Part shown: in pieces, positions 1-53,158 of the stretch | Numbering within the stretch: position 1 is the first letter of the stretch | Layout: each line of letters starts with the position of its first letter | Assembly: GCA_018267475.1 (NCBI GenBank) | Contig: JAFDYI010000019.1 | Location: forward strand, 1-53,158 | DNA from: Bacteroidota bacterium | Lineage (GTDB): Bacteria > Bacteroidota > Bacteroidia > B-17B0 > Aurantibacillaceae | Length of the DNA stretch: 53,158 nt | Reading direction: 5' to 3' | Position numbers and translations under genes: made by a program | The notes under the pieces: generated by a model | Told to the model about the DNA's origin: nothing | Seen by the model: only the letters and a program-made list of their open reading frames with translations | Database searches by the model: none

Positions 1-3000
1 AGGATTATTCACCGTAATGGTAGGGGTTGCATTTACTGATACCGTAGCTACGGCTGTATTCGTACACGAGTTCGCATCCGTTCCGGTAACGGTATAAGAG
101 GTCGTCGCGCTTGGGTTTACACCATACGGATTAGAGCTGGAGCCATCGCTCCAAGTATAGGTAGAAGCCCCCGAAGCCGTTAAAGTGGCTGTAGTACCCG
201 AGCATATAGTCGCGTTATTTACCGTTACCGTTGGGTTGGGGTTTACGGTTATATTAGCTACTGCCGTATTGGTACAAGTATTTATATCCGTTCCCGTTAC
301 CGTACAAGACAAAGACGACGGGGGAACTCCACTATACGGATTAACAGTGGCACCAGTACACCACGTATAAGTGTTGGCTCCATTAGCAGTAAGAGTAACT
401 GTGGATCCGCTACAAACCGTAGCACTATTTACCGTTACCACGGGAAGAGGGTTAACGGTTAAAGTAAGCGTTAATGGACTGCTGGGCGCACAACCGCTGG
501 CGGTGCCGCCTACAGTGTAAACGGTAGTTACCGTTGCATTAGAAGTAGGTGTCGCTATACTTGGGTTATCTAAGGTACTTGTGGGTGTCCAGGTGTACGT
601 ACTGGCACCACTAGCTGTAAAGGTTTGTGTAGCACCACTGCATATTGTATAAGAATTAGCTGCTAAATTTAATATGGGTACAGGGGTTACATTAACTATA
701 GCTGCAACTGTATCGGAGCAAAAATTTACATCTACTCCAATCACTGTGTAGCTAGTTGTAACCGTAGGGCTAGATGCTATAGAGCTTGTTGTTTCTGTGG
801 TGCTCCATGTATAAGTGTTAGCGCCAGTAGCCGTAAGAGTGGCCGTTCCACCGCTGCATATTGTAGCATTATTTACGGTTACAGTTGGGTTAGGGTTTAC
901 CAACACATTAGCTATAGCCGAATTAGAACAACCAAAAGCATCGCTCCCCGTTACCACATAAGGAGTGGTAGCACCCGGGCTTACACTATAAGGATTAGCA
1001 ACAGAGCCGGTATTCCAAGTATAAGTGCTGGCACCACCTGCAGTAAGGGTAGCTGTAGCTCCGCTGCATATTGTGGCGCTATTCACCGTTACGACCGGGA
1101 GCGGGTTTACTGTTACACTAGCCACCGCTGTATTAGTACATGAGTTTAAGTCCGTTCCCGTTATAGTATAAGAGGTAGTAGTAACAGGGCTTACACTATA
1201 AGGGTTAGCAGTAGAGCCTGTGTTCCAGGTGTATGTGCTAGCCCCAGTAGCAGTAAACGTGGCGATATCTCCATTGCATATAGTGGCGTTGTTCACCGTT
1301 ACTGTTGGATTAGGATTAACCGTTACATTGGCCATAGCTGCATTAGTACACCCAAAAGCATTGCTTCCCGTTACTGTATAAGAGGTAGTAGTACCGGGTG
1401 TTATACTATAAGGATTGGCCGTGGAGCCGGTGTTCCACGTATAAGTACTGGCGCCTCCAGCAGTAAGGGTAGCTGTAGCTCCATTACATATCGTAGCATT
1501 ATTCACTGTTACCGTTGGATTAGGGTTAACTGTTACATTAGCGGTAGCTGTATTAACACATGAATTTATATCCGTTCCCGTTACAGTATAGGATGATGTG
1601 TTTCCAGGGCTTACATTATAGGGGTTCGTGGTAATACCTCCATTCCATGTATAAGTACTCGCCCCGGAGGCAGTAAGGGTAACCGTTGCCCCATTACATA
1701 TAGTAGCGCTGTTCACGGTTATAGTTGGAAGAGGATTCACTGTTACACTAGCCACCGCTGTATTGGTACATGAGTTTAAATCCGTTCCTGTTAAAGTATA
1801 AGAAGTGGTGCTACTAGGGCTTACGCTGTAAGGATTAGCAAAAGAACCGGTGTTCCAGGTATAGGTATTAGCACCGCCGGGAACCAGAATAGCTGTTCCT
1901 CCATTACATATTATGGCATTATTAACTGTTACTACAGGCTTTGAATTAACGTTTACATTAGCTACCGCTGTATTAGTGCAACCTGCTGCGCTGCTACCCG
2001 TTACCGTATAAGAGGTGGTAACACTAGGGCTTACATTGTAAGGATTAGCTGTAGAGCCTGTATTCCAGGTATAAGTACTAGCGCTGGAAGCACTTAAGCT
2101 GGCTGTCCCACCATTGCATATTGTCTTGTTACTTGTGGTTACAGTAGGTTTGGGATTTACTGTTACGTTAGCCACCGCCGTTTTAGAACAACCAAAAGCA
2201 TTGCTTCCTGTTACCGTATAAGAGGTAGTAGTACCCGGGCTTACACTATAAGGGTTGGCAGTAGAGCCGGTGTTCCAAGTATAAGTGCCGGCACCTCCTG
2301 CAGTAAGGGTAGCTGTAGCCCCATTGCATATAGTAGCGTTGTTTACCGTTACTGTTGGAGTAGGGTTTACCGTTAGGGTAAGTGTTAATGGGCTGCTTGG
2401 AGCGCAGCCGGTAGCGGTACCTCCTACTGTGTAGATTGTAGTAATGCTTGCGTTGGAGGTGGGGGTAGCTGAGTTGGGATTACTTAAAGTGGCAGCAGGA
2501 GTCCAAGTATAACTGGTGGCTCCGCTAACTGTAAAGGTTTTGGTAGCGCCATTGCATATTGTAAAAGAATTGGCCGTTAGAGTTAATGTAGGTGATGGGT
2601 TTAGATTTACCGTTGCTACGGCCGTATTAGTACAACCTGCTGCACTGGTACCTGTTACCGTATAAGAAGTAGTGGCTGCTACACTTACCGTATAAGGGTT
2701 GGCAGTAGATCCCGTATTCCAGGTGTAAGTACCGGCTCCACTAGCTGTAAGAGTAACCGTGCCCGCCCCACAAATAGTAGGATTGCTCACTGTTATAGTG
2801 GGGGTAGCATTTACCGTTACATTGGCTATGGCGGTGTTCGTACACGAGTTTACATCAGTACCTGTAACCGTATAAGAGGTGGTAGCACCGGGACTTACAC
2901 TATAAGGATTAGCTGTAGAACCCGTGTTCCAAGTATAAGTACTGGCACCGCCTGCAGTAAGAATAGCTGTTGCTCCGCTGCATATTGTAGCGTTATTTGC

Positions 3001-3880
3001 TGTTACAGTGGGCTTTGCATTAACGGCTACATTAGATACCGCCGTATTGGTGCAACCTGCTGCGCTGGTGCCCGTAACGGTATAAGAAGTGTTCGCACTC
3101 GGACTTACACTATATGGGTTGGCATTAGAGCCGGTGTTCCAGGTGTAGCTGGTAGCCCCCGAAGCCGTTAAACTTGCGGTGCCGCCGTTGCATATCGTAG
3201 CATTGTTTACCGTTATAGTGGGTTTGGCATTTACCGTTACATTGGATACCGCTGTATTGGTACAACCCAAGGCGCTAGTTCCTGTTACCGTATAAGAAGT
3301 AGTAGTACCAGGGCTTACACTATAAGGATTAGCCGTAGAACCGGTATTCCAAGTGTACGTACTGGCACCCGAAGCATTTAGAGTTGCCGTGCTTCCATTG
3401 CATATCGTAGCGTTATTTACCGTTACCGTAGGGTTCGCATTTACCGTTACATTGGATACCGCTGTATTGGTACAACCCAAGGCACTAGTTCCTGTTACCG
3501 TATAAGAAGTAGTAGCGCCGGAGCTTACACTATAAGGATTAGCCGTAGAACCGGTGTTCCAAGTATAAGTACTGGCACCGCCTGCCGTAAGGGCAGCTGT
3601 TGCTCCTCTGCATATTGTAACGTTATTTGCCGTTACGGTGGGCTTTGGATTAACGGTTACATTAGCTACTGCTGTGTTCGTACAACCTGCTGCGCTGGTG
3701 CCCGTAACCGTATAAGAAGTGTTCACACTCGGACTTACACTATATGGGTTGGCATTAGAGCCGGTGTTCCAGGTGTAGGTGGAGGCATTGGCTGCCGTTA
3801 GGGTGGCTGTGCCGCCGTTGCATATCGTAGCATTATTCACTGTTATAGTAGGTTTTGGGTTAATAACAATGGTTACGGTA
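1..3880 (-). repeat. Tandem coding repeat array, 210-bp (70-aa) period
   Basis: The element that reads TIC in the protein (CATAT or close variants on the plus strand) recurs near 203, 411, 639, 855, 1065, 1275, 1484, 1693, 1903, 2115, 2322, 2552, 2767, 2977, 3187, 3397, 3607 and 3817. Spacing is almost always 209-212 bp. Two longer units of about 228-230 bp (about 411-639 and 2322-2552) share a distinct variant sequence. Units are diverged in general, but some stretches are nearly identical, for example 3229-3312 against 3439-3522, and 2886-3190 against 3516-3820, which are 630 bp (three units) apart. The reading frame stays open across the array. Confidence 0.9.
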
Positions 3881-4668
3881 GCCGGGCTTGTGGTGCAGCC
3901 ATTTCCTGTTGATGAATGCCCTTGCACGGTATAGGTAGTCGTTACTGTGGGTGAAACGGCTAGTGTTGTTCCGGTGCCTACCGTACTTCCTCCTGTACTG
4001 GGCGTCCAGGTATAACTCATGCCCGCAGTGCCTCCTGAAACAGTAAGGTTAGCAGCCCCTCCTGGGGCACACATAGCGGCTTTGTTAGTTGTAATAGTTA
4101 AAGTAGGGCAAACAATAGAGCAATCAGTAGGCGGACCGCTGTTTTGTGTCATGGTTATATTGCCTGCACTTCCATCATAATTGGTAACCATTACCATAAA
4201 ATACTGACCTGGGGCTGTAGCGTGTATAGTCATTTGTTCGGTAGCAGCCGTACTGTAGCTGCAATCGGTAATATTTCCGGAGCAAGGCGGATTAGCCGGA
4301 GGGTTTGTGCAGGCTCCTGTGCACCCCCCGGTAAGATTACTACAATTAGGGGCAGAAAATGGTCCCCATGCTATAAAATCCACATCGGTTAATCCCCCTG
4401 ATGCGTTATGCTGACTAATAGTAAAATTTAAATTGCCGGCAGCCGAAGATTTTACATAAAACCAATTGGGGTTAGGCTCATTACACAAACAGCCATAACT
4501 AGGGCCTGATTGCCCGGTACTTCCATCAGACACGTTAGGATAGGTAAAAGGGGTTCCAACCGCGGTACAAAAAGGAGTAGCATTAGCACAAGTAGAGCCC
4601 TGCGCCCATATTTTTTGAACACCAAAAGTGCCAAGCAGTATCCATAAATAAATAATTGTTTTTTTCAT
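1..4668 (-). CDS. Giant secreted repeat protein (Ig-like/SprB-type repeats), C-terminus beyond window
   Basis: An open frame of 1556 codons runs from ATG at 4668 off the left edge, so the C-terminus is missing. Residues 1-23 are a signal peptide (MKKTIIYLW..., ending IWAQG). Residues about 25-185 form a Cys-containing domain with the pattern DFIAWGPF, CSYSTAATE and Y-F-M-V-M-V-T-N, seen at the start of many Bacteroidota surface proteins. From about residue 190, Gly/Ser/Thr/Val-rich domains begin, then about 18 tandem 70-residue units. Each unit carries the elements TIC, TYTWNTGS, NPYSV, TSYTVTG, GCTN and VTVNPKP. Two cysteines per unit suggest one disulfide in each. Proteins of this build usually end in a gliding-motility or T9SS C-terminal domain, which would lie outside the window. 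The gene is 60 bp downstream of the small gene at 4729-5064, and I see no promoter or strong terminator between them, so co-transcription is likely. Role inferred: cell-surface adhesion or gliding. Confidence 0.85.
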   Translation of the reverse strand, partial: MKKTIIYLWILLGTFGVQKIWAQGSTCANATPFCTAVGTPFTYPNVSDGSTGQSGPSYGCLCNEPNPNWFYVKSSAAGNLNFTISQHNASGGLTDVDFIAWGPFSAPNCSNLTGGCTGACTNPPANPPCSGNITDCSYSTAATEQMTIHATAPGQYFMVMVTNYDGSAGNITMTQNSGPPTDCSIVCPTLTITTNKAAMCAPGGAANLTVSGGTAGMSYTWTPSTGGSTVGTGTTLAVSPTVTTTYTVQGHSSTGNGCTTSPATVTIVINPKPTITVNNATICNGGTATLTAANASTYTWNTGSNANPYSVSPSVNTSYTVTGTSAAGCTNTAVANVTVNPKPTVTANNVTICRGATAALTAGGASTYTWNTGSTANPYSVSSGATTSYTVTGTSALGCTNTAVSNVTVNANPTVTVNNATICNGSTATLNASGASTYTWNTGSTANPYSVSPGTTTSYTVTGTSALGCTNTAVSNVTVNAKPTITVNNATICNGGTASLTASGATSYTWNTGSNANPYSVSPSANTSYTVTGTSAAGCTNTAVSNVAVNAKPTVTANNATICSGATAILTAGGASTYTWNTGSTANPYSVSPGATTSYTVTGTDVNSCTNTAIANVTVNATPTITVSNPTICGAGTVTLTASGAGTYTWNTGSTANPYTVSVAATTSYTVTGTSAAGCTNTAVATVNLNPSPTLTLTANSFTICNGATKTFTVSGATSYTWTPAATLSNPNSATPTSNASITTIYTVGGTATGCAPSSPLTLTLTVNPTPTVTVNNATICNGATATLTAGGAGTYTWNTGSTANPYSVSPGTTTSYTVTGSNAFGCSKTAVANVTVNPKPTVTTSNKTICNGGTASLSASSASTYTWNTGSTANPYNVSPSVTTSYTVTGSSAAGCTNTAVANVNVNSKPVVTVNNAIICNGGTAILVPGGANTYTWNTGSFANPYSVSPSSTTSYTLTGTDLNSCTNTAVASVTVNPLPTITVNSATICNGATVTLTASGASTYTWNGGITTNPYNVSPGNTSSYTVTGTDINSCVNTATANVTVNPNPTVTVNNATICNGATATLTAGGASTYTWNTGSTANPYSITPGTTTSYTVTGSNAFGCTNAAMANVTVNPNPTVTVNNATICNGDIATFTATGASTYTWNTGSTANPYSVSPVTTTSYTITGTDLNSCTNTAVASVTVNPLPVVTVNSATICSGATATLTAGGASTYTWNTGSVANPYSVSPGATTPYVVTGSDAFGCSNSAIANVLVNPNPTVTVNNATICSGGTATLTATGANTYTWSTTETTSSIASSPTVTTSYTVIGVDVNFCSDTVAAIVNVTPVPILNLAANSYTICSGATQTFTASGASTYTWTPTSTLDNPSIATPTSNATVTTVYTVGGTASGCAPSSPLTLTLTVNPLPVVTVNSATVCSGSTVTLTANGANTYTWCTGATVNPYSGVPPSSLSCTVTGTDINTCTNTAVANITVNPNPTVTVNNATICSGTTATLTASGASTYTWSDGSSSNPYGVNPSATTSYTVTGTDANSCTNTAVATVSVNATPTITVNNP

Positions 4669-4728
4669 ACGTAGATTTTATTTTTTTAATCTGTTTTTAA
4701 TAAAAGTGAGCATTAAATAGCGAAAGGC

Positions 4729-5064
4729 TTAATGAGGTTTGCCATCGCCCATTATTTTTTGTTTCCATTTTTCTTTTAGTACATCCGGATGCATTCTAAA
4801 ATAAACATCTATTAACTCATTATAATAGCGCAAACCGTAGCTTTTGTCGTATTTGGGAAAATCCTCAGGCAATTTATCCAGTACCATGATGTTTAAAAAT
4901 TCTTGACTGCGCCCCATATAAGGGTCTTCCTCGTTCACATAATCCGGATACACCATTTTTTGATTGATTACATTTTCTCGATACGGAGAGAGCTGATTTT
5001 GCGCCTTCGTCGCTTCTACACTCAGGAAAAACCAGACCAAAAATAAAATATATCGAATTCTCAT
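4729..5064 (-). CDS. Small exported protein of unknown function (111 aa)
   Basis: I do not recognise the family. The N-terminus MRIRYILFLVWFFLSVEATKA is a convincing signal peptide with cleavage expected after Ala. The mature part of about 90 residues is rich in Tyr, Asp, Lys and Pro, with no Cys, and ends MGDGKPH. It is predicted to be periplasmic or secreted. A TATCTTTG -7 box lies 16 bp upstream of the ATG, which supports this start and a real gene. It is the first gene of a probable pair with the giant repeat protein 60 bp downstream, so it might be an accessory factor for that protein; this is inference from position only. Confidence 0.65.
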   Translation of the reverse strand: MRIRYILFLVWFFLSVEATKAQNQLSPYRENVINQKMVYPDYVNEEDPYMGRSQEFLNIMVLDKLPEDFPKYDKSYGLRYYNELIDVYFRMHPDVLKEKWKQKIMGDGKPH

Positions 5065-5080
5065 ATTAACTTAATTTTAA

Positions 5081-5088
5081 CAAAGATA
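5081..5088 (-). promoter_or_regulatory. Probable -7 box (TATCTTTG) for the 111-aa gene / repeat-protein pair
   Basis: On the minus strand this reads TATCTTTG, a full match to the Bacteroidota -7 consensus TAnnTTTG, 16 bp before the ATG at 5064. No clear TTG -33 element is seen at the usual distance, so only half the promoter is supported. Confidence 0.5.
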
Positions 5089-5206
5089 TATTATATTTTT
5101 GATAAATTAAGTTATTTTAATCAAAAAACATTAAAATTTAAACTGATTCTAAATAAGGGGTGTTTTGTCAAAAAATACGCTTGTTGCTACCGTACTTTTT
5201 TACCAT

Positions 5207-5238
5207 TTTGATTTTAGCAAAAAATAGCTTACCTTTGC
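5207..5238 (+). promoter_or_regulatory. rpoD promoter: TTTG - 20 bp - TACCTTTG
   Basis: TTTG at 5207-5210 and TACCTTTG at 5231-5238 match both halves of the Bacteroidota primary-sigma promoter with a 20-bp spacer. The transcript would start near 5242-5245, giving a leader of about 40 nt before the rpoD ATG. The same spacer and the same -7 octamer recur upstream of the adhesin gene at 30660. Confidence 0.8.
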
Positions 5239-5284
5239 GCGCGCAAATTTTTCAGTTCTTTATCTTAATAGCATTAATTTTAGA

Positions 5285-6148
5285 ATGAGACAGCTTAAAA
5301 TAACCAAATCAATTACCAATAGAGAGAGTGCCTCTCTAGACAAATACTTACAAGAAATAGGAAGAGAAGAACTTATTACTGCAGAAGAAGAAGTTCATCT
5401 AGCAAAAAAAATACGCGATGGAGACCAATCGGCTCTTGAAAAACTTACCCGTGCCAATTTACGCTTTGTGGTATCGGTGGCTAAGCAATACCAAAACCAA
5501 GGATTAAGCCTGCCCGACCTTATTAACGAAGGTAATTTAGGTTTAATAAAAGCCGCCAAGCGCTTTGATGAAACCCGTGGTTTTAAATTTATTTCGTATG
5601 CTGTTTGGTGGATTCGCCAAAGCATTTTGCAAGCCTTGGCAGAGCAAAGCCGTATTGTGCGTTTGCCGCTAAATCAAGTTGGCTCGCTAAACAAAATAAA
5701 TAAAGCATACTCCAAATTAGAGCAAGAGTTTGAACGCGAACCAAGCCCTGAAGAGCTATCCAAGATATTAGATTTACCCGAAGATAAAATTACCGATACC
5801 ATGAAGGTGGCCGGACGCCACGTATCCATGGATGCACCCTTTCAACAAGGAGAAGATGGCTCTTTGGTAGATGTATTGGTAAACCACGATTCGCCCCGAG
5901 CCGATGGACAACTGATGAACGAATCGCTTTCTAAAGAGATAGACCGTGCCCTATCTACCCTAACCGAGCGCGAGCGCGATGTAGTAAAATTATTTTTTGG
6001 CATCGGCATTCCGCATGGATTAACCTTAGAAGAAATAGGAGCCAAGTTTGACCTTACCCGCGAACGCGTGCGCCAAATAAAAGAAAAAGCCGTACGCCGC
6101 CTGCGCCACAGCAGCCGCAGCAAACTGCTTCAACAATACTTAGGATAA
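5285..6148 (+). CDS. rpoD: RNA polymerase primary sigma factor (RpoD/SigA, short Bacteroidota form)
   Basis: A 287-aa sigma-70 factor directing RNA polymerase to housekeeping promoters. Region 1.2 is at about 19-40 ([18 protein letters not shown]). Region 2 holds [26 protein letters not shown] and [13 protein letters not shown], the core-binding and -10-recognition helices. Region 3 follows, then region 4 with [10 protein letters not shown] and the helix-turn-helix [20 protein letters not shown] near residues 243-262. Region 1.1 and the long non-conserved insert of E. coli RpoD are absent, as is usual for the phylum. The start is fixed by the promoter at 5207-5238. A hairpin terminator follows directly. 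This factor presumably recognises the TTTG/TAnnTTTG promoters listed across the window. Confidence 0.97.
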
Positions 6149-6159
6149 ACTAAAATAAA

Positions 6160-6187
6160 AGCCGTCTGCACAGGCGGCTATTTTTTT
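6160..6187 (+). terminator. Intrinsic terminator after rpoD
   Basis: AGCCGTCT and GGGCGGCT-type arms (6160-6179) pair over 8-9 bp with one G-U pair and a loop of about 4 nt, followed by seven T (6181-6187). It lies 11 bp after the rpoD stop. Confidence 0.85.
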
Positions 6188-6208
6188 AACAACAAATTAT
6201 ATTGAAAT

Positions 6209-7672
6209 ATGAGCCACACAACAACTGCCGAAAAAAGCACGTACCAACAACAGCTAAACGGTTGGATAGAACAAGAAAAAGCAACTATTGATTTGATAAG
6301 CACCATCGGTAAGCTTTGGTTTGATAAATCTATTGAATTGGTTTTGTTTCGCAACCAGTTAGTAGATAGAAGCGCCAGCGAAGTAATGAAACTGCACCTG
6401 TACGCAAAAGATATTGTAAAAAAACCCATTACCGTACAAGATTCGGTGGTTTTAGCAAAAGAAATTTACAACGCTAATGTATGTCCATCAAAAATTGATA
6501 TTGGAAAATTAGCCTACGAGTGGCACCAAGAAAAAGGCAAACACCAATCGGCTGCCGATTTTATTGCCTTAAAACTAAAAAGTTTTATTGGCGTTAAGCA
6601 ACACTTTGCGCCGAAAGACGTGGTGCTTTTTGGGTTTGGACGTATTGGCCGTTTGGCTGCCCGCGAAATTATTGCACAAGCTGGCAAGGGCGAACAGTTG
6701 CGTTTGCGCGCCATTGTTACCCGCGGCAACAGTGCCGAAGAAATTGTAAAACGAGCCGATTTACTTCGTACCGATTCCGTACACGGGCCTTTTCCCGGCA
6801 CGGTAATAGAAGATGTAGCCAACAAAGCCCTTATTATTAACGGGCATACCGTACACATGATTGATGCTAAAAATCCGGAAGAGGTGGATTATACCCAATA
6901 TGGCATTAACGATGCCTTGTTGATTGATAACACCGGCGTGTTTCGCGATAAGGCAGAACTAAGTCGCCATAAAAAAGCAAAAGGCATTAGCAAAGTTTTA
7001 TTAACCGCACCTGCCAAAGACATTCCGAACGTAGTGTATGGTGTAAACCACGAAACGATTGATTTATCAAAAGACGATATTTTTTCGGCAGCCTCGTGTA
7101 CTACCAACGCCATCATGCCTATTTTATATGTAGTAGATAAAGAGTTGGGTGTACAAAAAGGACATATAGAAACCGTACACTCTTATACCAACGACCAAAA
7201 TTTATTAGATAACTACCACAAAAAATACCGTCGCGGGCGCAGCGCAGCCCTCAACATGGTAATTACCGAAACCGGAGCCGAAAGCGCTTTGAAAAAAGTG
7301 CTGCCTCAGCTATCGGGTAAATTCACCGCCAACTCGGTGCGTGTTCCTACTCCCAACGTATCGCTGGCTATTTTAAATATCGCAGTGGCTAAAGAAATAA
7401 ACAAAGAAGAAGTAAACGAGTTGATGAAAAAATATGCTTTAGAGGGCGGCTTGGTAGAGCAAATTCAATATGCTTTTTCAAACGAGCTGGTTTCTACTGA
7501 TGTTATTGGCAATCCCTGCCCTTCCGTATTTGACAGCCAAGCTACCATTGTATCTCCCGACAAAAAAAGCGTTGTATTATACGTATGGTACGATAACGAA
7601 TATGGATATACCCGCCAGGTAATTCGTTTTGCTAAGCAGCTGGCCGAGGTAAAGCGCATGGTGTATTATTAG
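6209..7672 (+). CDS. gap: Glyceraldehyde-3-phosphate dehydrogenase, long form with N-terminal extension
   Basis: NAD(P)-dependent oxidation of glyceraldehyde 3-phosphate to 1,3-bisphosphoglycerate in glycolysis/gluconeogenesis, cytosolic. The Rossmann motif GFGRIGR is at residues 142-148. The catalytic cysteine is C297 in SAASCTTNAIMP and the proton-accepting histidine is H324 in ETVHSYTNDQ. The ending WYDNEYGYTRQV is also typical of GAPDH. At 487 aa it is about 150 residues longer than classical GAPDH because residues 1-135 are a mostly helical extension without recognised motifs. Long GAPDHs of this kind occur in Bacteroidota. It lies 60 bp after rpoD, beyond that gene's terminator, and I see no obvious -7 box in the gap, so its promoter is uncertain. 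Confidence 0.93.
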   Translation: MSHTTTAEKSTYQQQLNGWIEQEKATIDLISTIGKLWFDKSIELVLFRNQLVDRSASEVMKLHLYAKDIVKKPITVQDSVVLAKEIYNANVCPSKIDIGKLAYEWHQEKGKHQSAADFIALKLKSFIGVKQHFAPKDVVLFGFGRIGRLAAREIIAQAGKGEQLRLRAIVTRGNSAEEIVKRADLLRTDSVHGPFPGTVIEDVANKALIINGHTVHMIDAKNPEEVDYTQYGINDALLIDNTGVFRDKAELSRHKKAKGISKVLLTAPAKDIPNVVYGVNHETIDLSKDDIFSAASCTTNAIMPILYVVDKELGVQKGHIETVHSYTNDQNLLDNYHKKYRRGRSAALNMVITETGAESALKKVLPQLSGKFTANSVRVPTPNVSLAILNIAVAKEINKEEVNELMKKYALEGGLVEQIQYAFSNELVSTDVIGNPCPSVFDSQATIVSPDKKSVVLYVWYDNEYGYTRQVIRFAKQLAEVKRMVYY

Positions 7673-7807
7673 CCGTTAAAAACAATTTTTTTATAATATC
7701 AAATTAACGCCGTATCGACTGATAAAGAGCAATAGGGCGTGGATACAAGTCCTTTTAAAGAACTAGTTACCGTTTTCTTATCTCAGCCATAAAATCATAA
7801 AAAAGAG

Positions 7808-7815
7808 TATCTTCG
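7808..7815 (+). promoter_or_regulatory. Candidate -7 box variant TATCTTCG before der
   Basis: TATCTTCG fits TAnnTTCG, one base off the usual TAnnTTTG. It sits 15 nt upstream of the GTG start of der. The same TAnnTTCG variant occurs before mutS and uppS. No clear -33 TTG is seen. The rest of the 158-bp gap (7673-7830) holds nothing I recognise. Confidence 0.35.
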
Positions 7816-7830
7816 CAAAAAATTTGTATC

Positions 7831-9132
7831 GTGTCTAATGTTGTTGCTATTATAGGTCGCCCAAACGTAGGAAAATCGACCCTTTTTAACCGCCTTACCG
7901 AAAGCAGACAAGCCATTGTTGATTCGGTAGCAGGCGTTACCCGCGATAGGCACTATGGCAAAGTAGAATGGGGCGGGCGCGAATTTACCATTATTGATAC
8001 CGGAGGCTACATTACCGGCAGCGACGACATGTTTGAAAACGAAATACGCAAACAGGTACAAATTGCTATAAACGAAGCCACTATTTTATTGTTTGTTGTA
8101 GATGGTAATGAAGGAGTTACCCGATTTGATAAAGATATAGCCGGCCTTATTAGGAAAAGCGGAAAATCCTTTTTTTTAGTAGTCAATAAAATTGATACTC
8201 CCGACAAAACACCCTATGCCTCCGAATTTTATTCCTTAGGCATGGGCGAGGTATATCCCGTATCGGCTACCAGCGGCAGCGGCACCGGCGAGTTGCTAGA
8301 CCAAGTAGTACAAGCCCTACCCAACCCCAACGATGATTTTACCGAAGACCTACCCCGCATAGCCATAGTAGGACGCCCCAACGTAGGCAAATCATCGCTT
8401 ACCAACGCCCTGTTAGGCAACGAGCGCAACATTGTTACCCCCATAGCAGGCACCACACGCGATACCATACACACCCGCTATACCGCCTTTGGCAACGACT
8501 TTTGGCTTATTGACACAGCCGGCATTCGTAAAAAAGCCAAAGTACACGAAGACCTGGAATTTTACAGCGTCATGCGCTCTATCCGAGCTATAGAAAGTTG
8601 CGATGTGGTACTATTGATGATAGACGCCACACTGGGGCTGGAAGCGCAAGACCTCAGCATTTTTGACTTAGCCATAAAAAATCATAAAGGCGTAGTACTG
8701 CTGTTAAACAAATGGGATTTAATAGAAAAAGATTCCTCTACCGCCAAAAAAGTAGAAGACCAAATACGCGAAAAATTAGCTCCCTTTAAAGACGTACCCA
8801 TTATTTTTGTATCCGTATTAGAAAAACAACGCGTATTAAAAGCCATTGAAGTAGCGGTAGAAGTGTATCACAACCGCCGGCAAAAAATACCAACACGAAA
8901 ACTAAATGAGTTTTTTGAACCCGTTATTGAGGCCTACCCCCCACCCGCTTTAAAAGGAAAATACGTGAAAATTAAATACGTTACCCAAATGAAAGGCATA
9001 CCCATGTTTATCTTTTTTTGCAACTTGCCCCAGTACGTAAGCGAAAGCTACAAACGCTACTTAGAAAACAAGCTGCGCGAAGGATTTAATTTTTCAGGGG
9101 TGCCTATAGAAATTGTGATGCGTAAAAAATAA
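7831..9132 (+). CDS. der: Ribosome-assembly GTPase Der (EngA)
   Basis: A 433-aa double-GTPase for 50S ribosomal subunit maturation, cytosolic. The first G domain has GRPNVGKS at 9-16, DTGG at 56-59 and NKID at 119-122. The second has GRPNVGKS at 181-188, DTAG and NKWD. The C-terminal KH-like domain is about residues 350-433. The arrangement and length match the family. The start is GTG at 7831; the N-terminus [16 protein letters not shown] is complete from this codon and no better ATG is available. The gene appears to be transcribed alone from the TATCTTCG region. Confidence 0.97.
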
Positions 9133-9191
9133 GTACAACCTCAACAAGCTGCTCCCAACAATTCAAAGAATTATTACCTTTACCCTCTCTC

Positions 9192-11132
9192 ATGAGGCTT
9201 TCTATTGTTATAGTCAATTACAACGTAAAACATTTTGTAGAACAATGTTTACACTCGGTATATCGTGCCTTAAAAGGTATAGAGGCCGAAGTTTACGTGG
9301 TAGATAACAACTCGGTGGACGGAAGCGCCGCCTTAATAAAAGAAAAATTTCCACAAGTACTTTTAATAGAAAACAAAGTAAATACCGGTTTCTCTAAAGC
9401 CAACAACCAAGCCATAAAGCTATGCAAAGGCAAGTACATACTGCTTTTAAACCCCGATACCGTAGTGCAAGAAGATACCTTTACTAAAATCATTTCTTTT
9501 ATGGACGAGCACCCCGAAGCAGGCGCACTGGGTGTAAAAATGGTAGATGGAAAAGGAAATTTTTTACCCGAATCGAAAAGAGGATTGCCCACACCCAACG
9601 TAGCTTTTTACAAAATTTTTGGACTTGCCGCCCTGTTTCCAAAATCAAAACGCTTTGGCAAATACCACCTTAGTTACCTGGATAAAAACACGATTCATAG
9701 TGTAGATGTACTAAGCGGCGCTTTTATGCTATTGCGTGCTCAAGCACTATCCGTATGTGGGCTTTTGGACGAAGAATATTTTATGTACGGCGAGGATATT
9801 GACCTATCTTATAGAATTATACTAAACGGATACAAAAACTATTATTACCCGCTTACTACTATCATTCATTACAAAGGCGAGAGCACCAAAAAAAGCAGCA
9901 TCAACTACGTGCTTGTTTTTTACAAAGCCATGGCCATTTTTGCCCGAAAACATTTTTCACAAAACAGAGCTCGTTTTTTTTCTATCCTTATTCATTTTGC
10001 TATTTATTTACGTGCTTCAGCTTCTATTGTATGGCGTATGACCAAGCAAATGGCACTACCGGTCGTTGATTTTGCTACCATTTTTTTAGGCTTATTTTTA
10101 GTGAAATTTTTTTACGAAAAACAAAAGTTTTCAGAAGGAGGAGGTGCCTATACCGAAGCTTTGGTGTTGCGTGCTTTTTTAGCCTATTCTTTTATTTGGG
10201 TACTTAGTATTTTTTTAAACGGCGGTTACGACAAACCCATACGCCTTCGTACTCTTTTTCAAGGGCTATTGGTAGGTACGGCTTTTATTTTAATAGGATA
10301 CGCACTGCTGCCCGAAACATACCGGTTTTCAAGAGCCATTATTTTACTGGGCGCTGCTGCTACCTTGATAGAACTGCTAGTGCTTAGGGGCTTGCTGCAT
10401 GTTTTAAAAATAAAAGGCTTTATATTAAATCAAAACAATACCAAGCGTATAGCCGTAGTAGGCGATGCCGATGAATACGAGCGAGTAACAAACCTACTGA
10501 AAGAAACAGCTGTAAAACCGGCCTTTACAGGCTTTGTAAGCATTTCAGAAAACAACCAAAATCAATTAGGTACTATTGAGCAACTAAACGAAATTATTAA
10601 AATACACCATATACAAGAACTTATTTTTTGTTCTAAAAACATTTCATCGCAACACATTATACACTATATGTTGCAACTGGTAGATACCCCTATCGATTTT
10701 AAAATAGCCCCTCCCGAAAGCCTCTCTATTATTGGCAGCAACAGCATTGATACGGCCGGCGATTTATACGTGATTGATTTTAACTCTATAGCCAAGCCCC
10801 ATAACAAACGAAAAAAAAGAATCTTAGATGTTTTTGTCTCCTTGCTTTTATTGATTTTTAGCCCGGTGCTGATATTTTTTCAAAAGGATAAAAAGAAATT
10901 TATTTCTAATGTTTTTTTGGTTTTAATAGGGATCAAAACATGGGTTGGTTACGAAACCAAAAAGGCACCTTGGCTTCCTAATATAAAAAAAGCCGTACTA
11001 TCTCCACGCCAACCAATTGCTTCAACCGATGAGGCCTATCTGCAAAAAATAGATGCGGCCTACGCTAAAAACTACCGCATAGAAAACGACTTAAAAATAG
11101 TCGGCAAAAATATTTTTTCATTAGATATTTGA
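9192..11132 (+). CDS. GT2 glycosyltransferase fused to a degenerate polyprenyl-phosphate sugar-transferase-like half
   Basis: 646 aa. Residues 1-255 are a GT-A glycosyltransferase of family 2, rhamnosyltransferase-like: IVIVNYN at 5-11, DNNSVDGS at 38-45, NTGFSKANN, LLLNPDT (nucleotide-sugar site) and EEYFMYGEDIDLSYRI. Residues about 262-410 contain five or so membrane segments. Residues about 420-530 (RIAVVGDADEYE... EELIFC-like segment) resemble the CoA-binding-like domain found in WbaP/WcaJ-type phosphoglycosyl transferases. The last 110 residues begin KRILDVFVSLLLLIFSPVL and end DLKIVGKNIF, recalling the edges of a bacterial sugar-transferase domain, but the catalytic middle seems missing. 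It probably transfers a sugar in envelope polysaccharide synthesis at the inner membrane. TACCTTTA at 9175-9182 may be its -7 box. Confidence 0.8.
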   Translation: MRLSIVIVNYNVKHFVEQCLHSVYRALKGIEAEVYVVDNNSVDGSAALIKEKFPQVLLIENKVNTGFSKANNQAIKLCKGKYILLLNPDTVVQEDTFTKIISFMDEHPEAGALGVKMVDGKGNFLPESKRGLPTPNVAFYKIFGLAALFPKSKRFGKYHLSYLDKNTIHSVDVLSGAFMLLRAQALSVCGLLDEEYFMYGEDIDLSYRIILNGYKNYYYPLTTIIHYKGESTKKSSINYVLVFYKAMAIFARKHFSQNRARFFSILIHFAIYLRASASIVWRMTKQMALPVVDFATIFLGLFLVKFFYEKQKFSEGGGAYTEALVLRAFLAYSFIWVLSIFLNGGYDKPIRLRTLFQGLLVGTAFILIGYALLPETYRFSRAIILLGAAATLIELLVLRGLLHVLKIKGFILNQNNTKRIAVVGDADEYERVTNLLKETAVKPAFTGFVSISENNQNQLGTIEQLNEIIKIHHIQELIFCSKNISSQHIIHYMLQLVDTPIDFKIAPPESLSIIGSNSIDTAGDLYVIDFNSIAKPHNKRKKRILDVFVSLLLLIFSPVLIFFQKDKKKFISNVFLVLIGIKTWVGYETKKAPWLPNIKKAVLSPRQPIASTDEAYLQKIDAAYAKNYRIENDLKIVGKNIFSLDI

Positions 11133-11160
11133 ATTTTAACAACATTTAACGTTTAAATGT

Positions 11161-11189
11161 TTTGTAGCGGCATAGTATTTGTAACTTTG
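11161..11189 (+). promoter_or_regulatory. Promoter TTTG - 17 bp - TAACTTTG for the 68-aa exported peptide
   Basis: TTTG at 11161-11164 and TAACTTTG at 11182-11189 are separated by 17 bp and match the phylum consensus. The start codon at 11268 gives a leader of about 70 nt, unusually long for this window. This promoter position argues against an upstream TTT/ATG start at 11157. Confidence 0.7.
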
Positions 11190-11267
11190 TTGTACTGTTG
11201 TGTACGCCAACAGCAAAAAAAAAATACAGCCTGCGCGTACCGGGCAAAAATAAAAAACAAAAAAAAC

Positions 11268-11474
11268 ATGAAAAAAGTAATTTTAACAGTGGCTGCTTTC
11301 TTATTAGTAGGTGGCTTAACTATGAACGCTCAACAAGAACCTAAAAAAGCTGCTGAGAAAAAAGAACACAAAGAAGAAGGTAAAAAAGAAGGCGAGCACA
11401 AAGAAAAAGCAGAACACAAAGGCGAGCATAAAGGCGAGCACGAAACAAAAAAAGAAAGCGCTCCTAAAAAATAG
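11268..11474 (+). CDS. Exported 68-aa Lys/Glu/His-rich peptide
   Basis: The start chosen is ATG at 11268, not the in-frame ATG at 11157, because MKKVILTVAAFLLVGGLTMNA is a clean signal peptide and the promoter lies between the two. The mature peptide of about 47 residues is almost entirely Lys, Glu, His, Gly and Ala, with short imperfect repeats of (H)KGEHKGEHE and KKE(H/G). No aromatic residue or Cys is present, so it is probably disordered. His clusters spaced every three or four residues could bind metal ions, or the peptide could act as a charge buffer or envelope filler; function is unknown. It has its own promoter and a strong terminator, so it is a stand-alone transcript. Confidence 0.75.
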   Translation: MKKVILTVAAFLLVGGLTMNAQQEPKKAAEKKEHKEEGKKEGEHKEKAEHKGEHKGEHETKKESAPKK

Positions 11475-11490
11475 TAGTGTAACTCTTAAT

Positions 11491-11521
11491 AAAAAAACCT
11501 CCTTTTTAAGGAGGTTTTTTT
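11491..11521. terminator. Bidirectional intrinsic terminator
   Basis: AACCTCC (11496-11502) and GGAGGTT (11510-11516) form a perfect stem, flanked by seven A on the left and six T on the right. It can therefore end both the plus-strand 68-aa gene and the convergent minus-strand ABC ATPase gene, whose stop is 6 bp away. Confidence 0.9.
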
Positions 11522-11526
11522 ATGCT

Positions 11527-12180
11527 CTAATTTTGCAGGGCTCCATCTTGCATCACAAATTGGCGGTCGCTCATTTGTGCTAAATCTTGATTATGCGTAA
11601 CAATGACAAAAGTTTGCTGCAGTTTCTCTCTTAACTCAAAAAACAATTGATGTAAGTGCGTCGCATTATGCGTATCTAAATTACCAGAAGGCTCATCAGC
11701 CAGTACTACGGCCGGTTTATTGATAAGCGCCCGAGCTACTGCCACACGCTGTTGTTCGCCTCCCGACAACTCGCTGGGTTTATGCTGCGCGCGCTGGGCA
11801 ACACCCAATAGTTCCAACAATTCAAGCGCTCTTGTACTGGCCTCTTTTTTTGAAACACCGGCTATAAGAGCAGGCAAGCATACATTTTCTATCGCTGTAA
11901 ATTCAGGAAGTAAATGATGAAATTGAAATACAAAGCCTATATTTTTATTTCTAAAAGCCGAAAGTTTTTTATCGTTTAATGCGCTTACCTCTACTCCGTT
12001 AATAAAAATTTTCCCACTGCTTGGCGTATCCAAAGTGCCCATAAGTTGCAGCAGTGTTGTTTTTCCTGCACCCGAAGCGCCTATAATAGCTACCACTTCG
12101 GCTTTTTGTATTTGCAACGACACGTTTTTTAGTACCTGCAAATCACCATAAAATTTAGATATATTCTCAACCGTAATCAT
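11527..12180 (-). CDS. lolD: ABC transporter ATPase of the LolD/MacB type
   Basis: A 217-aa ATPase. Walker A is GASGAGKTT at 34-42, the Q-loop follows in FVFQFHHLL, the signature is LSGGEQQ at 137-143, and Walker B is [12 protein letters not shown] at 157-168, with the switch His in IVTHNQ. The GNLD ending of Walker B and the PEFTAIENV segment are typical of the LolD/MacB/FtsE subgroup, so it likely energises lipoprotein release from the inner membrane together with LolC/E-type permeases, which are not adjacent. Its ATG overlaps the queE stop by one base (TAATG), implying translational coupling. Assigning it to Lol rather than to another MacB-type exporter is an inference. Confidence 0.85.
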
Positions 12181-12848
12181 TAGGGAATGTGTATGTATTT
12201 ATGAGTTTGTAACGACACCATCCACTTGGGATGCTGCTTTACGTAGGCTACCAACAAAGGCGTTATTTCTTCTCGTTTACTCCATTCGGGTTGCAAAAAT
12301 AAATAGCACGAGGCCGATACTTTACTCGCTTCTTCTTCTGCCCAAACAAAATCATGTTTGTTGTGTATAATTATTTTTAGTTCGTGGGCATGAGCATAAT
12401 TTTCAGGTAGCGGTTTTTTTGTTTTTTTAGGAGAAAGGCAAACCCAATCCCATGTTCCGGAAAAGGCATAAGCCCCCGAAGTTTCTATAAAAGTTCCCAC
12501 TCCTTGTTGTTTTAGTTGCCGAGTAAGTTCCGTAAGATTGTACATAAAAGGCTCCCCGCCGGTAACTACCACCGCTTTTGCAGATTCGCTTAATACATTT
12601 TGTACTATTTGCCGGGTAGGAGTAAGCGGGTGTATAGAGGCGTCCCAACTTTCTTTTACATCGCACCAATGGCAGCCCACGTCGCAGCCTCCTACTCGAA
12701 TAAAATAGGCTGCTTTTCCGGTATTATAGCCTTCGCCTTGTATGGTATAAAAGGCCTCCATAAGAGGTAACAATTTTCCTTCATCAAGTAAAACTTGATC
12801 TTGTGGCACGATGTTTTTGGTACTATACACGATGCGTAAAAGTACCAT
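12180..12848 (-). CDS. queE: 7-carboxy-7-deazaguanine synthase (radical SAM)
   Basis: A 222-aa radical-SAM enzyme converting 6-carboxy-tetrahydropterin to 7-carboxy-7-deazaguanine in queuosine biosynthesis. [10 protein letters not shown] (residues 31-40) is the family's N-terminal signature. The cluster cysteines are C55, C59 and C62 in [10 protein letters not shown] (CX3CX2C), and [11 protein letters not shown] follows. The first gene of a pair with lolD, overlapping it by one base. No other queuosine gene is in the window. The start at 12848 gives a 30-residue lead before the signature; a shorter start at Met30 is possible. Confidence 0.92.
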
Positions 12849-12923
12849 TTTATTTTTTTAAAAAAAGATTAAAACGTTCATTTCTTTTCATAAGTAAAAA
12901 AATGTTTTTTTAGAGAGAATATG

Positions 12924-12943
12924 TATTTTCGGGAGGCTTTTTT
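12924..12943 (+). promoter_or_regulatory. mutS -7 variant TATTTTCG and an unusual Shine-Dalgarno-like GGGAGG
   Basis: TATTTTCG (12924-12931) fits TAnnTTCG. It is followed by GGGAGG (12931-12936), seven bases before the mutS ATG. Purine-rich ribosome sites are rare elsewhere in this window. If the -7 box is used, the first transcribed base would fall near or inside GGGAGG. Confidence 0.35.
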
Positions 12944-15580
12944 ATGGCAAAAAAAACAGATATAGATTCACCCAAAGAAACGCCTTTAATGCGGCAATAC
13001 AACGAAATTAAGGCACAGTATGCCGATGCGTTGCTTCTTTTTCGTATGGGTGATTTTTACGAAACCTTTGGCAGCGATGCGGTAAAAGCCGCATCTGTAC
13101 TGGGCATTACCCTTACCAAGCGTGCGCACGGGGCTGCATCTGAGGTAGAGTTGGCCGGGTTTCCGCATCATTCTTTAGAAAGTTACTTACCTAAATTAGT
13201 ACGTGCCGGCTATCGTGTGGCCATCTGCGACCAATTAGAAGATCCTAAATTTGCTAAAACGATTGTGAAAAGAGGCGTTACCGAATTGGTAACACCAGGC
13301 TTGGCTTACAGCGAAAAAATTTTAGACCATCAAAGCAATAATTTTTTATGCAGTCTTCATTTTGAAAAAGAATTATTGGGGGTAGCGCTCTTAGATATTT
13401 CTACCGGAGAGTTTTTAGTAGCCCAAGGTGCAGCCGCTTACATAGAAAAAATAATTCACAAGTTTAGTCCCAATGAAATTTTATTTGAGCGCAATAAACG
13501 CAGTCAGGTTTTAGATTTGCTGGGCGACAAATACTATATATACGGCATAGATGATTGGGCTTTTTCTTTTGATTACGGACACGAATCTTTATTAAAACAT
13601 TTTCAAACTTCTTCTTTAAAAGGTTTTGGAGTTGATGAAATGCAGGCAGCCATTGCCGGCTGTGGCGCTCTTTTATATTACTTGCAACAAACCAAGCACG
13701 ATAAACTCAAGCATATCACTTCGGTAAAACGCATTCAGGAAAATGAGTTTGTGTGGTTAGATAAATTTACATTTCGTAATTTAGAACTGGTTTATCCGCT
13801 GCATGAAAACGGGAAATCGTTGTTTGATGTAATACATGCGGCTGTTACTCCTATGGGTACGCGCCTGCTAAAACGCTGGATAGCCATGCCGCTAAAAAAC
13901 ACCAACCACATCAACAAACGTTTGGATTGTATTTCGTTTTTTATACAACAACACGAGTTTTCTGACACCTTGCACACTTTATTAAGCCGCTTAGGCGATT
14001 TAGAACGTTTGGTATCAAAAGCGGCTGCTATGCGCATAAACCCCAGAGAATTGGTGCAGTTAAAACACTCTATCGCCCTTGCCGAAAGCATTAAGCAAGA
14101 ACTAAAAAGCAACAGCCGCCCCTTTCTTGAAGACATCATTAACGGCTTGTATAATTGCAACGAATTAAAAGAAAAACTAGAAGCCTTGAACGAAGAAGCC
14201 CCCATAACCCTTGCCAAAGGAAAGGTGCTGGCAGAAGGGGTGCATGCCGAGCTAGACGAGTTGCGACAAATAACCTATTTGGGTAAAGAGTATCTTTTAA
14301 AAATTCAGCAACGCGAGATAGAGCGCACCGGTATTTCTTCTTTAAAAATTTCCTACAACAATGTGTTTGGTTATTACCTGGAAGTAACACACGCTCATAA
14401 AGACAAAGTACCAACAGATTGGATACGCAAACAAACCCTTACCAATGCCGAGCGCTACATTACCCCCGAACTAAAACAATACGAAGAAAAAATTTTAGGT
14501 GCCGAAGAAAAAATAGTAGCTCTTGAAACCCGTTTATTTGAAGATTTGGTGCAACAAGTAGCTCCATACACCGGCCCTATTCAACAAAATGCGGCGCTTT
14601 TGGCTCAACTAGATTGCTTATTGGGCTTAGCCTTGGTGGCAAAAACCAATCAATACACCCGCCCCGAAATAAACGAAGGCTTTGCCATCAACATACAAGA
14701 AGGACGACACCCCGTAATAGAAAAACAATTACCCTTAGGCGAAGAATATGTAAGCAATTCTGTTTTTTTAGATAACGAAATGCAACAAATCATGATGATT
14801 ACCGGCCCCAACATGAGTGGTAAATCGGCTTTGCTGCGACAAACCGCACTGATCGTGCTATTAGCACAAATGGGTTCTTTTGTGCCTGCGCAAGCGGCCT
14901 CTATTGGCTTGGTAGATACGGTTTATACGCGGGTGGGCGCCTCAGACAACATCTCTTCGGGCGAGAGTACTTTTATGGTAGAGATGAACGAAACGGCTCG
15001 CATCTTAAATAACCTAAGCAACCGAAGTCTTATTCTGTTAGATGAGATAGGCCGAGGTACCGCCACCTACGACGGTATTTCTATTGCATGGGCTATTGCC
15101 GAGTACCTTCATCAAAACTCGCAGCACCGAGCCAAAACCTTGTTTGCCACTCATTACCACGAACTAAATGAGATGGCTCCATTTTTTCCGCGTATAAAAA
15201 ACTACCACGTTACCATAAAAGAACTAAAAAATAAAATTGTATTTATGCGCAAACTGGCGCAAGGAGGCAGCGAGCACAGCTTCGGTATTCATGTTGCTAA
15301 AATGGCGGGTATGCCGCAAGATGTGATAGAACGAGCCGAAGAGATTTTAAAACGGTTAGAGAAACAACACGAATTAGAACCTGAACAAACTTTAGTCAAT
15401 GCCGAGGGTAAACTCATTAAAAAAACCTCAGGGAGTGAATATCAATTAAGCTTTTTTCAATTAGACGACCCTATTTTAGAGCAAATAAAAAACGAGCTTG
15501 TAAAAACCGACATCAACACCCTTACCCCGGTAGAAGCCCTTTTAAAATTAAACGAAATAAAAAAACTGCTGGGTAAGTAA
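12944..15580 (+). CDS. mutS: DNA mismatch repair protein MutS
   Basis: An 878-aa ATPase that binds mismatches and starts repair. The mismatch-binding Phe-X-Glu is F38-Y39-E40 in FRMGDFYETFG. The core, lever and clamp domains follow. Walker A is TGPNMSGKS at 620-628 and Walker B is ILLDEIGRGTATYDG, followed by FATHYHEL. A C-terminal helix-rich tail ends the protein. Length is normal for MutS1. It starts at ATG 12944, the only start that gives the standard N-terminus PLMRQYNEIK. It is divergent from queE with about 95 bp between. Confidence 0.98.
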   Translation: MAKKTDIDSPKETPLMRQYNEIKAQYADALLLFRMGDFYETFGSDAVKAASVLGITLTKRAHGAASEVELAGFPHHSLESYLPKLVRAGYRVAICDQLEDPKFAKTIVKRGVTELVTPGLAYSEKILDHQSNNFLCSLHFEKELLGVALLDISTGEFLVAQGAAAYIEKIIHKFSPNEILFERNKRSQVLDLLGDKYYIYGIDDWAFSFDYGHESLLKHFQTSSLKGFGVDEMQAAIAGCGALLYYLQQTKHDKLKHITSVKRIQENEFVWLDKFTFRNLELVYPLHENGKSLFDVIHAAVTPMGTRLLKRWIAMPLKNTNHINKRLDCISFFIQQHEFSDTLHTLLSRLGDLERLVSKAAAMRINPRELVQLKHSIALAESIKQELKSNSRPFLEDIINGLYNCNELKEKLEALNEEAPITLAKGKVLAEGVHAELDELRQITYLGKEYLLKIQQREIERTGISSLKISYNNVFGYYLEVTHAHKDKVPTDWIRKQTLTNAERYITPELKQYEEKILGAEEKIVALETRLFEDLVQQVAPYTGPIQQNAALLAQLDCLLGLALVAKTNQYTRPEINEGFAINIQEGRHPVIEKQLPLGEEYVSNSVFLDNEMQQIMMITGPNMSGKSALLRQTALIVLLAQMGSFVPAQAASIGLVDTVYTRVGASDNISSGESTFMVEMNETARILNNLSNRSLILLDEIGRGTATYDGISIAWAIAEYLHQNSQHRAKTLFATHYHELNEMAPFFPRIKNYHVTIKELKNKIVFMRKLAQGGSEHSFGIHVAKMAGMPQDVIERAEEILKRLEKQHELEPEQTLVNAEGKLIKKTSGSEYQLSFFQLDDPILEQIKNELVKTDINTLTPVEALLKLNEIKKLLGK

Positions 15581-15669
15581 ACGCTTAGCGCCGTTGGCTT
15601 TTATTTTTTAACCTCGACTGAACGGGTAAGAAACATCGCTTTTCCTTTTTTTCAGTTGAATTGTATAGT

Positions 15670-15782
15670 TAACTTGTAACCATTACCAGTATAAGACTGA
15701 AACTTCACTAATACAGCGGTAACAAGTTTGCCAAAAAACAAACTTGTTACCATTATCAAATAAGACCGGAACTCCACTAATT
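15670..15782. repeat. Two-copy direct repeat with a perfect 13-bp inverted repeat, mutS-recQ junction
   Basis: A segment of about 42 bp starting AACTTGTAACCATTACC (15670-15712) recurs as AACTTGTTACCATTATC (15741-15782), with about 80 percent identity along its length. The second copy runs into the recQ stop codon. In addition GGTAACAAGTTTG (15718-15730) and CAAACTTGTTACC (15739-15751) form a perfect 13-bp stem with an 8-base loop. No T-run follows on either side, so it is not a standard terminator. The remainder of the 196-bp gap (15581-15776) has no gene. Confidence 0.75.
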
Positions 15783-17996
15783 AGCGTACTCGCTAAAGAA
15801 ACGGATGCGCATTAAGCGAATTTCTTCTTCGGTAAAATCATCTCCTCCAAGTTCTTTTAAAGCGGCATCAATAGAGTCGTTTTCTGATTCGCGAAAATAC
15901 TCAATGGCTTCATCTTGTTTTTCTATATCCATTATTTCATCTAAGTAATAGCGGATGTTCAACTTCGTTCCTGAGAACACAATCGTTTCCATTTCGCGCA
16001 ATAAATCTTCAAAGCTCAGTAGTTTAGATTTAGCGATGCTTTCTAAGTTAATTCTTCTATCTACGTTTTGAATAATATAAATTTTATTGCTGGTTTTGTT
16101 TGCCACCGATTTGATTAGCATATCCATCGGGCGGTCAATCTCATTTTCTTCTACGTGTTTTTTTATCAGGGCAACGATAGAAGCTCCAAATTTAGTAGCC
16201 TTTCCTTGTCCAACCCCGGTAATGCGGGTAAGCTCTTCTATGGTAGTAGGGTATTGTATAGACATTTCTTCTAAAGAAGGATCGGAGAATACAGCGTAAG
16301 GAGGTAATTTGTGTTTGGTAGAAAGTTTTTTCACCTCGGCTTTTAACATGTTAAAGAGGGCTTGGTCTAAGGCGCCCGCTCCTTTGCCCACCGAAGCTAC
16401 TATAGCATCGTCGCCTTCGGTATCGTCGTAATCATGATCGCGACTAATCATAATAGAATATGGTTTTTTAAGGTAGGCTTTTCCTTTATCGCTTACTTTT
16501 AATAAGCCGTAGTTTTCTATATCTTTGGTAAGCAATCCGTTTACCAGTGCCTGGCGGAACACGGCGCTCCAATAACGATCGTCTTTATCATCGGTGCAAC
16601 CTTCGCCAAACACTTCTAAATCGTTGTGTTTATAGGTTTTTCCGGTAGAGGTTAAAAGCCCCATCAACGCATTGATTACATCTTTGGTTTTATGTTTTTC
16701 TTTTACTGCCAATACTGCTTCTATAGCTAAAGCTACATCTGCTTTTCCTTCTACTTTTTGTTTTGGATGGCGGCAGTTGTCGCACATGGTATCGCATTTT
16801 TTTTCATCAAAATCTTCGCCAAAATAATGGAGTAAAAAAGTACGGCGGCAGGCGGTTGTTTCAGCAAAAGAAACGGTTTCGTTTAGCAATGCTTTTCCTA
16901 TTTCTACTTCGGCTACGGGTTTTCCTTTTAAAAATTTTTCTAGCTTCACAATATCATCGTAGCTGTAAAAAGTAACGCAGTTTCCTTCACCTCCATCACG
17001 GCCGGCTCTTCCGGTTTCTTGGTAATAGCTTTCTAATGATTTGGGGATATCGTGATGCACCACAAAGCGTACATCGGGTTTATCTATACCCATACCAAAG
17101 GCTATGGTGGCTACAATAACGCTGATGTCTTCCATCAAAAATCCGTCTTGCACTTTGGCGCGCTCTTTAGCATCCATACCGGCATGATAGGGGGCTGCCT
17201 TAACGCCATTTACCTTTAAAAGTTCGGCAATTTCTTCTACTTTTTTACGACTTAAGCAATATACAATACCCGACTTGCCGGCGTTTTGCTTAACGTATTT
17301 AATAATTTCTTTGGTAACGTTGTTTTTAGGGCGAATATCGTAGTATAGATTTCCTCTGTTAAATGAAGATTTAAACAGGCGTGCATCTTGCATTCCTAAA
17401 TTTTTTTGAATATCTAATTGTACTTTTGGTGTAGCAGTAGCGGTAAGCGCAATAACCGGAATGTTTTTTTTCATTCGTTTGCCTACCTTATCTATAATAG
17501 GGCGCAGGCGGCGGTATTCCGGTCTAAAATCGTGCCCCCACTCCGAAATACAATGCGCCTCATCAATGGCAAAAAACGATACATTGAACTCGGTAAAAAA
17601 CTTGATATTATCTTCTTTGGTAAGGGTTTCGGGTGCTACATACAAAAGTTTGGTTTTACCGGCCAACACGTCTTTTTTTACTTGAGTAATATCGGCTTTA
17701 TTAAGCGATGAGTTTAAAAAGTGTGCAATACCCGTTTCGTTGCTAAAACCACGAATGGCGTCCACCTGGTTTTTCATTAAAGCTATTAAAGGCGACACGA
17801 TAATGGCGGTACCCTCGCTAATGATAGCCGGCAACTGGTAGCATAAAGACTTACCCCCGCCCGTAGGCATAATAACAAACGTGTCTGTTCCGTCTAAAAG
17901 GCTATTGATAATTTTTTCTTGATTTCCTTTAAATTTTTCAAATCCGAAGATTTTTTTTAAGGTTCCTTGCAGGGATAGTTCCAGTGTTTCTGCCAT
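15777..17996 (-). CDS. recQ: ATP-dependent DNA helicase RecQ
   Basis: A 739-aa 3'-5' helicase for recombination and fork repair. Walker A PTGGGKS is at 45-51, DEAH at 145-148, and the helicase C domain holds GRAGRDGG. The zinc-binding RQC part has CRR, then CDTMCDNC. The HRDC domain is around residues 540-625, with YAVFSDPSLEEM and TGVGQGKATKFG. A C-terminal tail of roughly 110 acidic residues follows; it is longer than in E. coli RecQ (about 610 aa) and ends near FFSEYAN. ATG at 17996. Divergent from the LysE-type gene and convergent with mutS. Confidence 0.96.
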   Translation of the reverse strand: MAETLELSLQGTLKKIFGFEKFKGNQEKIINSLLDGTDTFVIMPTGGGKSLCYQLPAIISEGTAIIVSPLIALMKNQVDAIRGFSNETGIAHFLNSSLNKADITQVKKDVLAGKTKLLYVAPETLTKEDNIKFFTEFNVSFFAIDEAHCISEWGHDFRPEYRRLRPIIDKVGKRMKKNIPVIALTATATPKVQLDIQKNLGMQDARLFKSSFNRGNLYYDIRPKNNVTKEIIKYVKQNAGKSGIVYCLSRKKVEEIAELLKVNGVKAAPYHAGMDAKERAKVQDGFLMEDISVIVATIAFGMGIDKPDVRFVVHHDIPKSLESYYQETGRAGRDGGEGNCVTFYSYDDIVKLEKFLKGKPVAEVEIGKALLNETVSFAETTACRRTFLLHYFGEDFDEKKCDTMCDNCRHPKQKVEGKADVALAIEAVLAVKEKHKTKDVINALMGLLTSTGKTYKHNDLEVFGEGCTDDKDDRYWSAVFRQALVNGLLTKDIENYGLLKVSDKGKAYLKKPYSIMISRDHDYDDTEGDDAIVASVGKGAGALDQALFNMLKAEVKKLSTKHKLPPYAVFSDPSLEEMSIQYPTTIEELTRITGVGQGKATKFGASIVALIKKHVEENEIDRPMDMLIKSVANKTSNKIYIIQNVDRRINLESIAKSKLLSFEDLLREMETIVFSGTKLNIRYYLDEIMDIEKQDEAIEYFRESENDSIDAALKELGGDDFTEEEIRLMRIRFFSEYAN

Positions 17997-18280
17997 GGTA
18001 TTTTATATTAAATGTGTGTTTAAATAAATGTATCTATTAGCTTGTTTCTTTTTCATTCGCAAAGTAAAATTAGTATTATTTTTTTACTACGCAAGTATCA
18101 AAACGAAAAAAAAAAGAAAAAATTATACGAATGGGGTAATTTTAACGATGAACAAATAAAAGGGATATATTATGCGCGCATAATAGTTTCGTTTTTTAAC
18201 ACTTGCTTTTGCCTAATTAGGTGCCAAATACCCGTTTTTTTATGACTTGTACAAAAGTTATGCAATACCGTTGCTATTAG

Positions 18281-18288
18281 TATATTTG
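18281..18288 (+). promoter_or_regulatory. -7 box TATATTTG immediately before the LysE-type gene
   Basis: A full TAnnTTTG match ends 3 nt before the ATG at 18292, so transcription from it would begin at or next to the start codon. A TAGTTTCG at 18184-18191 could be an alternative box further up. Otherwise the 295-bp gap 17997-18291 is AT-rich and holds nothing else I recognise. Confidence 0.45.
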
Positions 18289-18291
18289 CGT

Positions 18292-18936
18292 ATGTTTTCA
18301 GCGGTTTACGAGGGTATTTTATTGGGTATTTTTTTAGCTTTTTCTATAGGCCCTTCTTTTTTTGCTTTAATTAATACCGGTATTCGCCATGGTTTTAAAT
18401 CGGGGGCGGCGGTAGCTTTTGGTATTTTATTCAGCGATTTATTTTTTGTGGTGGCCACGGTTTCGCTCATTCATTTTGGCATGGCCGATTTGATAAGCAG
18501 CCCCAAACACCAATCGTTTATGGGAGTTATTGGCGGCGTGGTACTTATTATATATGGCGTGGTGCATTTTATTCAACGAGAAAACAAAAGCGAAGAAAAT
18601 ACGCAGATAGAGGTGCAGGCTAAAAACCTGCATGTGTTTCCTTTTATTGTAAAAGGTTTTTTTTTAAACTTATTCAATCCTTTTGTATGGATATTTTGGT
18701 TAGCCACTTCTACCGCCATCAGCAGCAAATACGAATTTCATATTTATCGCATCGTTGTATTTTTTATTTCGGTGCTAAGCGTAGTTATTACCACCGATTT
18801 ACTAAAAACGTTTGTAGGCCATAAAATAAAACAAAAATTAAACGAAAAGATACTGTTGCGCATACGCCATGTATCGGGTGCTTTACTTATTTGTTTTGGC
18901 TTGTACTTAATTTACAAAGTGTTTTTTTTACATTAA
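18292..18936 (+). CDS. LysE/RhtB-family exporter
   Basis: A 214-aa inner-membrane protein with about six hydrophobic segments. The N-terminus YEGILLGIFLAFSIGPSFFALI carries the LysE-family pattern with the conserved GP. Later segments are SGAAVAFGILFSDLFFV, FMGVIGGVVLIIYGV, a family-typical FFLNLFNPFVWIFWL, and a last helix ending the protein. A role in efflux of amino acids or other small metabolites is inferred from family. The start is ATG 18292; an in-frame TTG at 18247 would add 15 residues but overlaps the promoter. The stop is one base before lnt, so the two are probably co-transcribed. Confidence 0.85.
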   Translation: MFSAVYEGILLGIFLAFSIGPSFFALINTGIRHGFKSGAAVAFGILFSDLFFVVATVSLIHFGMADLISSPKHQSFMGVIGGVVLIIYGVVHFIQRENKSEENTQIEVQAKNLHVFPFIVKGFFLNLFNPFVWIFWLATSTAISSKYEFHIYRIVVFFISVLSVVITTDLLKTFVGHKIKQKLNEKILLRIRHVSGALLICFGLYLIYKVFFLH

Positions 18937-18937
18937 A

Positions 18938-20542
18938 ATGAAACGTCTAAAACTCTTGCTTTTAGCTATTTTGTCGGGCTTGCTGCTGGGTGCTTCATGG
19001 CTTCCGCATAGTACCTTTCTTATTTTTACAGCCTTTGTACCTTTATTATTTCTTAGCGAAGAAATAGCTTGTGGTACTTTTAAAAGAAAAAAAGGATTGC
19101 TTTTCCTTCTTTCGTACCTAACTTTTTTAATTTGGAATGTTTTTGATACCTGGTGGATATGGTTTGCCTCTGAGGGGGGGGCGGTAGCCGCCATAGTAGC
19201 CAATGCCCTTTTAATGGCCTTGGTGTTTTTGCTGTACTTCTCTATTTATCAAAAAATGAGGACGGTAAAACCACTGCTTTCCTACTGGATGCTTATTCCT
19301 GTTTGGCTTTCTTTTGAATACTTACATACCCATTGGGATTTGGCTTGGACCTGGCTTACCGTGGGCAATGTGTTTGCCTTTGAGCCTAATTGGGTGCAAT
19401 GGTATGAATATACAGGGGTTTCCGGCGGAACCACCTGGGCTTTAGCAATAAACACTTTAATTTTTACCTTCATCAAACAAAAAGAAAAAAACGGGGGAGT
19501 ACGCCTGTTTTTTATATTGATAGCATGTATTACCCCTATCCTTTTGTCGCAAATAGTGTTGCATACCTTGCATATAAAACCCGAAAAAGAACAACAGGCT
19601 TTGATCATACAGCCCAATATAGACCCTTACAACGAAAAATTTAGCGGCAATTACCAAGAACAGATGCAACGTGTATATCAAAAAATAAAAAATAAAATTA
19701 CAGATAAAACAAGCTACGTAGCGCTTCCGGAAACGTTTCTCACCGAAAATATCTGGGAAAATAATTTAGAAAACAATTATTCACTTCCTTTTTTAAAAGA
19801 TAGTTTGCTCCGTACGTTTCCCAGCCTAAACATAATAGTAGGTGCTACCACGCTAAAACAATATACAAGCGACGACGATATTCCGGCCACAGCCCGCCCC
19901 TTTGGCAATAAACCCGATTTGTTTTATGATGTATTTAATACCGCTATACAGCTCAACAAAAAGGGAACGATGCTGTATCACAAATCAAAATTAGTGCCCG
20001 GCGTGGAGCGTATGCCCTACCCTGCTTTATTTAAGCCCCTTGAAAAACTGGCTATTAACCTGGGCGGTACTTTTGGCAGCTTGGGTACACAAGATACGCG
20101 CTCGGTATTTTTTAATGCTGATAAAACCGTAGGCATTGCACCGGTGGTGTGCTACGAAAGTATTTTTGGTGAATATGTAACGCAATACGTAAAAAACGGA
20201 GCGAATGCTATTTTCATTATTACGAACGATGGCTGGTGGGGCGATACACCCGGATACAAGCACCACTTAGCATACGCTTGCTTACGTGCTATTGAAACCC
20301 GGAAGCAGGTGGTGCGCTCAGCTAATACGGGCATTAGCTGTTTAATAGATGAAACAGGAGCTGTTCATGCCCCGCAGCCTTGGTGGAAAGAGGCCTACCT
20401 ACTGGTGCGTTTTCAACCCAATACGCTGCATACTTTTTACGTACGTTTTGGCGACGTACTTTCTAAGCTAGCCTGCCTTGTTACTTTATGGCTCATAGGC
20501 TGGTATATAAAAGTACGGCTACGGAATTCTCAAGCCCATTAG
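18938..20542 (+). CDS. lnt: Apolipoprotein N-acyltransferase
   Basis: A 534-aa inner-membrane enzyme that adds the third acyl chain to lipoproteins. Hydrophobic segments fill residues 1-210. The nitrilase-fold domain follows, with the catalytic triad visible as E265 (ALPETFL), K349 (LYHKSKLVP) and C405 (VVCYESIF). One more helix is at about 500-520. It follows the LysE-type gene by one base and converges with the permease gene, 24 bp away, with no visible terminator. Its presence fits the need to mature lipoproteins such as the heme protein at 28561. Confidence 0.95.
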   Translation: MKRLKLLLLAILSGLLLGASWLPHSTFLIFTAFVPLLFLSEEIACGTFKRKKGLLFLLSYLTFLIWNVFDTWWIWFASEGGAVAAIVANALLMALVFLLYFSIYQKMRTVKPLLSYWMLIPVWLSFEYLHTHWDLAWTWLTVGNVFAFEPNWVQWYEYTGVSGGTTWALAINTLIFTFIKQKEKNGGVRLFFILIACITPILLSQIVLHTLHIKPEKEQQALIIQPNIDPYNEKFSGNYQEQMQRVYQKIKNKITDKTSYVALPETFLTENIWENNLENNYSLPFLKDSLLRTFPSLNIIVGATTLKQYTSDDDIPATARPFGNKPDLFYDVFNTAIQLNKKGTMLYHKSKLVPGVERMPYPALFKPLEKLAINLGGTFGSLGTQDTRSVFFNADKTVGIAPVVCYESIFGEYVTQYVKNGANAIFIITNDGWWGDTPGYKHHLAYACLRAIETRKQVVRSANTGISCLIDETGAVHAPQPWWKEAYLLVRFQPNTLHTFYVRFGDVLSKLACLVTLWLIGWYIKVRLRNSQAH

Positions 20543-20566
20543 CAACACGTCGTCTGCTCTGTTTTC

Positions 20567-21793
20567 TTACTCTCTTAATGCTACTACAGGGGCAATGCGC
20601 GCCGCCCTTATGCTGGGAAACAAACCAGCTAAAGCACCGGCTATTACGAGTAATATAGTTGAAAACACAGCCATATTAAAATCTACTTCGGGGTTTTTAA
20701 AAAAATCGCTATCAACGCCTATTTTTTTTAACCCCTCCATTAAACCAACGCCCAGCACCAAACCTATGTAGCCCGCCGAGCCGGTAATAAATACACTCTC
20801 TAAAATAATTTGACTAACAATAGAAAAAGGGGTAGCCCCTAATGCTTTTCTAATACCAATTTCTTTTGTGCGTTCTTTTACAATAATCATCATGATATTG
20901 CTTACACCTACTATACCAGCTATTAAAGTAAAAACACCTATGATGGTTACAAATATCTGTATAATACGCATCATGCTCATAATACGCCCTACCTCTACGT
21001 TGTTGTCATCAACTCCTACGGCATCTAAATCCTTAGGGTTAAAATTATGGCGCATGGCTAATAAGGCACGTATTTCTTGGGTAAGTTGCGAGGTGCGCCA
21101 GGTAGGTGTGTTGCCTGTGCTAAACCACATAGGATCTATATAGTTTTTTCCATTCCAGGCGCGTTGTGCGGTGGTAAGCGGTATATACACACGGTCGTTA
21201 TCGCCACGCCCGGCATCATTAAATACACCTATTACCATGTATTTGGTTTTATCTATATCGATGTATTTGCGAAGCGGATCTTCTGTTTTAAAAAGAACCT
21301 CAGCTACTGGTTTTCCTATTACGCATACTTTCGCAAATTTATTCATATCGTACTCATTGATAAAACGCCCTTTTATGATACTTGCTTTTTCTAGAAACTG
21401 ATGTTGGGGCATAACCGGACGTACCATATAGCCGGCATGTTCTTTTTTGTACGAAAGTGTTTTGCTGCCGCGCCCGTTATACATGCCCGAGCCGTAATCT
21501 ATTTCAGATATGCGCTGGCGTATCGTTTCATAATCATCGCGCGTTAATTTTATTTCTCGGTTGGGTTTAAGTCCATTGTATGCCATAGAAGTATTGCCTC
21601 CATAAACCCATATACTGTTCATAGCGTCGTTACCAAACTGACTTTGCACTCCGTTTTGCAAACCATTACCGGCACCCGATAGCACCACTAAAATAAAAAT
21701 ACCCCAGGCCACGCTAAAAGCTGTAAGGAAAGTGCGTAACTTGTTTTTTCCAATAGTTTCAAATATCTCTTGCCAGGTATCTCTGCTAAACAT
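20567..21793 (-). CDS. MacB/FtsX-type ABC transporter permease
   Basis: A 408-aa permease. One helix near residues 20-42 (LRTFLTAFSVAWGIFILVVLSG) is followed by a large periplasmic MacB-type domain of about 220 residues, then three helices forming the FtsX domain (IFVTIIGVFTLIAGIVGVSN, the ERTKEIGIRKALGAT coupling segment, and a last pair). It ends VVALRE. Such proteins export peptides, lipids or toxic compounds or sense envelope stress, with an ATPase partner. No ATPase or adaptor gene is adjacent; the nearest candidate is the LolD-type gene 8 kb away. It appears to be a single-gene unit. Confidence 0.88.
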   Translation of the reverse strand: MFSRDTWQEIFETIGKNKLRTFLTAFSVAWGIFILVVLSGAGNGLQNGVQSQFGNDAMNSIWVYGGNTSMAYNGLKPNREIKLTRDDYETIRQRISEIDYGSGMYNGRGSKTLSYKKEHAGYMVRPVMPQHQFLEKASIIKGRFINEYDMNKFAKVCVIGKPVAEVLFKTEDPLRKYIDIDKTKYMVIGVFNDAGRGDNDRVYIPLTTAQRAWNGKNYIDPMWFSTGNTPTWRTSQLTQEIRALLAMRHNFNPKDLDAVGVDDNNVEVGRIMSMMRIIQIFVTIIGVFTLIAGIVGVSNIMMIIVKERTKEIGIRKALGATPFSIVSQIILESVFITGSAGYIGLVLGVGLMEGLKKIGVDSDFFKNPEVDFNMAVFSTILLVIAGALAGLFPSIRAARIAPVVALRE

Positions 21794-22051
21794 GCTTCAA
21801 ATATCGTAAATTATATCTAATATCAGACGCCTATACTTCGTTCTTACGACCCACTGTAAAATTTCTGTTTAATACCTGATCTGCTACAGTCTAGCGGTGA
21901 GATGAGATCGTTGTAACCTGATATCGTTTTTTACTTTACTCCTAAAACCCATTTCTCAAACAGGTAATACGGTAAAAAACACGTGCGCTGCACGGCCGGT
22001 ATTTTATTACATAATTTATTCGTCTATTAGAAATTATCCAAAAAACTTTTT

Positions 22052-22059
22052 TTACTTTG
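22052..22059 (+). promoter_or_regulatory. Candidate -7 box TTACTTTG before the CrtI-like gene
   Basis: TTACTTTG(C) is one base off TAnnTTTG and ends 15 nt before the ATG. The identical TTACTTTGC occurs before panB (27736-27743). The rest of the 281-bp divergent gap 21794-22074 contains a possible stem-loop (GTAATA at 21963-21968 with TATTAC near 22005-22010, enclosing CGTGC-GCT-GCACG), with no gene. Confidence 0.35.
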
Positions 22060-22074
22060 CCCTAAAAAAACAAC

Positions 22075-23592
22075 ATGAGCAAGCCCTATGATATGGTAAT
22101 TATTGGAAGCGGTATGGGGGGCTTGTGTAGCGCCTATATCCTTAGTAAAGAAGGGTACAAGGTATGCGTGCTCGAAAAAAACCGACAACTAGGCGGCAAC
22201 CTTCAAATATTTTCCAGAAACAAAGCCATATTTGATACCGGCGTGCACTATATGGGAGGGCTTGCCGAAGGGCAAAACTTAAATCAATACTTCAAATACT
22301 TTGGCTTATTAGAAAAACTAAATCTAAAACAATTGGATATAGATGGTTTTGACCACGTTAGTTTTAAAGGAGATAACAACACCTACAAACACGCCCAAGG
22401 CTATGCCCATTTTGTAGAAGTATTATCCCAACAGTTTCCGGAAGAACGACAAAACCTCATCGCTTATATAAAAAAAATACAAGAAGTATGCGATTCTTTT
22501 CCTTTGTACCGAATACAAAATAAAAGTTACGACATTTTTACCAAATACTTAGAAATAGACACCAAAGCGTTCTTACAATCCATCACTAAAAATGTAAAAT
22601 TACAAAACGTGTTAGGGGCTACCAACCTGCTGTATGCTGGCGAGGCTAATAAAACACCTCTGTTTGTACACGCCTTGGTTGTAAATTCGTACATAGAAAG
22701 CTCTTGGCGCTGCGTAGGGGGAGGCGGGCAAATAGCCAAGCACCTGGCCGATAGCATCAAGCAAATGGGGGGCGCTATCTTTAATTACAGCGAGGCAACA
22801 AAATTTCATTTTTCGGGTAACGAAATAAAAGAAGTAGAGCTGATTGATGGCAGAAAAATAGCCGGCAAAAATTTTATTTGTAACACCGATTTATCAAAAG
22901 CATTAAAAATGGTGGGTAACGAAGGCAATCTGCGCAAAGCATATACCAACCGAATTAGCAACCTAGAAAACACCATGTCAGTCTTTGTTTTGTACCTTAC
23001 TTTTAAAAAAAATACCATGCCGTATTTTAATTACAACATATACCACCACGCCGAAGATGTATGGGATGCCATTAACTGCCCCGATGAAAAAGATTTCCCT
23101 AAAGGATATGCCGTATTCCCTCAAATTGCTGAAAGCCCCAACCACCCCGATAGCCTTATTGTAATGTGTTATATGCGCTACGATGAAGTAAAAAAATGGG
23201 CACACACCAAACACATTATTCCCAACTACGAGCAAGAACGAGGTGCCGACTACGAAGCTTTTAAACAAGAAAAATCAGAAAAAATCATACACGCTCTGCA
23301 ACATCATTTTCCTGATATAAAGAAAAACATACTCAGTGTGCACGCCTCTACCCCTCTTACTTATAGAGATTATATAGGCACCACCGATGGTAATATGTAC
23401 GGCATTGCTAAAGATTACAAAGACCCCGCTCGCACCTTTATCACTCCGCGAACTAAAATACCCAACCTGCTTTTTACCGGACAAAACATCACACTACATG
23501 GTATTTTGGGCGTAACCGTAAGCTCGGTAGTTACCTGCTCTGAGTTTGTAGATAGAGGCAAGCTAATAAAAGATATACAAAGCGCTACATAA
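22075..23592 (+). CDS. FAD-dependent oxidoreductase of the CrtI / retinol-saturase-like family
   Basis: 505 aa. The dinucleotide motif GSGMGGLCSAYILSKEGY begins at residue 11 with the acidic VLEKN after it. The C-terminal FAD motif is NLLFTGQNITLHGILGV. The overall pattern fits the phytoene-desaturase/all-trans-retinol 13,14-reductase-like group, which acts on long hydrophobic chains. The natural substrate in this organism is unknown; carotenoid or lipid metabolism is possible. No crt genes (crtB, crtY) are nearby, so a pigment role is not supported by context. It stands alone between divergent and convergent neighbours. Confidence 0.85.
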   Translation: MSKPYDMVIIGSGMGGLCSAYILSKEGYKVCVLEKNRQLGGNLQIFSRNKAIFDTGVHYMGGLAEGQNLNQYFKYFGLLEKLNLKQLDIDGFDHVSFKGDNNTYKHAQGYAHFVEVLSQQFPEERQNLIAYIKKIQEVCDSFPLYRIQNKSYDIFTKYLEIDTKAFLQSITKNVKLQNVLGATNLLYAGEANKTPLFVHALVVNSYIESSWRCVGGGGQIAKHLADSIKQMGGAIFNYSEATKFHFSGNEIKEVELIDGRKIAGKNFICNTDLSKALKMVGNEGNLRKAYTNRISNLENTMSVFVLYLTFKKNTMPYFNYNIYHHAEDVWDAINCPDEKDFPKGYAVFPQIAESPNHPDSLIVMCYMRYDEVKKWAHTKHIIPNYEQERGADYEAFKQEKSEKIIHALQHHFPDIKKNILSVHASTPLTYRDYIGTTDGNMYGIAKDYKDPARTFITPRTKIPNLLFTGQNITLHGILGVTVSSVVTCSEFVDRGKLIKDIQSAT

Positions 23593-23620
23593 AAAAAGCC
23601 GCCTTATTACAGGCGGCCTT
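23591..23620. terminator. Bidirectional hairpin terminator, stronger for the minus-strand barrel gene
   Basis: GCCGCCT (23598-23604) and AGGCGGC (23611-23617) form a perfect 7-bp stem with a 6-base loop. On the minus strand it is followed by seven T, a strong terminator for the gene at 23642-24310. On the plus strand the tail is CTTTCATTTATT, weaker, ending the CrtI-like gene. Confidence 0.88.
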
Positions 23621-23641
23621 TCATTTATTCACCAATATTTT

Positions 23642-24310
23642 TTATTTTACTTTAAAAGTAATGCCTGCATTTACAAACGTTTTACCATAACCCAGTTCTA
23701 AATTAACACCCACTTTTTCGGTAAAGAAATAACGAGCACCTACGTTAGCCCCCACAATAAGCAAGGCGGTAGCGTGTACATCTGAAGAGCTTCTAACCCA
23801 GTTACCTGAGTTTGGATCATAAGTATAGTTGGGATAAAACACCATACCCAAACCAGAGCCTACGTTTATACCCGCATATACATCTAATTTATCAGCGTGT
23901 ATGTTTTTACCTACTTTATCGGCTATTAACTGATAAAAATGGAAATTACCAACCACGGCAGCAGGCACATTAAACACTCCATTACTAGAATAGTTACCCC
24001 AAATAGGGCTAGAACCGTAACCATAGACGCCGCCGCCCACAGCCAAAAAGCCACCTATACCCACGTATTTATGTACCGCCCATTCGGCTTGTATGGTTAG
24101 CTCGCCAGTAGTCGTAGTAAAAGCGGGGTAGCTACCATTAGTAACAGCATACCCATTTACATAAGTGGTAGTGCCGCTACTGCCAAAATAATAATAATTG
24201 GCACCACCTAAGCCCACACTCAGGTACATTGATTTAGCCGAAAAGGCCTGCGCACTAGCGCTTGAAACGCCTGCGAAAATAAGAACTGCTGCTAATACTA
24301 GTTTTTTCAT
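23642..24310 (-). CDS. Small outer-membrane beta-barrel protein
   Basis: 222 aa. The signal peptide is MKKLVLAAVLIFAGVSSASA. The mature chain alternates hydrophobic and polar residues, is rich in Gly, Tyr and aromatic ends, and finishes NLELGYGKTFVNAGITFKVK, the terminal strands of a barrel. It is about the size of 8-strand opacity-like porins. No specific function can be given. TACTTTTG at 24334-24341 on this strand supports the start. Transcribed alone and closed by the terminator at 23591-23620. Confidence 0.8.
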   Translation of the reverse strand: MKKLVLAAVLIFAGVSSASAQAFSAKSMYLSVGLGGANYYYFGSSGTTTYVNGYAVTNGSYPAFTTTTGELTIQAEWAVHKYVGIGGFLAVGGGVYGYGSSPIWGNYSSNGVFNVPAAVVGNFHFYQLIADKVGKNIHADKLDVYAGINVGSGLGMVFYPNYTYDPNSGNWVRSSSDVHATALLIVGANVGARYFFTEKVGVNLELGYGKTFVNAGITFKVK

Positions 24311-24333
24311 TTTTATGTGTTTTTAATTGGATA

Positions 24334-24341
24334 CAAAAGTA
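24334..24341 (-). promoter_or_regulatory. -7 box TACTTTTG for the barrel gene
   Basis: A full TAnnTTTG match on the minus strand, 23 bp before the ATG at 24310. No convincing TTG lies at the -33 distance. Confidence 0.5.
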
Positions 24342-24360
24342 TTGTTTTTTTTGATAAAAT

Positions 24361-25572
24361 TTATTTTTTATTGCGCTTATAGCTAGTCATCAAAGCCTCA
24401 AACATAAGGTCTGAAAAAAGGGCATAGCCCTTGGCTGCAAAGTGTACCCTATCTTTGCGAGCATAGCCCGCCTGATACCATTTAAAAATACTTTTATACC
24501 CCCCCATCACCGCATACATATCCCACAAAGCCGCCTGGTGTTTTTGCGCCAATGTATAAATACATTCTTGCGCCAAGGCCGTTTTTTTATTGGGCGTTTT
24601 TCTTCTTATATAATTATCGGTGGGTGTAGTAAACAACACAGCGCAAGTAGGCACTGCTTTTTTTATACGATAAATAAGCGAATCGTAGCGAGCTATATAT
24701 TCTTCTTTATTAAAATCAGCGCCTTGCAAATCGTTTACTCCCAAAGATAAAATGACTAAATCGGGTTGTATTGTTTTTAATTGCTCAGCAAACAGTTGGC
24801 AACGCAATACCGTTTTTGTCGAGGCTCCGTTAGCGCCCAAAGCGGCATAATAAATACCCGGCTCGGCTGTATTCTGCAAATCAAAACCATACAAAACAAA
24901 ATCGTGTTGCAGCGTGTCTTTTCGTTTCAACTCAAATACAACAGAGTCTGTTTTTGTTTTTAGTATAAACAAGGTGTATCCTTTTTCGGGCACCTCTATA
25001 CGTTTCGCCTCCATTCCATTTTTAATAGAAAAAGAAAAACTGGGATTAAAATTATGATACACACGCAACTCATTAAAGTATTTGTGATGCGCATTTTCTT
25101 GCATTTTTACTCCAAAAAAAGAAGCACTGTCGTTCGTAAACAATAGTATTTGCGAGACTCCAACCCGGGTACAATTATTTTTTAATAATGCCGTGCGACA
25201 GCTTTTCCATACTCCGTTAGAGAAGGTAGTAAAGTAAGGAGGTGAGTTGGTTTTAGCCAATTTAAAAGGAAAAGCAAAAATGCCGCCGCCCTGTGTTTTT
25301 TTTAATTCCTGAAAATCGGTAGTAAGCCTGTCGCCCCAAAAGCCACCCTGCACATGGCTTCCACCTATCTGTGCTATTTTTATTTCACGTACTTTTTCGG
25401 GTGTGGCAAGGAAAGAAGATAGTTTTGAAAAAAAACGAAGCATTTCGCTACTGTCTTTTCCATACACTATTTTGTTGGCATCATATTGCACAAAAGAGTA
25501 TTTTTTTTCTTCGGGTTGCGCCCACAAAAAAAACGGAGCCAAAACAATACACAAAATGCTGCTTCTTATCAT
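24361..25572 (-). CDS. Exported SGNH/GDSL-type hydrolase
   Basis: 403 aa from ATG 25572. Signal peptide MIRSSILCIVLAPFFLWA. Catalytic blocks of the SGNH fold are visible: IGGSHVQGGFWGDRL with nucleophile S72, LGANGAS, LSLGVNDLQ with the conserved N-D, and DRVHFAAKGYALF near the C-terminus supplying Asp and His. Residues about 130-230 form an inserted beta-rich domain. Likely a periplasmic or surface esterase acting on acetylated polysaccharide or peptidoglycan, by family analogy. An in-frame TTG at 25581 is rejected as start because it lies inside the -7 box. Confidence 0.85.
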   Translation of the reverse strand: MIRSSILCIVLAPFFLWAQPEEKKYSFVQYDANKIVYGKDSSEMLRFFSKLSSFLATPEKVREIKIAQIGGSHVQGGFWGDRLTTDFQELKKTQGGGIFAFPFKLAKTNSPPYFTTFSNGVWKSCRTALLKNNCTRVGVSQILLFTNDSASFFGVKMQENAHHKYFNELRVYHNFNPSFSFSIKNGMEAKRIEVPEKGYTLFILKTKTDSVVFELKRKDTLQHDFVLYGFDLQNTAEPGIYYAALGANGASTKTVLRCQLFAEQLKTIQPDLVILSLGVNDLQGADFNKEEYIARYDSLIYRIKKAVPTCAVLFTTPTDNYIRRKTPNKKTALAQECIYTLAQKHQAALWDMYAVMGGYKSIFKWYQAGYARKDRVHFAAKGYALFSDLMFEALMTSYKRNKK

Positions 25573-25578
25573 CGTGCG

Positions 25579-25586
25579 CAAAAGTA
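25579..25586 (-). promoter_or_regulatory. -7 box TACTTTTG, 6 nt before the SGNH hydrolase ATG
   Basis: A full TAnnTTTG match on the minus strand. Transcription would begin about 3 nt upstream of the ATG, giving an almost leaderless mRNA. No clear -33 element. Confidence 0.5.
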
Positions 25587-25622
25587 GCCAATTAGTTTAC
25601 ACCATATAAAATTCTTAAAAAA

Positions 25623-25656
25623 TTGTTTTTCATCTATTCAATATTTTTTACCTTGC
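25623..25656 (+). promoter_or_regulatory. Weak candidate promoter TTG - 23 bp - TACCTTGC for the MFS gene
   Basis: TTG at 25623-25625 and TACCTTGC at 25649-25656 partly match the consensus with a long 23-bp spacer, 22 nt before the ATG. Confidence 0.35.
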
Positions 25657-25678
25657 AGCAAAATTTTAAAATCAATAT

Positions 25679-26881
25679 ATGACTACTACCTCTACAAAAA
25701 AATCATTTCGTTGGGCTGTGCTTATGGCCTACTTTGGCGTAGCCGCTATGAGCCAAATGCTGTGGCTTAATCTGGCTCCTTTAGTTTCTTTTTTACAAGA
25801 AAAATATCAAGTAAGCGAAATGGACGTAAGCCTGCTTTTGCTCTCTTTCCCTTTGTTGTATGTATTATTATCCATACACTCAGGCACTATGATTGACAGA
25901 AAGGGGTATCGTTATGTTATCATTTTAGGCAGTGTTATAAGTGCTGCATTTGCTTGCCTGCGTTGCTTTGATGGTAGCTTTATTACCCTTGTAATAGGGC
26001 AAACCGGCATTGCAGTAGGGCAACCTTATATTATAAACGGCATCTCCAAATTAGTTTCTGATTGGTTTGACAAAGAAGAAAACGCCATGGCTACCGGTGT
26101 TGGTACCGCCGGAATGCTTATTGGCATGGCCTTGGGTATGGGGCTCACCCCTGCCTTAATGGATATGGGGTTTAGCATCGTTATGATGATTTTTGCTGCG
26201 ATATCTATAGTACTTACTCTTATTTTTATTCTGTTCGGCAAAGAGCATCAACCGGTTACACAAAACACCTCAAGTGTCAGCGCGATGACTGAAATAAAAT
26301 CACTTTTAAAAATAAAAAATTTAGTCGTATTATTTACTCTTTGGTTTTTTGCCTTTGGTGTTTTTAACGGACTTACCACTTGGCTAGAACCCATACTAAA
26401 GCCCAATGGCATCAACGCTGAAGAAGCAGGCCTGGTAGGCGCAGCCCTTATTGGAGGCGGTATTATCGGCTCACTCATCATTCCCGTACTATCCGATAAA
26501 TATAAAACACGCAAACCTTTTGTTATTTTATGCTGCGTAGCAGCCTTAGTTATTATTTACCCTTTGTGTACCCTGCAAAACCCCACCTTAATATATGTAT
26601 TAGGCGGTTTACTGGGTTTCTTTTTCTTGCCGGGTTATGCCTTGTTGCTTTCTATGTGCGAAGAGATGGCGGGTGCCGAAAAAGCAGGTGCTGCCACCGG
26701 CGTATTTATGATGACCGGAAATGCCGGAGCCGTAGTAGTAATTGCCTTAATGCCTATGATAAACAACGCTACTAATTGGAGCAACTCTATATATCTGATG
26801 TTGGCCTTAATGGTGGTAACCATTGTGCTGGTAGCAGGGTATTTAAAAGAAAGTTTATACACCCAAAAACAAACAGAATAA
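25679..26881 (+). CDS. Major facilitator superfamily transporter
   Basis: 400 aa with about 12 hydrophobic segments. Loop 2-3 contains GTMIDRKGYRYV, the MFS D-x-x-G-R/K motif. The segment WFDKEENAMATGVGTAGMLIGMALGMGL resembles that of the FLVCR/DIRC2-like and oxalate/formate-like subgroups. The substrate cannot be told. The alpha/beta hydrolase gene begins 3 bp after its stop, so they form an operon; the hydrolase might act on what the transporter imports, which is only an inference. Confidence 0.88.
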   Translation: MTTTSTKKSFRWAVLMAYFGVAAMSQMLWLNLAPLVSFLQEKYQVSEMDVSLLLLSFPLLYVLLSIHSGTMIDRKGYRYVIILGSVISAAFACLRCFDGSFITLVIGQTGIAVGQPYIINGISKLVSDWFDKEENAMATGVGTAGMLIGMALGMGLTPALMDMGFSIVMMIFAAISIVLTLIFILFGKEHQPVTQNTSSVSAMTEIKSLLKIKNLVVLFTLWFFAFGVFNGLTTWLEPILKPNGINAEEAGLVGAALIGGGIIGSLIIPVLSDKYKTRKPFVILCCVAALVIIYPLCTLQNPTLIYVLGGLLGFFFLPGYALLLSMCEEMAGAEKAGAATGVFMMTGNAGAVVVIALMPMINNATNWSNSIYLMLALMVVTIVLVAGYLKESLYTQKQTE

Positions 26882-26884
26882 CAA

Positions 26885-27661
26885 ATGGAATTGGCTTATA
26901 GAAGCTACGGCAGCGGACAAGCCCTCCTCATTCTTCATGGCTTGTTCGGACAAAGCGACAACTGGAACACCTTAGCCAAGCGCTTTGCCGATGCCGGATT
27001 TGAAGTATATGCCCTAGACCAAAGAAACCACGGGTTATCGCCACACGACAACGTTTTTACCTACGGAGCCATGGCCGATGACTTATATGAATTCATACAA
27101 AAGCATCGGTTGCAAAACCCTATTGTATTAGGCCACTCTATGGGGGGGAAAACGGCTATGTACTTTGCCTTAAAATACCAACAGGCGCTCAGCAAACTTA
27201 TTGTAGCCGATATGTCGCCGAGGGCGTACCCGCCGCATCACGATGAAGTGCTGCAAGCCCTGCAAGCCGTAAATTTTTCAACTATCAGCACGCGCAAAGA
27301 GGCAGAACAAATTTTAAATGAGTATATCAGCGACTTTGGTACCAAGCAATTTTTATTAAAAAACATTTATTGGAAAGAACCCTCTACACAGATGAGTTGG
27401 CGTTTTAACTTAGAAGCTATTGTTAAAAATTATTCTTCCATCTTGGCTGCTGTGCCTCAAGAAAGCAGCAAGGTGCGCAGTCTTTTCATTAAAGGAGGAA
27501 AATCAAATTACATCACCGATTTAGATATTCCGGAGATAGAAAAAAGATTCCCTCACTATCAGCTATCCATCATACCCCATTCGGGGCATTGGGTGCACGC
27601 CGAACAGCCTGATATTTTCTATAAAGAGGTACTCTCGTTCATCACAGAAAGCGAAGCATAA
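26885..27661 (+). CDS. Alpha/beta-hydrolase, YbfF/ABHD11-like esterase
   Basis: 258 aa. The oxyanion motif LLILHGLFGQSDNW is at 15-28, nucleophile S85 is in the elbow GHSMGGK, and the catalytic His lies in HSGHWVHAEQP near residue 236. The sequence ALDQRNHGLS matches the YbfF/ABHD11-like esterases. No signal peptide, so cytosolic. Second gene of an operon with the MFS transporter. True substrate unknown. Confidence 0.88.
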   Translation: MELAYRSYGSGQALLILHGLFGQSDNWNTLAKRFADAGFEVYALDQRNHGLSPHDNVFTYGAMADDLYEFIQKHRLQNPIVLGHSMGGKTAMYFALKYQQALSKLIVADMSPRAYPPHHDEVLQALQAVNFSTISTRKEAEQILNEYISDFGTKQFLLKNIYWKEPSTQMSWRFNLEAIVKNYSSILAAVPQESSKVRSLFIKGGKSNYITDLDIPEIEKRFPHYQLSIIPHSGHWVHAEQPDIFYKEVLSFITESEA

Positions 27662-27735
27662 AATCCTCTTTTTGAAAAATAAGCCTCGGAAAAATATTTT
27701 TCAATAAAATGGCGAATACTTTTTAAATTTTACGC

Positions 27736-27743
27736 TTACTTTG
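27736..27743 (+). promoter_or_regulatory. Candidate -7 box TTACTTTG before panB
   Basis: TTACTTTGC, the same string found before the CrtI-like gene, ends 18 nt before the panB ATG. It covers an in-frame TTG (27741), which argues for the later ATG. Confidence 0.4.
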
Positions 27744-27761
27744 CATAGAAATAAAAGAATT

Positions 27762-28580
27762 ATGTCGGCTGTAAAAAAAGAATTTAAAAAAATAACCACG
27801 CATGCCATTCAAGAAATGAAGCGTGCGGGCGAAAAAATAAGCATGCTCACAGCGTATGATTATACTATGGCAAAAATTTTAGATGCAGCCGGTATAGATG
27901 TGCTACTGGTAGGCGATAGCGCGGGCAATGTAATGCATGGTTACGAAACTACCCTACCCATTACTTTAGACCAAATGATATACCACGCAGCCTCCGTAGT
28001 GCGTGCTGTAGATAGAGCCCTTATTGTAGTTGATTTGCCCTTTGGCTCCTATCAGGGAAATTCCAAAGAAGCCCTGCAATCCTCTGTGCGCATTATGAAA
28101 GAAAGCGGCGCCCACGCCGTAAAACTAGAAGGAGGAAAAGAAATAAAGGAATCTATTGAGCGTATTCTTACCGCAGGCATTCCGGTTATGGGGCATTTAG
28201 GGCTAACCCCGCAATCTATCTATAAATTTGGAACCTATACGGTGCGTGCTAAAGAAAAGGCGGAGGCGCAACAACTTATTGAAAATGCCCATATCCTAGA
28301 AAAAGCCGGCGTATTTGCCCTAGTATTAGAAAAAATTCCGGCTAAATTAGCCAAACAAGTAGCTAGCGAACTCACCATACCCGTAATAGGAATTGGCGCC
28401 GGCAATGGCGTAGATGGGCAGGTGCTGGTAACCCATGATATGATGGGTATGACGCATGAGTTTAGTCCGCGTTTTTTGCGCCGCTATTTAAGCTTGTATG
28501 ATGATATGAAACAAGCTACCGAGCGTTACATACACGACATAAAAGCTAAAAATTTTCCGAGTGATAAGGAACAGTATTGA
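27762..28580 (+). CDS. panB: 3-methyl-2-oxobutanoate hydroxymethyltransferase
   Basis: 272 aa, first committed step to pantothenate: adds a hydroxymethyl group to alpha-ketoisovalerate. Motifs: [34 protein letters not shown] (metal and substrate site), [29 protein letters not shown] with the catalytic Glu, and IGIGAG. The start is ATG 27762 ([16 protein letters not shown]). The 3' end overlaps the next gene by 20 bp, in another frame. No other pantothenate gene is nearby. Confidence 0.96.
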
Positions 28581-30612
28581 AATTGGGTTCCGCACTTTAG
28601 CCGTATTGTTTTTTAGTGCGGCTCTTTTTTCTTGTGGTGAAGAAAAAAAAACAAACACACCGCAAGCAGAAAAAAAAGACAGCTTACTATACCTCAACCA
28701 TGCCGATACCGCACACTATGTAGGCATTAACACCTGTAAGCTTTGCCATCAAAGTATTTACAACACCTTTATACAAACCGGCATGGGGCAATCGTTTGCC
28801 GGAGCAACCAAAAAAAAATCAGCAGCCCGCTTTTCTCATTCTCTTATTTACGATGCGTTTTCTGACTTTTACTATCAATCTTTTTGGGGTAAAAACGATT
28901 CTTTATACTTTAAAGAATTTCGTCTGCAAAACAAAGACACTGTTTACCAACGCACAGAAAGAGTGGATTATATCATCGGATCGGGGCAGCACACCAACTC
29001 GCACATGCAAAGCATAAATGGCTACATCAACCAAATGCCCATGACTTTTTACACACAAAAACAACAATGGGATTTGCCACCGGGTTTTGAAAATGGTGTA
29101 AACACACGTTTTACAAGAAAAATAGGTTTAGAATGTATGAGCTGTCATAATTCATACCCCGATTTTGCGATGGGATCTGAAAACAAATACAATCATGTAG
29201 AAGAAGGAATTAACTGCGAGCGCTGCCATGGCCCCGGCAGCATACACGTGCAGCAACGAAGCAGCGGAAGTAAAATAGATACAAGCCATGATATTGACTA
29301 CAGCATTGTAAACCCCTCCAAACTGGCTATTGATTTGCAATTTGATGTGTGCCAACGCTGCCATTTACAAGGCAATGCCGTTTTAAAAGAAGGAAAATCG
29401 TTTTATGATTTTCGCCCCGGAAAAAAACTAAACGATTACATCGCTGTATTTTTACCCAAATACAAAAACGCCGATGACGAATTTATTATGGCCTCTCATG
29501 CCGATAGATTAAAAATGAGCGCCTGCTTTTTGAAATCATATCGGCCAAAAGAAATAAAAAACAAATTAAAACCGTACAAAGATGCCATGACCTGCATTAC
29601 TTGCCACAACCCACACGTAAGCGTAAAAGCCACCGGCAGTGAAGTATTTAATGCCGCCTGCCTTAATTGCCACGGGAAAAAAGTAACTATGAATTGTACC
29701 GAAAAAAAAGTACAAGCCGAGCTTAGCAATGCCAAATTTAAAATTCAAAATTTAAAATCAAATTGCGTTAGTTGCCACATGCCTAAGTCCGGCTCTATTG
29801 ATATACCGCATGTAACGGTGCACGACCACTTTATTCGCAAACCAATAAGCAAAAAAGAAAAAGAAAAAATAAAAGAATTTATTGGTCTGTTTGCTATCAA
29901 CGAAAAAAATCCGGACTCGCTTACGCAAGCCAAAGCCTATATCAACCAGTACGAAAAGTTTGAACAAAAAAAATACTATTTAGATTCCGCCTCGAAATAC
30001 CTGTCCGTAAAAAACAACGCTCAAATTCTAAAAAACTTCGATGCGTTAGTTCAGCTGCACTTTGCAGCATCTCGTTACGAACAAGTACTTTTATATGTCG
30101 ATAAAATAGGAATAAATGAGCTGATACAAAAACGGCTAAACAAAAAATCGTATGACAACCAGCACGCATGGACTTGCTATCGCATAGGAGCCAGTTTTAA
30201 CGACTTGGGTAAATTTAATGAATCTATTGCGTTTTTTGAGCAAGCCATCAAGCTGGCGCCTCTTATCCCTGACTTTAAAAACAAGGCTGCAATTGCTTAT
30301 GCCACAACAGGTAATTACACACGAGCTCAGCAGCTTTTTACAGAAGCATTGCAAGAAAATCCAAAATACGTTCCCGCCCTTGCCAACTGGGGTTTTTTAT
30401 ATTTAAGTCAAGGTAACGCAAATAAAGCAGAGCAACTATACACACAAGCCCTTAGCTTAGACCCCGATAGCGAAGATGCCTTGCTAAATATGGCCGGATT
30501 GTACAATTACCAAGGTAAGAAAAAAGAAGCTATGCAAACATTAAAAAAATTGTTAAAAAAACATCCTGATAACATCAAAGCAAAAAATATCTTAAGCTTT
30601 TTGCAGAAATAG
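28561..30612 (+). CDS. Seven-heme c-type cytochrome lipoprotein with TPR domain
   Basis: 683 aa, start GTG 28561. A lipoprotein signal ends in LFSC with lipidated C25. Seven CXXCH heme motifs lie at residues 59-63 (CKLCH), 192-196 (CMSCH), 219-223 (CERCH), 264-268 (CQRCH), 345-349 (CITCH), 367-371 (CLNCH) and 402-406 (CVSCH). The pattern of hemes resembles cytochrome c554-like family members. Residues about 430-683 contain helical repeats; the last three or four are clear TPRs ([54 protein letters not shown]). A periplasm-facing membrane-anchored electron carrier or reductase is likely; the TPR part may dock a partner. The gene overlaps panB by 20 bp, so the two are probably coupled, though I see no metabolic reason. 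Confidence 0.9.
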
Positions 30613-30631
30613 TACTATTCTAGTACCTTTG
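30600..30631 (+). promoter_or_regulatory. Promoter TTTG - 20 bp - TACCTTTG for the choice-of-anchor L protein
   Basis: TTTG at 30600-30603 and TACCTTTG at 30624-30631, spacer 20 bp, same as the rpoD promoter. It overlaps the end of the cytochrome gene. The ATG at 30660 is 28 nt beyond the box; an in-frame TTG at 30642 is less likely. Confidence 0.78.
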
Positions 30632-30659
30632 CGAGTGCTTTTTGAAACATTCAACAACA

Positions 30660-33600
30660 ATGAATAAAAAAATTACGTATCTCTTGTGCCTTTTTGGTTT
30701 GAGTTTTTTTTCTTTTGCTCAGCTAAGTGTTACCGCCGATTCTTCTGCCACGCACTTAGCGCAAACCTTGGCAGGTAGTGGGGTTTCGGTGAGCAGTGCC
30801 AGCCTTAATTGCCCTGCAGGAAGAGCCTCCGGCACTTTTACTTTTACAGGCGGCGCTTTAGGCCTTTCTAGCGGCATTATCCTAACCAATGGCTTAGCAA
30901 CCGACGCCGCAAACCCAAGCTCTTTTTTTGCAAGCACAGCTTGGAACACCACCTTTACAGATCCTGCGCTAACCAGCATATCGTCAGGGGCTATTAACGA
31001 CGTGTGTATTCTTACTTTTAACTTTGTACCTCTATGCAATACCGTAGATATACGCTTTGTATTTGGTTCGGAGGAGTACCCTACCTTTGTAGGATCTATA
31101 AACGATGGCTTTGGTATTTTTCTTACCGGCCCTAAACCCTCAGGAGGCTCTTATACCAATTTTGATTTTGCCACACTGCCCAGCGGAACGCCCATTACCA
31201 TTAACAACGTGAGCCCCAGCACCAATTCCTCTTATTACAACGATAATTCTGCTGGCCCTATGAGTAGTTATTTGGCTTACGATGGCTATGTATCTGCTAT
31301 TACAGCCAGTGTAGCCGTAACGCCCTGCCAAACCTACACGATGGAAGTTGCCATTGGTGACGCCAGCGACAACGTATATGACTCCGGCGTATTGATACAA
31401 GCTAACTCCGTAAATTGCACCAATACCCCTACTATCACCACCGCCGCTACTCCGTCTTCTTGTAGCCCTACGGGCACTGCCTCTGTATCAGTTACAGGCT
31501 ATACAGCAACTCCTGCTCCCACGTATCAATGGCTGCCGGGCAATCAAACCACAGCTTCTATATCGGGTTTAATAGCCGGTACCTACACCTGCTTGGTAGG
31601 TATGCAAACAGGCTGCGGCAGCATAACGCAAACGGTTACAGCAGTAGTGGCTTCTACTTCTACTTTTAGTTTTACTACCGCTTCGCAAAACCCTACTTGC
31701 AATAACGGCACCAACGGATCGGCTTCGGTTACCCTTAGCGGCGGCTCCACCCCTTATACCTATACATGGACAAGCACCCCGGTAGCCCATACAAGCTCTG
31801 TCAGCAACCTTTCCGCAGGTACTTATACGGTAGGCATGTCTGATAATTCGGGATGTACCACTTATACTACCATCGCCCTAAGCAATCCGCCTGCTATTAG
31901 CGCCAGCATGATTACCGCCCCAACTACTTGTACGGCCGCCATAGGCTCGGCTACTGCCAGTTGCACCGGTTTAGCCCCATATACTTACGTTTGGTCTAAT
32001 GCAGGAACTACACAAACCATCAATAATTTAGCCGTGGGTGCGTACTCTGTTACCGTTACAGATGCCAACACCTGCACCGCCACCGCCACCGGAACGGTGA
32101 GTGTACAAGGCTTTACCTGGACAGCCTCTGCCGCCGGTACCAACCCCCTATGTGTAGGCAGCGCTACGGGTAGTGCTACGGTTAGTGTAGCTAACGGAGG
32201 CGCCAATACCTTTACATACTCGTGGACACCCAGCGCCCAAACCAACTCAGTAGCTACTTCTTTACTGGCCGGCAGCTACACCGCGCAAGTAACCGACAAC
32301 AACGGCTGCATCAGTACCGCATCGGTAACGCTAAACAACCCCGCCCCTTTAACGGCTACCGTAACTACAGCACCCACTATCTGCACCGGCTCGGTAGGCT
32401 CGGCCTCTGTGTCCTGTTCGGGGCTAGCGCCGCTTACTTACTCGTGGGTAACCTCCCCCATACAAACTACCTCAGTAGCCATCAACCTACCTCAAGGAGC
32501 CATTAACGTATTGATTGTTGATGCCAATAATTGTTCCGTTATGGGCACCGGCACCGTACTTTCAACGGGGTTTTCTTGGGCGCCCATAGCCACCACTTCG
32601 CCCACCAAATGTTTTGGCTCTAGTGATGGCACCGCTACAGTAAGCATCAGCAATGCGCCTGCTATTAATACCTATACCTACTCTTGGCTTCCATCTTCAC
32701 AAACTACGAGCGTGGCAACCGGTTTTGCAGCACAAACCATATCTGTAACAGCTATTGACCAAAATGGCTGCGTAGCTACTGCTACCGCTATAGTAACACA
32801 ACCTACCCGGGTAAATGTAACTGCCCAATCAGCGGCAGCTACTTGCACCGGAGCCACCGGTATAGCACAAGCTTTTGCATCAGGAGGCACGGCTCCATAC
32901 ACCTATAGCTGGACGCCCACCACCCCCGCGCAAAACACAACGATAGCCACGCACTTAGTTACCGGAAACTACAACATATCCATTACCGATGCGAATGGCT
33001 GCGCCGCCTCTGCAACGATACTCGTAGGCGATACAAACAATTTAAGCGCTACCACCTCGGTAAATCCCGATATGTGTAATAAAGGAGTGGGTATAGCTAC
33101 CGCCAAACCAACAGGCACAGCACCTTACACCTATACCTGGACCAGCAGCCCACCTCAATATACCCAAGCAGCCGATAGCCTTACCTCAGGCTCTTACACC
33201 GTATTTATTGTAGATGCTAATGGCTGCACTACCTCATCTGCTGCCATTATTACGAATAAAAACGATGTGCTGAACTCAAATCTAAGCACTTCGCCCGAAG
33301 GCGAAGTATGGGCAGAAAACCAAACCTCATTGTATATCTCGCACGACGGCAATTGGAACATCACAAAATCGTTTATTACCGACTCGGCCAACAACACTAT
33401 TTCGATGAACCAAAACCCATATACCTATACGTTTCCCAAATATGGAACTTACACCGTAACCGCTTATTATATCAGCATACACGGTTGTACCGACACCATT
33501 ACATATAATGTGTTGGTAAAAGATTACCTTACCTTTTATATACCCAATGCGTTTACTCCTAATGGCGATGGCCTTAATGATGTGTTTACAGCCGAAGGCA

Positions 33601-33800
33601 CTTTTGTAAGCAATTTTCAAATGTCTATATACGACCGTTGGGGAACCTTAGTAACCACACTAAACAGCAGCAACCCATCGTGGAACGGCACAAAAAATGG
33701 AGGGCCTGCCCCGGTAGATACGTATGTGTATGTAGGAAGCGCTACCGATATGTACGGCAAACACAGTTCGTTTCATGGTCAGGTAACGTTGATACGATAA
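30660..33800 (+). CDS. Secreted adhesin-like protein: choice-of-anchor L, SprB-type repeats, gliding C-terminal domain
   Basis: 1046 aa. Signal peptide MNKKITYLLCLFGLSFFSFA. Residues about 20-255 are a choice-of-anchor L domain: cues are GIILTNG, VFGSEEYP, NDGFGIFLTGP and DSGVLIQ. About eight beta-rich repeats of 75-85 residues follow, each with a C near its start, SA/GSATV, TYSW and a DNNGC or DANGC end, typical of SprB-type repeats. The final 95 residues (YIPNAFTPNGDGLNDVF, YDRWG, DTYVY) are the gliding-motility-associated C-terminal domain used for T9SS export. Likely a surface adhesin or gliding protein. It has its own strong promoter. Confidence 0.92.
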   Translation: MNKKITYLLCLFGLSFFSFAQLSVTADSSATHLAQTLAGSGVSVSSASLNCPAGRASGTFTFTGGALGLSSGIILTNGLATDAANPSSFFASTAWNTTFTDPALTSISSGAINDVCILTFNFVPLCNTVDIRFVFGSEEYPTFVGSINDGFGIFLTGPKPSGGSYTNFDFATLPSGTPITINNVSPSTNSSYYNDNSAGPMSSYLAYDGYVSAITASVAVTPCQTYTMEVAIGDASDNVYDSGVLIQANSVNCTNTPTITTAATPSSCSPTGTASVSVTGYTATPAPTYQWLPGNQTTASISGLIAGTYTCLVGMQTGCGSITQTVTAVVASTSTFSFTTASQNPTCNNGTNGSASVTLSGGSTPYTYTWTSTPVAHTSSVSNLSAGTYTVGMSDNSGCTTYTTIALSNPPAISASMITAPTTCTAAIGSATASCTGLAPYTYVWSNAGTTQTINNLAVGAYSVTVTDANTCTATATGTVSVQGFTWTASAAGTNPLCVGSATGSATVSVANGGANTFTYSWTPSAQTNSVATSLLAGSYTAQVTDNNGCISTASVTLNNPAPLTATVTTAPTICTGSVGSASVSCSGLAPLTYSWVTSPIQTTSVAINLPQGAINVLIVDANNCSVMGTGTVLSTGFSWAPIATTSPTKCFGSSDGTATVSISNAPAINTYTYSWLPSSQTTSVATGFAAQTISVTAIDQNGCVATATAIVTQPTRVNVTAQSAAATCTGATGIAQAFASGGTAPYTYSWTPTTPAQNTTIATHLVTGNYNISITDANGCAASATILVGDTNNLSATTSVNPDMCNKGVGIATAKPTGTAPYTYTWTSSPPQYTQAADSLTSGSYTVFIVDANGCTTSSAAIITNKNDVLNSNLSTSPEGEVWAENQTSLYISHDGNWNITKSFITDSANNTISMNQNPYTYTFPKYGTYTVTAYYISIHGCTDTITYNVLVKDYLTFYIPNAFTPNGDGLNDVFTAEGTFVSNFQMSIYDRWGTLVTTLNSSNPSWNGTKNGGPAPVDTYVYVGSATDMYGKHSSFHGQVTLIR

Positions 33801-33909
33801 AGAAAGCGCGTCTTGACACAAAATACACTTCCTTTTTCTCTTAAAAAAAAGAGAGAAACAACATGTCTGTTCAATTTTAAAAGTATGAGGCAAAATACCG
33901 AAAAAAAGG

Positions 33910-33917
33910 TATATTCG
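33910..33917 (+). promoter_or_regulatory. Candidate -7 variant TATATTCG before uppS
   Basis: TATATTCG fits TAnnTTCG and ends 15 nt before the GTG start of uppS. The 132-bp gap 33801-33932 also holds a weak TCTCTT/AAGAGA hairpin without a T-run. Confidence 0.35.
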
Positions 33918-33932
33918 CACTCATTTTTTTAG

Positions 33933-34685
33933 GTGAAAACAGCGAAAGAGGAAATAAACACAACTAAACTACCCGCACACGTAGCCATTATTATGGACGG
34001 AAATGGGCGCTGGGCCAAGTTGCAAGGCGCTGCCCGCGTATTTGGGCATCAAAGCGGTGTAAAATCAGTGAAAGAAACGGTAGAAGCCGCTGCTGAATTA
34101 GGTATTAAATACTTAACACTGTACGCTTTTAGCACCGAAAACTGGAACCGACCGGGAGAAGAGGTATCTGCCCTGATGGAGCTTTTGGTAAAAGCCATAC
34201 ATGATGAAACGCCTACACTAAATAAGAATAATATACGTTTATTGGCCATCGGAGCCCTTGAAAGTTTACCTCAAAAATGTATTATACAATTACAAAAAGC
34301 AGTGCAAGAAACTTCTAAAAATACCGGACTAACGCTTGTATTAGCTCTTAGCTACTCAGCCAAATGGGAAATTACCGAAGCTGTAAAAAAAATAGCCTCA
34401 GAGGTGCAAAAGGGAAGTTTACTTCCGGAAGAAATTACCGAATCGTTTTTTTCGAAACAGCTAACTACTAAAGATATTCCCGACCCGGAACTAATGATAC
34501 GCACTAGCGGCGAACACCGCATTAGTAATTTTTTATTATGGCAATTGGCCTATGCTGAATTTTATTTTACCGACACGCTATGGCCCGACTTCAGGAAAGA
34601 GCATTTTTATCAAGCTATTGTAAACTATCAAAGTCGTGAACGCCGCTTCGGTAAAACAGGTGAACAAATTAAAAACACAAAATAA
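33933..34685 (+). CDS. uppS: Undecaprenyl diphosphate synthase (cis-prenyltransferase)
   Basis: 250 aa, makes the C55 lipid carrier for peptidoglycan and surface polysaccharides. The pyrophosphate-binding motif IIMDGNGRWA includes D22. LYAFSTENWNRP and the C-terminal RTSGEHRISNFLLWQLAYAEFYF and WPDF are diagnostic. Start GTG 33933; no in-frame ATG gives a full N-terminus. It is 5 bp from the bamA start codon, so the pair is probably one operon, an arrangement common in Bacteroidota. Confidence 0.96.
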   Translation: MKTAKEEINTTKLPAHVAIIMDGNGRWAKLQGAARVFGHQSGVKSVKETVEAAAELGIKYLTLYAFSTENWNRPGEEVSALMELLVKAIHDETPTLNKNNIRLLAIGALESLPQKCIIQLQKAVQETSKNTGLTLVLALSYSAKWEITEAVKKIASEVQKGSLLPEEITESFFSKQLTTKDIPDPELMIRTSGEHRISNFLLWQLAYAEFYFTDTLWPDFRKEHFYQAIVNYQSRERRFGKTGEQIKNTK

Positions 34686-34690
34686 ATCTC

Positions 34691-37267
34691 TTGAAAAAAA
34701 TAGGTTTCATAATAATCTTTTCTTTGTTTGCTGCGTTTGCGCAAGCCCAAATTACCTTGGGTGAAGAAAAAATTGATTACGAAAACCCTAAAGAATACAA
34801 TATTGCCGGGAATGAGATAGAAGGTACCATTACCTTAGATAAAAATGTGTTGCGTTTAGTTTCAGGATTACTACCGGGACAGCGTGTAAAAGTACCCGGC
34901 GAAAAATTTTCTGACGCTATAAAAGCCCTATGGAAGCAAGGTTTTTTTGACGATGTGCAAATAAACGTAGATAAAATTGTAGGGAATGACATCTACCTAA
35001 AAACAGTAGTAATAGAAAAACCACGTTTAAGCAGTTATACATTTAAAGGAGTATCCAAAAAATCAGAGGCCGATGATATTCGAAAAAAAATACACTTAGT
35101 GTCCGGCAAAATTGTTACCGACCACCTTTTAGCCAGCGTAAAAAACGTAGTTACAGAGTACCTGAGAGATAAAGGTTTTTACAACGCAAAAGTAAACGTA
35201 TTGGTGCAGCCTGAAAAAAACAGCAGAAGCAAAGTGGCTTTAGTAATAGCCATCAACAAAGGAAGCAAGGTACGCATACAAGATGTTGTTTTTCATGGTA
35301 ATCATGTAATGAAATCAGGGGGCTTTTCCTTTAAAAAAGGCTTTGGTTTGCGAGGCCGCATGAAAGATACCAAGCGCTACCGTTGGTACACTTTTTGGAA
35401 CAGCGGAAAATACTTAGAGGATAACTACGAAAAAGACAAACCTAAACTAATAGAAAAATATCTAACCCTTGGTTATCGCGATGCACACATTGCAAAAGAT
35501 ACCGTTTATTTTGTAAAACCCAATAAGGTAAAAATAGAAATTACTATGGACGAAGGGGATAAATACTACTTTAGGCACATTACCTGGGCGGGCAATAGCA
35601 AATACCGAAGCGGGCAATTAGACACACTACTCGGTATCAAAAAAGGAGATGTATTTAATCAAGGCGTGTTAGACCAAAAACTATACAACAACCCCAGCGG
35701 CTACGATGTAAGCTCTCTGTATATGGACGATGGGTATTTATTTTTTCAAATATCACCCTCCGAAATAAACGTACAAAACGATTCTATAGATATAGAAATA
35801 CGTATGTTTGAAGGCAAGCAAGCTACTATAAACCGAGTAACCGTAAACGGAAACACAAAAACCAACGACCACGTAATTATGCGCGAGGTGCGCACCAAAC
35901 CCGGACAACTGTTTCGCCGAAGTGATATTATGCGTACCCAACGCGAATTGCAACAACTTGGTTTTTTTAACGCTGAAAAAATTGGTGTAGAACCCAAGCC
36001 CAACCCGGCTGATGGAACTGTGGACATCAACTACACCGTAGAAGAAAAGCCCAACGACCAAATACAGCTTTCCGGAGGGTACGGGGGAGGCCGTCTTATT
36101 GGTACTTTAGGGGTAACTTTCAACAATTTTTCGGCACGGAACTTTTTTAGAAAATCGGCTTGGCAACCTTTGCCTGCCGGTGATGGACAACGATTAAGCG
36201 TAAGTGCACAAAGCAGTGGCTTGTATTATCAAAGTTACAGCATCTCGTTTATGGAACCATGGTTGGGAGGCAAAAAACCAAACTCGCTAACAGTAGGCAC
36301 CTACTACAACATTCAAAATTTTAATGGAACAAATCGTTTTATTAAAATAAACGGAGTAAGGCAACGAAACCCATACAGTTCTTTTATGACCTCTATGACG
36401 GCTAACGTGAGCTTTGCTAAGCGCTTACGCTGGCCTGATGATTATTTTTCGTTTTCTGTGGGAGAATCGTACTCCTATTATGTACTATATAATGCGCGTA
36501 TCTTTGCCTTCCCTACCGGATATATTAATAACTTAAAAACCAACATCAACATCTCTCGAAATTCTTTACAGGGTAATCCTATATTCCCAACTGGTGGTTC
36601 TAACATTAGTTTAACGGCTGTATTAACACCTCCTTACTCTTTGTTTACCCATAAAGACTATGCCAACATGCCGGCCGAGAAAAAGTATCAATTCTTAGAG
36701 TTTCAAAAATATAAATTTACCACACAGTGGTACATGCAGCTTACTAATCGTAAAGCGCCTGAAGGAAAAGAGGCGCGCAACTTAGTACTAAAAACCGCTT
36801 TTGGCTACGGTATTTTAGGAATGTACAACTCCTCTGTAGGGGTGGCTCCGTTTGAACGCTTTTATTTAGGGGGTAGTGGTCTTACCGGTTACTCGCTTGA
36901 TGGGCGTGAAATTATTGCCTTGCGGGGATATGCTGATAATTCTATTGCGGGCCCTGATGGAAAAGGTTGCTCTATTATTTCTAAATATACGATGGAGCTT
37001 CGCTACCCCATCTCTCTAAACCCGCAAGCCACTATTTTTATGCTCGGATTTTTAGAAGCCGGAAATGCCGAACAAGTATATAAAAATTTTAATCCTTTTA
37101 ATGTAAAAAGAAGCGCCGGCGTAGGGGTTCGGGTATTTTTGCCTATGTTTGGCTTGCTAGGGCTTGATTATGGTTGGGGCTTTGACAACATACCATACAA
37201 CCAAAGCACCGGCAACGGCAAAGGACAATTTCACTTTACCATAGGGGCTAACCTAGGTGAACTGTAA
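34691..37267 (+). CDS. bamA: Outer-membrane assembly factor BamA (Omp85)
   Basis: 858 aa. TTG 34691 gives MKKIGFIIIFSLFAAFAQA, a signal peptide; no other start fits. POTRA domains fill residues about 25-450, with repeats such as RVKVPGEKFSDAIKALWKQGFFDDVQI and NRVTVNGNTKTNDHVIMREVRTKPGQLF pattern pieces. The barrel follows, including the substrate-loop region near FERFYLGGSGLTGYSLDGRE and the ending GKGQFHFTIGANLGEL. It inserts beta-barrels into the outer membrane. It follows uppS by 5 bp. The skp/ompH genes that often follow bamA in this phylum are absent here. Confidence 0.95.
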   Translation: MKKIGFIIIFSLFAAFAQAQITLGEEKIDYENPKEYNIAGNEIEGTITLDKNVLRLVSGLLPGQRVKVPGEKFSDAIKALWKQGFFDDVQINVDKIVGNDIYLKTVVIEKPRLSSYTFKGVSKKSEADDIRKKIHLVSGKIVTDHLLASVKNVVTEYLRDKGFYNAKVNVLVQPEKNSRSKVALVIAINKGSKVRIQDVVFHGNHVMKSGGFSFKKGFGLRGRMKDTKRYRWYTFWNSGKYLEDNYEKDKPKLIEKYLTLGYRDAHIAKDTVYFVKPNKVKIEITMDEGDKYYFRHITWAGNSKYRSGQLDTLLGIKKGDVFNQGVLDQKLYNNPSGYDVSSLYMDDGYLFFQISPSEINVQNDSIDIEIRMFEGKQATINRVTVNGNTKTNDHVIMREVRTKPGQLFRRSDIMRTQRELQQLGFFNAEKIGVEPKPNPADGTVDINYTVEEKPNDQIQLSGGYGGGRLIGTLGVTFNNFSARNFFRKSAWQPLPAGDGQRLSVSAQSSGLYYQSYSISFMEPWLGGKKPNSLTVGTYYNIQNFNGTNRFIKINGVRQRNPYSSFMTSMTANVSFAKRLRWPDDYFSFSVGESYSYYVLYNARIFAFPTGYINNLKTNINISRNSLQGNPIFPTGGSNISLTAVLTPPYSLFTHKDYANMPAEKKYQFLEFQKYKFTTQWYMQLTNRKAPEGKEARNLVLKTAFGYGILGMYNSSVGVAPFERFYLGGSGLTGYSLDGREIIALRGYADNSIAGPDGKGCSIISKYTMELRYPISLNPQATIFMLGFLEAGNAEQVYKNFNPFNVKRSAGVGVRVFLPMFGLLGLDYGWGFDNIPYNQSTGNGKGQFHFTIGANLGEL

Positions 37268-37300
37268 CCTAAAAAACAAGCAAATAAGTAGCCTTTCATT

Positions 37301-40057
37301 TTAATGCTGCACAACTATTTTTTGTGTGTACGTACCTACTCGTACAAAATAAACTCCTTCCGGCCACAAAGAAACATCTATCTGAGCCGTATGATTTTTT
37401 AGTTGTATGCTTTGGTTCTTCAGCACTTCGTGCCCTAGTACATCGGTTATTTGTACCTCTGCATTTTCAGTTGATGCAAAACACATAAGCGTAAGCATAC
37501 CCGAACTCGGGTTGGGATACGCCAATAACAAAGCTCCGTTTGCTGCTATCTGCTCTATGCCGGTAGCGCACGAAATAGCTTGTACAGCGGGTCCGTTTAT
37601 AGAATCGCAAGTCAAACCTGCCCCATCAACCGCTTTAACAGAAAAATAATACATCTGTCCGGCGCTTAAACTGAGTCCGTTTTGTGTGGTTGAAGTAACA
37701 TTACCGATATTAGTCCACGATACTACATTGCTTGCTCCTGGTGTAGTGCCAATAGCATATTGATAGTAAGCCATTCCGGAATTTACATCGCTTGCTGTAC
37801 TCCAGTTGGCGCTAAGAGCCGTTGTATTAGAACAAACGGTGTTCGTAGCATTATTTACAGCCGTAAGGCCGGTAGGTGGCGTCCAATCAATGTTTACAGG
37901 CTGTGATACAAATGCGGATAAATTCCCCGAATTATCATTGCAAACCGAGTTGATGTGCGCCGCCGGTGTGGTAGGGTTAGGGTTTTGGTACTCTAAGTCA
38001 TACGCATTTCCACTTCCTACACTAATAGTAGTCGAGGCAGATCGCGAGCGATACACCCTAAACTGGTTGATTAAAGTTGTAGCATTTCCGGTTCTAAATG
38101 AAACATAAGCTCCGCTTGTATAGGGTGATGGATCTGTCCACGAACCAATGAGTACACTATTTTGATATACACGCATAACTCCGCTAATGCGATCATAAAC
38201 AACCACGTAGTCATAACTTTGTCCTACATTTATATTCATCGGACTGCTATATACCGGGCTTCCAAAAACATTATTTACTACTTTATAAATTTGCAGCTGC
38301 TTACTATCTAATCTAAACCATACAAAGTAGCTGTTGTTTCTATTAGAAGAATCGGGTTGGTCGCAAAAAAAGTGAAAACCTGCCCGGCGATTTGTTCCCG
38401 CTCCGGCAACACTCATAGAAAAGCGATACAGATATCTATTAGATAATGTTTGGGTGAGTGGCGCATATATGTTGGTATTTGCCTGGGTAGCATCGCTTTG
38501 ATACAAAGAACTGCTGCTAATACTCCAGGTACCTACTTTTTGCGTCCAATTTGGGTTAATGCTGGGGCCATTAAAATCATCGGCGTAAAAACCATGTGTA
38601 TAATTAGCTCCCCATTTAGTACCATCATAGTAAATAGCCTGATAATACCCCTTTTCTACGCCACTGCCTCCGGTATTATCAACATCCGTAAAGTTGGCTG
38701 TAAAGTTTTGTGTTTGCCAGGTGCCCGAAACGGTTACAGAGGTTGTAGGTGCGATGGTATCGCGTATTACATGTAGGTTGTCAATACCTATATCGTTCAA
38801 GCCTTTATCGGTTGCTATAAAACGCAACACACTGGTAGGCGATGTAGCATTGGTAGTAAAGGTTTGGGTGGTCCAACTGGGAACTTGCGTAGTAGTAATG
38901 GTATAAAGCGATACCGGAAAGGTAGCCCCACCATCGGTAGAGAGCAATACTTGTAATTGAAAGGGAGCCGGTGCCGATTCGTTGTGTATATAATCAAAGT
39001 TCACTGTTTTTGTGCCGGGTGCCATCAAGTTAATATACAAATCCATTGCGCCGGTAGAGCCTGCGGTAGCTGCATAGTTTCTGAAACGCGCGCTGTAATT
39101 TCCATTAGAAGCCGAGGGTGTGTACGAGCCGCTGGTTACGCTGGGCCAGTCGGCGCCGCTATAATCATTTCTGTGCCAATAGTTGTACCCACTGGGCGAA
39201 GTGCCTCCGATGCTGCTTTTCCAGTATTGGTCAGGCAGGCGACCGGCAGGATATCCGGCTGTGCAACTGTCGGCCATCCAACTTTCAAAAGAAGTAAAAT
39301 AAGGAACCGAAGCATAATACGTGTGGCACGAAGGAGGGGCGCCGCAACTCATTAAAGAAGTAAGATCGCTCATGGTTCCATGAAAATAATCTAAATCTAC
39401 ATTTCCGCTCCCGCTGATACCGGGCACGGTGCCCGTCCACGAGTATTGTTTAAACGAATAATTAGGATACCAAACGCCTAAGTAGGTAGAAGAAGGCGCC
39501 GCGGTAGGGTTTCCATCGGGGTCAGCCACCCAAAGTTTATATTGTGTAGCCAAACTGCTTCCTAAGCTGTTGGCAATAGATCCTGACGTATATATAATAG
39601 GGGTAATGCCTGTGGCTGCCTGCACGGTGCTGCACCAAGTCTGTATCCAAGTGGTTTGTGCTGCCCAAGATAGGGAGGTGCTTACCTCATAATCTAATAC
39701 AGGGGGCAATTGACAAGACACAATATAAGGCTGCGCCACACTTAGAAAAAAGTTAGCTTCGGCTGTAGCGCCGGCCGTAGTGGTATGCGTATCGGGGTGT
39801 GCAAAATGATAGCCTCCCATATACATACCCGCTGCTTCGCCGTTTGTGATGTTGCTGGTAAAATAACTATCGGTTACGGTTAATCCTTCTGTGGCTTTTG
39901 CCCAAGCAAACGTGTAACCGGCTCCTTTTACACTCGTCCAGTTGATAGAGCCCTGATAGCTGGAAACATCTAATCCCAAAATAGTTTGAGCTTTAATAGA
40001 ATAGACTACAAGGCTTAAAACAAAAACAAAAATTTTAATGCGTTGATTTATTTTCAT
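37301..40057 (-). CDS. Secreted GH25 lysozyme with C-terminal T9SS sorting domain
   Basis: 918 aa. Signal peptide to about residue 23. Residues 25-235 are a GH25 muramidase domain: D30 (LGLDVSSYQG), the D-x-E pair D122/E124 (PVLDYEVS), and VDLDYFHG at its end. The following regions read as beta-sandwich modules: a MAM/choice-of-anchor-like part at about 250-435 and a LamG-like part at about 500-680, then a fibronectin-like part. The last 75 residues (LLLAYPNPSSGMLTL, VQITDVLGHEV, PEGVYFVRV) are a T9SS type A sorting domain. The enzyme should cut peptidoglycan glycan strands outside the cell. Its start overlaps the end of the upstream 155-aa gene by 23 bp, so the two form an operon. Confidence 0.9.
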   Translation of the reverse strand: MKINQRIKIFVFVLSLVVYSIKAQTILGLDVSSYQGSINWTSVKGAGYTFAWAKATEGLTVTDSYFTSNITNGEAAGMYMGGYHFAHPDTHTTTAGATAEANFFLSVAQPYIVSCQLPPVLDYEVSTSLSWAAQTTWIQTWCSTVQAATGITPIIYTSGSIANSLGSSLATQYKLWVADPDGNPTAAPSSTYLGVWYPNYSFKQYSWTGTVPGISGSGNVDLDYFHGTMSDLTSLMSCGAPPSCHTYYASVPYFTSFESWMADSCTAGYPAGRLPDQYWKSSIGGTSPSGYNYWHRNDYSGADWPSVTSGSYTPSASNGNYSARFRNYAATAGSTGAMDLYINLMAPGTKTVNFDYIHNESAPAPFQLQVLLSTDGGATFPVSLYTITTTQVPSWTTQTFTTNATSPTSVLRFIATDKGLNDIGIDNLHVIRDTIAPTTSVTVSGTWQTQNFTANFTDVDNTGGSGVEKGYYQAIYYDGTKWGANYTHGFYADDFNGPSINPNWTQKVGTWSISSSSLYQSDATQANTNIYAPLTQTLSNRYLYRFSMSVAGAGTNRRAGFHFFCDQPDSSNRNNSYFVWFRLDSKQLQIYKVVNNVFGSPVYSSPMNINVGQSYDYVVVYDRISGVMRVYQNSVLIGSWTDPSPYTSGAYVSFRTGNATTLINQFRVYRSRSASTTISVGSGNAYDLEYQNPNPTTPAAHINSVCNDNSGNLSAFVSQPVNIDWTPPTGLTAVNNATNTVCSNTTALSANWSTASDVNSGMAYYQYAIGTTPGASNVVSWTNIGNVTSTTQNGLSLSAGQMYYFSVKAVDGAGLTCDSINGPAVQAISCATGIEQIAANGALLLAYPNPSSGMLTLMCFASTENAEVQITDVLGHEVLKNQSIQLKNHTAQIDVSLWPEGVYFVRVGTYTQKIVVQH

Positions 40058-40502
40058 GAGAAGAGGTATTGGATTTTTTAGATGCTTTTATTTTGGTTGA
40101 TTTTTTAGAAGCAGGCACGTGATTTATTTTTGATATGCAGTTCCACCCCTTGCCATTTACACTATATACAAAAGAAAATACCTTGTCTTTGTATTTTTTG
40201 TTTAACTCAAAACCTTCGTTTGTTTTTACCAAAAAGTCATTAAATTCTTTATTCACTTGAAAGGTGCTGAGCGAGGCATCGTTTTGATTAGCCAACAAAA
40301 CCAACTCGGTTTTCCCAACGGTAAGCGCTTGCGCTCCCAAAAATTTAGCCTGCACTTGAGTAACAATACCCGTTATTACTTTTTCCTGTGTTTTATTTTC
40401 TGAAAGAGTTTGAGGCTCTTGTGCTTTTTCTGTTTGGGCAATAATGACTGCGCTACTAAGGAACGTGCACGCTAAAAAAAAGGCATTTAGTTTTCGTTTC
40501 AT
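40035..40502 (-). CDS. Small exported protein, operon partner of the GH25 lysozyme
   Basis: 155 aa from ATG 40502. Signal peptide MKRKLNAFFLACTFLSSAVIIA. The mature part has a Thr/Gln/Glu-rich spacer, then a compact domain of about 85 residues (IVTQVQAKFLGAQALTVGKTEL... KVFSFVYSVNGKGWNCISKI) that reads like a small beta-barrel, then a Lys/Ser-rich tail. I do not recognise the family. Possible roles are binding the lysozyme's substrate, assisting it, or protecting the cell from it; these are guesses from position. The 29 residues that an in-frame start at 40589 would add are rejected because they cross the promoter. Confidence 0.7.
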   Translation of the reverse strand: MKRKLNAFFLACTFLSSAVIIAQTEKAQEPQTLSENKTQEKVITGIVTQVQAKFLGAQALTVGKTELVLLANQNDASLSTFQVNKEFNDFLVKTNEGFELNKKYKDKVFSFVYSVNGKGWNCISKINHVPASKKSTKIKASKKSNTSSHENKSTH

Positions 40503-40517
40503 GTTTTTATTTTTAGA

Positions 40518-40547
40518 CAAAGGTATTATTTTTATCGACAAAAACAA
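40518..40547 (-). promoter_or_regulatory. Promoter TTG - 19 bp - TACCTTTG for the lysozyme operon
   Basis: On the minus strand, TTG at 40547-40545 and TACCTTTG at 40525-40518 are 19 bp apart. The box ends 15 nt before the ATG at 40502. Confidence 0.72.
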
Positions 40548-40633
40548 GAAAATGAATACATCGTATGTTGTATAAAAAAGGGGGGGCATAGGGCCGTATT
40601 AGCATGTCAATATCCTGTTTAAAAAAAAAAGCC

Positions 40634-40663
40634 TTGTATGTGAAATAAGTTTTACTATATTTG
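40634..40663 (+). promoter_or_regulatory. Promoter TTG - 19 bp - TATATTTG for the SWIB gene
   Basis: TTG at 40634-40636 and TATATTTG at 40656-40663 with a 19-bp spacer. The ATG at 40699 gives a leader of about 30 nt. Confidence 0.75.
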
Positions 40664-40698
40664 CTACTGTTAATTAACCCTCAAAAAACAAAAAAACC

Positions 40699-41079
40699 AT
40701 GGCAAAAAAATCCGCAAAAAAAGCAGTAAAAAAAGCTGCGAAAAAAGCTGCTCCTAAAAAAGCAGTAAAGAAAGCTGCTCCTAAAAAAGCCGCAAAAAAA
40801 GCTGCTCCTAAAAAAGCAAAAACCAAACGCAAAGCAAGCCCTGCCTTGATGAAACCCTTCACTCCAAGTGCTGCTTTAGCAGAAATATGTGGAGGCAAAG
40901 CGGCTCCTCGTTCTGAGTTTGTAAAAAAATTGTGGGCTTACATCAAGTCGCACAAATTGCAAGACACAAAAAACAAACGTATGATCAATGCTGATGCAAA
41001 ATTGAAACCCGTGTTCAATGGCGCTAACCAAGTTTCTATGTTTGATATGTCTAAGCATTTATCAAAACACTTGAAATAG
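40699..41079 (+). CDS. SWIB/MDM2-domain protein with histone-H1-like Lys/Ala tail
   Basis: 126 aa. Residues 2-45 are almost wholly Lys, Ala and Pro with repeated AAPKKA and KKAAKK units, like the tails of eukaryotic H1 and bacterial H1-like proteins. Residues about 50-126 are a SWIB domain: LMKPFTPSAALAEICGG, RSEFVKKLWAYIKSHKLQD, KRMINADAKLKPVFN and the ending SMFDMSKHLSKHLK. SWIB proteins are known in Chlamydia and Bacteroidota; a DNA-binding, nucleoid role is inferred. It has its own promoter and a strong terminator. Confidence 0.92.
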   Translation: MAKKSAKKAVKKAAKKAAPKKAVKKAAPKKAAKKAAPKKAKTKRKASPALMKPFTPSAALAEICGGKAAPRSEFVKKLWAYIKSHKLQDTKNKRMINADAKLKPVFNGANQVSMFDMSKHLSKHLK

Positions 41080-41100
41080 AAGAAATCGGATATTTCAGTA

Positions 41101-41129
41101 AAAAAGCCTGCTTTATAGCAGGCTTTTTT
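41101..41129 (+). terminator. Intrinsic terminator after the SWIB gene
   Basis: GCCTGC (41106-41111) and GCAGGC (41118-41123) form a perfect stem with a 6-base loop, preceded by A and followed by six T. Confidence 0.9.
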
Positions 41130-41178
41130 ATTTATCTTTTGTTCAAAAACAAGGCTTTTTAATCCCTTTAAAATATCG

Positions 41179-41186
41179 TACTTTTG
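41179..41186 (+). promoter_or_regulatory. -7 box TACTTTTG before purL
   Basis: A full TAnnTTTG match ending 16 nt before the purL ATG at 41203. No TTG is seen at the -33 distance. Confidence 0.55.
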
Positions 41187-41202
41187 CATCAAATTTTTTT
41201 TC

Positions 41203-43434
41203 ATGCAACACACACATCAAGAAACACTGCCAACCCTAGATACCGCAAAAAAACTAGGCCTACTACCCGAAGAATTTGAAAAAATAAAAAGCATCTTAGG
41301 TCGTACACCTAATTTTACAGAGCTTTCTATATATTCTGTTATGTGGAGCGAACACTGCTCCTACAAAAACTCTATTATATGGCTAAAAACCTTACCTAAA
41401 GATGGCCCCCACATGCTGGCAAAAGCCGGAGAAGAAAATGCCGGTTTGGTAGATATTGGCGAGGGCTTGGGTTGTGCATTTAAAATCGAATCGCATAATC
41501 ACCCTTCGGCAATTGAGCCATACCAAGGTGCTGCTACAGGAGTTGGAGGTATAAACCGAGATATTTTTACTATGGGCGCGCGCCCTATTGCCCAACTCAA
41601 CTCCTTGCGTTTTGGCGATATTAAATCGGCTAAAACACAGTGGATTATGAAAGGCGTAGTAAAAGGAATTGGTAATTACGGCAATGCTTTTGGGGTGCCT
41701 ACCGTAGGAGGCGAAGTTTTTTTTGATGATTGCTACAACGTAAACCCCTTGGTAAACGCTATGAGCGTAGGTATTGTAAAAAAAGGGGAAACCGTTTCGG
41801 CTACTTCATACGGAGCCGGTAACCCGGTATTTATTGTGGGATCTGCCACCGGTAAAGACGGTATTCATGGCGCTACCTTTGCCAGTGCTGATATTACCGA
41901 AAACTCGGCTGACGACCTCCCTGCTGTGCAAGTAGGAGACCCCTTTCAAGAAAAACTACTATTAGAAGCTACCTTAGAAGTAATAAAAACGGGTGCTGTT
42001 ATTGGAATGCAAGATATGGGCGCTGCCGGCATTACCTGCTCTACTTCCGAAATGAGCGCCAAAGGCCAGCACGGCATGGATATATGGCTGCATAAAGTGC
42101 CCACACGCCAACAAGGTATGAAGCCCTTCGAAATTCTTTTATCCGAATCGCAAGAGCGTATGCTGATTGTAGTAGAAAAAGGAAAAGAAGAAGATGTAAA
42201 AAAAGTATTTGAAAAATGGGATTTAAACTGCGAGCAAATAGGCATTGTTACTACAGGCGACAGACTAAAATACTATATGTTTGATGAATTAGTGGCCGAT
42301 GTACCTGCCGAAACCCTTGTGCTGGGAGGCGGAGCCCCTGTATATAAACGCGAATATAAAGAGCCCGCTTATTACGCTGAAGCAAAAAAGTTTCGTATAG
42401 AAATGGTGCAAGAGCCCGACAACTACAAAACTGTAATGAATCATTTAATAGCACACCCCAACATAGCCAGCAAACGCTGGGTGTATAATCAATACGACAG
42501 TATGGTGGGTACTATAAACCAAAGCACAAACCAACCTAGTGACGCCGCTATTGTGAATATAAAAAACACCAAAAAATCCTTAGCACTTACCGTTGATTGT
42601 AACAGTCGCTACGTAAATGCCGATCCGGAAATAGGTTGCGCCATTGCCGTAAGCGAAGCCGCGCGCAACATTGTATGCAGCGGCGGAGAACCCAGCGCTA
42701 TTACCAACTGTTTAAATTTTGGAAACCCCTACAACCCCGAAGTATATTGGCAATTTGTAGGCTCTATAAAAGGTATGAGCGCGGCTTGTACTAAGTTTCG
42801 AACACCGGTAACGGGCGGAAATGTCAGTTTTTACAACCAATCTTCTTTTGAAGGCCCTGTGTTTCCTACCCCTACCATTGGTATGTTAGGTCTTTTACAA
42901 GATAAAAAAAATCAAACCTCACTTAGTTTTAAAAACGAAGGCGACTGCATCTACTTAATAGGCGACTGTAAAAACGATATTAACTCATCAGAGTATGTGT
43001 ACTCTTTTCATAAAGTAAAAAACACCCCTGCTCCCTATTTTAATTTAGAGGAAGAATATCTGGTGCAACAAGCTGTAAAAGCTGTAATAAAAAAACAATT
43101 GATAGAAAGCGCACACGATTGTTCTGACGGTGGGCTTTTTGTGTGCTTAATGGAAAGCTCGTTTCAACATCGCTTGGGCTTTGAAATAGCCTGCGATAAG
43201 CACATTCGTAAAGATGCTTTTTTATTTGGAGAATCTCAAAGTCGTGTAGTGGTTTCGGTAAAAAAAGAAAACGAAATTGCCTTAGTAGATGAACTAAAAA
43301 AACAAGAAGTAAAATTCAGTAAATTAGGTTTTGTAAAAAGCAAAGAAGTGCTGATAGATGGTGATTTTTATGGCGCAATAGAAGAATTTAAAAACAGCTA
43401 CGATACCAGTATAGAAAAAACGGTAGAAGGCTAA
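41203..43434 (+). CDS. purL: Phosphoribosylformylglycinamidine synthase II (small PurL)
   Basis: 743 aa, converts FGAR to FGAM in purine synthesis. Motifs: [74 protein letters not shown], and in the second half [25 protein letters not shown] and [11 protein letters not shown]. Length matches the small PurL that works with separate PurS and PurQ, neither of which is in the window. Converges with the sensor kinase gene, 27 bp apart. Confidence 0.96.
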
Positions 43435-43461
43435 CTAAATGCGCAGACCTTTATTTCATCT

Positions 43462-46404
43462 CTATAAATCCCACCGTATTTCTACTTTCGTTCCGATAGG
43501 ATGTTGTTGCGCATCATACAAATCAAGAATAGAAACGGCGTAATGGACGCCCTGCACTTCGCTAAGAAGTTTTAAACGGTCGGACATGATTTTCATTCCT
43601 ATTGACTGATGATTTTTTCGAGATTGATTTTTTAGCTCTGCTGCTTTTTTTCGGCCAATCCCATTATCTTCTATACACACACACATCTGCTGGTTTTCTA
43701 TAAAAAAACGAACGCTTAAAGCGCCTTGAGTGCCTTTTGGCATCAAGCCATGCAAAATAGCGTTTTCTATATAGGGCTGTAGCAACATGGCCGGTATTTG
43801 CTCGTAGTCAATATCCAAGCGCTCATCTACGTTGATGTTGTATGTAAATGAATTATTAAATCGCATTTTTTCTAACTCTATATACAGTTGCAATGCCTCT
43901 ATCTCTTCTTTCAAGGTAATGAATGCTTTTTCTGAGTTGTTCAAAATGGTACGCATCAATTTAGAAAAACGATTGAGATAAAACACGGCGTCGTCGGTTT
44001 TTTGAGTGAGGATAAAATGCTGTATAGAATTCAACGAGTTAAACAAAAAATGAGGATTCATTTGTGCTCTCAACGCTTTCAATTCATTTTTGGCAATCTC
44101 TATTTGCATTTTACTTTTTTGCTCTTGTTCTGTTTTTAATTGATAGAGGCGTATTCTAAATATCACTACAACAAGCAGTATAGCAAACAATACCACTAAA
44201 GCTATAAACCACCAGCGTTTCCAGTATGGAGGTTGTATAGAAAAAGAAAATATTAGCGGTTCTTTATTCCACAACCCCTGATTGTTGCAACATTTTACTT
44301 TTAGCGTATATACACCTGGGGGCAGGTTGCTATACGTTACGTTATTTTGTGTGCTGGGAGGGCTCCATTGGTTTTCAAAACCTTCCAGCCAATGAGTGTA
44401 TAATACTTTTTCGGGGTTGGTTAGGCAAATGCCCATAAAATCAAAACGAATGTTGTTTTCATAATGCTTTAGTGCTGCTTTTTTAGGGAGGAGCGTATCG
44501 TCATAAAACAATTTCATGCCGGTAAAAGACAGTTTAGCTTCGTTTTCATTGTTTAAAAATTTAGTCGGGCTGTATTTTACCAATCCGTTTACCGTGCCAA
44601 ACCAGATATTGCCTTTCGCATCTTGGCTTAAACCTCCCGTATTGCACTCTAAACCATTAAATCCTTCCGCTTTTCCCAGTGAAATTATATTTTTTTCTCC
44701 TGATTGAAAAAAGCTTTTCAAATCTATTTTATTAGCTCCCTGGTTAGTGCCCGCCCAAAGAGTTTGCCCGCCATTACTAAGTAAAACCGAGTAAACTAAA
44801 TTAGAGCTTAAGCCATCTTCTTCGGTAATGCGTTGCGTTTTTTTTGTTTGTAAATTAACGAGCGATATGCCATCTAAAGTAGCTATGTATAAATAATTAT
44901 TATCTGTTTTTACATCTAGAACTGCTCGTGTTTTTAACCCAAAAGATTGGGTAATGTCGGTTATTTTTCCTCCATCAAGCCGAAATAACCCACCCAGAAA
45001 AGAAGCGACATACAAGGTTCCCTTTTCATCTTGGCACACGCTAGATACTTGGTATTCTGTGCTTTCTTTACCTAAGGGTAACGAGTAATAGTTTATTTCA
45101 CGGCTTTTGCTGTATATATTTTTTATGCAAGCTATTTTGTTTTGCAGGCCTGCCCACATATTATCCTTCTTATCTATAAACAGGCAGCGTACAAACTCAT
45201 TTTGTAAAAAGCCCGGATTGTGAAACACGTTATTTTGTGCATAACACAAGCCGTGGGCAGTGCCTATCCACACCCGGTTAAGGCTATCCACCACCAAAGC
45301 AGAAACATAGTTGTGAGGTATCTTATTTTGAGTAGAAAAATGCGTAAACAAATGGTTGGCCCGCTTATACACACCCCCGCCGCCGGTACCAAACCAAAGG
45401 GCATTATCTTTATCGCACACAATAGTTTGAATGAAAGTATTTTTTAAGCCGTCGTCAAATCCAAAATAGGCAAGACCTTCGTCTCTAAACTTAAATAAAC
45501 CGCTATGCGTACCGATCCATATATTTTGTTCATAATCCGAAGTAATGTAAGAAATAAAATTTCCACTTTCCTCTTTTGAGGGCTGATACATCGTTGTTGT
45601 ATGGTTTTCGTATTTTATAAGAGAGCGAGCGGTGCCCACCCATAAGATGTTTTTATAGTCGGCATACAAACAGGTAATCGGCTGGTTTATATCCGTGGTT
45701 GCTATTTTTTTGCAGCAGCTTTGTATCTCATAGTTAGGAATGCTGAAAAGACCGTAATTGGTGCCTATCCATAAAGTAGTATTTTTATCTATTTCAAAAG
45801 AGGTAATAATGGTATCGCTGTTAGGAGCAAAGCGGTATAGCATTTGTACTTTATTATCGTTAAACCAAAAAAGTTCTTTTTTATTGGCCGCTATATATTT
45901 ATTGGCGTTGCTTTTTATCAAAATACATTCTTTTTGTGCAAAGCGTTTATCTTGAACTATATGCTCTCCATTTAGATAAGCAATGCCTCGTTTAGTAGCA
46001 ATAGCTATCTCTTCGTTTTTTGCAGCTAAGGCGTATATATAATTATCCGGAAGTCCATTTTGTGTGGTATAATTTTTTATTTCATTTCCATAAAACACAC
46101 TCAATCCGCCCAAAGTACCTACTGCTAATTTATTTTTATTATTTTGGCTAATGGCCGTAACCCAGTAATTCACCAAGCCTTTTCGTGGGGTATAATTTAT
46201 AAATTTGGTTCCGTTAAATTTACTTAAACCGCCGTAGCCCCCTGTCCATAAATACCCTTTATCGTCTTGATAAATACTGCTTATTTGTATGTAAGGCAGG
46301 CCGTCATCAACTGTATAGTTGATAAAGTTAAAAGTTTGGGCGCTGATTTTTGTGCTTACAAAAAAAAGAACCCAAATAAATAAACATCTTTTTTTTAAAC
46401 ACAT
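43462..46404 (-). CDS. Propeller-type sensor histidine kinase (LytS/YehU class)
   Basis: 980 aa. Signal peptide-like N-terminus to about residue 22 (KISA). Residues about 25-610 contain many repeats of the kind LWTGGYGGLSKF, LWIGTNYGLF and LWFGTGGGGV, the two-component regulator propeller units that form beta-propellers in the periplasm. A Y_Y_Y-type domain (YTHWLEGFENQW, LPPGVYTLKVKCCN) follows to about 710. One membrane helix (WWFIALVVLFAILLVVVIF) is near 722-740. The kinase core is of the LytS type: H785 in LRAQMNPHFLFNSLNSIQ, then LQPYIENAILHG and IEDNGIGR. No response regulator gene is adjacent, so it is an orphan here; a LytTR-type partner is expected elsewhere. Confidence 0.93.
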   Translation of the reverse strand: MCLKKRCLFIWVLFFVSTKISAQTFNFINYTVDDGLPYIQISSIYQDDKGYLWTGGYGGLSKFNGTKFINYTPRKGLVNYWVTAISQNNKNKLAVGTLGGLSVFYGNEIKNYTTQNGLPDNYIYALAAKNEEIAIATKRGIAYLNGEHIVQDKRFAQKECILIKSNANKYIAANKKELFWFNDNKVQMLYRFAPNSDTIITSFEIDKNTTLWIGTNYGLFSIPNYEIQSCCKKIATTDINQPITCLYADYKNILWVGTARSLIKYENHTTTMYQPSKEESGNFISYITSDYEQNIWIGTHSGLFKFRDEGLAYFGFDDGLKNTFIQTIVCDKDNALWFGTGGGGVYKRANHLFTHFSTQNKIPHNYVSALVVDSLNRVWIGTAHGLCYAQNNVFHNPGFLQNEFVRCLFIDKKDNMWAGLQNKIACIKNIYSKSREINYYSLPLGKESTEYQVSSVCQDEKGTLYVASFLGGLFRLDGGKITDITQSFGLKTRAVLDVKTDNNYLYIATLDGISLVNLQTKKTQRITEEDGLSSNLVYSVLLSNGGQTLWAGTNQGANKIDLKSFFQSGEKNIISLGKAEGFNGLECNTGGLSQDAKGNIWFGTVNGLVKYSPTKFLNNENEAKLSFTGMKLFYDDTLLPKKAALKHYENNIRFDFMGICLTNPEKVLYTHWLEGFENQWSPPSTQNNVTYSNLPPGVYTLKVKCCNNQGLWNKEPLIFSFSIQPPYWKRWWFIALVVLFAILLVVVIFRIRLYQLKTEQEQKSKMQIEIAKNELKALRAQMNPHFLFNSLNSIQHFILTQKTDDAVFYLNRFSKLMRTILNNSEKAFITLKEEIEALQLYIELEKMRFNNSFTYNINVDERLDIDYEQIPAMLLQPYIENAILHGLMPKGTQGALSVRFFIENQQMCVCIEDNGIGRKKAAELKNQSRKNHQSIGMKIMSDRLKLLSEVQGVHYAVSILDLYDAQQHPIGTKVEIRWDL

Positions 46405-46514
46405 ATCTATTGCTATTGCCCGACTAAGATATTAAAAAAGAAGTTTCTTTTTTGTAATTATACTATTTTTTTCAAAACAAGCTTGTTCTTAAGTTTATAA
46501 AATGCGGCATGCTT

Positions 46515-46549
46515 TTTGTTTTTCCTTTGCTGCAAAACGGGTATCTTTA
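46515..46549 (+). promoter_or_regulatory. Weak candidate promoter TTTG - 23 bp - TATCTTTA for the serine hydrolase
   Basis: TTTG at 46515-46518 and TATCTTTA at 46542-46549, one base off consensus, spacer 23 bp. The box ends 8 nt before the ATG at 46558. It sits in the 153-bp divergent gap with the kinase gene, which otherwise holds nothing recognisable. Confidence 0.35.
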
Positions 46550-46557
46550 AAAAAAAT

Positions 46558-47814
46558 ATGAAGCGCATTAAATGGTGGTTGTTGTTATCTGTTTTTGTTT
46601 GTGTTTCTACACAAGCACAAAAAAAATCGCTTTATATAGACAGCCTGTTGCGCAGCGAAATGCCCTCACACAGTAAATTATGGAGTAATCCAAAAAAATA
46701 CAAGTTGCAAATTATTTACACCCAAATAACGCGCGACAAAAACAACGCGCCCCATTTCAAAAATTATTATTGGCACGTAGATAGCACCCGTTTTTTTTAT
46801 CCGGCCAGCTTAGTAAAACTACCTGTATCTATAGCTGCTTTAGAAAAAATACACAGCCTTGAAAAATACGGAATTGATAAGAACACTACTATGATTACCG
46901 ATAGCGTATATGCGTGTCAGAAAAAAGTATATAAAGATACTACCTCCGAAACAAAATACCCCAGCATAGCGCATTACGTAAAAAAAATGTTCTTAGTAAG
47001 TGATAACTATTCTTTTGCGCGCACGTATGAATTTTTAGGCTGTGATTATTTACATCAAACTACGGAAAGATGGGGATTCCCTAACATACGCATCACTAAT
47101 CGTTTAGATGCCTCCTGCAAAGCAGACACCGCTAAGATAACCCCTCCTGTTTATTTTTTATCTGAAAAAAAAGACACCTTATACAAACAGGCTCTTACTT
47201 TTTACACCTACAACAAACCACACCCATTAAAAATAGCCAAGGCAGGCAAAGCGCATACCAACGAGTTGGGCAAACGCATATACACCCCAAAAGATTTTAG
47301 CACGCATAATTTTATGAGTCTTGCTAACTGTCACGAAATTTTAAGGCGCCTCGTGTTTTACCATCACATAGAAGAAAAAAACAAGTACCGCCTCTCAACC
47401 GAAGATTGGACTTTTTTAATGCGCTACTTAGGCATGTATCCACGCGAAAGCCTATACCCTGCATACAACGAAAAAGAGTATTACGACTCGTTTAAAAAAT
47501 TTATATACTACGGCAGTGCCACGCCCACTATACCCAGCGATAGCAGCGTGCGCATATTTAATATAGTAGGACGTGCCTACGGTTTTTTAAGCGATTGCGC
47601 CTATGTGGTGGATGTAAAAAACAAGATAGAATTTATGCTGTCGGTAACTATGTATGTAAATGAGCGCGATATCATTGGAACCGGGAAATACGAATACAAC
47701 CAACTGGGATTGCCCTTTATGAAAGATTTGGGCACCTTACTATATCGCATAGAAAAAAATAGAAAAATAAAATACCCTGCCGACTTAAAAGAGTTTGATT
47801 TGTTTGCTAAGTAA
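46558..47814 (+). CDS. Exported beta-lactamase-fold serine hydrolase
   Basis: 418 aa from ATG 46558 (TTG 46516 rejected). Signal peptide MKRIKWWLLLSVFVCVSTQA. The S-x-x-K motif is S84-L-V-K87 in FYPASLVKLPV, and the S-D-N motif is S148-D-N150 in FLVSDNYSFA, as in class A beta-lactamases and low-weight PBPs. The third K-T-G-type triad is not obvious; NIVGRAYGFLSDCAYV occupies its likely place. The inserted region around 190-260 is unlike classical beta-lactamases. So it is a periplasmic or surface serine hydrolase; resistance to beta-lactams cannot be claimed. Confidence 0.82.
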   Translation: MKRIKWWLLLSVFVCVSTQAQKKSLYIDSLLRSEMPSHSKLWSNPKKYKLQIIYTQITRDKNNAPHFKNYYWHVDSTRFFYPASLVKLPVSIAALEKIHSLEKYGIDKNTTMITDSVYACQKKVYKDTTSETKYPSIAHYVKKMFLVSDNYSFARTYEFLGCDYLHQTTERWGFPNIRITNRLDASCKADTAKITPPVYFLSEKKDTLYKQALTFYTYNKPHPLKIAKAGKAHTNELGKRIYTPKDFSTHNFMSLANCHEILRRLVFYHHIEEKNKYRLSTEDWTFLMRYLGMYPRESLYPAYNEKEYYDSFKKFIYYGSATPTIPSDSSVRIFNIVGRAYGFLSDCAYVVDVKNKIEFMLSVTMYVNERDIIGTGKYEYNQLGLPFMKDLGTLLYRIEKNRKIKYPADLKEFDLFAK

Positions 47815-47823
47815 ATATCTTTG
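47794..47823 (+). promoter_or_regulatory. Promoter TTTG - 18 bp - TATCTTTG, 4 nt before the rlmI ATG
   Basis: TTTG at 47794-47797 and TATCTTTG at 47816-47823, spacer 18 bp. It overlaps the end of the serine hydrolase gene. The rlmI ATG at 47828 begins where transcription is expected to start, so the mRNA should be leaderless. Confidence 0.68.
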
Positions 47824-47827
47824 CAGC

Positions 47828-49006
47828 ATGATAACATCTATCTTTCTTCACAACGGAAAAGAAATTTCCTTGCTGCGCCGCCACCCTTGGGTTTTTTCGG
47901 GAGCTATAAAAATAACAGAAGGCAACCCACAAGACGGGGATGTCGTAGCTGTATATACCGCCAACAAAAAATTTCTAGGAATAGGGCACTATCAAGTAAA
48001 AAACAGCATTACCGTGCGCATCATCTCTTTTGAAGAAACAGAGATAAACCAACCCTTTTGGAACCAAAAAATACAAAACGCTTTTGCATACCGACAAGCA
48101 TTAGGCCTAACCCATAATAACGACACCAATACCTACCGTTTAATTTTTGGTGAAGCCGACGGCCTGCCCGGCCTAGTGGTGGACTACTACAACCAACATC
48201 TTGTGGTGCAGTGCCACACCGTAGGTATGCACCGGCATATACACCACATTGCAGAAGCTATTAAAAAAGTATATGCTGATACTTTAAAAACCATTTACGA
48301 TAAAAGCAAAGAAACCTTGCCAAAAAATTACGCTCAAACGATGCAAAACACCTTTATTTATGGAGATGCTGAGCAAACCGTAGTAAAAGAAAACGGGCAT
48401 CAGTTTGCCGTTAATTGGCTAAGTGGACAAAAAACCGGTTTTTTTGTGGATCAGCGCGAAAACAGAAAACTACTAGCGCACTATGCAGAAAATAAAACGA
48501 TACTCAACACATTTTGTTATACAGGGGGCTTTTCGGTATATGCGGCTGCGGCAGGTGCCAAAGAAGTACACTCTATAGATGTTTCAAAAACAGCTATAAC
48601 ACTTACCGATAGCAATATGGAACTAAATACACTAACACAACATAAAAGTTTTTGCTGTGATACCTTTGATTTTTTGAAAGATAAAAAAGATGTGTACGAC
48701 CTCATTATTTTAGACCCTCCTGCCTTTGCTAAAAGCAAAGACGCCCGCCACAATGCCGTTATTGGATACAAACGTCTTAATGAAATGGCTTTGCGTATGA
48801 TAAAAAGCAAGGGAGTACTGTTTACTTTTTCGTGCTCGGGTGTGGTAGACAAAAATTTGTTTTTTAATACCGTATATGCTGCTGTGTATGAAAGCAAACG
48901 AAACGTAAAAATACTGCATTACCTTTCACAACCTGCCGACCACCCCCTATCTCCTAATTTTCCTGAAGGGGAGTACCTGAAAGGTTTGGTGCTGTATGTA
49001 GCGTAA
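47828..49006 (+). CDS. rlmI: 23S rRNA (cytosine-C5)-methyltransferase, RlmI family
   Basis: 392 aa from ATG 47828; TTG 47795 would start inside the promoter. An N-terminal PUA-like RNA-binding domain (FLHNGKEISLLRRHPWVFSGAI) is followed by the EEHB-like middle part with FGEADGLPGLVVDYY. The SAM-dependent methyltransferase domain has GQKTGFFVDQRENR, LNTFCYTGGFSVYAA, IILDPPAFAKS and FTFSCSGVV with the catalytic Cys. In E. coli RlmI methylates C1962 of 23S rRNA; target by family analogy. Confidence 0.9.
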   Translation: MITSIFLHNGKEISLLRRHPWVFSGAIKITEGNPQDGDVVAVYTANKKFLGIGHYQVKNSITVRIISFEETEINQPFWNQKIQNAFAYRQALGLTHNNDTNTYRLIFGEADGLPGLVVDYYNQHLVVQCHTVGMHRHIHHIAEAIKKVYADTLKTIYDKSKETLPKNYAQTMQNTFIYGDAEQTVVKENGHQFAVNWLSGQKTGFFVDQRENRKLLAHYAENKTILNTFCYTGGFSVYAAAAGAKEVHSIDVSKTAITLTDSNMELNTLTQHKSFCCDTFDFLKDKKDVYDLIILDPPAFAKSKDARHNAVIGYKRLNEMALRMIKSKGVLFTFSCSGVVDKNLFFNTVYAAVYESKRNVKILHYLSQPADHPLSPNFPEGEYLKGLVLYVA

Positions 49007-49056
49007 GGTGTTGGGTGCAAAAAAACGTATTGATGTATTTATAATAAATTAACTTT

Positions 49057-49084
49057 TTTGTGTAAACATTTTTGTTTATTTTTG
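49057..49084 (+). promoter_or_regulatory. Promoter and candidate autoregulatory operator of the toxin-antitoxin pair
   Basis: TTTG at 49057-49060 and TATTTTTG at 49077-49084 (16-bp spacer) form a plausible promoter ending 4 nt before the antitoxin ATG. A perfect inverted repeat, TAAACA (49063-49068), TTTT, TGTTTA (49073-49078), fills the spacer and reaches the -7 box. An HTH antitoxin bound there would block RNA polymerase. A second small palindrome, TTTATAATAAA, is at 49038-49048. Confidence 0.55.
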
Positions 49085-49088
49085 TATT

Positions 49089-49547
49089 ATGAAACGAAAC
49101 ATCAATGCCATTAAAGGAATACACCCAGGCGTCATATTAGAGCAAGAACTGAAAAAACGAAAGATGGCTAAGGGGCGTTTTGCTATTTCTTTAAATGAAT
49201 TTCCGCAAACACTTGTTTCTATCACAAAAGGAAAAAGAAAAATGAATACTCCTCTATCTATAAAAATAGAAAAAGCGCTAGACTTAAAAGAAGGCTACCT
49301 GATGACCTTACAGGTGTATTACGATATTGAACAAGAAAAAAAGAAGCAATTATTCCAAACGCCTGATTTACATAAAATCCGCCCTGCTTTGTTTTGGGAT
49401 ACTGCGATTGAAAAAATTAATTGGCAAAAACAAAAAAAAACGATTATTAAACGGGTTTTTGAACGAGGAAATGAAATCGAAAAAAAAGAAATAGCTCGTT
49501 TTTATGGTAAAAAACAGGTTACCCAAATCTTAAAAGAAATTGCATAA
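49089..49547 (+). CDS. HTH-domain antitoxin (HigA-like), partner of AbiEii-type toxin
   Basis: 152 aa. Residues about 10-70 resemble the HigA/plasmid-maintenance antidote HTH domain: IHPGVILEQELKKRKM, AISLNEFPQTLVSITKGKRKM, TPLSIKIEKALDLKEGYLM. The C-terminal half is Lys-rich with a helical repeat ending KKQVTQILKEIA and is not recognised; it may bind the toxin. It overlaps the toxin gene by 8 bp and has a candidate operator upstream. The pair is AT-rich: sampled 60-base lines in the toxin have 27-28 percent GC, while lines in rlmI and the GH3-family gene range from 33 to 52 percent. This suggests horizontal acquisition. Confidence 0.75.
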   Translation: MKRNINAIKGIHPGVILEQELKKRKMAKGRFAISLNEFPQTLVSITKGKRKMNTPLSIKIEKALDLKEGYLMTLQVYYDIEQEKKKQLFQTPDLHKIRPALFWDTAIEKINWQKQKKTIIKRVFERGNEIEKKEIARFYGKKQVTQILKEIA

Positions 49548-50196
49548 ACTATTTTATTCAACCATTAACCCTACGCTGCATCAAATCCTATTAAATTTAA
49601 TGCAAGCAGAAGAATTTAAATCATTCCGATTAGTTGGGGGCACTGCTTTAAGTTTGTATCGAGGGCATCGAAAATCTATTGATATAGACTTATTTACAGA
49701 TGTGGAATACGGTTCAGTTGATTTTAATCAAATTACTACTTTTTTAAAAAAACAATACAGCTATGTAGATACTAGCAAAGACCATTTAATTGGATTTGGA
49801 AAATCATACTTTGTTGGAAACAACAACATGGACAGTATTAAACTAGATGTGTTTTATACAGATACTTTCATGCAAAACGCTCTACTGATAGATGGCATTC
49901 GCTTAACAAGCATAGAAGATATTATTGCCATGAAGTTAGATGTCATTAGTAGAGGTGGTCGCAAAAAAGACTTTTGGGATATTCATGAACTAATGAATGA
50001 TTATACGGTTCAAACCATGTTTAATCTACATCGAAAAAAACACCCTTACACCCACCATACTCAAGAGCTAAAAGAGAAGTTTTGTGATTTTTCAAATGCA
50101 GAAGATGACTTTGAGCCGGTTTGTTTTAAAGGAAAGCACTGGCAACTAATTAAGATGGATTTGATTGATTTTGTTAGTAAACTAAGCAGATATTAA
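49540..50196 (+). CDS. AbiEii/AbiGii-type nucleotidyltransferase toxin
   Basis: 218 aa from TTG 49540, which overlaps the antitoxin's last codons by 8 bp. The nucleotidyltransferase motif FRLVGGTALSLYRGHRKSIDIDLF has the G33-G34 pair and metal-binding D48 and D50. The later motif IAMKLDVISRGGRKKDFWDIHEL matches the conserved K and D segment of AbiEii proteins. The family includes abortive-infection and type IV toxins that transfer nucleotides to tRNA or other targets. The TTG start gives the usual lead of about 30 residues before GG-T-A; an ATG at 49603 would leave only about 10. Target is unknown. Confidence 0.82.
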   Translation: MHKLFYSTINPTLHQILLNLMQAEEFKSFRLVGGTALSLYRGHRKSIDIDLFTDVEYGSVDFNQITTFLKKQYSYVDTSKDHLIGFGKSYFVGNNNMDSIKLDVFYTDTFMQNALLIDGIRLTSIEDIIAMKLDVISRGGRKKDFWDIHELMNDYTVQTMFNLHRKKHPYTHHTQELKEKFCDFSNAEDDFEPVCFKGKHWQLIKMDLIDFVSKLSRY

Positions 50197-50266
50197 CGAA
50201 TATTTTTCGGTTTAAAAGAGCAATATCTGTTTGCTACATAGTTTTACAATGGGGCTACCTTTTAGC

Positions 50267-51808
50267 TTAAACTCCCTTTTCTTTTAAAAAAGCATTCCAC
50301 TCTTCTAAAACTTTACCCTTAAGCACACGCGGAAACTTAGTTTGAGCACCTAACTTTCCTTTTGTTTTTAATAAAAAATCAATAAAAACCTGACTGGGTA
50401 CATCGTGTACAAAAATATCTTTTAAAGCCGAGGTTCTTTCCACGCGATAATCATCATTCAGCACTTTTAAGTGCGCATCTATTTTTTCGCGAAGTTGTTG
50501 TGTGTTTATTTTTTCATCGGAGGCCACATACCATTGGTGTGCAAACAAACCTTGGTGCTTAACGCCACATACGCAATATTCGTTAATACGTATATTCATT
50601 TCGGCGCAGGCTAAGCTTAAAGCCTTATTCATGTTATCTACACTAAGATGCTCGCCACACAAACTCAAAAAATGCTTAGTGCGTCCGGTGATTAAAATTT
50701 CAGCGGCTTCCACCGAAGTAAATTTTACCACATCGCCAATAAGATAGCGCCAAGCACCTGAGCAGGTACTCAGCAGCAGGGCATATTCTTTATCTTCTTC
50801 TACTTGATTGATAGAAAGCGTTTGCGGGTTGGCTTTTAAATTACCTTCACTATCAAAATTTTCATCGGTAAAAGGTACAAACTCAAAATAAATTCCATTG
50901 TCGGTAATAAGCTGCATAGGCCCACCTATATTTTGACTTTTTTGATAGGCAATAAACCCTTCAGAGGCTAAATAGGTATCAATATAAATGATGGGCGATG
51001 CGGTTAGCTTATCTAATGATTGCACGTAAGGCGCAATAGCCACGCCACCGCTTACATAAATACGCAGGTTAGGCCAAATATCATGAATGGTTTTTACTTG
51101 GTAATGAGCCACTATTTTTTCAAACAAAATTTGTATCCAGGCGGGCACCCCGCATACAATGCCTATATCCCAGTTTTTAGCGTTGCGTGTTATTTCATCT
51201 AACTTAGTTTGCCAATCGGTATAACGCGAAATTTTGTACCCTGGTTTATAAAAAAACTGAAACCAAAAAGGTATGTTTCCGGTAGTGATGCCGCTTAAAT
51301 CTCCTTCGTAATAGGTGCCGTTATAGTTAAGATGTGTGCTGCCTCCTATCATTAAAATTCCTTTACGAAAGTGATCTTCGGGTAAATCTAAATGAGCCAT
51401 ACTCAACATCTGCCTCACCCCTACCCTACGAATGGCTTTTAGCATATCTTTAGTAACGGGTATGTGTTTGCTAGATGCCTCTGAAGTACCGGAGCTAAGT
51501 GCAAAATACTGCGTTTGTCCGGGCCAGGTAACAAAAGGCTCGCCATTTAAAGAGCGATACCACCAGTTTTTAAACATACTGTTGTAATCATGCGCGGGCA
51601 CTGTTTGCGAAAAATTTTTAATGATATTTTTTTCTTGTAATAGTTTTGAAAAATGGTAATGCTCGCCAAAGGCTGTAAACTGTGCTTTTTTTACGAGTGC
51701 GTTTAGCACCTTAGCCTGTTGTTTAAACACGCTTTGATGGCGGTTTAGCTTAGGAAATTTTTCTCCTATCTCAATTGTTTTTTTTAATGCCTTCCCTAAT
51801 AATGTCAT
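50267..51808 (-). CDS. GH3-family (auxin-responsive GH3-like) adenylate-forming protein
   Basis: 513 aa from ATG 51808. Motifs of the bacterial GH3 group: FALSSGTSEASSKHIPVT (nucleotide-binding P-loop equivalent), YINTYLASEG-like IIYIDTYLASEGFIAYQ, LLLSTCSGAWRYLIGDVVKF and FLSLCGEHLSVDNM, and the C-terminal QVFIDFLLKTKGKLGAQTKFPRV in pieces. Plant GH3 enzymes conjugate amino acids to acyl acids through acyl-adenylates; the bacterial substrate is unknown. The TTG start at 51832 is rejected because it lies in the -7 box. Confidence 0.88.
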   Translation of the reverse strand: MTLLGKALKKTIEIGEKFPKLNRHQSVFKQQAKVLNALVKKAQFTAFGEHYHFSKLLQEKNIIKNFSQTVPAHDYNSMFKNWWYRSLNGEPFVTWPGQTQYFALSSGTSEASSKHIPVTKDMLKAIRRVGVRQMLSMAHLDLPEDHFRKGILMIGGSTHLNYNGTYYEGDLSGITTGNIPFWFQFFYKPGYKISRYTDWQTKLDEITRNAKNWDIGIVCGVPAWIQILFEKIVAHYQVKTIHDIWPNLRIYVSGGVAIAPYVQSLDKLTASPIIYIDTYLASEGFIAYQKSQNIGGPMQLITDNGIYFEFVPFTDENFDSEGNLKANPQTLSINQVEEDKEYALLLSTCSGAWRYLIGDVVKFTSVEAAEILITGRTKHFLSLCGEHLSVDNMNKALSLACAEMNIRINEYCVCGVKHQGLFAHQWYVASDEKINTQQLREKIDAHLKVLNDDYRVERTSALKDIFVHDVPSQVFIDFLLKTKGKLGAQTKFPRVLKGKVLEEWNAFLKEKGV

Positions 51809-51829
51809 TTCCTTCCATAAAAATATCAC

Positions 51830-51837
51830 CAAAAATA
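51830..51837 (-). promoter_or_regulatory. -7 box TATTTTTG before the GH3-family gene
   Basis: A full TAnnTTTG match on the minus strand, 21 nt before the ATG at 51808. No TTG at -33 distance. Confidence 0.42.
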
Positions 51838-51891
51838 GGCTTTATTGGTTTTGCTTGTATTCTTTTTTTTTAACAGGATTTAAGCCTGTGT

Positions 51892-53022
51892 TTATTTCTG
51901 CTCTCGTCGCACTTCGTCAAGTAACTGCAGCCATGTTTTTTTTTCTAATTCCCAGTTATTTTCTTGAGATGCTCTTTGGGTGTTGGCTTTCCACGCCGTG
52001 TAGTGAGGCGATGCAAGCAAGGTGCGCAAACTATCGGCTATGTGTTTGGGCTGATGATTTTCGATACACATGCCCACCGAATATTTTTCTATAAAAGCTT
52101 TTACTTCGGGTAAAGGGCTTGCCAGTATGGGTACCGAGGCTTGCACGTAATCAAAAATTTTGTTAGGTAAACTATAGCGATAGTTCATGTTGGTATCTTT
52201 ATCTAAAGATAAACCCACGTCGGCATTACAGGTGTATGAGTATAATTCTTGCGGACTCATTTTATTCATCAGGCACACCTTTTCGTGTAAATTCAATTTC
52301 TCAATCCGTTCTTTTAAAGCCGGCCAAGCATCGCCCCCACCTATAATAAGCAATACCGCATTCTCTATGTATTGCATAGCCTCTACTGTTTCTTCGGCGC
52401 CGCGGTGCATGTTGATACCGGATCCTTGCAGCAATATTATTTTTTTGCGAACAGGCAGGTTCAATTCTTCGCGAGTTTTTACCCTTTCAAGCAAACGAGT
52501 ATCCGGCACGTTGCGCACCACACTAAAAGGAACCTGGTATTTTTTAAAAAACCAACGAGCAATGCTCTCGTTTACAGTAATCCTGTATTTTAATTTTGGG
52601 ATTATCTTTTTTTCTACCTGTTGCCAGAGGTATTTTTTGAACGGAGTGTGTTGCAATTCAGGTACCTCGCAAAAAATTTCGTGGCTGTCATATACCAAAG
52701 GAACGGCTCTTTTTTTACTAAAAAAATAATTGGGCAACAAGGTATCTAAATCATTTGCCACCAAAAGCTGCGCTTTGTTTTTTAGTAAAAACAAAAACAA
52801 ACGGATGGTAAATTCTGTATAAAAAGCTACGCCTTTGCTAAACCACAACTTCATACGGTGGGTGGCATATAGGCGCAAGGGCATGGGCAAAGAAGCAGGC
52901 AATACTCTGCCTACCAACAGTACTTCATAACCATTTTCATGCAACAAGGTACAGGTTTTGTGCACTCTTTGGTCGGTAACCAAATCGTTAATAACACTAA
53001 CTATAGCCTTAGGTTTAGACAC
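51892..53022 (-). CDS. GT4-type glycosyltransferase
   Basis: 377 aa from GTG 53022 (VSKPKAIVSVINDLVTDQRVHK). A GT-B fold: the first Rossmann domain has NDLVTDQRV, NDLDTLLPNYFF and YDSHEIFCEVP, and the second has ILLQGSGINMHRGAEETVEAM, LIIGGGDAW and the SLPNKIFDYVQASVPILAS motif of GT4 enzymes. It probably adds a sugar from a nucleotide donor in surface polysaccharide or glycolipid synthesis. The frame is open further upstream past 53124 but residues there are not like the family, and a TACCTTTG box lies just before GTG 53022, so the shorter form is preferred. Confidence 0.82.
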   Translation of the reverse strand: MSKPKAIVSVINDLVTDQRVHKTCTLLHENGYEVLLVGRVLPASLPMPLRLYATHRMKLWFSKGVAFYTEFTIRLFLFLLKNKAQLLVANDLDTLLPNYFFSKKRAVPLVYDSHEIFCEVPELQHTPFKKYLWQQVEKKIIPKLKYRITVNESIARWFFKKYQVPFSVVRNVPDTRLLERVKTREELNLPVRKKIILLQGSGINMHRGAEETVEAMQYIENAVLLIIGGGDAWPALKERIEKLNLHEKVCLMNKMSPQELYSYTCNADVGLSLDKDTNMNYRYSLPNKIFDYVQASVPILASPLPEVKAFIEKYSVGMCIENHQPKHIADSLRTLLASPHYTAWKANTQRASQENNWELEKKTWLQLLDEVRREQK

Positions 53023-53027
53023 AGAGG

Positions 53028-53035
53028 CAAAGGTA
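53028..53035 (-). promoter_or_regulatory. -7 box TACCTTTG, 5 nt before the GT4 GTG start
   Basis: On the minus strand the octamer equals that of the rpoD promoter. It supports the GTG at 53022 as the start and a very short or absent leader. No -33 TTG at the usual distance. Confidence 0.5.
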
Positions 53036-53158
53036 ATAATTAACCCCAAACACACAGCGTCTATGCCCAAGTAAACACAGAGCTGTTTTTGTGTATTTAT
53101 TTTTTTACAACGGGCGCTGAGCAAAGCCGAAGCACCCAGTTTCTTTTTTTTATACTTT

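What the first reader, a model, noticed from the sequence alone, without database searches (positions are those of the whole stretch)
37301..40547. T9SS-secreted GH25 lysozyme in an operon with an unrecognised small exported protein
The lysozyme carries GH25 catalytic residues D30, D122 and E124, several binding modules and a T9SS sorting domain, so it is built to act outside the cell. Its gene overlaps by 23 bp a 155-aa exported protein with a compact beta-rich core and basic tail. A shared promoter drives both. This layout would fit an antibacterial or predation weapon with an accessory or protective partner, in the way effector-immunity pairs work, but it could also be for self wall turnover or host/food digestion.
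Basis: partly seen in the sequence, partly recalled or inferred. Interest (0 to 1): 0.6.

Follow-up and report, generated by a model that had tools for sequence, protein, structure and literature searches.

The report
Secreted lysozyme with conserved periplasmic partner
A Bacteroidota bacterium makes a secreted wall-cutting enzyme from a two-gene unit, and the small unnamed protein encoded just in front of the enzyme gene occurs in other bacteria only next to such enzymes, which suggests it controls or restrains the enzyme on its way out of the cell.

Summary
The gene at 37301-40057(-) encodes a 918-aa GH25 muramidase (D30, D122, E124 present) with binding modules and a T9SS type A sorting domain. 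The gene at 40035-40502(-) encodes a 155-aa exported protein and overlaps it by 23 bp. The small protein matches no Pfam, NCBIfam or PDB sequence family. It is not an orphan: homologs turned up in 9 more genomes across four family-level groups of the class. In all 10 loci where the neighbour can be read it lies directly upstream of a GH25 gene (spacing -23 to +20 bp); every complete GH25 has a T9SS tail. It was never found without one. AlphaFold2 gives an OB fold; a hairpin tip reading NGKGW(K/N)CI is invariant. Other T9SS GH25s have no partner, and none of the 20 copies with an extra N-terminal domain has one. The best reading is a dedicated periplasmic partner of the mature enzyme, most likely an inhibitor or escort that protects the producer's own wall during secretion, working like Bdellovibrio Bd3460. 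Linkage and fold are shown; binding and inhibition are inferred. The basic tail is peculiar to this genome, and a classic effector-immunity weapon is not demonstrated.

The parts
40035..40502 (-). small exported protein (155 aa), first gene of the pair; founder of an unnamed OB-fold family
   Evidence: ORF; no Pfam/NCBIfam/PDB sequence family; homologs all next to GH25
40434..40502 (-). signal peptide of the small protein (residues 1-23; no lipobox Cys)
   Evidence: sequence; conserved as a signal-peptide-like segment ending in (A/G/S)Q or SE in the homologs
40116..40385 (-). conserved core of the small protein, OB fold
   Evidence: alignment of 10 homologs; AlphaFold2 model; OB-fold matches Z about 6-7
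40134..40157 (-). NGKGWNCI motif on the hairpin between the last two strands, NGKGW(K/N)CI in all 10 full-length homologs
40038..40112 (-). Lys/Ser-rich basic tail, unique to this genome
   Evidence: absent in all homologs
40035..40057 (-). 23-bp overlap of the two genes; other loci have ATGA 4-bp overlaps or gaps of 2-20 bp
37301..40057 (-). T9SS-exported GH25 muramidase, 918 aa
39989..40057 (-). lysozyme signal peptide; the GH25 domain begins directly at the mature N-terminus
   Evidence: sequence
39416..39970 (-). GH25 catalytic domain (D30, D122, E124)
38750..39340 (-). MAM-like region shared by 6 of the partnered lysozymes
   Evidence: weak Pfam MAM hits in homologs
38039..38572 (-). CBM66/ConA-like lectin fold, about 50% identical to the C-terminal part of T9SS Amidase_2+CUB proteins of the family
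37616..37831 (-). fn3-like region (below the Pfam cut-off)
37307..37519 (-). T9SS type A C-terminal sorting domain
   Evidence: the T9SS translocon SprA is present in this genome
40518..40525 (-). TACCTTTG, possible Bacteroidota -7 element ahead of the small gene (weak)

Best explanation
A conserved two-gene module. The first gene makes a soluble periplasmic OB-fold protein and the second a T9SS-exported GH25 muramidase. The muramidase enters the periplasm through Sec and must pass the cell's own peptidoglycan before SprA moves it outside. The OB-fold protein, translated just ahead of it and without a T9SS signal of its own, stays in the periplasm and binds the mature N-terminal GH25 domain, probably with its invariant NGKGW(K/N)C hairpin. 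It holds the enzyme inactive (inhibitor or escort) until export, then stays behind. Shown: gene pairing, exclusive linkage, predicted fold, signal peptides, T9SS tail and translocon. Inferred: periplasmic residence, binding, inhibition, handover.
For: Ten of ten readable homolog loci in four family-level groups have the small gene directly upstream, same strand, at -23 to +20 bp; 0 of 29 other GH25 genes examined had any upstream ORF that close. No homolog without a GH25 neighbour in the whole-genome scans of f1, of class and phylum samples of about 395 genomes each, and of two further families. Two loci carry the small gene more than once or between tandem GH25 genes. The partner goes with a GH25 domain exposed at the mature N-terminus: 10 of 10 partnered lack an N-terminal extra domain, and none of 20 with that domain is partnered. 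The partner also stays when accessory modules change (MAM-like versus PKD), so GH25 is the only common target. OB fold with an invariant hairpin tip. Signal peptide but no T9SS tail. T9SS is encoded in this genome. [quoted passage not shown]
Against: No binding or activity data, and no complex could be modelled. Many T9SS GH25s lack the partner, including a whole clade with GH25 at the mature N-terminus (7 copies, some in genomes that also hold a partnered copy), so export of such an enzyme does not generally need it. Correlated divergence of the two proteins is weak (Mantel r 0.29, p 0.04). The GH25 residues that would differ in the partnered copies were not identified. The fold matches are generic OB-fold matches (best Foldseek E 7e-3) and say nothing of function.
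Confidence: 0.45

Rival explanations
1. The small protein is a dedicated periplasmic folding or secretion chaperone that helps the GH25 enzyme fold or reach the T9SS translocon, without inhibiting it.
For: Same linkage, tight upstream coupling and likely periplasmic location as the inhibitor reading. The exclusion between partner and N-terminal domain fits a domain that can replace it in stabilising the enzyme's N-terminus.
Against: Closely related GH25 domains are encoded with T9SS tails at other loci without it. No known chaperone family matches.
Confidence: 0.22
2. The small protein is a positive cofactor: a glycan- or peptidoglycan-binding OB-fold protein that targets or boosts the enzyme.
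For: OB folds often bind saccharides (general knowledge); the N-terminal domains of the unpartnered copies may be binding modules that take the same role (inference).
Against: It has no T9SS signal to leave the cell. Partnered lysozymes already carry binding modules.
Confidence: 0.15
3. A true effector-immunity pair for killing other bacteria: the lysozyme is a weapon and the small protein is immunity against kin.
For: Secreted muramidase beside a small exported partner; T9SS-associated toxin-immunity pairs have been proposed in Bacteroidetes (PMC7073777).
Against: Sited among housekeeping genes (uppS- and bamA-like genes on one side, purL on the other); no polymorphic toxin cluster or array of orphan immunity genes; one GH25 copy in this genome. 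A released GH25 would not readily reach the peptidoglycan of Gram-negative kin (general knowledge).
Confidence: 0.1
4. The two genes are only co-transcribed and the small protein acts elsewhere in the envelope.
For: There is no direct interaction evidence; correlated divergence is weak.
Against: Exclusive linkage in unrelated neighbourhoods and with several GH25 subclades.
Confidence: 0.08

Closest known systems
Bdellovibrio Bd3459/Bd3460 self-protection pair (PMC4686830)
   Same: Peptidoglycan hydrolase that must cross the producer's periplasm, co-transcribed with a small exported periplasmic protein; the binding face there involves the enzyme's signal-peptide cleavage site.
   Different: Bd3460 is an ankyrin-repeat protein, its targets are DD-endopeptidases and its gene is downstream; here an OB fold, a GH25 muramidase and an upstream gene. 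Inhibition is not tested here.
T4 Spackle - gp5 lysozyme (PMC7677548)
   Same: Small periplasmic protein with a dedicated lysozyme target.
   Different: Phage superinfection exclusion, another lysozyme family, not a pair encoded with its own secreted enzyme.
Bacterial lysozyme inhibitors MliC/PliC, PliI, PliG, Ivy (PMC6033465, PMC3458809)
   Same: Small exported bacterial proteins that block lysozymes; several are beta-rich (general knowledge).
   Different: They act on c-, g- or i-type animal lysozymes; no match to a Pfam or NCBIfam model was seen, and the open literature searched gave no report of a GH25 inhibitor.
T9SS-secreted GH25 muramidases without partner (same genus and class)
   Same: GH25 domain and T9SS tail.
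   Different: Genes without the small upstream gene; many carry an extra N-terminal domain of about 140 aa.
TANFOR polymorphic toxins of Bacteroidetes (PMC7073777)
   Same: Proposed T9SS-linked interbacterial toxins with adjacent immunity genes.
   Different: No TANFOR domain found here, no polymorphic C-terminus; the partner gene is upstream and its product exported.

Membership tests
GH25 muramidase | GH25 domain above the curated cut-off | tested here: met
   125.9 bits against cut-off 27
GH25 muramidase | catalytic Asp and DxE motif | tested here: met
   D30, D122, E124
GH25 muramidase | muramidase activity | not testable with these tools
   needs an enzyme assay
T9SS type A substrate | signal peptide and Por_Secre_tail domain | tested here: met
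T9SS type A substrate | T9SS translocon encoded in the genome | tested here: met
   SprA_N, E 3e-147
OB-fold protein (small protein) | predicted OB-type beta barrel | tested here: met
   AlphaFold2 core pLDDT about 85-95; nearly all top matches are OB folds, Z 6-7. Prediction only, and a shared fold is not family membership
MliC/PliC, PliI, PliG, Ivy lysozyme inhibitors | match to a family model | tested here: inconclusive
   no Pfam/NCBIfam match in any of 10 members; distant folds not excluded
periplasmic self-protection protein (Bd3460-like in role) | dedicated linkage to an exported wall hydrolase | tested here: met
   10 of 10 readable loci
periplasmic self-protection protein (Bd3460-like in role) | binds and inhibits the hydrolase | not testable with these tools
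   no complex prediction or assay available
Shiga toxin B subunit family (NCBIfam hit in two members) | match of the mature protein to the model | tested here: not met
   hit (1.5e-4) vanished when signal peptides were removed
polymorphic toxin / effector-immunity system | toxin cluster, variable toxin domain, immunity gene array | tested here: not met
   single pair, conserved catalytic domain, housekeeping surroundings

The most novel reading that the evidence does not exclude
A previously unrecognised family of periplasmic OB-fold proteins that specifically inhibit or escort GH25 muramidases during type IX secretion, answering how Bacteroidota export wall-cutting enzymes past their own wall, with an N-terminal domain doing the same job in related lysozymes.
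Probability: 0.35. Interest if true: 0.72.

Novelty: new variant of a known kind. Interest (0 to 1): 0.52.

Why it matters
If the small protein restrains the muramidase in the periplasm, it would be a protein inhibitor of GH25 lysozymes (none was found in the literature searched) and would show how a type IX substrate that can cut the producer's own wall is kept safe on its way out. The pair also gives a clean test: two soluble partners, many natural pairs, and sister enzymes that do without.

Tried and rejected
Shiga toxin B-subunit similarity: an artefact of the signal peptide, gone in mature sequences. Indole-3-glycerol phosphate synthase, neuropilin and other PDB sequence hits: chance level. 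Weak hits in G018, G021, G040, G274, G311, G448 and G655: low scores; of those examined none is a related pair, and the G448, G655 and G311 hits match mainly the signal peptide (G040 was not examined). Phage, plasmid and viral-contig relatives: none convincing. phrog_9501 (unknown function) matches several members weakly at the same place (best 3e-4): unexplained, not pursued. A disulfide between the conserved Cys of the small protein and a GH25 Cys special to partnered enzymes: no Cys column separates the two groups. One ancestral partnered GH25 clade: not supported, partnered copies fall in several places of the GH25 tree. My first idea that every GH25 with a free mature N-terminus is partnered was wrong: the SYEG clade is not. 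Only single proteins can be folded with the tool, so no complex was modelled.

Full report
WHAT IS THERE. On the minus strand two genes overlap by 23 bp: a 155-aa exported protein (40035-40502) and a 918-aa protein (37301-40057). The larger has a GH25 domain (residues 30-214, 3e-36) and a T9SS type A sorting domain (847-917), and its nearest solved relative is cellosyl 1jfx (1.3e-26). D30, D122 and E124 are present and are kept in all relatives aligned. The genome (2.76 Mb, 99% complete) encodes the T9SS translocon SprA and a single GH25 gene.

ACCESSORY MODULES. Residues 240-436 are a MAM-like region found in six partnered lysozymes. Residues 496-673 are predicted as a CBM66/ConA-like lectin fold (AlphaFold2 pLDDT 85-95 over most of it; Z 17.3 over 164 residues, Foldseek 4e-10). 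Residues 432 onward are about 50% identical to the C-terminal part of T9SS proteins of about 1,020 aa that carry Amidase_2 and CUB domains in the same family. The related lysozyme in G062 is only 526 aa and lacks this part, and this genome has only one copy of the lectin-like region. So the window enzyme looks like a chimera of a GH25 lysozyme and an amidase-type C-terminal half.

THE SMALL PROTEIN IS A FAMILY. It has no Pfam, NCBIfam or PDB sequence match. Searches found homologs in two genus-mates and in seven genomes of three other family-level groups of the class (395 genomes sampled; one of the nine hits there, G274, is rejected and one is the window itself). A phylum sample added none, and neither did searches of two of those families. 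The conserved protein is about 111-117 aa: a signal peptide and an OB-fold core of about 90 aa, with NGKGW(K/N)CI invariant in all ten full-length members.

LINKAGE. In all ten loci where the neighbour can be read, the small gene lies directly upstream of a GH25 gene on the same strand, at -23, -4, -4, +12, +11, +20, -4, +2, -4 and -4 bp. One further copy (G065) is cut by a contig end. The partner enzymes have T9SS tails wherever they are complete. G230 carries two such pairs in tandem, and G313 has GH25 - small gene - GH25. The flanking genes differ between families. Of 29 other GH25 genes examined, none has an upstream ORF within 20 bp. No homolog without a GH25 neighbour was found; the weaker hits that were examined are chance or signal-peptide matches.

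WHICH GH25s HAVE THE PARTNER. In a tree of 40 GH25 domains the partnered copies fall in several places. All 10 partnered copies begin with the GH25 domain at the mature N-terminus; none of the 20 copies with an extra N-terminal domain of about 140 aa is partnered. The chance of that split with independent rows is C(20,10)/C(40,10), about 2e-4, though the rows are related. A clade of seven copies (SYEG motif) has a free N-terminus and no partner, so the rule runs one way only. The partner also stays when the accessory modules change from MAM-like to PKD. The common target is therefore the GH25 domain, perhaps at its N-terminus (inference).

FOLD. AlphaFold2 on ten homologs gives seven strands, with core pLDDT about 85-95. 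Solved-structure matches are nearly all OB folds at Z 6-7: RecO, PriB, CusF, TIMP-1, and engineered OBodies bound to hen lysozyme. Foldseek E is no better than 7e-3. This supports the fold, not a function; the OBody and TIMP matches show only that OB folds can be inhibitors.

MECHANISM. Type 9 substrates cross the outer membrane through SprA (PMC12635249), after Sec export to the periplasm (general knowledge), so an active muramidase would meet the cell's own wall first. The small protein has a signal peptide, no lipobox and no T9SS tail, so it should be periplasmic (inference), and it is encoded just ahead of the enzyme. [quoted passage not shown] I therefore favour a periplasmic inhibitor or escort (0.45) over a non-inhibiting chaperone (0.22), a positive cofactor (0.15), a kin-immunity weapon (0.10) or no functional link (0.08). 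Against it, many T9SS GH25s manage without the partner, correlated divergence is weak (Mantel r 0.29, p 0.04), and binding was not testable here.

PROMOTER. A TACCTTTG element lies about 16 bp before the small ORF, but such elements are no commoner in the window than chance. The gene overlap makes co-transcription likely; a shared promoter is not shown.

VERDICT. The small protein is a narrowly distributed family without a name in the libraries searched, tied to T9SS GH25 muramidases.

Noticed in passing
L036, L037, L039-L043, L045; L116, L119, L122, L125, L127-L129, L131-L134: A second kind of T9SS GH25 lysozyme carries an unnamed N-terminal domain of about 140 aa (C..GGC/GYC ... QYP..TFSTTSS.W..VSAYMN.GN.TLF.V) before GH25 and never has the small partner gene; it may do the same job.
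   Followed up: partly
L117, L118, L120, L121, L123, L126, L130: A clade of T9SS GH25 lysozymes of about 600-620 aa (GVDVSSYEG motif) with GH25 at the mature N-terminus and no partner gene, in genomes that sometimes also hold a partnered copy.
   Followed up: partly
window 37301-38760; L008-L035: The C-terminal half of the window lysozyme is about 50% identical to that of T9SS Amidase_2+CUB proteins present in most genomes of the family; the window genome has this region only in the lysozyme, which suggests domain swapping.
   Followed up: partly
L043:4829-5305(-) and L044:4787-5128(-): Two other T9SS GH25 genes are preceded, at about 120-135 bp, by unrelated small exported proteins (one of 158 aa, one of 113 aa rich in Ala, Lys and Asp).
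   Followed up: no
small-protein homologs (L069, L070, L071, L072, L074), residues about 11-76 of the mature proteins: Several members match the uncharacterised phage family phrog_9501 weakly but at the same place (best 3e-4).
   Followed up: no
window 40699-41079(+): Lys/Ala-rich histone-like N-terminus joined to what looks like a SWIB-type domain, divergent from the small gene.
   Followed up: no

What the first reader, a model, noticed from the sequence alone, without database searches (positions are those of the whole stretch)
49038..50196. Non-canonical toxin-antitoxin pair: HigA-like HTH antitoxin with AbiEii-type nucleotidyltransferase toxin, plus candidate operator
Classical AbiE systems pair the toxin with AbiEi, a winged-helix antitoxin. 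Here the partner looks like a HigA-type HTH protein with an unrecognised Lys-rich C-terminal half. The genes overlap by 8 bp with a TTG toxin start. A perfect inverted repeat (TAAACA-TTTT-TGTTTA) fills the promoter spacer, as expected for autoregulation. Sampled lines of the toxin are 27-28 percent GC, lower than neighbouring genes. The pair may be a mobile defence or persistence module with a variant regulatory logic. Similar pairs may exist in other Bacteroidota; I cannot check.
Basis: partly seen in the sequence, partly recalled or inferred. Interest (0 to 1): 0.72.

Follow-up and report, generated by a model that had tools for sequence, protein, structure and literature searches.

The report
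Nucleotidyltransferase toxin with HigA-DUF6922 antitoxin
A two-gene, probably mobile bacterial poison-antidote module whose antidote protein joins a borrowed DNA-binding repressor to a small, unstudied domain that seems to restrain a tRNA-modifying-type toxin, with a gene switch shared by many relatives in the phylum Bacteroidota.

Summary
The pair is real. Gene 1 (49089-49547) is a HigA-type HTH fused to Pfam DUF6922; gene 2 (49540-50196) is an AbiEii-family nucleotidyltransferase with its catalytic motifs. The "unrecognised" half is thus a named but unstudied domain. Of 80 related HTH-DUF6922 loci, 74 have the toxin or a remnant directly downstream; in 22 of 79 evaluable loci the toxin is broken or gone while the antitoxin gene remains. 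From the toxin side, 25 of 25 close matches lie beside a DUF6922 gene. This asymmetry fits a toxin-antitoxin pair. Most DUF6922 genes lack the HTH, and one HTH loss inside the HTH clade keeps an intact toxin, so DUF6922 is the likely neutraliser and the HTH an added autorepressor. The palindrome alone is no better than chance, but TAARCA-N4-TGYTTA recurs in 69 of 81 promoters (shuffles 0.54) and overlaps the -7 element, whose spacing predicts leaderless antitoxin mRNA (48 of 81 genes; control 6 of 656). No AbiEi or HigB is present. Verdict: new variant of a known kind. Toxicity, neutralisation, DNA binding and phage defence are untested.

The parts
49057..49060 (+). TTTG, possible -33 promoter element (weak)
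   Evidence: Read directly; 16 bp from the -7 element. A -33 motif is hardly visible in F. johnsoniae promoters (PMC6847099 passage), so this is uncertain.
49063..49078 (.). Operator palindrome TAAACATTTTTGTTTA, family consensus TAARCA-N4-TGYTTA
   Evidence: At most 1 mismatch in 69 of 81 family promoters, shuffled mean 0.54, 0 of 21 HTH-less controls; 4 perfect sites in the 2.76-Mb own genome, reversed-pattern control 5
49077..49084 (+). -7 promoter element TATTTTTG (TAnnTTTG), sharing TA with the end of the operator
   Evidence: Exact TAHHTTTG in this register in 43 of the 56 loci whose operator lies at -25 to -27; with T at -12 (PMC6847099 passage) the predicted transcription start is 49089, the A of the ATG
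49089..49547 (+). Antitoxin gene, 152 aa: HigA-type HTH fused to DUF6922
49113..49343 (+). HigA-type HTH (residues 9-85), with P39-Q40-T41 in the recognition helix
   Evidence: TIGR02607; best structural row 3trb_B (HigA family), Z 13.5, rmsd 4.8, 89 residues; comparison with operators
49377..49532 (+). DUF6922 (residues 97-148), proposed toxin-neutralising domain
   Evidence: PF21956 E 1.4e-23; found in 68 of 68 members scanned; F102 W103 D104 T105 W112 R122 G127 Y139 invariant in 68 sequences
49540..50196 (+). Toxin gene, 218 aa, AbiEii-family nucleotidyltransferase; TTG start overlaps the antitoxin stop by 8 bp
   Evidence: PF08843 E 3.5e-18; model pLDDT 94.5, pTM 0.90; H. pylori nucleotidyltransferases 4ok0 Z 14.5 and JHP933 4o8s Z 14.2, MenT4 13.8, MenT3/TglT up to 13.2, MenT1 12.0
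49636..49689 (+). Toxin motifs I-II: G33 G34 T35 ... R44 ... D48-x-D50
   Evidence: Invariant in 54 of 54 toxins aligned; motif definitions from PMC3985639 passages
49933..49980 (+). Toxin motifs III-IV: K132 ... R141 K142 K143 D144 F145 W146 D147 (+DxxD)
   Evidence: Invariant in 54 of 54 toxins aligned; motif definitions from PMC3985639 passages

Best explanation
An autoregulated toxin-antitoxin operon. Gene 2 makes an AbiEii/MenT-like nucleotidyltransferase that, when free, most likely adds nucleotides to tRNA 3' ends and stops translation. Gene 1 makes the antitoxin: its DUF6922 domain restrains the toxin, most likely by direct contact, and its HigA-type HTH, presumably as a dimer, binds the 16-bp palindrome, which shares bases with the -7 promoter element, so bound antitoxin blocks its own promoter. 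Transcription is predicted to start at the A of the antitoxin ATG (leaderless mRNA), and the toxin starts at a TTG inside the antitoxin stop, so toxin output may depend on antitoxin translation. Shown by sequence: domains, pairing, toxin decay with antitoxin kept, operator conservation, catalytic motifs. Inferred: toxicity, tRNA target, neutralisation and its mode, DNA binding, start site, translational coupling.
For: Pairing: 74 of 80 HTH-DUF6922 loci have the toxin or a remnant directly downstream; 25 of 25 toxin matches at E up to 1e-30 in 395 genomes, the window included, lie beside a DUF6922 match (coordinates compared). Decay: of 80 loci 57 toxins intact, 16 broken, 6 absent, 1 cut by the contig end. 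DUF6922 is the constant part: 38 of 46 DUF6922 matches have no HTH and 33 of 46 have an AbiEii-like gene or remnant downstream; HTH-less L018 nests in the HTH clade (99/96 with L092) and its toxin frame is intact. Operator; helix comparison; -7 overlap and spacing (48 of 81 against 6 of 656). Catalytic motifs invariant in 54 toxins; folds. No third conserved gene: the most recurrent flanking family is at 6 of 80 loci. Toxin and antitoxin distances correlate over 51 pairs, r 0.59, 0 of 2000 permutations as high.
Against: No experiment was possible. Pairing and decay also fit a regulator with a dispensable enzyme. The 80 loci (of 112 found) were fetched through the antitoxin, so antitoxin loss could not be seen there; the toxin-side count is small and mixes HTH and HTH-less pairs. 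Some broken frames may be assembly errors, as many loci are from metagenome bins. One DUF6922 gene with stops (L027) stands before only a scrap of toxin. DUF6922 alone correlates less with the toxin (r 0.31) than the HTH does (0.59). By the strict consensus 12 of 81 promoters have 2 or more mismatches, by the relaxed one 6 of 81; the copy L185 in a relative has none. L089 has a TAACCA-TGGTTA operator yet keeps P39-T41. The start codons of the 656 control ORFs are simply first ATGs, whereas antitoxin starts were placed by alignment, which inflates the contrast. The toxin model also resembles the ANT(2'')-Ia aminoglycoside nucleotidyltransferase (Z 11.3), so the fold does not show a tRNA target.
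Confidence: 0.8

Rival explanations
1. A divergent but ordinary AbiE system: the antitoxin is an AbiEi in disguise and works without direct contact (type IV).
For: The toxin is a genuine AbiEii relative; the abiE promoter also carries autoregulatory inverted repeats (PMC3985639 passages).
Against: No AbiEi family among the Pfam matches of 68 members; the N-terminal part has the HigA fold, Z up to 13.5; the operator is one 16-bp palindrome, not two 11-bp repeats 27 bp apart.
Confidence: 0.06
2. The antitoxin acts mainly by inducing modification of the toxin (auto-phosphorylation of the motif I Thr, as reported for MenT1 and MenT3) rather than by blocking it.
For: T35 beside the GG motif is invariant in 54 of 54 toxins; the structurally unrelated MenA1 and MenA3 both lead to phosphorylation of their toxins (PMC11375011, introduction and passages).
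Against: T35 is part of a catalytic motif and may be conserved for that reason; nothing here separates the two modes.
Confidence: 0.25
3. Not a toxin-antitoxin pair: a HigA-type repressor controlling a metabolic nucleotidyltransferase.
For: No toxicity data; the toxin is broken or absent at 22 of 79 loci.
Against: 25 of 25 close toxin matches have the partner; patchy and plasmid-borne distribution, low GC; nearest structures are H. pylori JHP933 and MenT toxins.
Confidence: 0.08
4. A phage-sensing defence module in which HTH or DUF6922 detects a phage product and frees the toxin (compatible with the best explanation).
For: AbiE systems can give phage resistance (PMC3985639 passage); patchy, mobile-looking distribution.
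Against: No defence-island evidence was gathered; no phage record (of 50,697) and one viral contig, carrying both genes, show relatives, so phage-borne antidotes were not seen.
Confidence: 0.3

Closest known systems
AbiE (AbiEi-AbiEii) type IV toxin-antitoxin system
   Same: AbiEii-family toxin with motifs I-IV; antitoxin gene first; adjacent genes; inverted repeats in the promoter
   Different: Antitoxin is HigA-type HTH plus DUF6922 with no AbiEi match; one palindrome overlapping the -7 element; predicted leaderless mRNA
MenAT1, MenAT3 and MenAT4 of Mycobacterium tuberculosis
   Same: Toxin fold (MenT4 Z 13.8, MenT3/TglT up to 13.2, MenT1 12.0); MenT toxins too are paired with unrelated antitoxins (PMC11375011)
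   Different: Antitoxin of another architecture; DUF6922 was not compared directly with MenA1
HigBA / GraTA
   Same: HTH of the HigA fold, probable palindromic operator in its own promoter
   Different: No HigB next to it; extra DUF6922 domain; toxin is a nucleotidyltransferase
JHP933 of Helicobacter pylori (4o8s) and the H. pylori nucleotidyltransferase 4ok0
   Same: Closest solved structures of the toxin: 4ok0_B Z 14.5, rmsd 3.5, 192 residues; 4o8s Z 14.2, rmsd 3.6, 191 residues; 20% identity each
   Different: Their partners were not compared here
HTH-less DUF6922-AbiEii pairs of Bacteroidota
   Same: Same two families in the same order
   Different: No HTH; this operator in 0 of 21; often a C-terminal tail with an RCY motif, absent from the HTH form

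Membership tests
AbiE (type IV TA) | AbiEii/DUF1814 nucleotidyltransferase toxin with motifs I-IV | tested here: met
   PF08843 66.9 bits over 22.5; motif residues invariant in 54 of 54; fold
AbiE (type IV TA) | AbiEi (COG5340-type, winged-helix) antitoxin | tested here: not met
   Pfam scan of 68 members: DUF6922 in 68, HTH_3 in 41, no AbiEi family at E up to 0.01; none for the window protein at E up to 1. Profile level only.
AbiE (type IV TA) | Antitoxin does not bind the toxin directly | not testable with these tools
   No complex prediction or binding assay available
HigBA | HigA family at the curated score | tested here: not met
   TIGR02607 36.3 bits, cut-off 47.7; the fold alone matches
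HigBA | Adjacent HigB (RelE-like) toxin | tested here: not met
   The + strand neighbours are an RlmI-like methyltransferase and the AbiEii gene
DUF6922 (PF21956) | Match above the Pfam gathering score | tested here: met
   82.6 bits over 27
MenAT | MenT-type toxin fold | tested here: met
   MenT4 Z 13.8, rmsd 3.4, 203 residues; MenT3/TglT up to 13.2; MenT1 12.0
MenAT | MenA antitoxin of one of the three known families | tested here: inconclusive
   The profile search of solved chains gave HigA/XRE-type proteins above noise; MenA1 was not compared directly and the DUF6922 part was hardly tested by fold search
Autoregulated type II TA | Antitoxin binds an operator in its own promoter | tested here: inconclusive
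   Strong footprint and some helix-operator agreement; binding itself was not testable
Autoregulated type II TA | Antitoxin neutralises the toxin by binding it | not testable with these tools
   Only single-chain structure prediction was available

The most novel reading that the evidence does not exclude
DUF6922 is an undescribed antitoxin domain dedicated to a clade of AbiEii nucleotidyltransferases in Bacteroidota. It works as a bare domain in most lineages, and once captured a HigA repressor that turned a free neutraliser into an autorepressor. The resulting operon is read as a leaderless mRNA from a promoter whose -7 element is built into the operator, so antitoxin synthesis uses a different initiation route from most cell proteins and may continue or recover differently when the toxin damages tRNAs.
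Probability: 0.5. Interest if true: 0.7.

Novelty: new variant of a known kind. Interest (0 to 1): 0.56.

Why it matters
It proposes a function (antitoxin) for a Pfam domain of unknown function and shows that a nucleotidyltransferase-toxin clade keeps this domain while the DNA-binding part is optional, so neutralisation and autoregulation can be separated with natural variants (HTH-bearing, HTH-less, and the HTH loss in L018). The conserved operator, its partial agreement with the recognition helix, and the leaderless promoter spacing give direct, cheap tests in Bacteroidota, including plasmids of gut species.

Tried and rejected
Single-genome palindrome statistics: rejected as evidence (849 of 2000 shuffles). 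HigBA membership: rejected. AbiEi membership: rejected at profile level. Empty-site test: inconclusive; 0 of 29 other GH3 loci with up to 1.5-kb flanks hold rlmI, antitoxin or toxin, and rlmI in six congeners is followed by other genes where the flank could be read, so no clean pre-insertion site could be named. Fold search for DUF6922: the rows cover mainly model residues 7-99, so the domain was hardly tested; the 50 viral rows shown are mostly HTH or repressor proteins or nameless. AbiEi was not among the rows listed for the antitoxin model, which proves nothing. Third-gene search: no conserved partner.

Literature: DUF6922 0 papers; AbiEii with nucleotidyltransferase, antitoxin and HigA 4; with Bacteroidetes, toxin-antitoxin and helix-turn-helix 1; with Xre 16, 15 listed; a wider search 37, 15 listed; with Bacteroides and antitoxin 6. 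I saw search listings only, apart from passages of PMC3985639, PMC12654330, PMC9723704 and PMC6847099, and the introduction and passages of PMC11375011. No title or abstract start in these listings names this pair; that is not a full literature check. PMC12654330 (passages) lists AbiEii with hypothetical or DUF6088 partners, so non-AbiEi partners as such are on record. Leaderless mRNA and antitoxin occur together in 156 papers (10 listed, none read).

Limits of the counts: the operator consensus was first read from 7 loci, the window and six that recur among the 80; without these it is 62 of 74. The shuffles left out the one locus (L103) with under 60 bases upstream. The helix comparison used selected rows: 5 TAATCA loci (all R39 with I or V41), 4 loci with CAAAC-type arms (N or S39), 19 TAARCA loci (18 P39, 1 A39), and 3 TAACCA-type loci that do not follow a rule (L089 and L093 P39, L087 K39); loci sharing an altered operator group together where they are in the toxin tree, so there are few independent events. 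Alignments A2 and A3 used 67 of 80 antitoxins and 53 of 57 intact toxins, plus the window. The toxin model was built from 19 of the same loci and is partly circular; the count of 25 of 25 rests on another profile, built from toxins beside HTH-DUF6922 genes.

Full report
WHAT IS THERE. Two overlapping genes, 49089-49547 and 49540-50196 on the + strand, lie between an RlmI-like methyltransferase gene (47795-49006) and a convergent GH3-family gene. Gene 1 is a HigA-type HTH followed by PF21956 DUF6922. Its model (68-sequence alignment) is all helical, mean pLDDT 92.3, pTM 0.61, so the placement of the two halves is unsure. Gene 2 is PF08843 AbiEii, model pLDDT 94.5, pTM 0.90. In the own genome the only DUF6922 match over the cut-off and the only AbiEii match are these two.

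IS IT A UNIT. A scan of genome contigs with the first seven antitoxins gave 112 relatives; the best 80 were returned, and their record titles name Bacteroidota groups. In 74 of 80 the toxin or a remnant follows directly. By state: 57 intact, 16 broken, 6 absent, 1 cut by the contig end. From the other side, 25 toxin matches at E up to 1e-30 in 395 Bacteroidota genomes (the window included; two of them broken) all lie directly beside a DUF6922 match (coordinates compared by hand). So close toxin relatives without the partner were not seen, while partners without a working toxin are common, the order of loss expected of a toxin-antitoxin pair. Some frame breaks may be assembly errors. Flanking genes are not conserved: the most frequent family is at 6 of 80 loci and looks like an integrase (my label, no profile search).

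WHICH DOMAIN NEUTRALISES. The 395-genome sample has 46 DUF6922 matches in 38 genomes (E up to 0.001); 8 carry the HTH, 38 do not, and 33 have an AbiEii-like gene or remnant downstream. Many HTH-less proteins carry a C-terminal RCY-type tail that the 8 HTH proteins lack. In a toxin tree of 68 rows the HTH group needs two changes; L018, without HTH, sits inside the HTH clade beside L092 (99/96), and its toxin frame is intact. The simplest reading is that DUF6922 restrains the toxin and the HTH is an added repressor. This is inference.

THE OPERATOR. The palindrome alone is not significant. In the family it is: at most one mismatch to TAARCA-N4-TGYTTA in 69 of 81 promoters (60 perfect) against 0.54 from shuffles, and 0 of 21 HTH-less DUF6922 loci. 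More than about five bases away, conservation falls off apart from the promoter element and start codon. At half-site position 4 and its partner, 59 of 75 sites are complementary: A/T 50, T/A 5, G/C 3, C/G 1; 16 are not: A/C 8, G/T 5, three others. In selected rows, TAATCA operators go with R39 and I/V41 in the recognition helix, TAARCA operators mostly with P39 and T/S41; L089 (TAACCA-TGGTTA) breaks the pattern. The site also stands before mobile copies: perfect on the Microscilla plasmid and the viral contig, as TAACCA-TGGTTA on the B. fragilis plasmid; of 7 copies in relatives, 6 have at most one mismatch and L185 has none. The own genome has 4 perfect sites, the reversed-pattern control 5, so the other three need mean nothing.

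THE PROMOTER. With the relaxed consensus 75 of 81 loci have an operator; in 56 it lies at -25 to -27 from the start codon, and in 43 of these its last TA begins an exact TAHHTTTG. F. johnsoniae mapping puts T at -12 and G at -5 (PMC6847099 passage); here T is 49077, so transcription should begin at 49089, the A of the ATG. A start within one base of the first codon base is predicted for 48 of 81 antitoxin genes and for 6 of 656 flanking ATG ORFs, whose starts were not verified. Leaderless messages were 5.5% in F. psychrophilum (PMC9723704 passage). In 13 loci the operator lies further upstream, so a second layout exists.

THE TOXIN. G33 G34 T35, R44, D48, D50, K101, D103, K132 and R141 to D147 are invariant in 54 sequences and fit the published motifs hG[G/S]...DhD, motif III Lys and +DxxD (PMC3985639 passages). 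Structural neighbours are the H. pylori proteins 4ok0 and JHP933, MenT4, MenT3 and MenT1, then ANT(2'')-Ia at Z 11.3. MenT1 and MenT3 add pyrimidines to tRNA 3' ends (PMC11375011 introduction); that this toxin does so is analogy.

MOBILITY. Full-length antitoxin matches occur in 8 of 60 relatives and 2 of 7 genus members; the congener's copy stands between other genes. Both genes occur on four plasmid records. The pair has the lowest GC of 31 ORFs in the window. Several toxin clades mix Bacteroidota families. The genes next to the window copy are not mobile-element genes; wider surroundings were not searched for them.

CLASSIFICATION. It works like a toxin-antitoxin module with an AbiEii toxin. 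It is not AbiE by the AbiEi criterion and not HigBA. It is a new variant of a known kind; DUF6922 as an antitoxin domain was not found in the searches named under Tried and rejected. On checking, confidence was lowered slightly (0.82 to 0.80) for the exceptions now listed.

Noticed in passing
L010:1270-1776 and L014:1381-1941 (minus): DUF6922 proteins with a different N-terminal extension of about 75-95 aa that matches no Pfam family above cut-off; possibly a second module fused to DUF6922.
   Followed up: partly
L225 (Bacteroides fragilis plasmid NZ_CP054002.1), 1-5418: The pair stands after a second annotated AbiEii-family gene and a toprim-domain gene, with a recombinase gene further upstream; possible stacked defence or addiction genes.
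   Followed up: no
L220 and L221 (genome G273): Two similar DUF6922-like proteins in one genome without a recognised AbiEii downstream; perhaps orphan antitoxins or a different partner.
   Followed up: no
promoters of L050, L052, L053, L056, L105, L108, L111, L112, L115, L118, L120-L122: A second layout with the operator 52-66 bases before the start codon; where an exact -7 element was found it is apart from the operator, mostly giving a leadered mRNA, though L052 and L053 still have one at the leaderless position.
   Followed up: partly
toxin model against PDB 6y8q: The AbiEi antitoxin of Streptococcus agalactiae (6y8q) appears among the structural rows of the toxin model, not of the antitoxin model (Z 8.3, rmsd 3.8, 131 residues).
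   Followed up: no
window 43462-46404 (minus): 980-aa protein that looks like a sensor histidine kinase with repeated N-terminal motifs; label from reading the sequence only, no search run.
   Followed up: no
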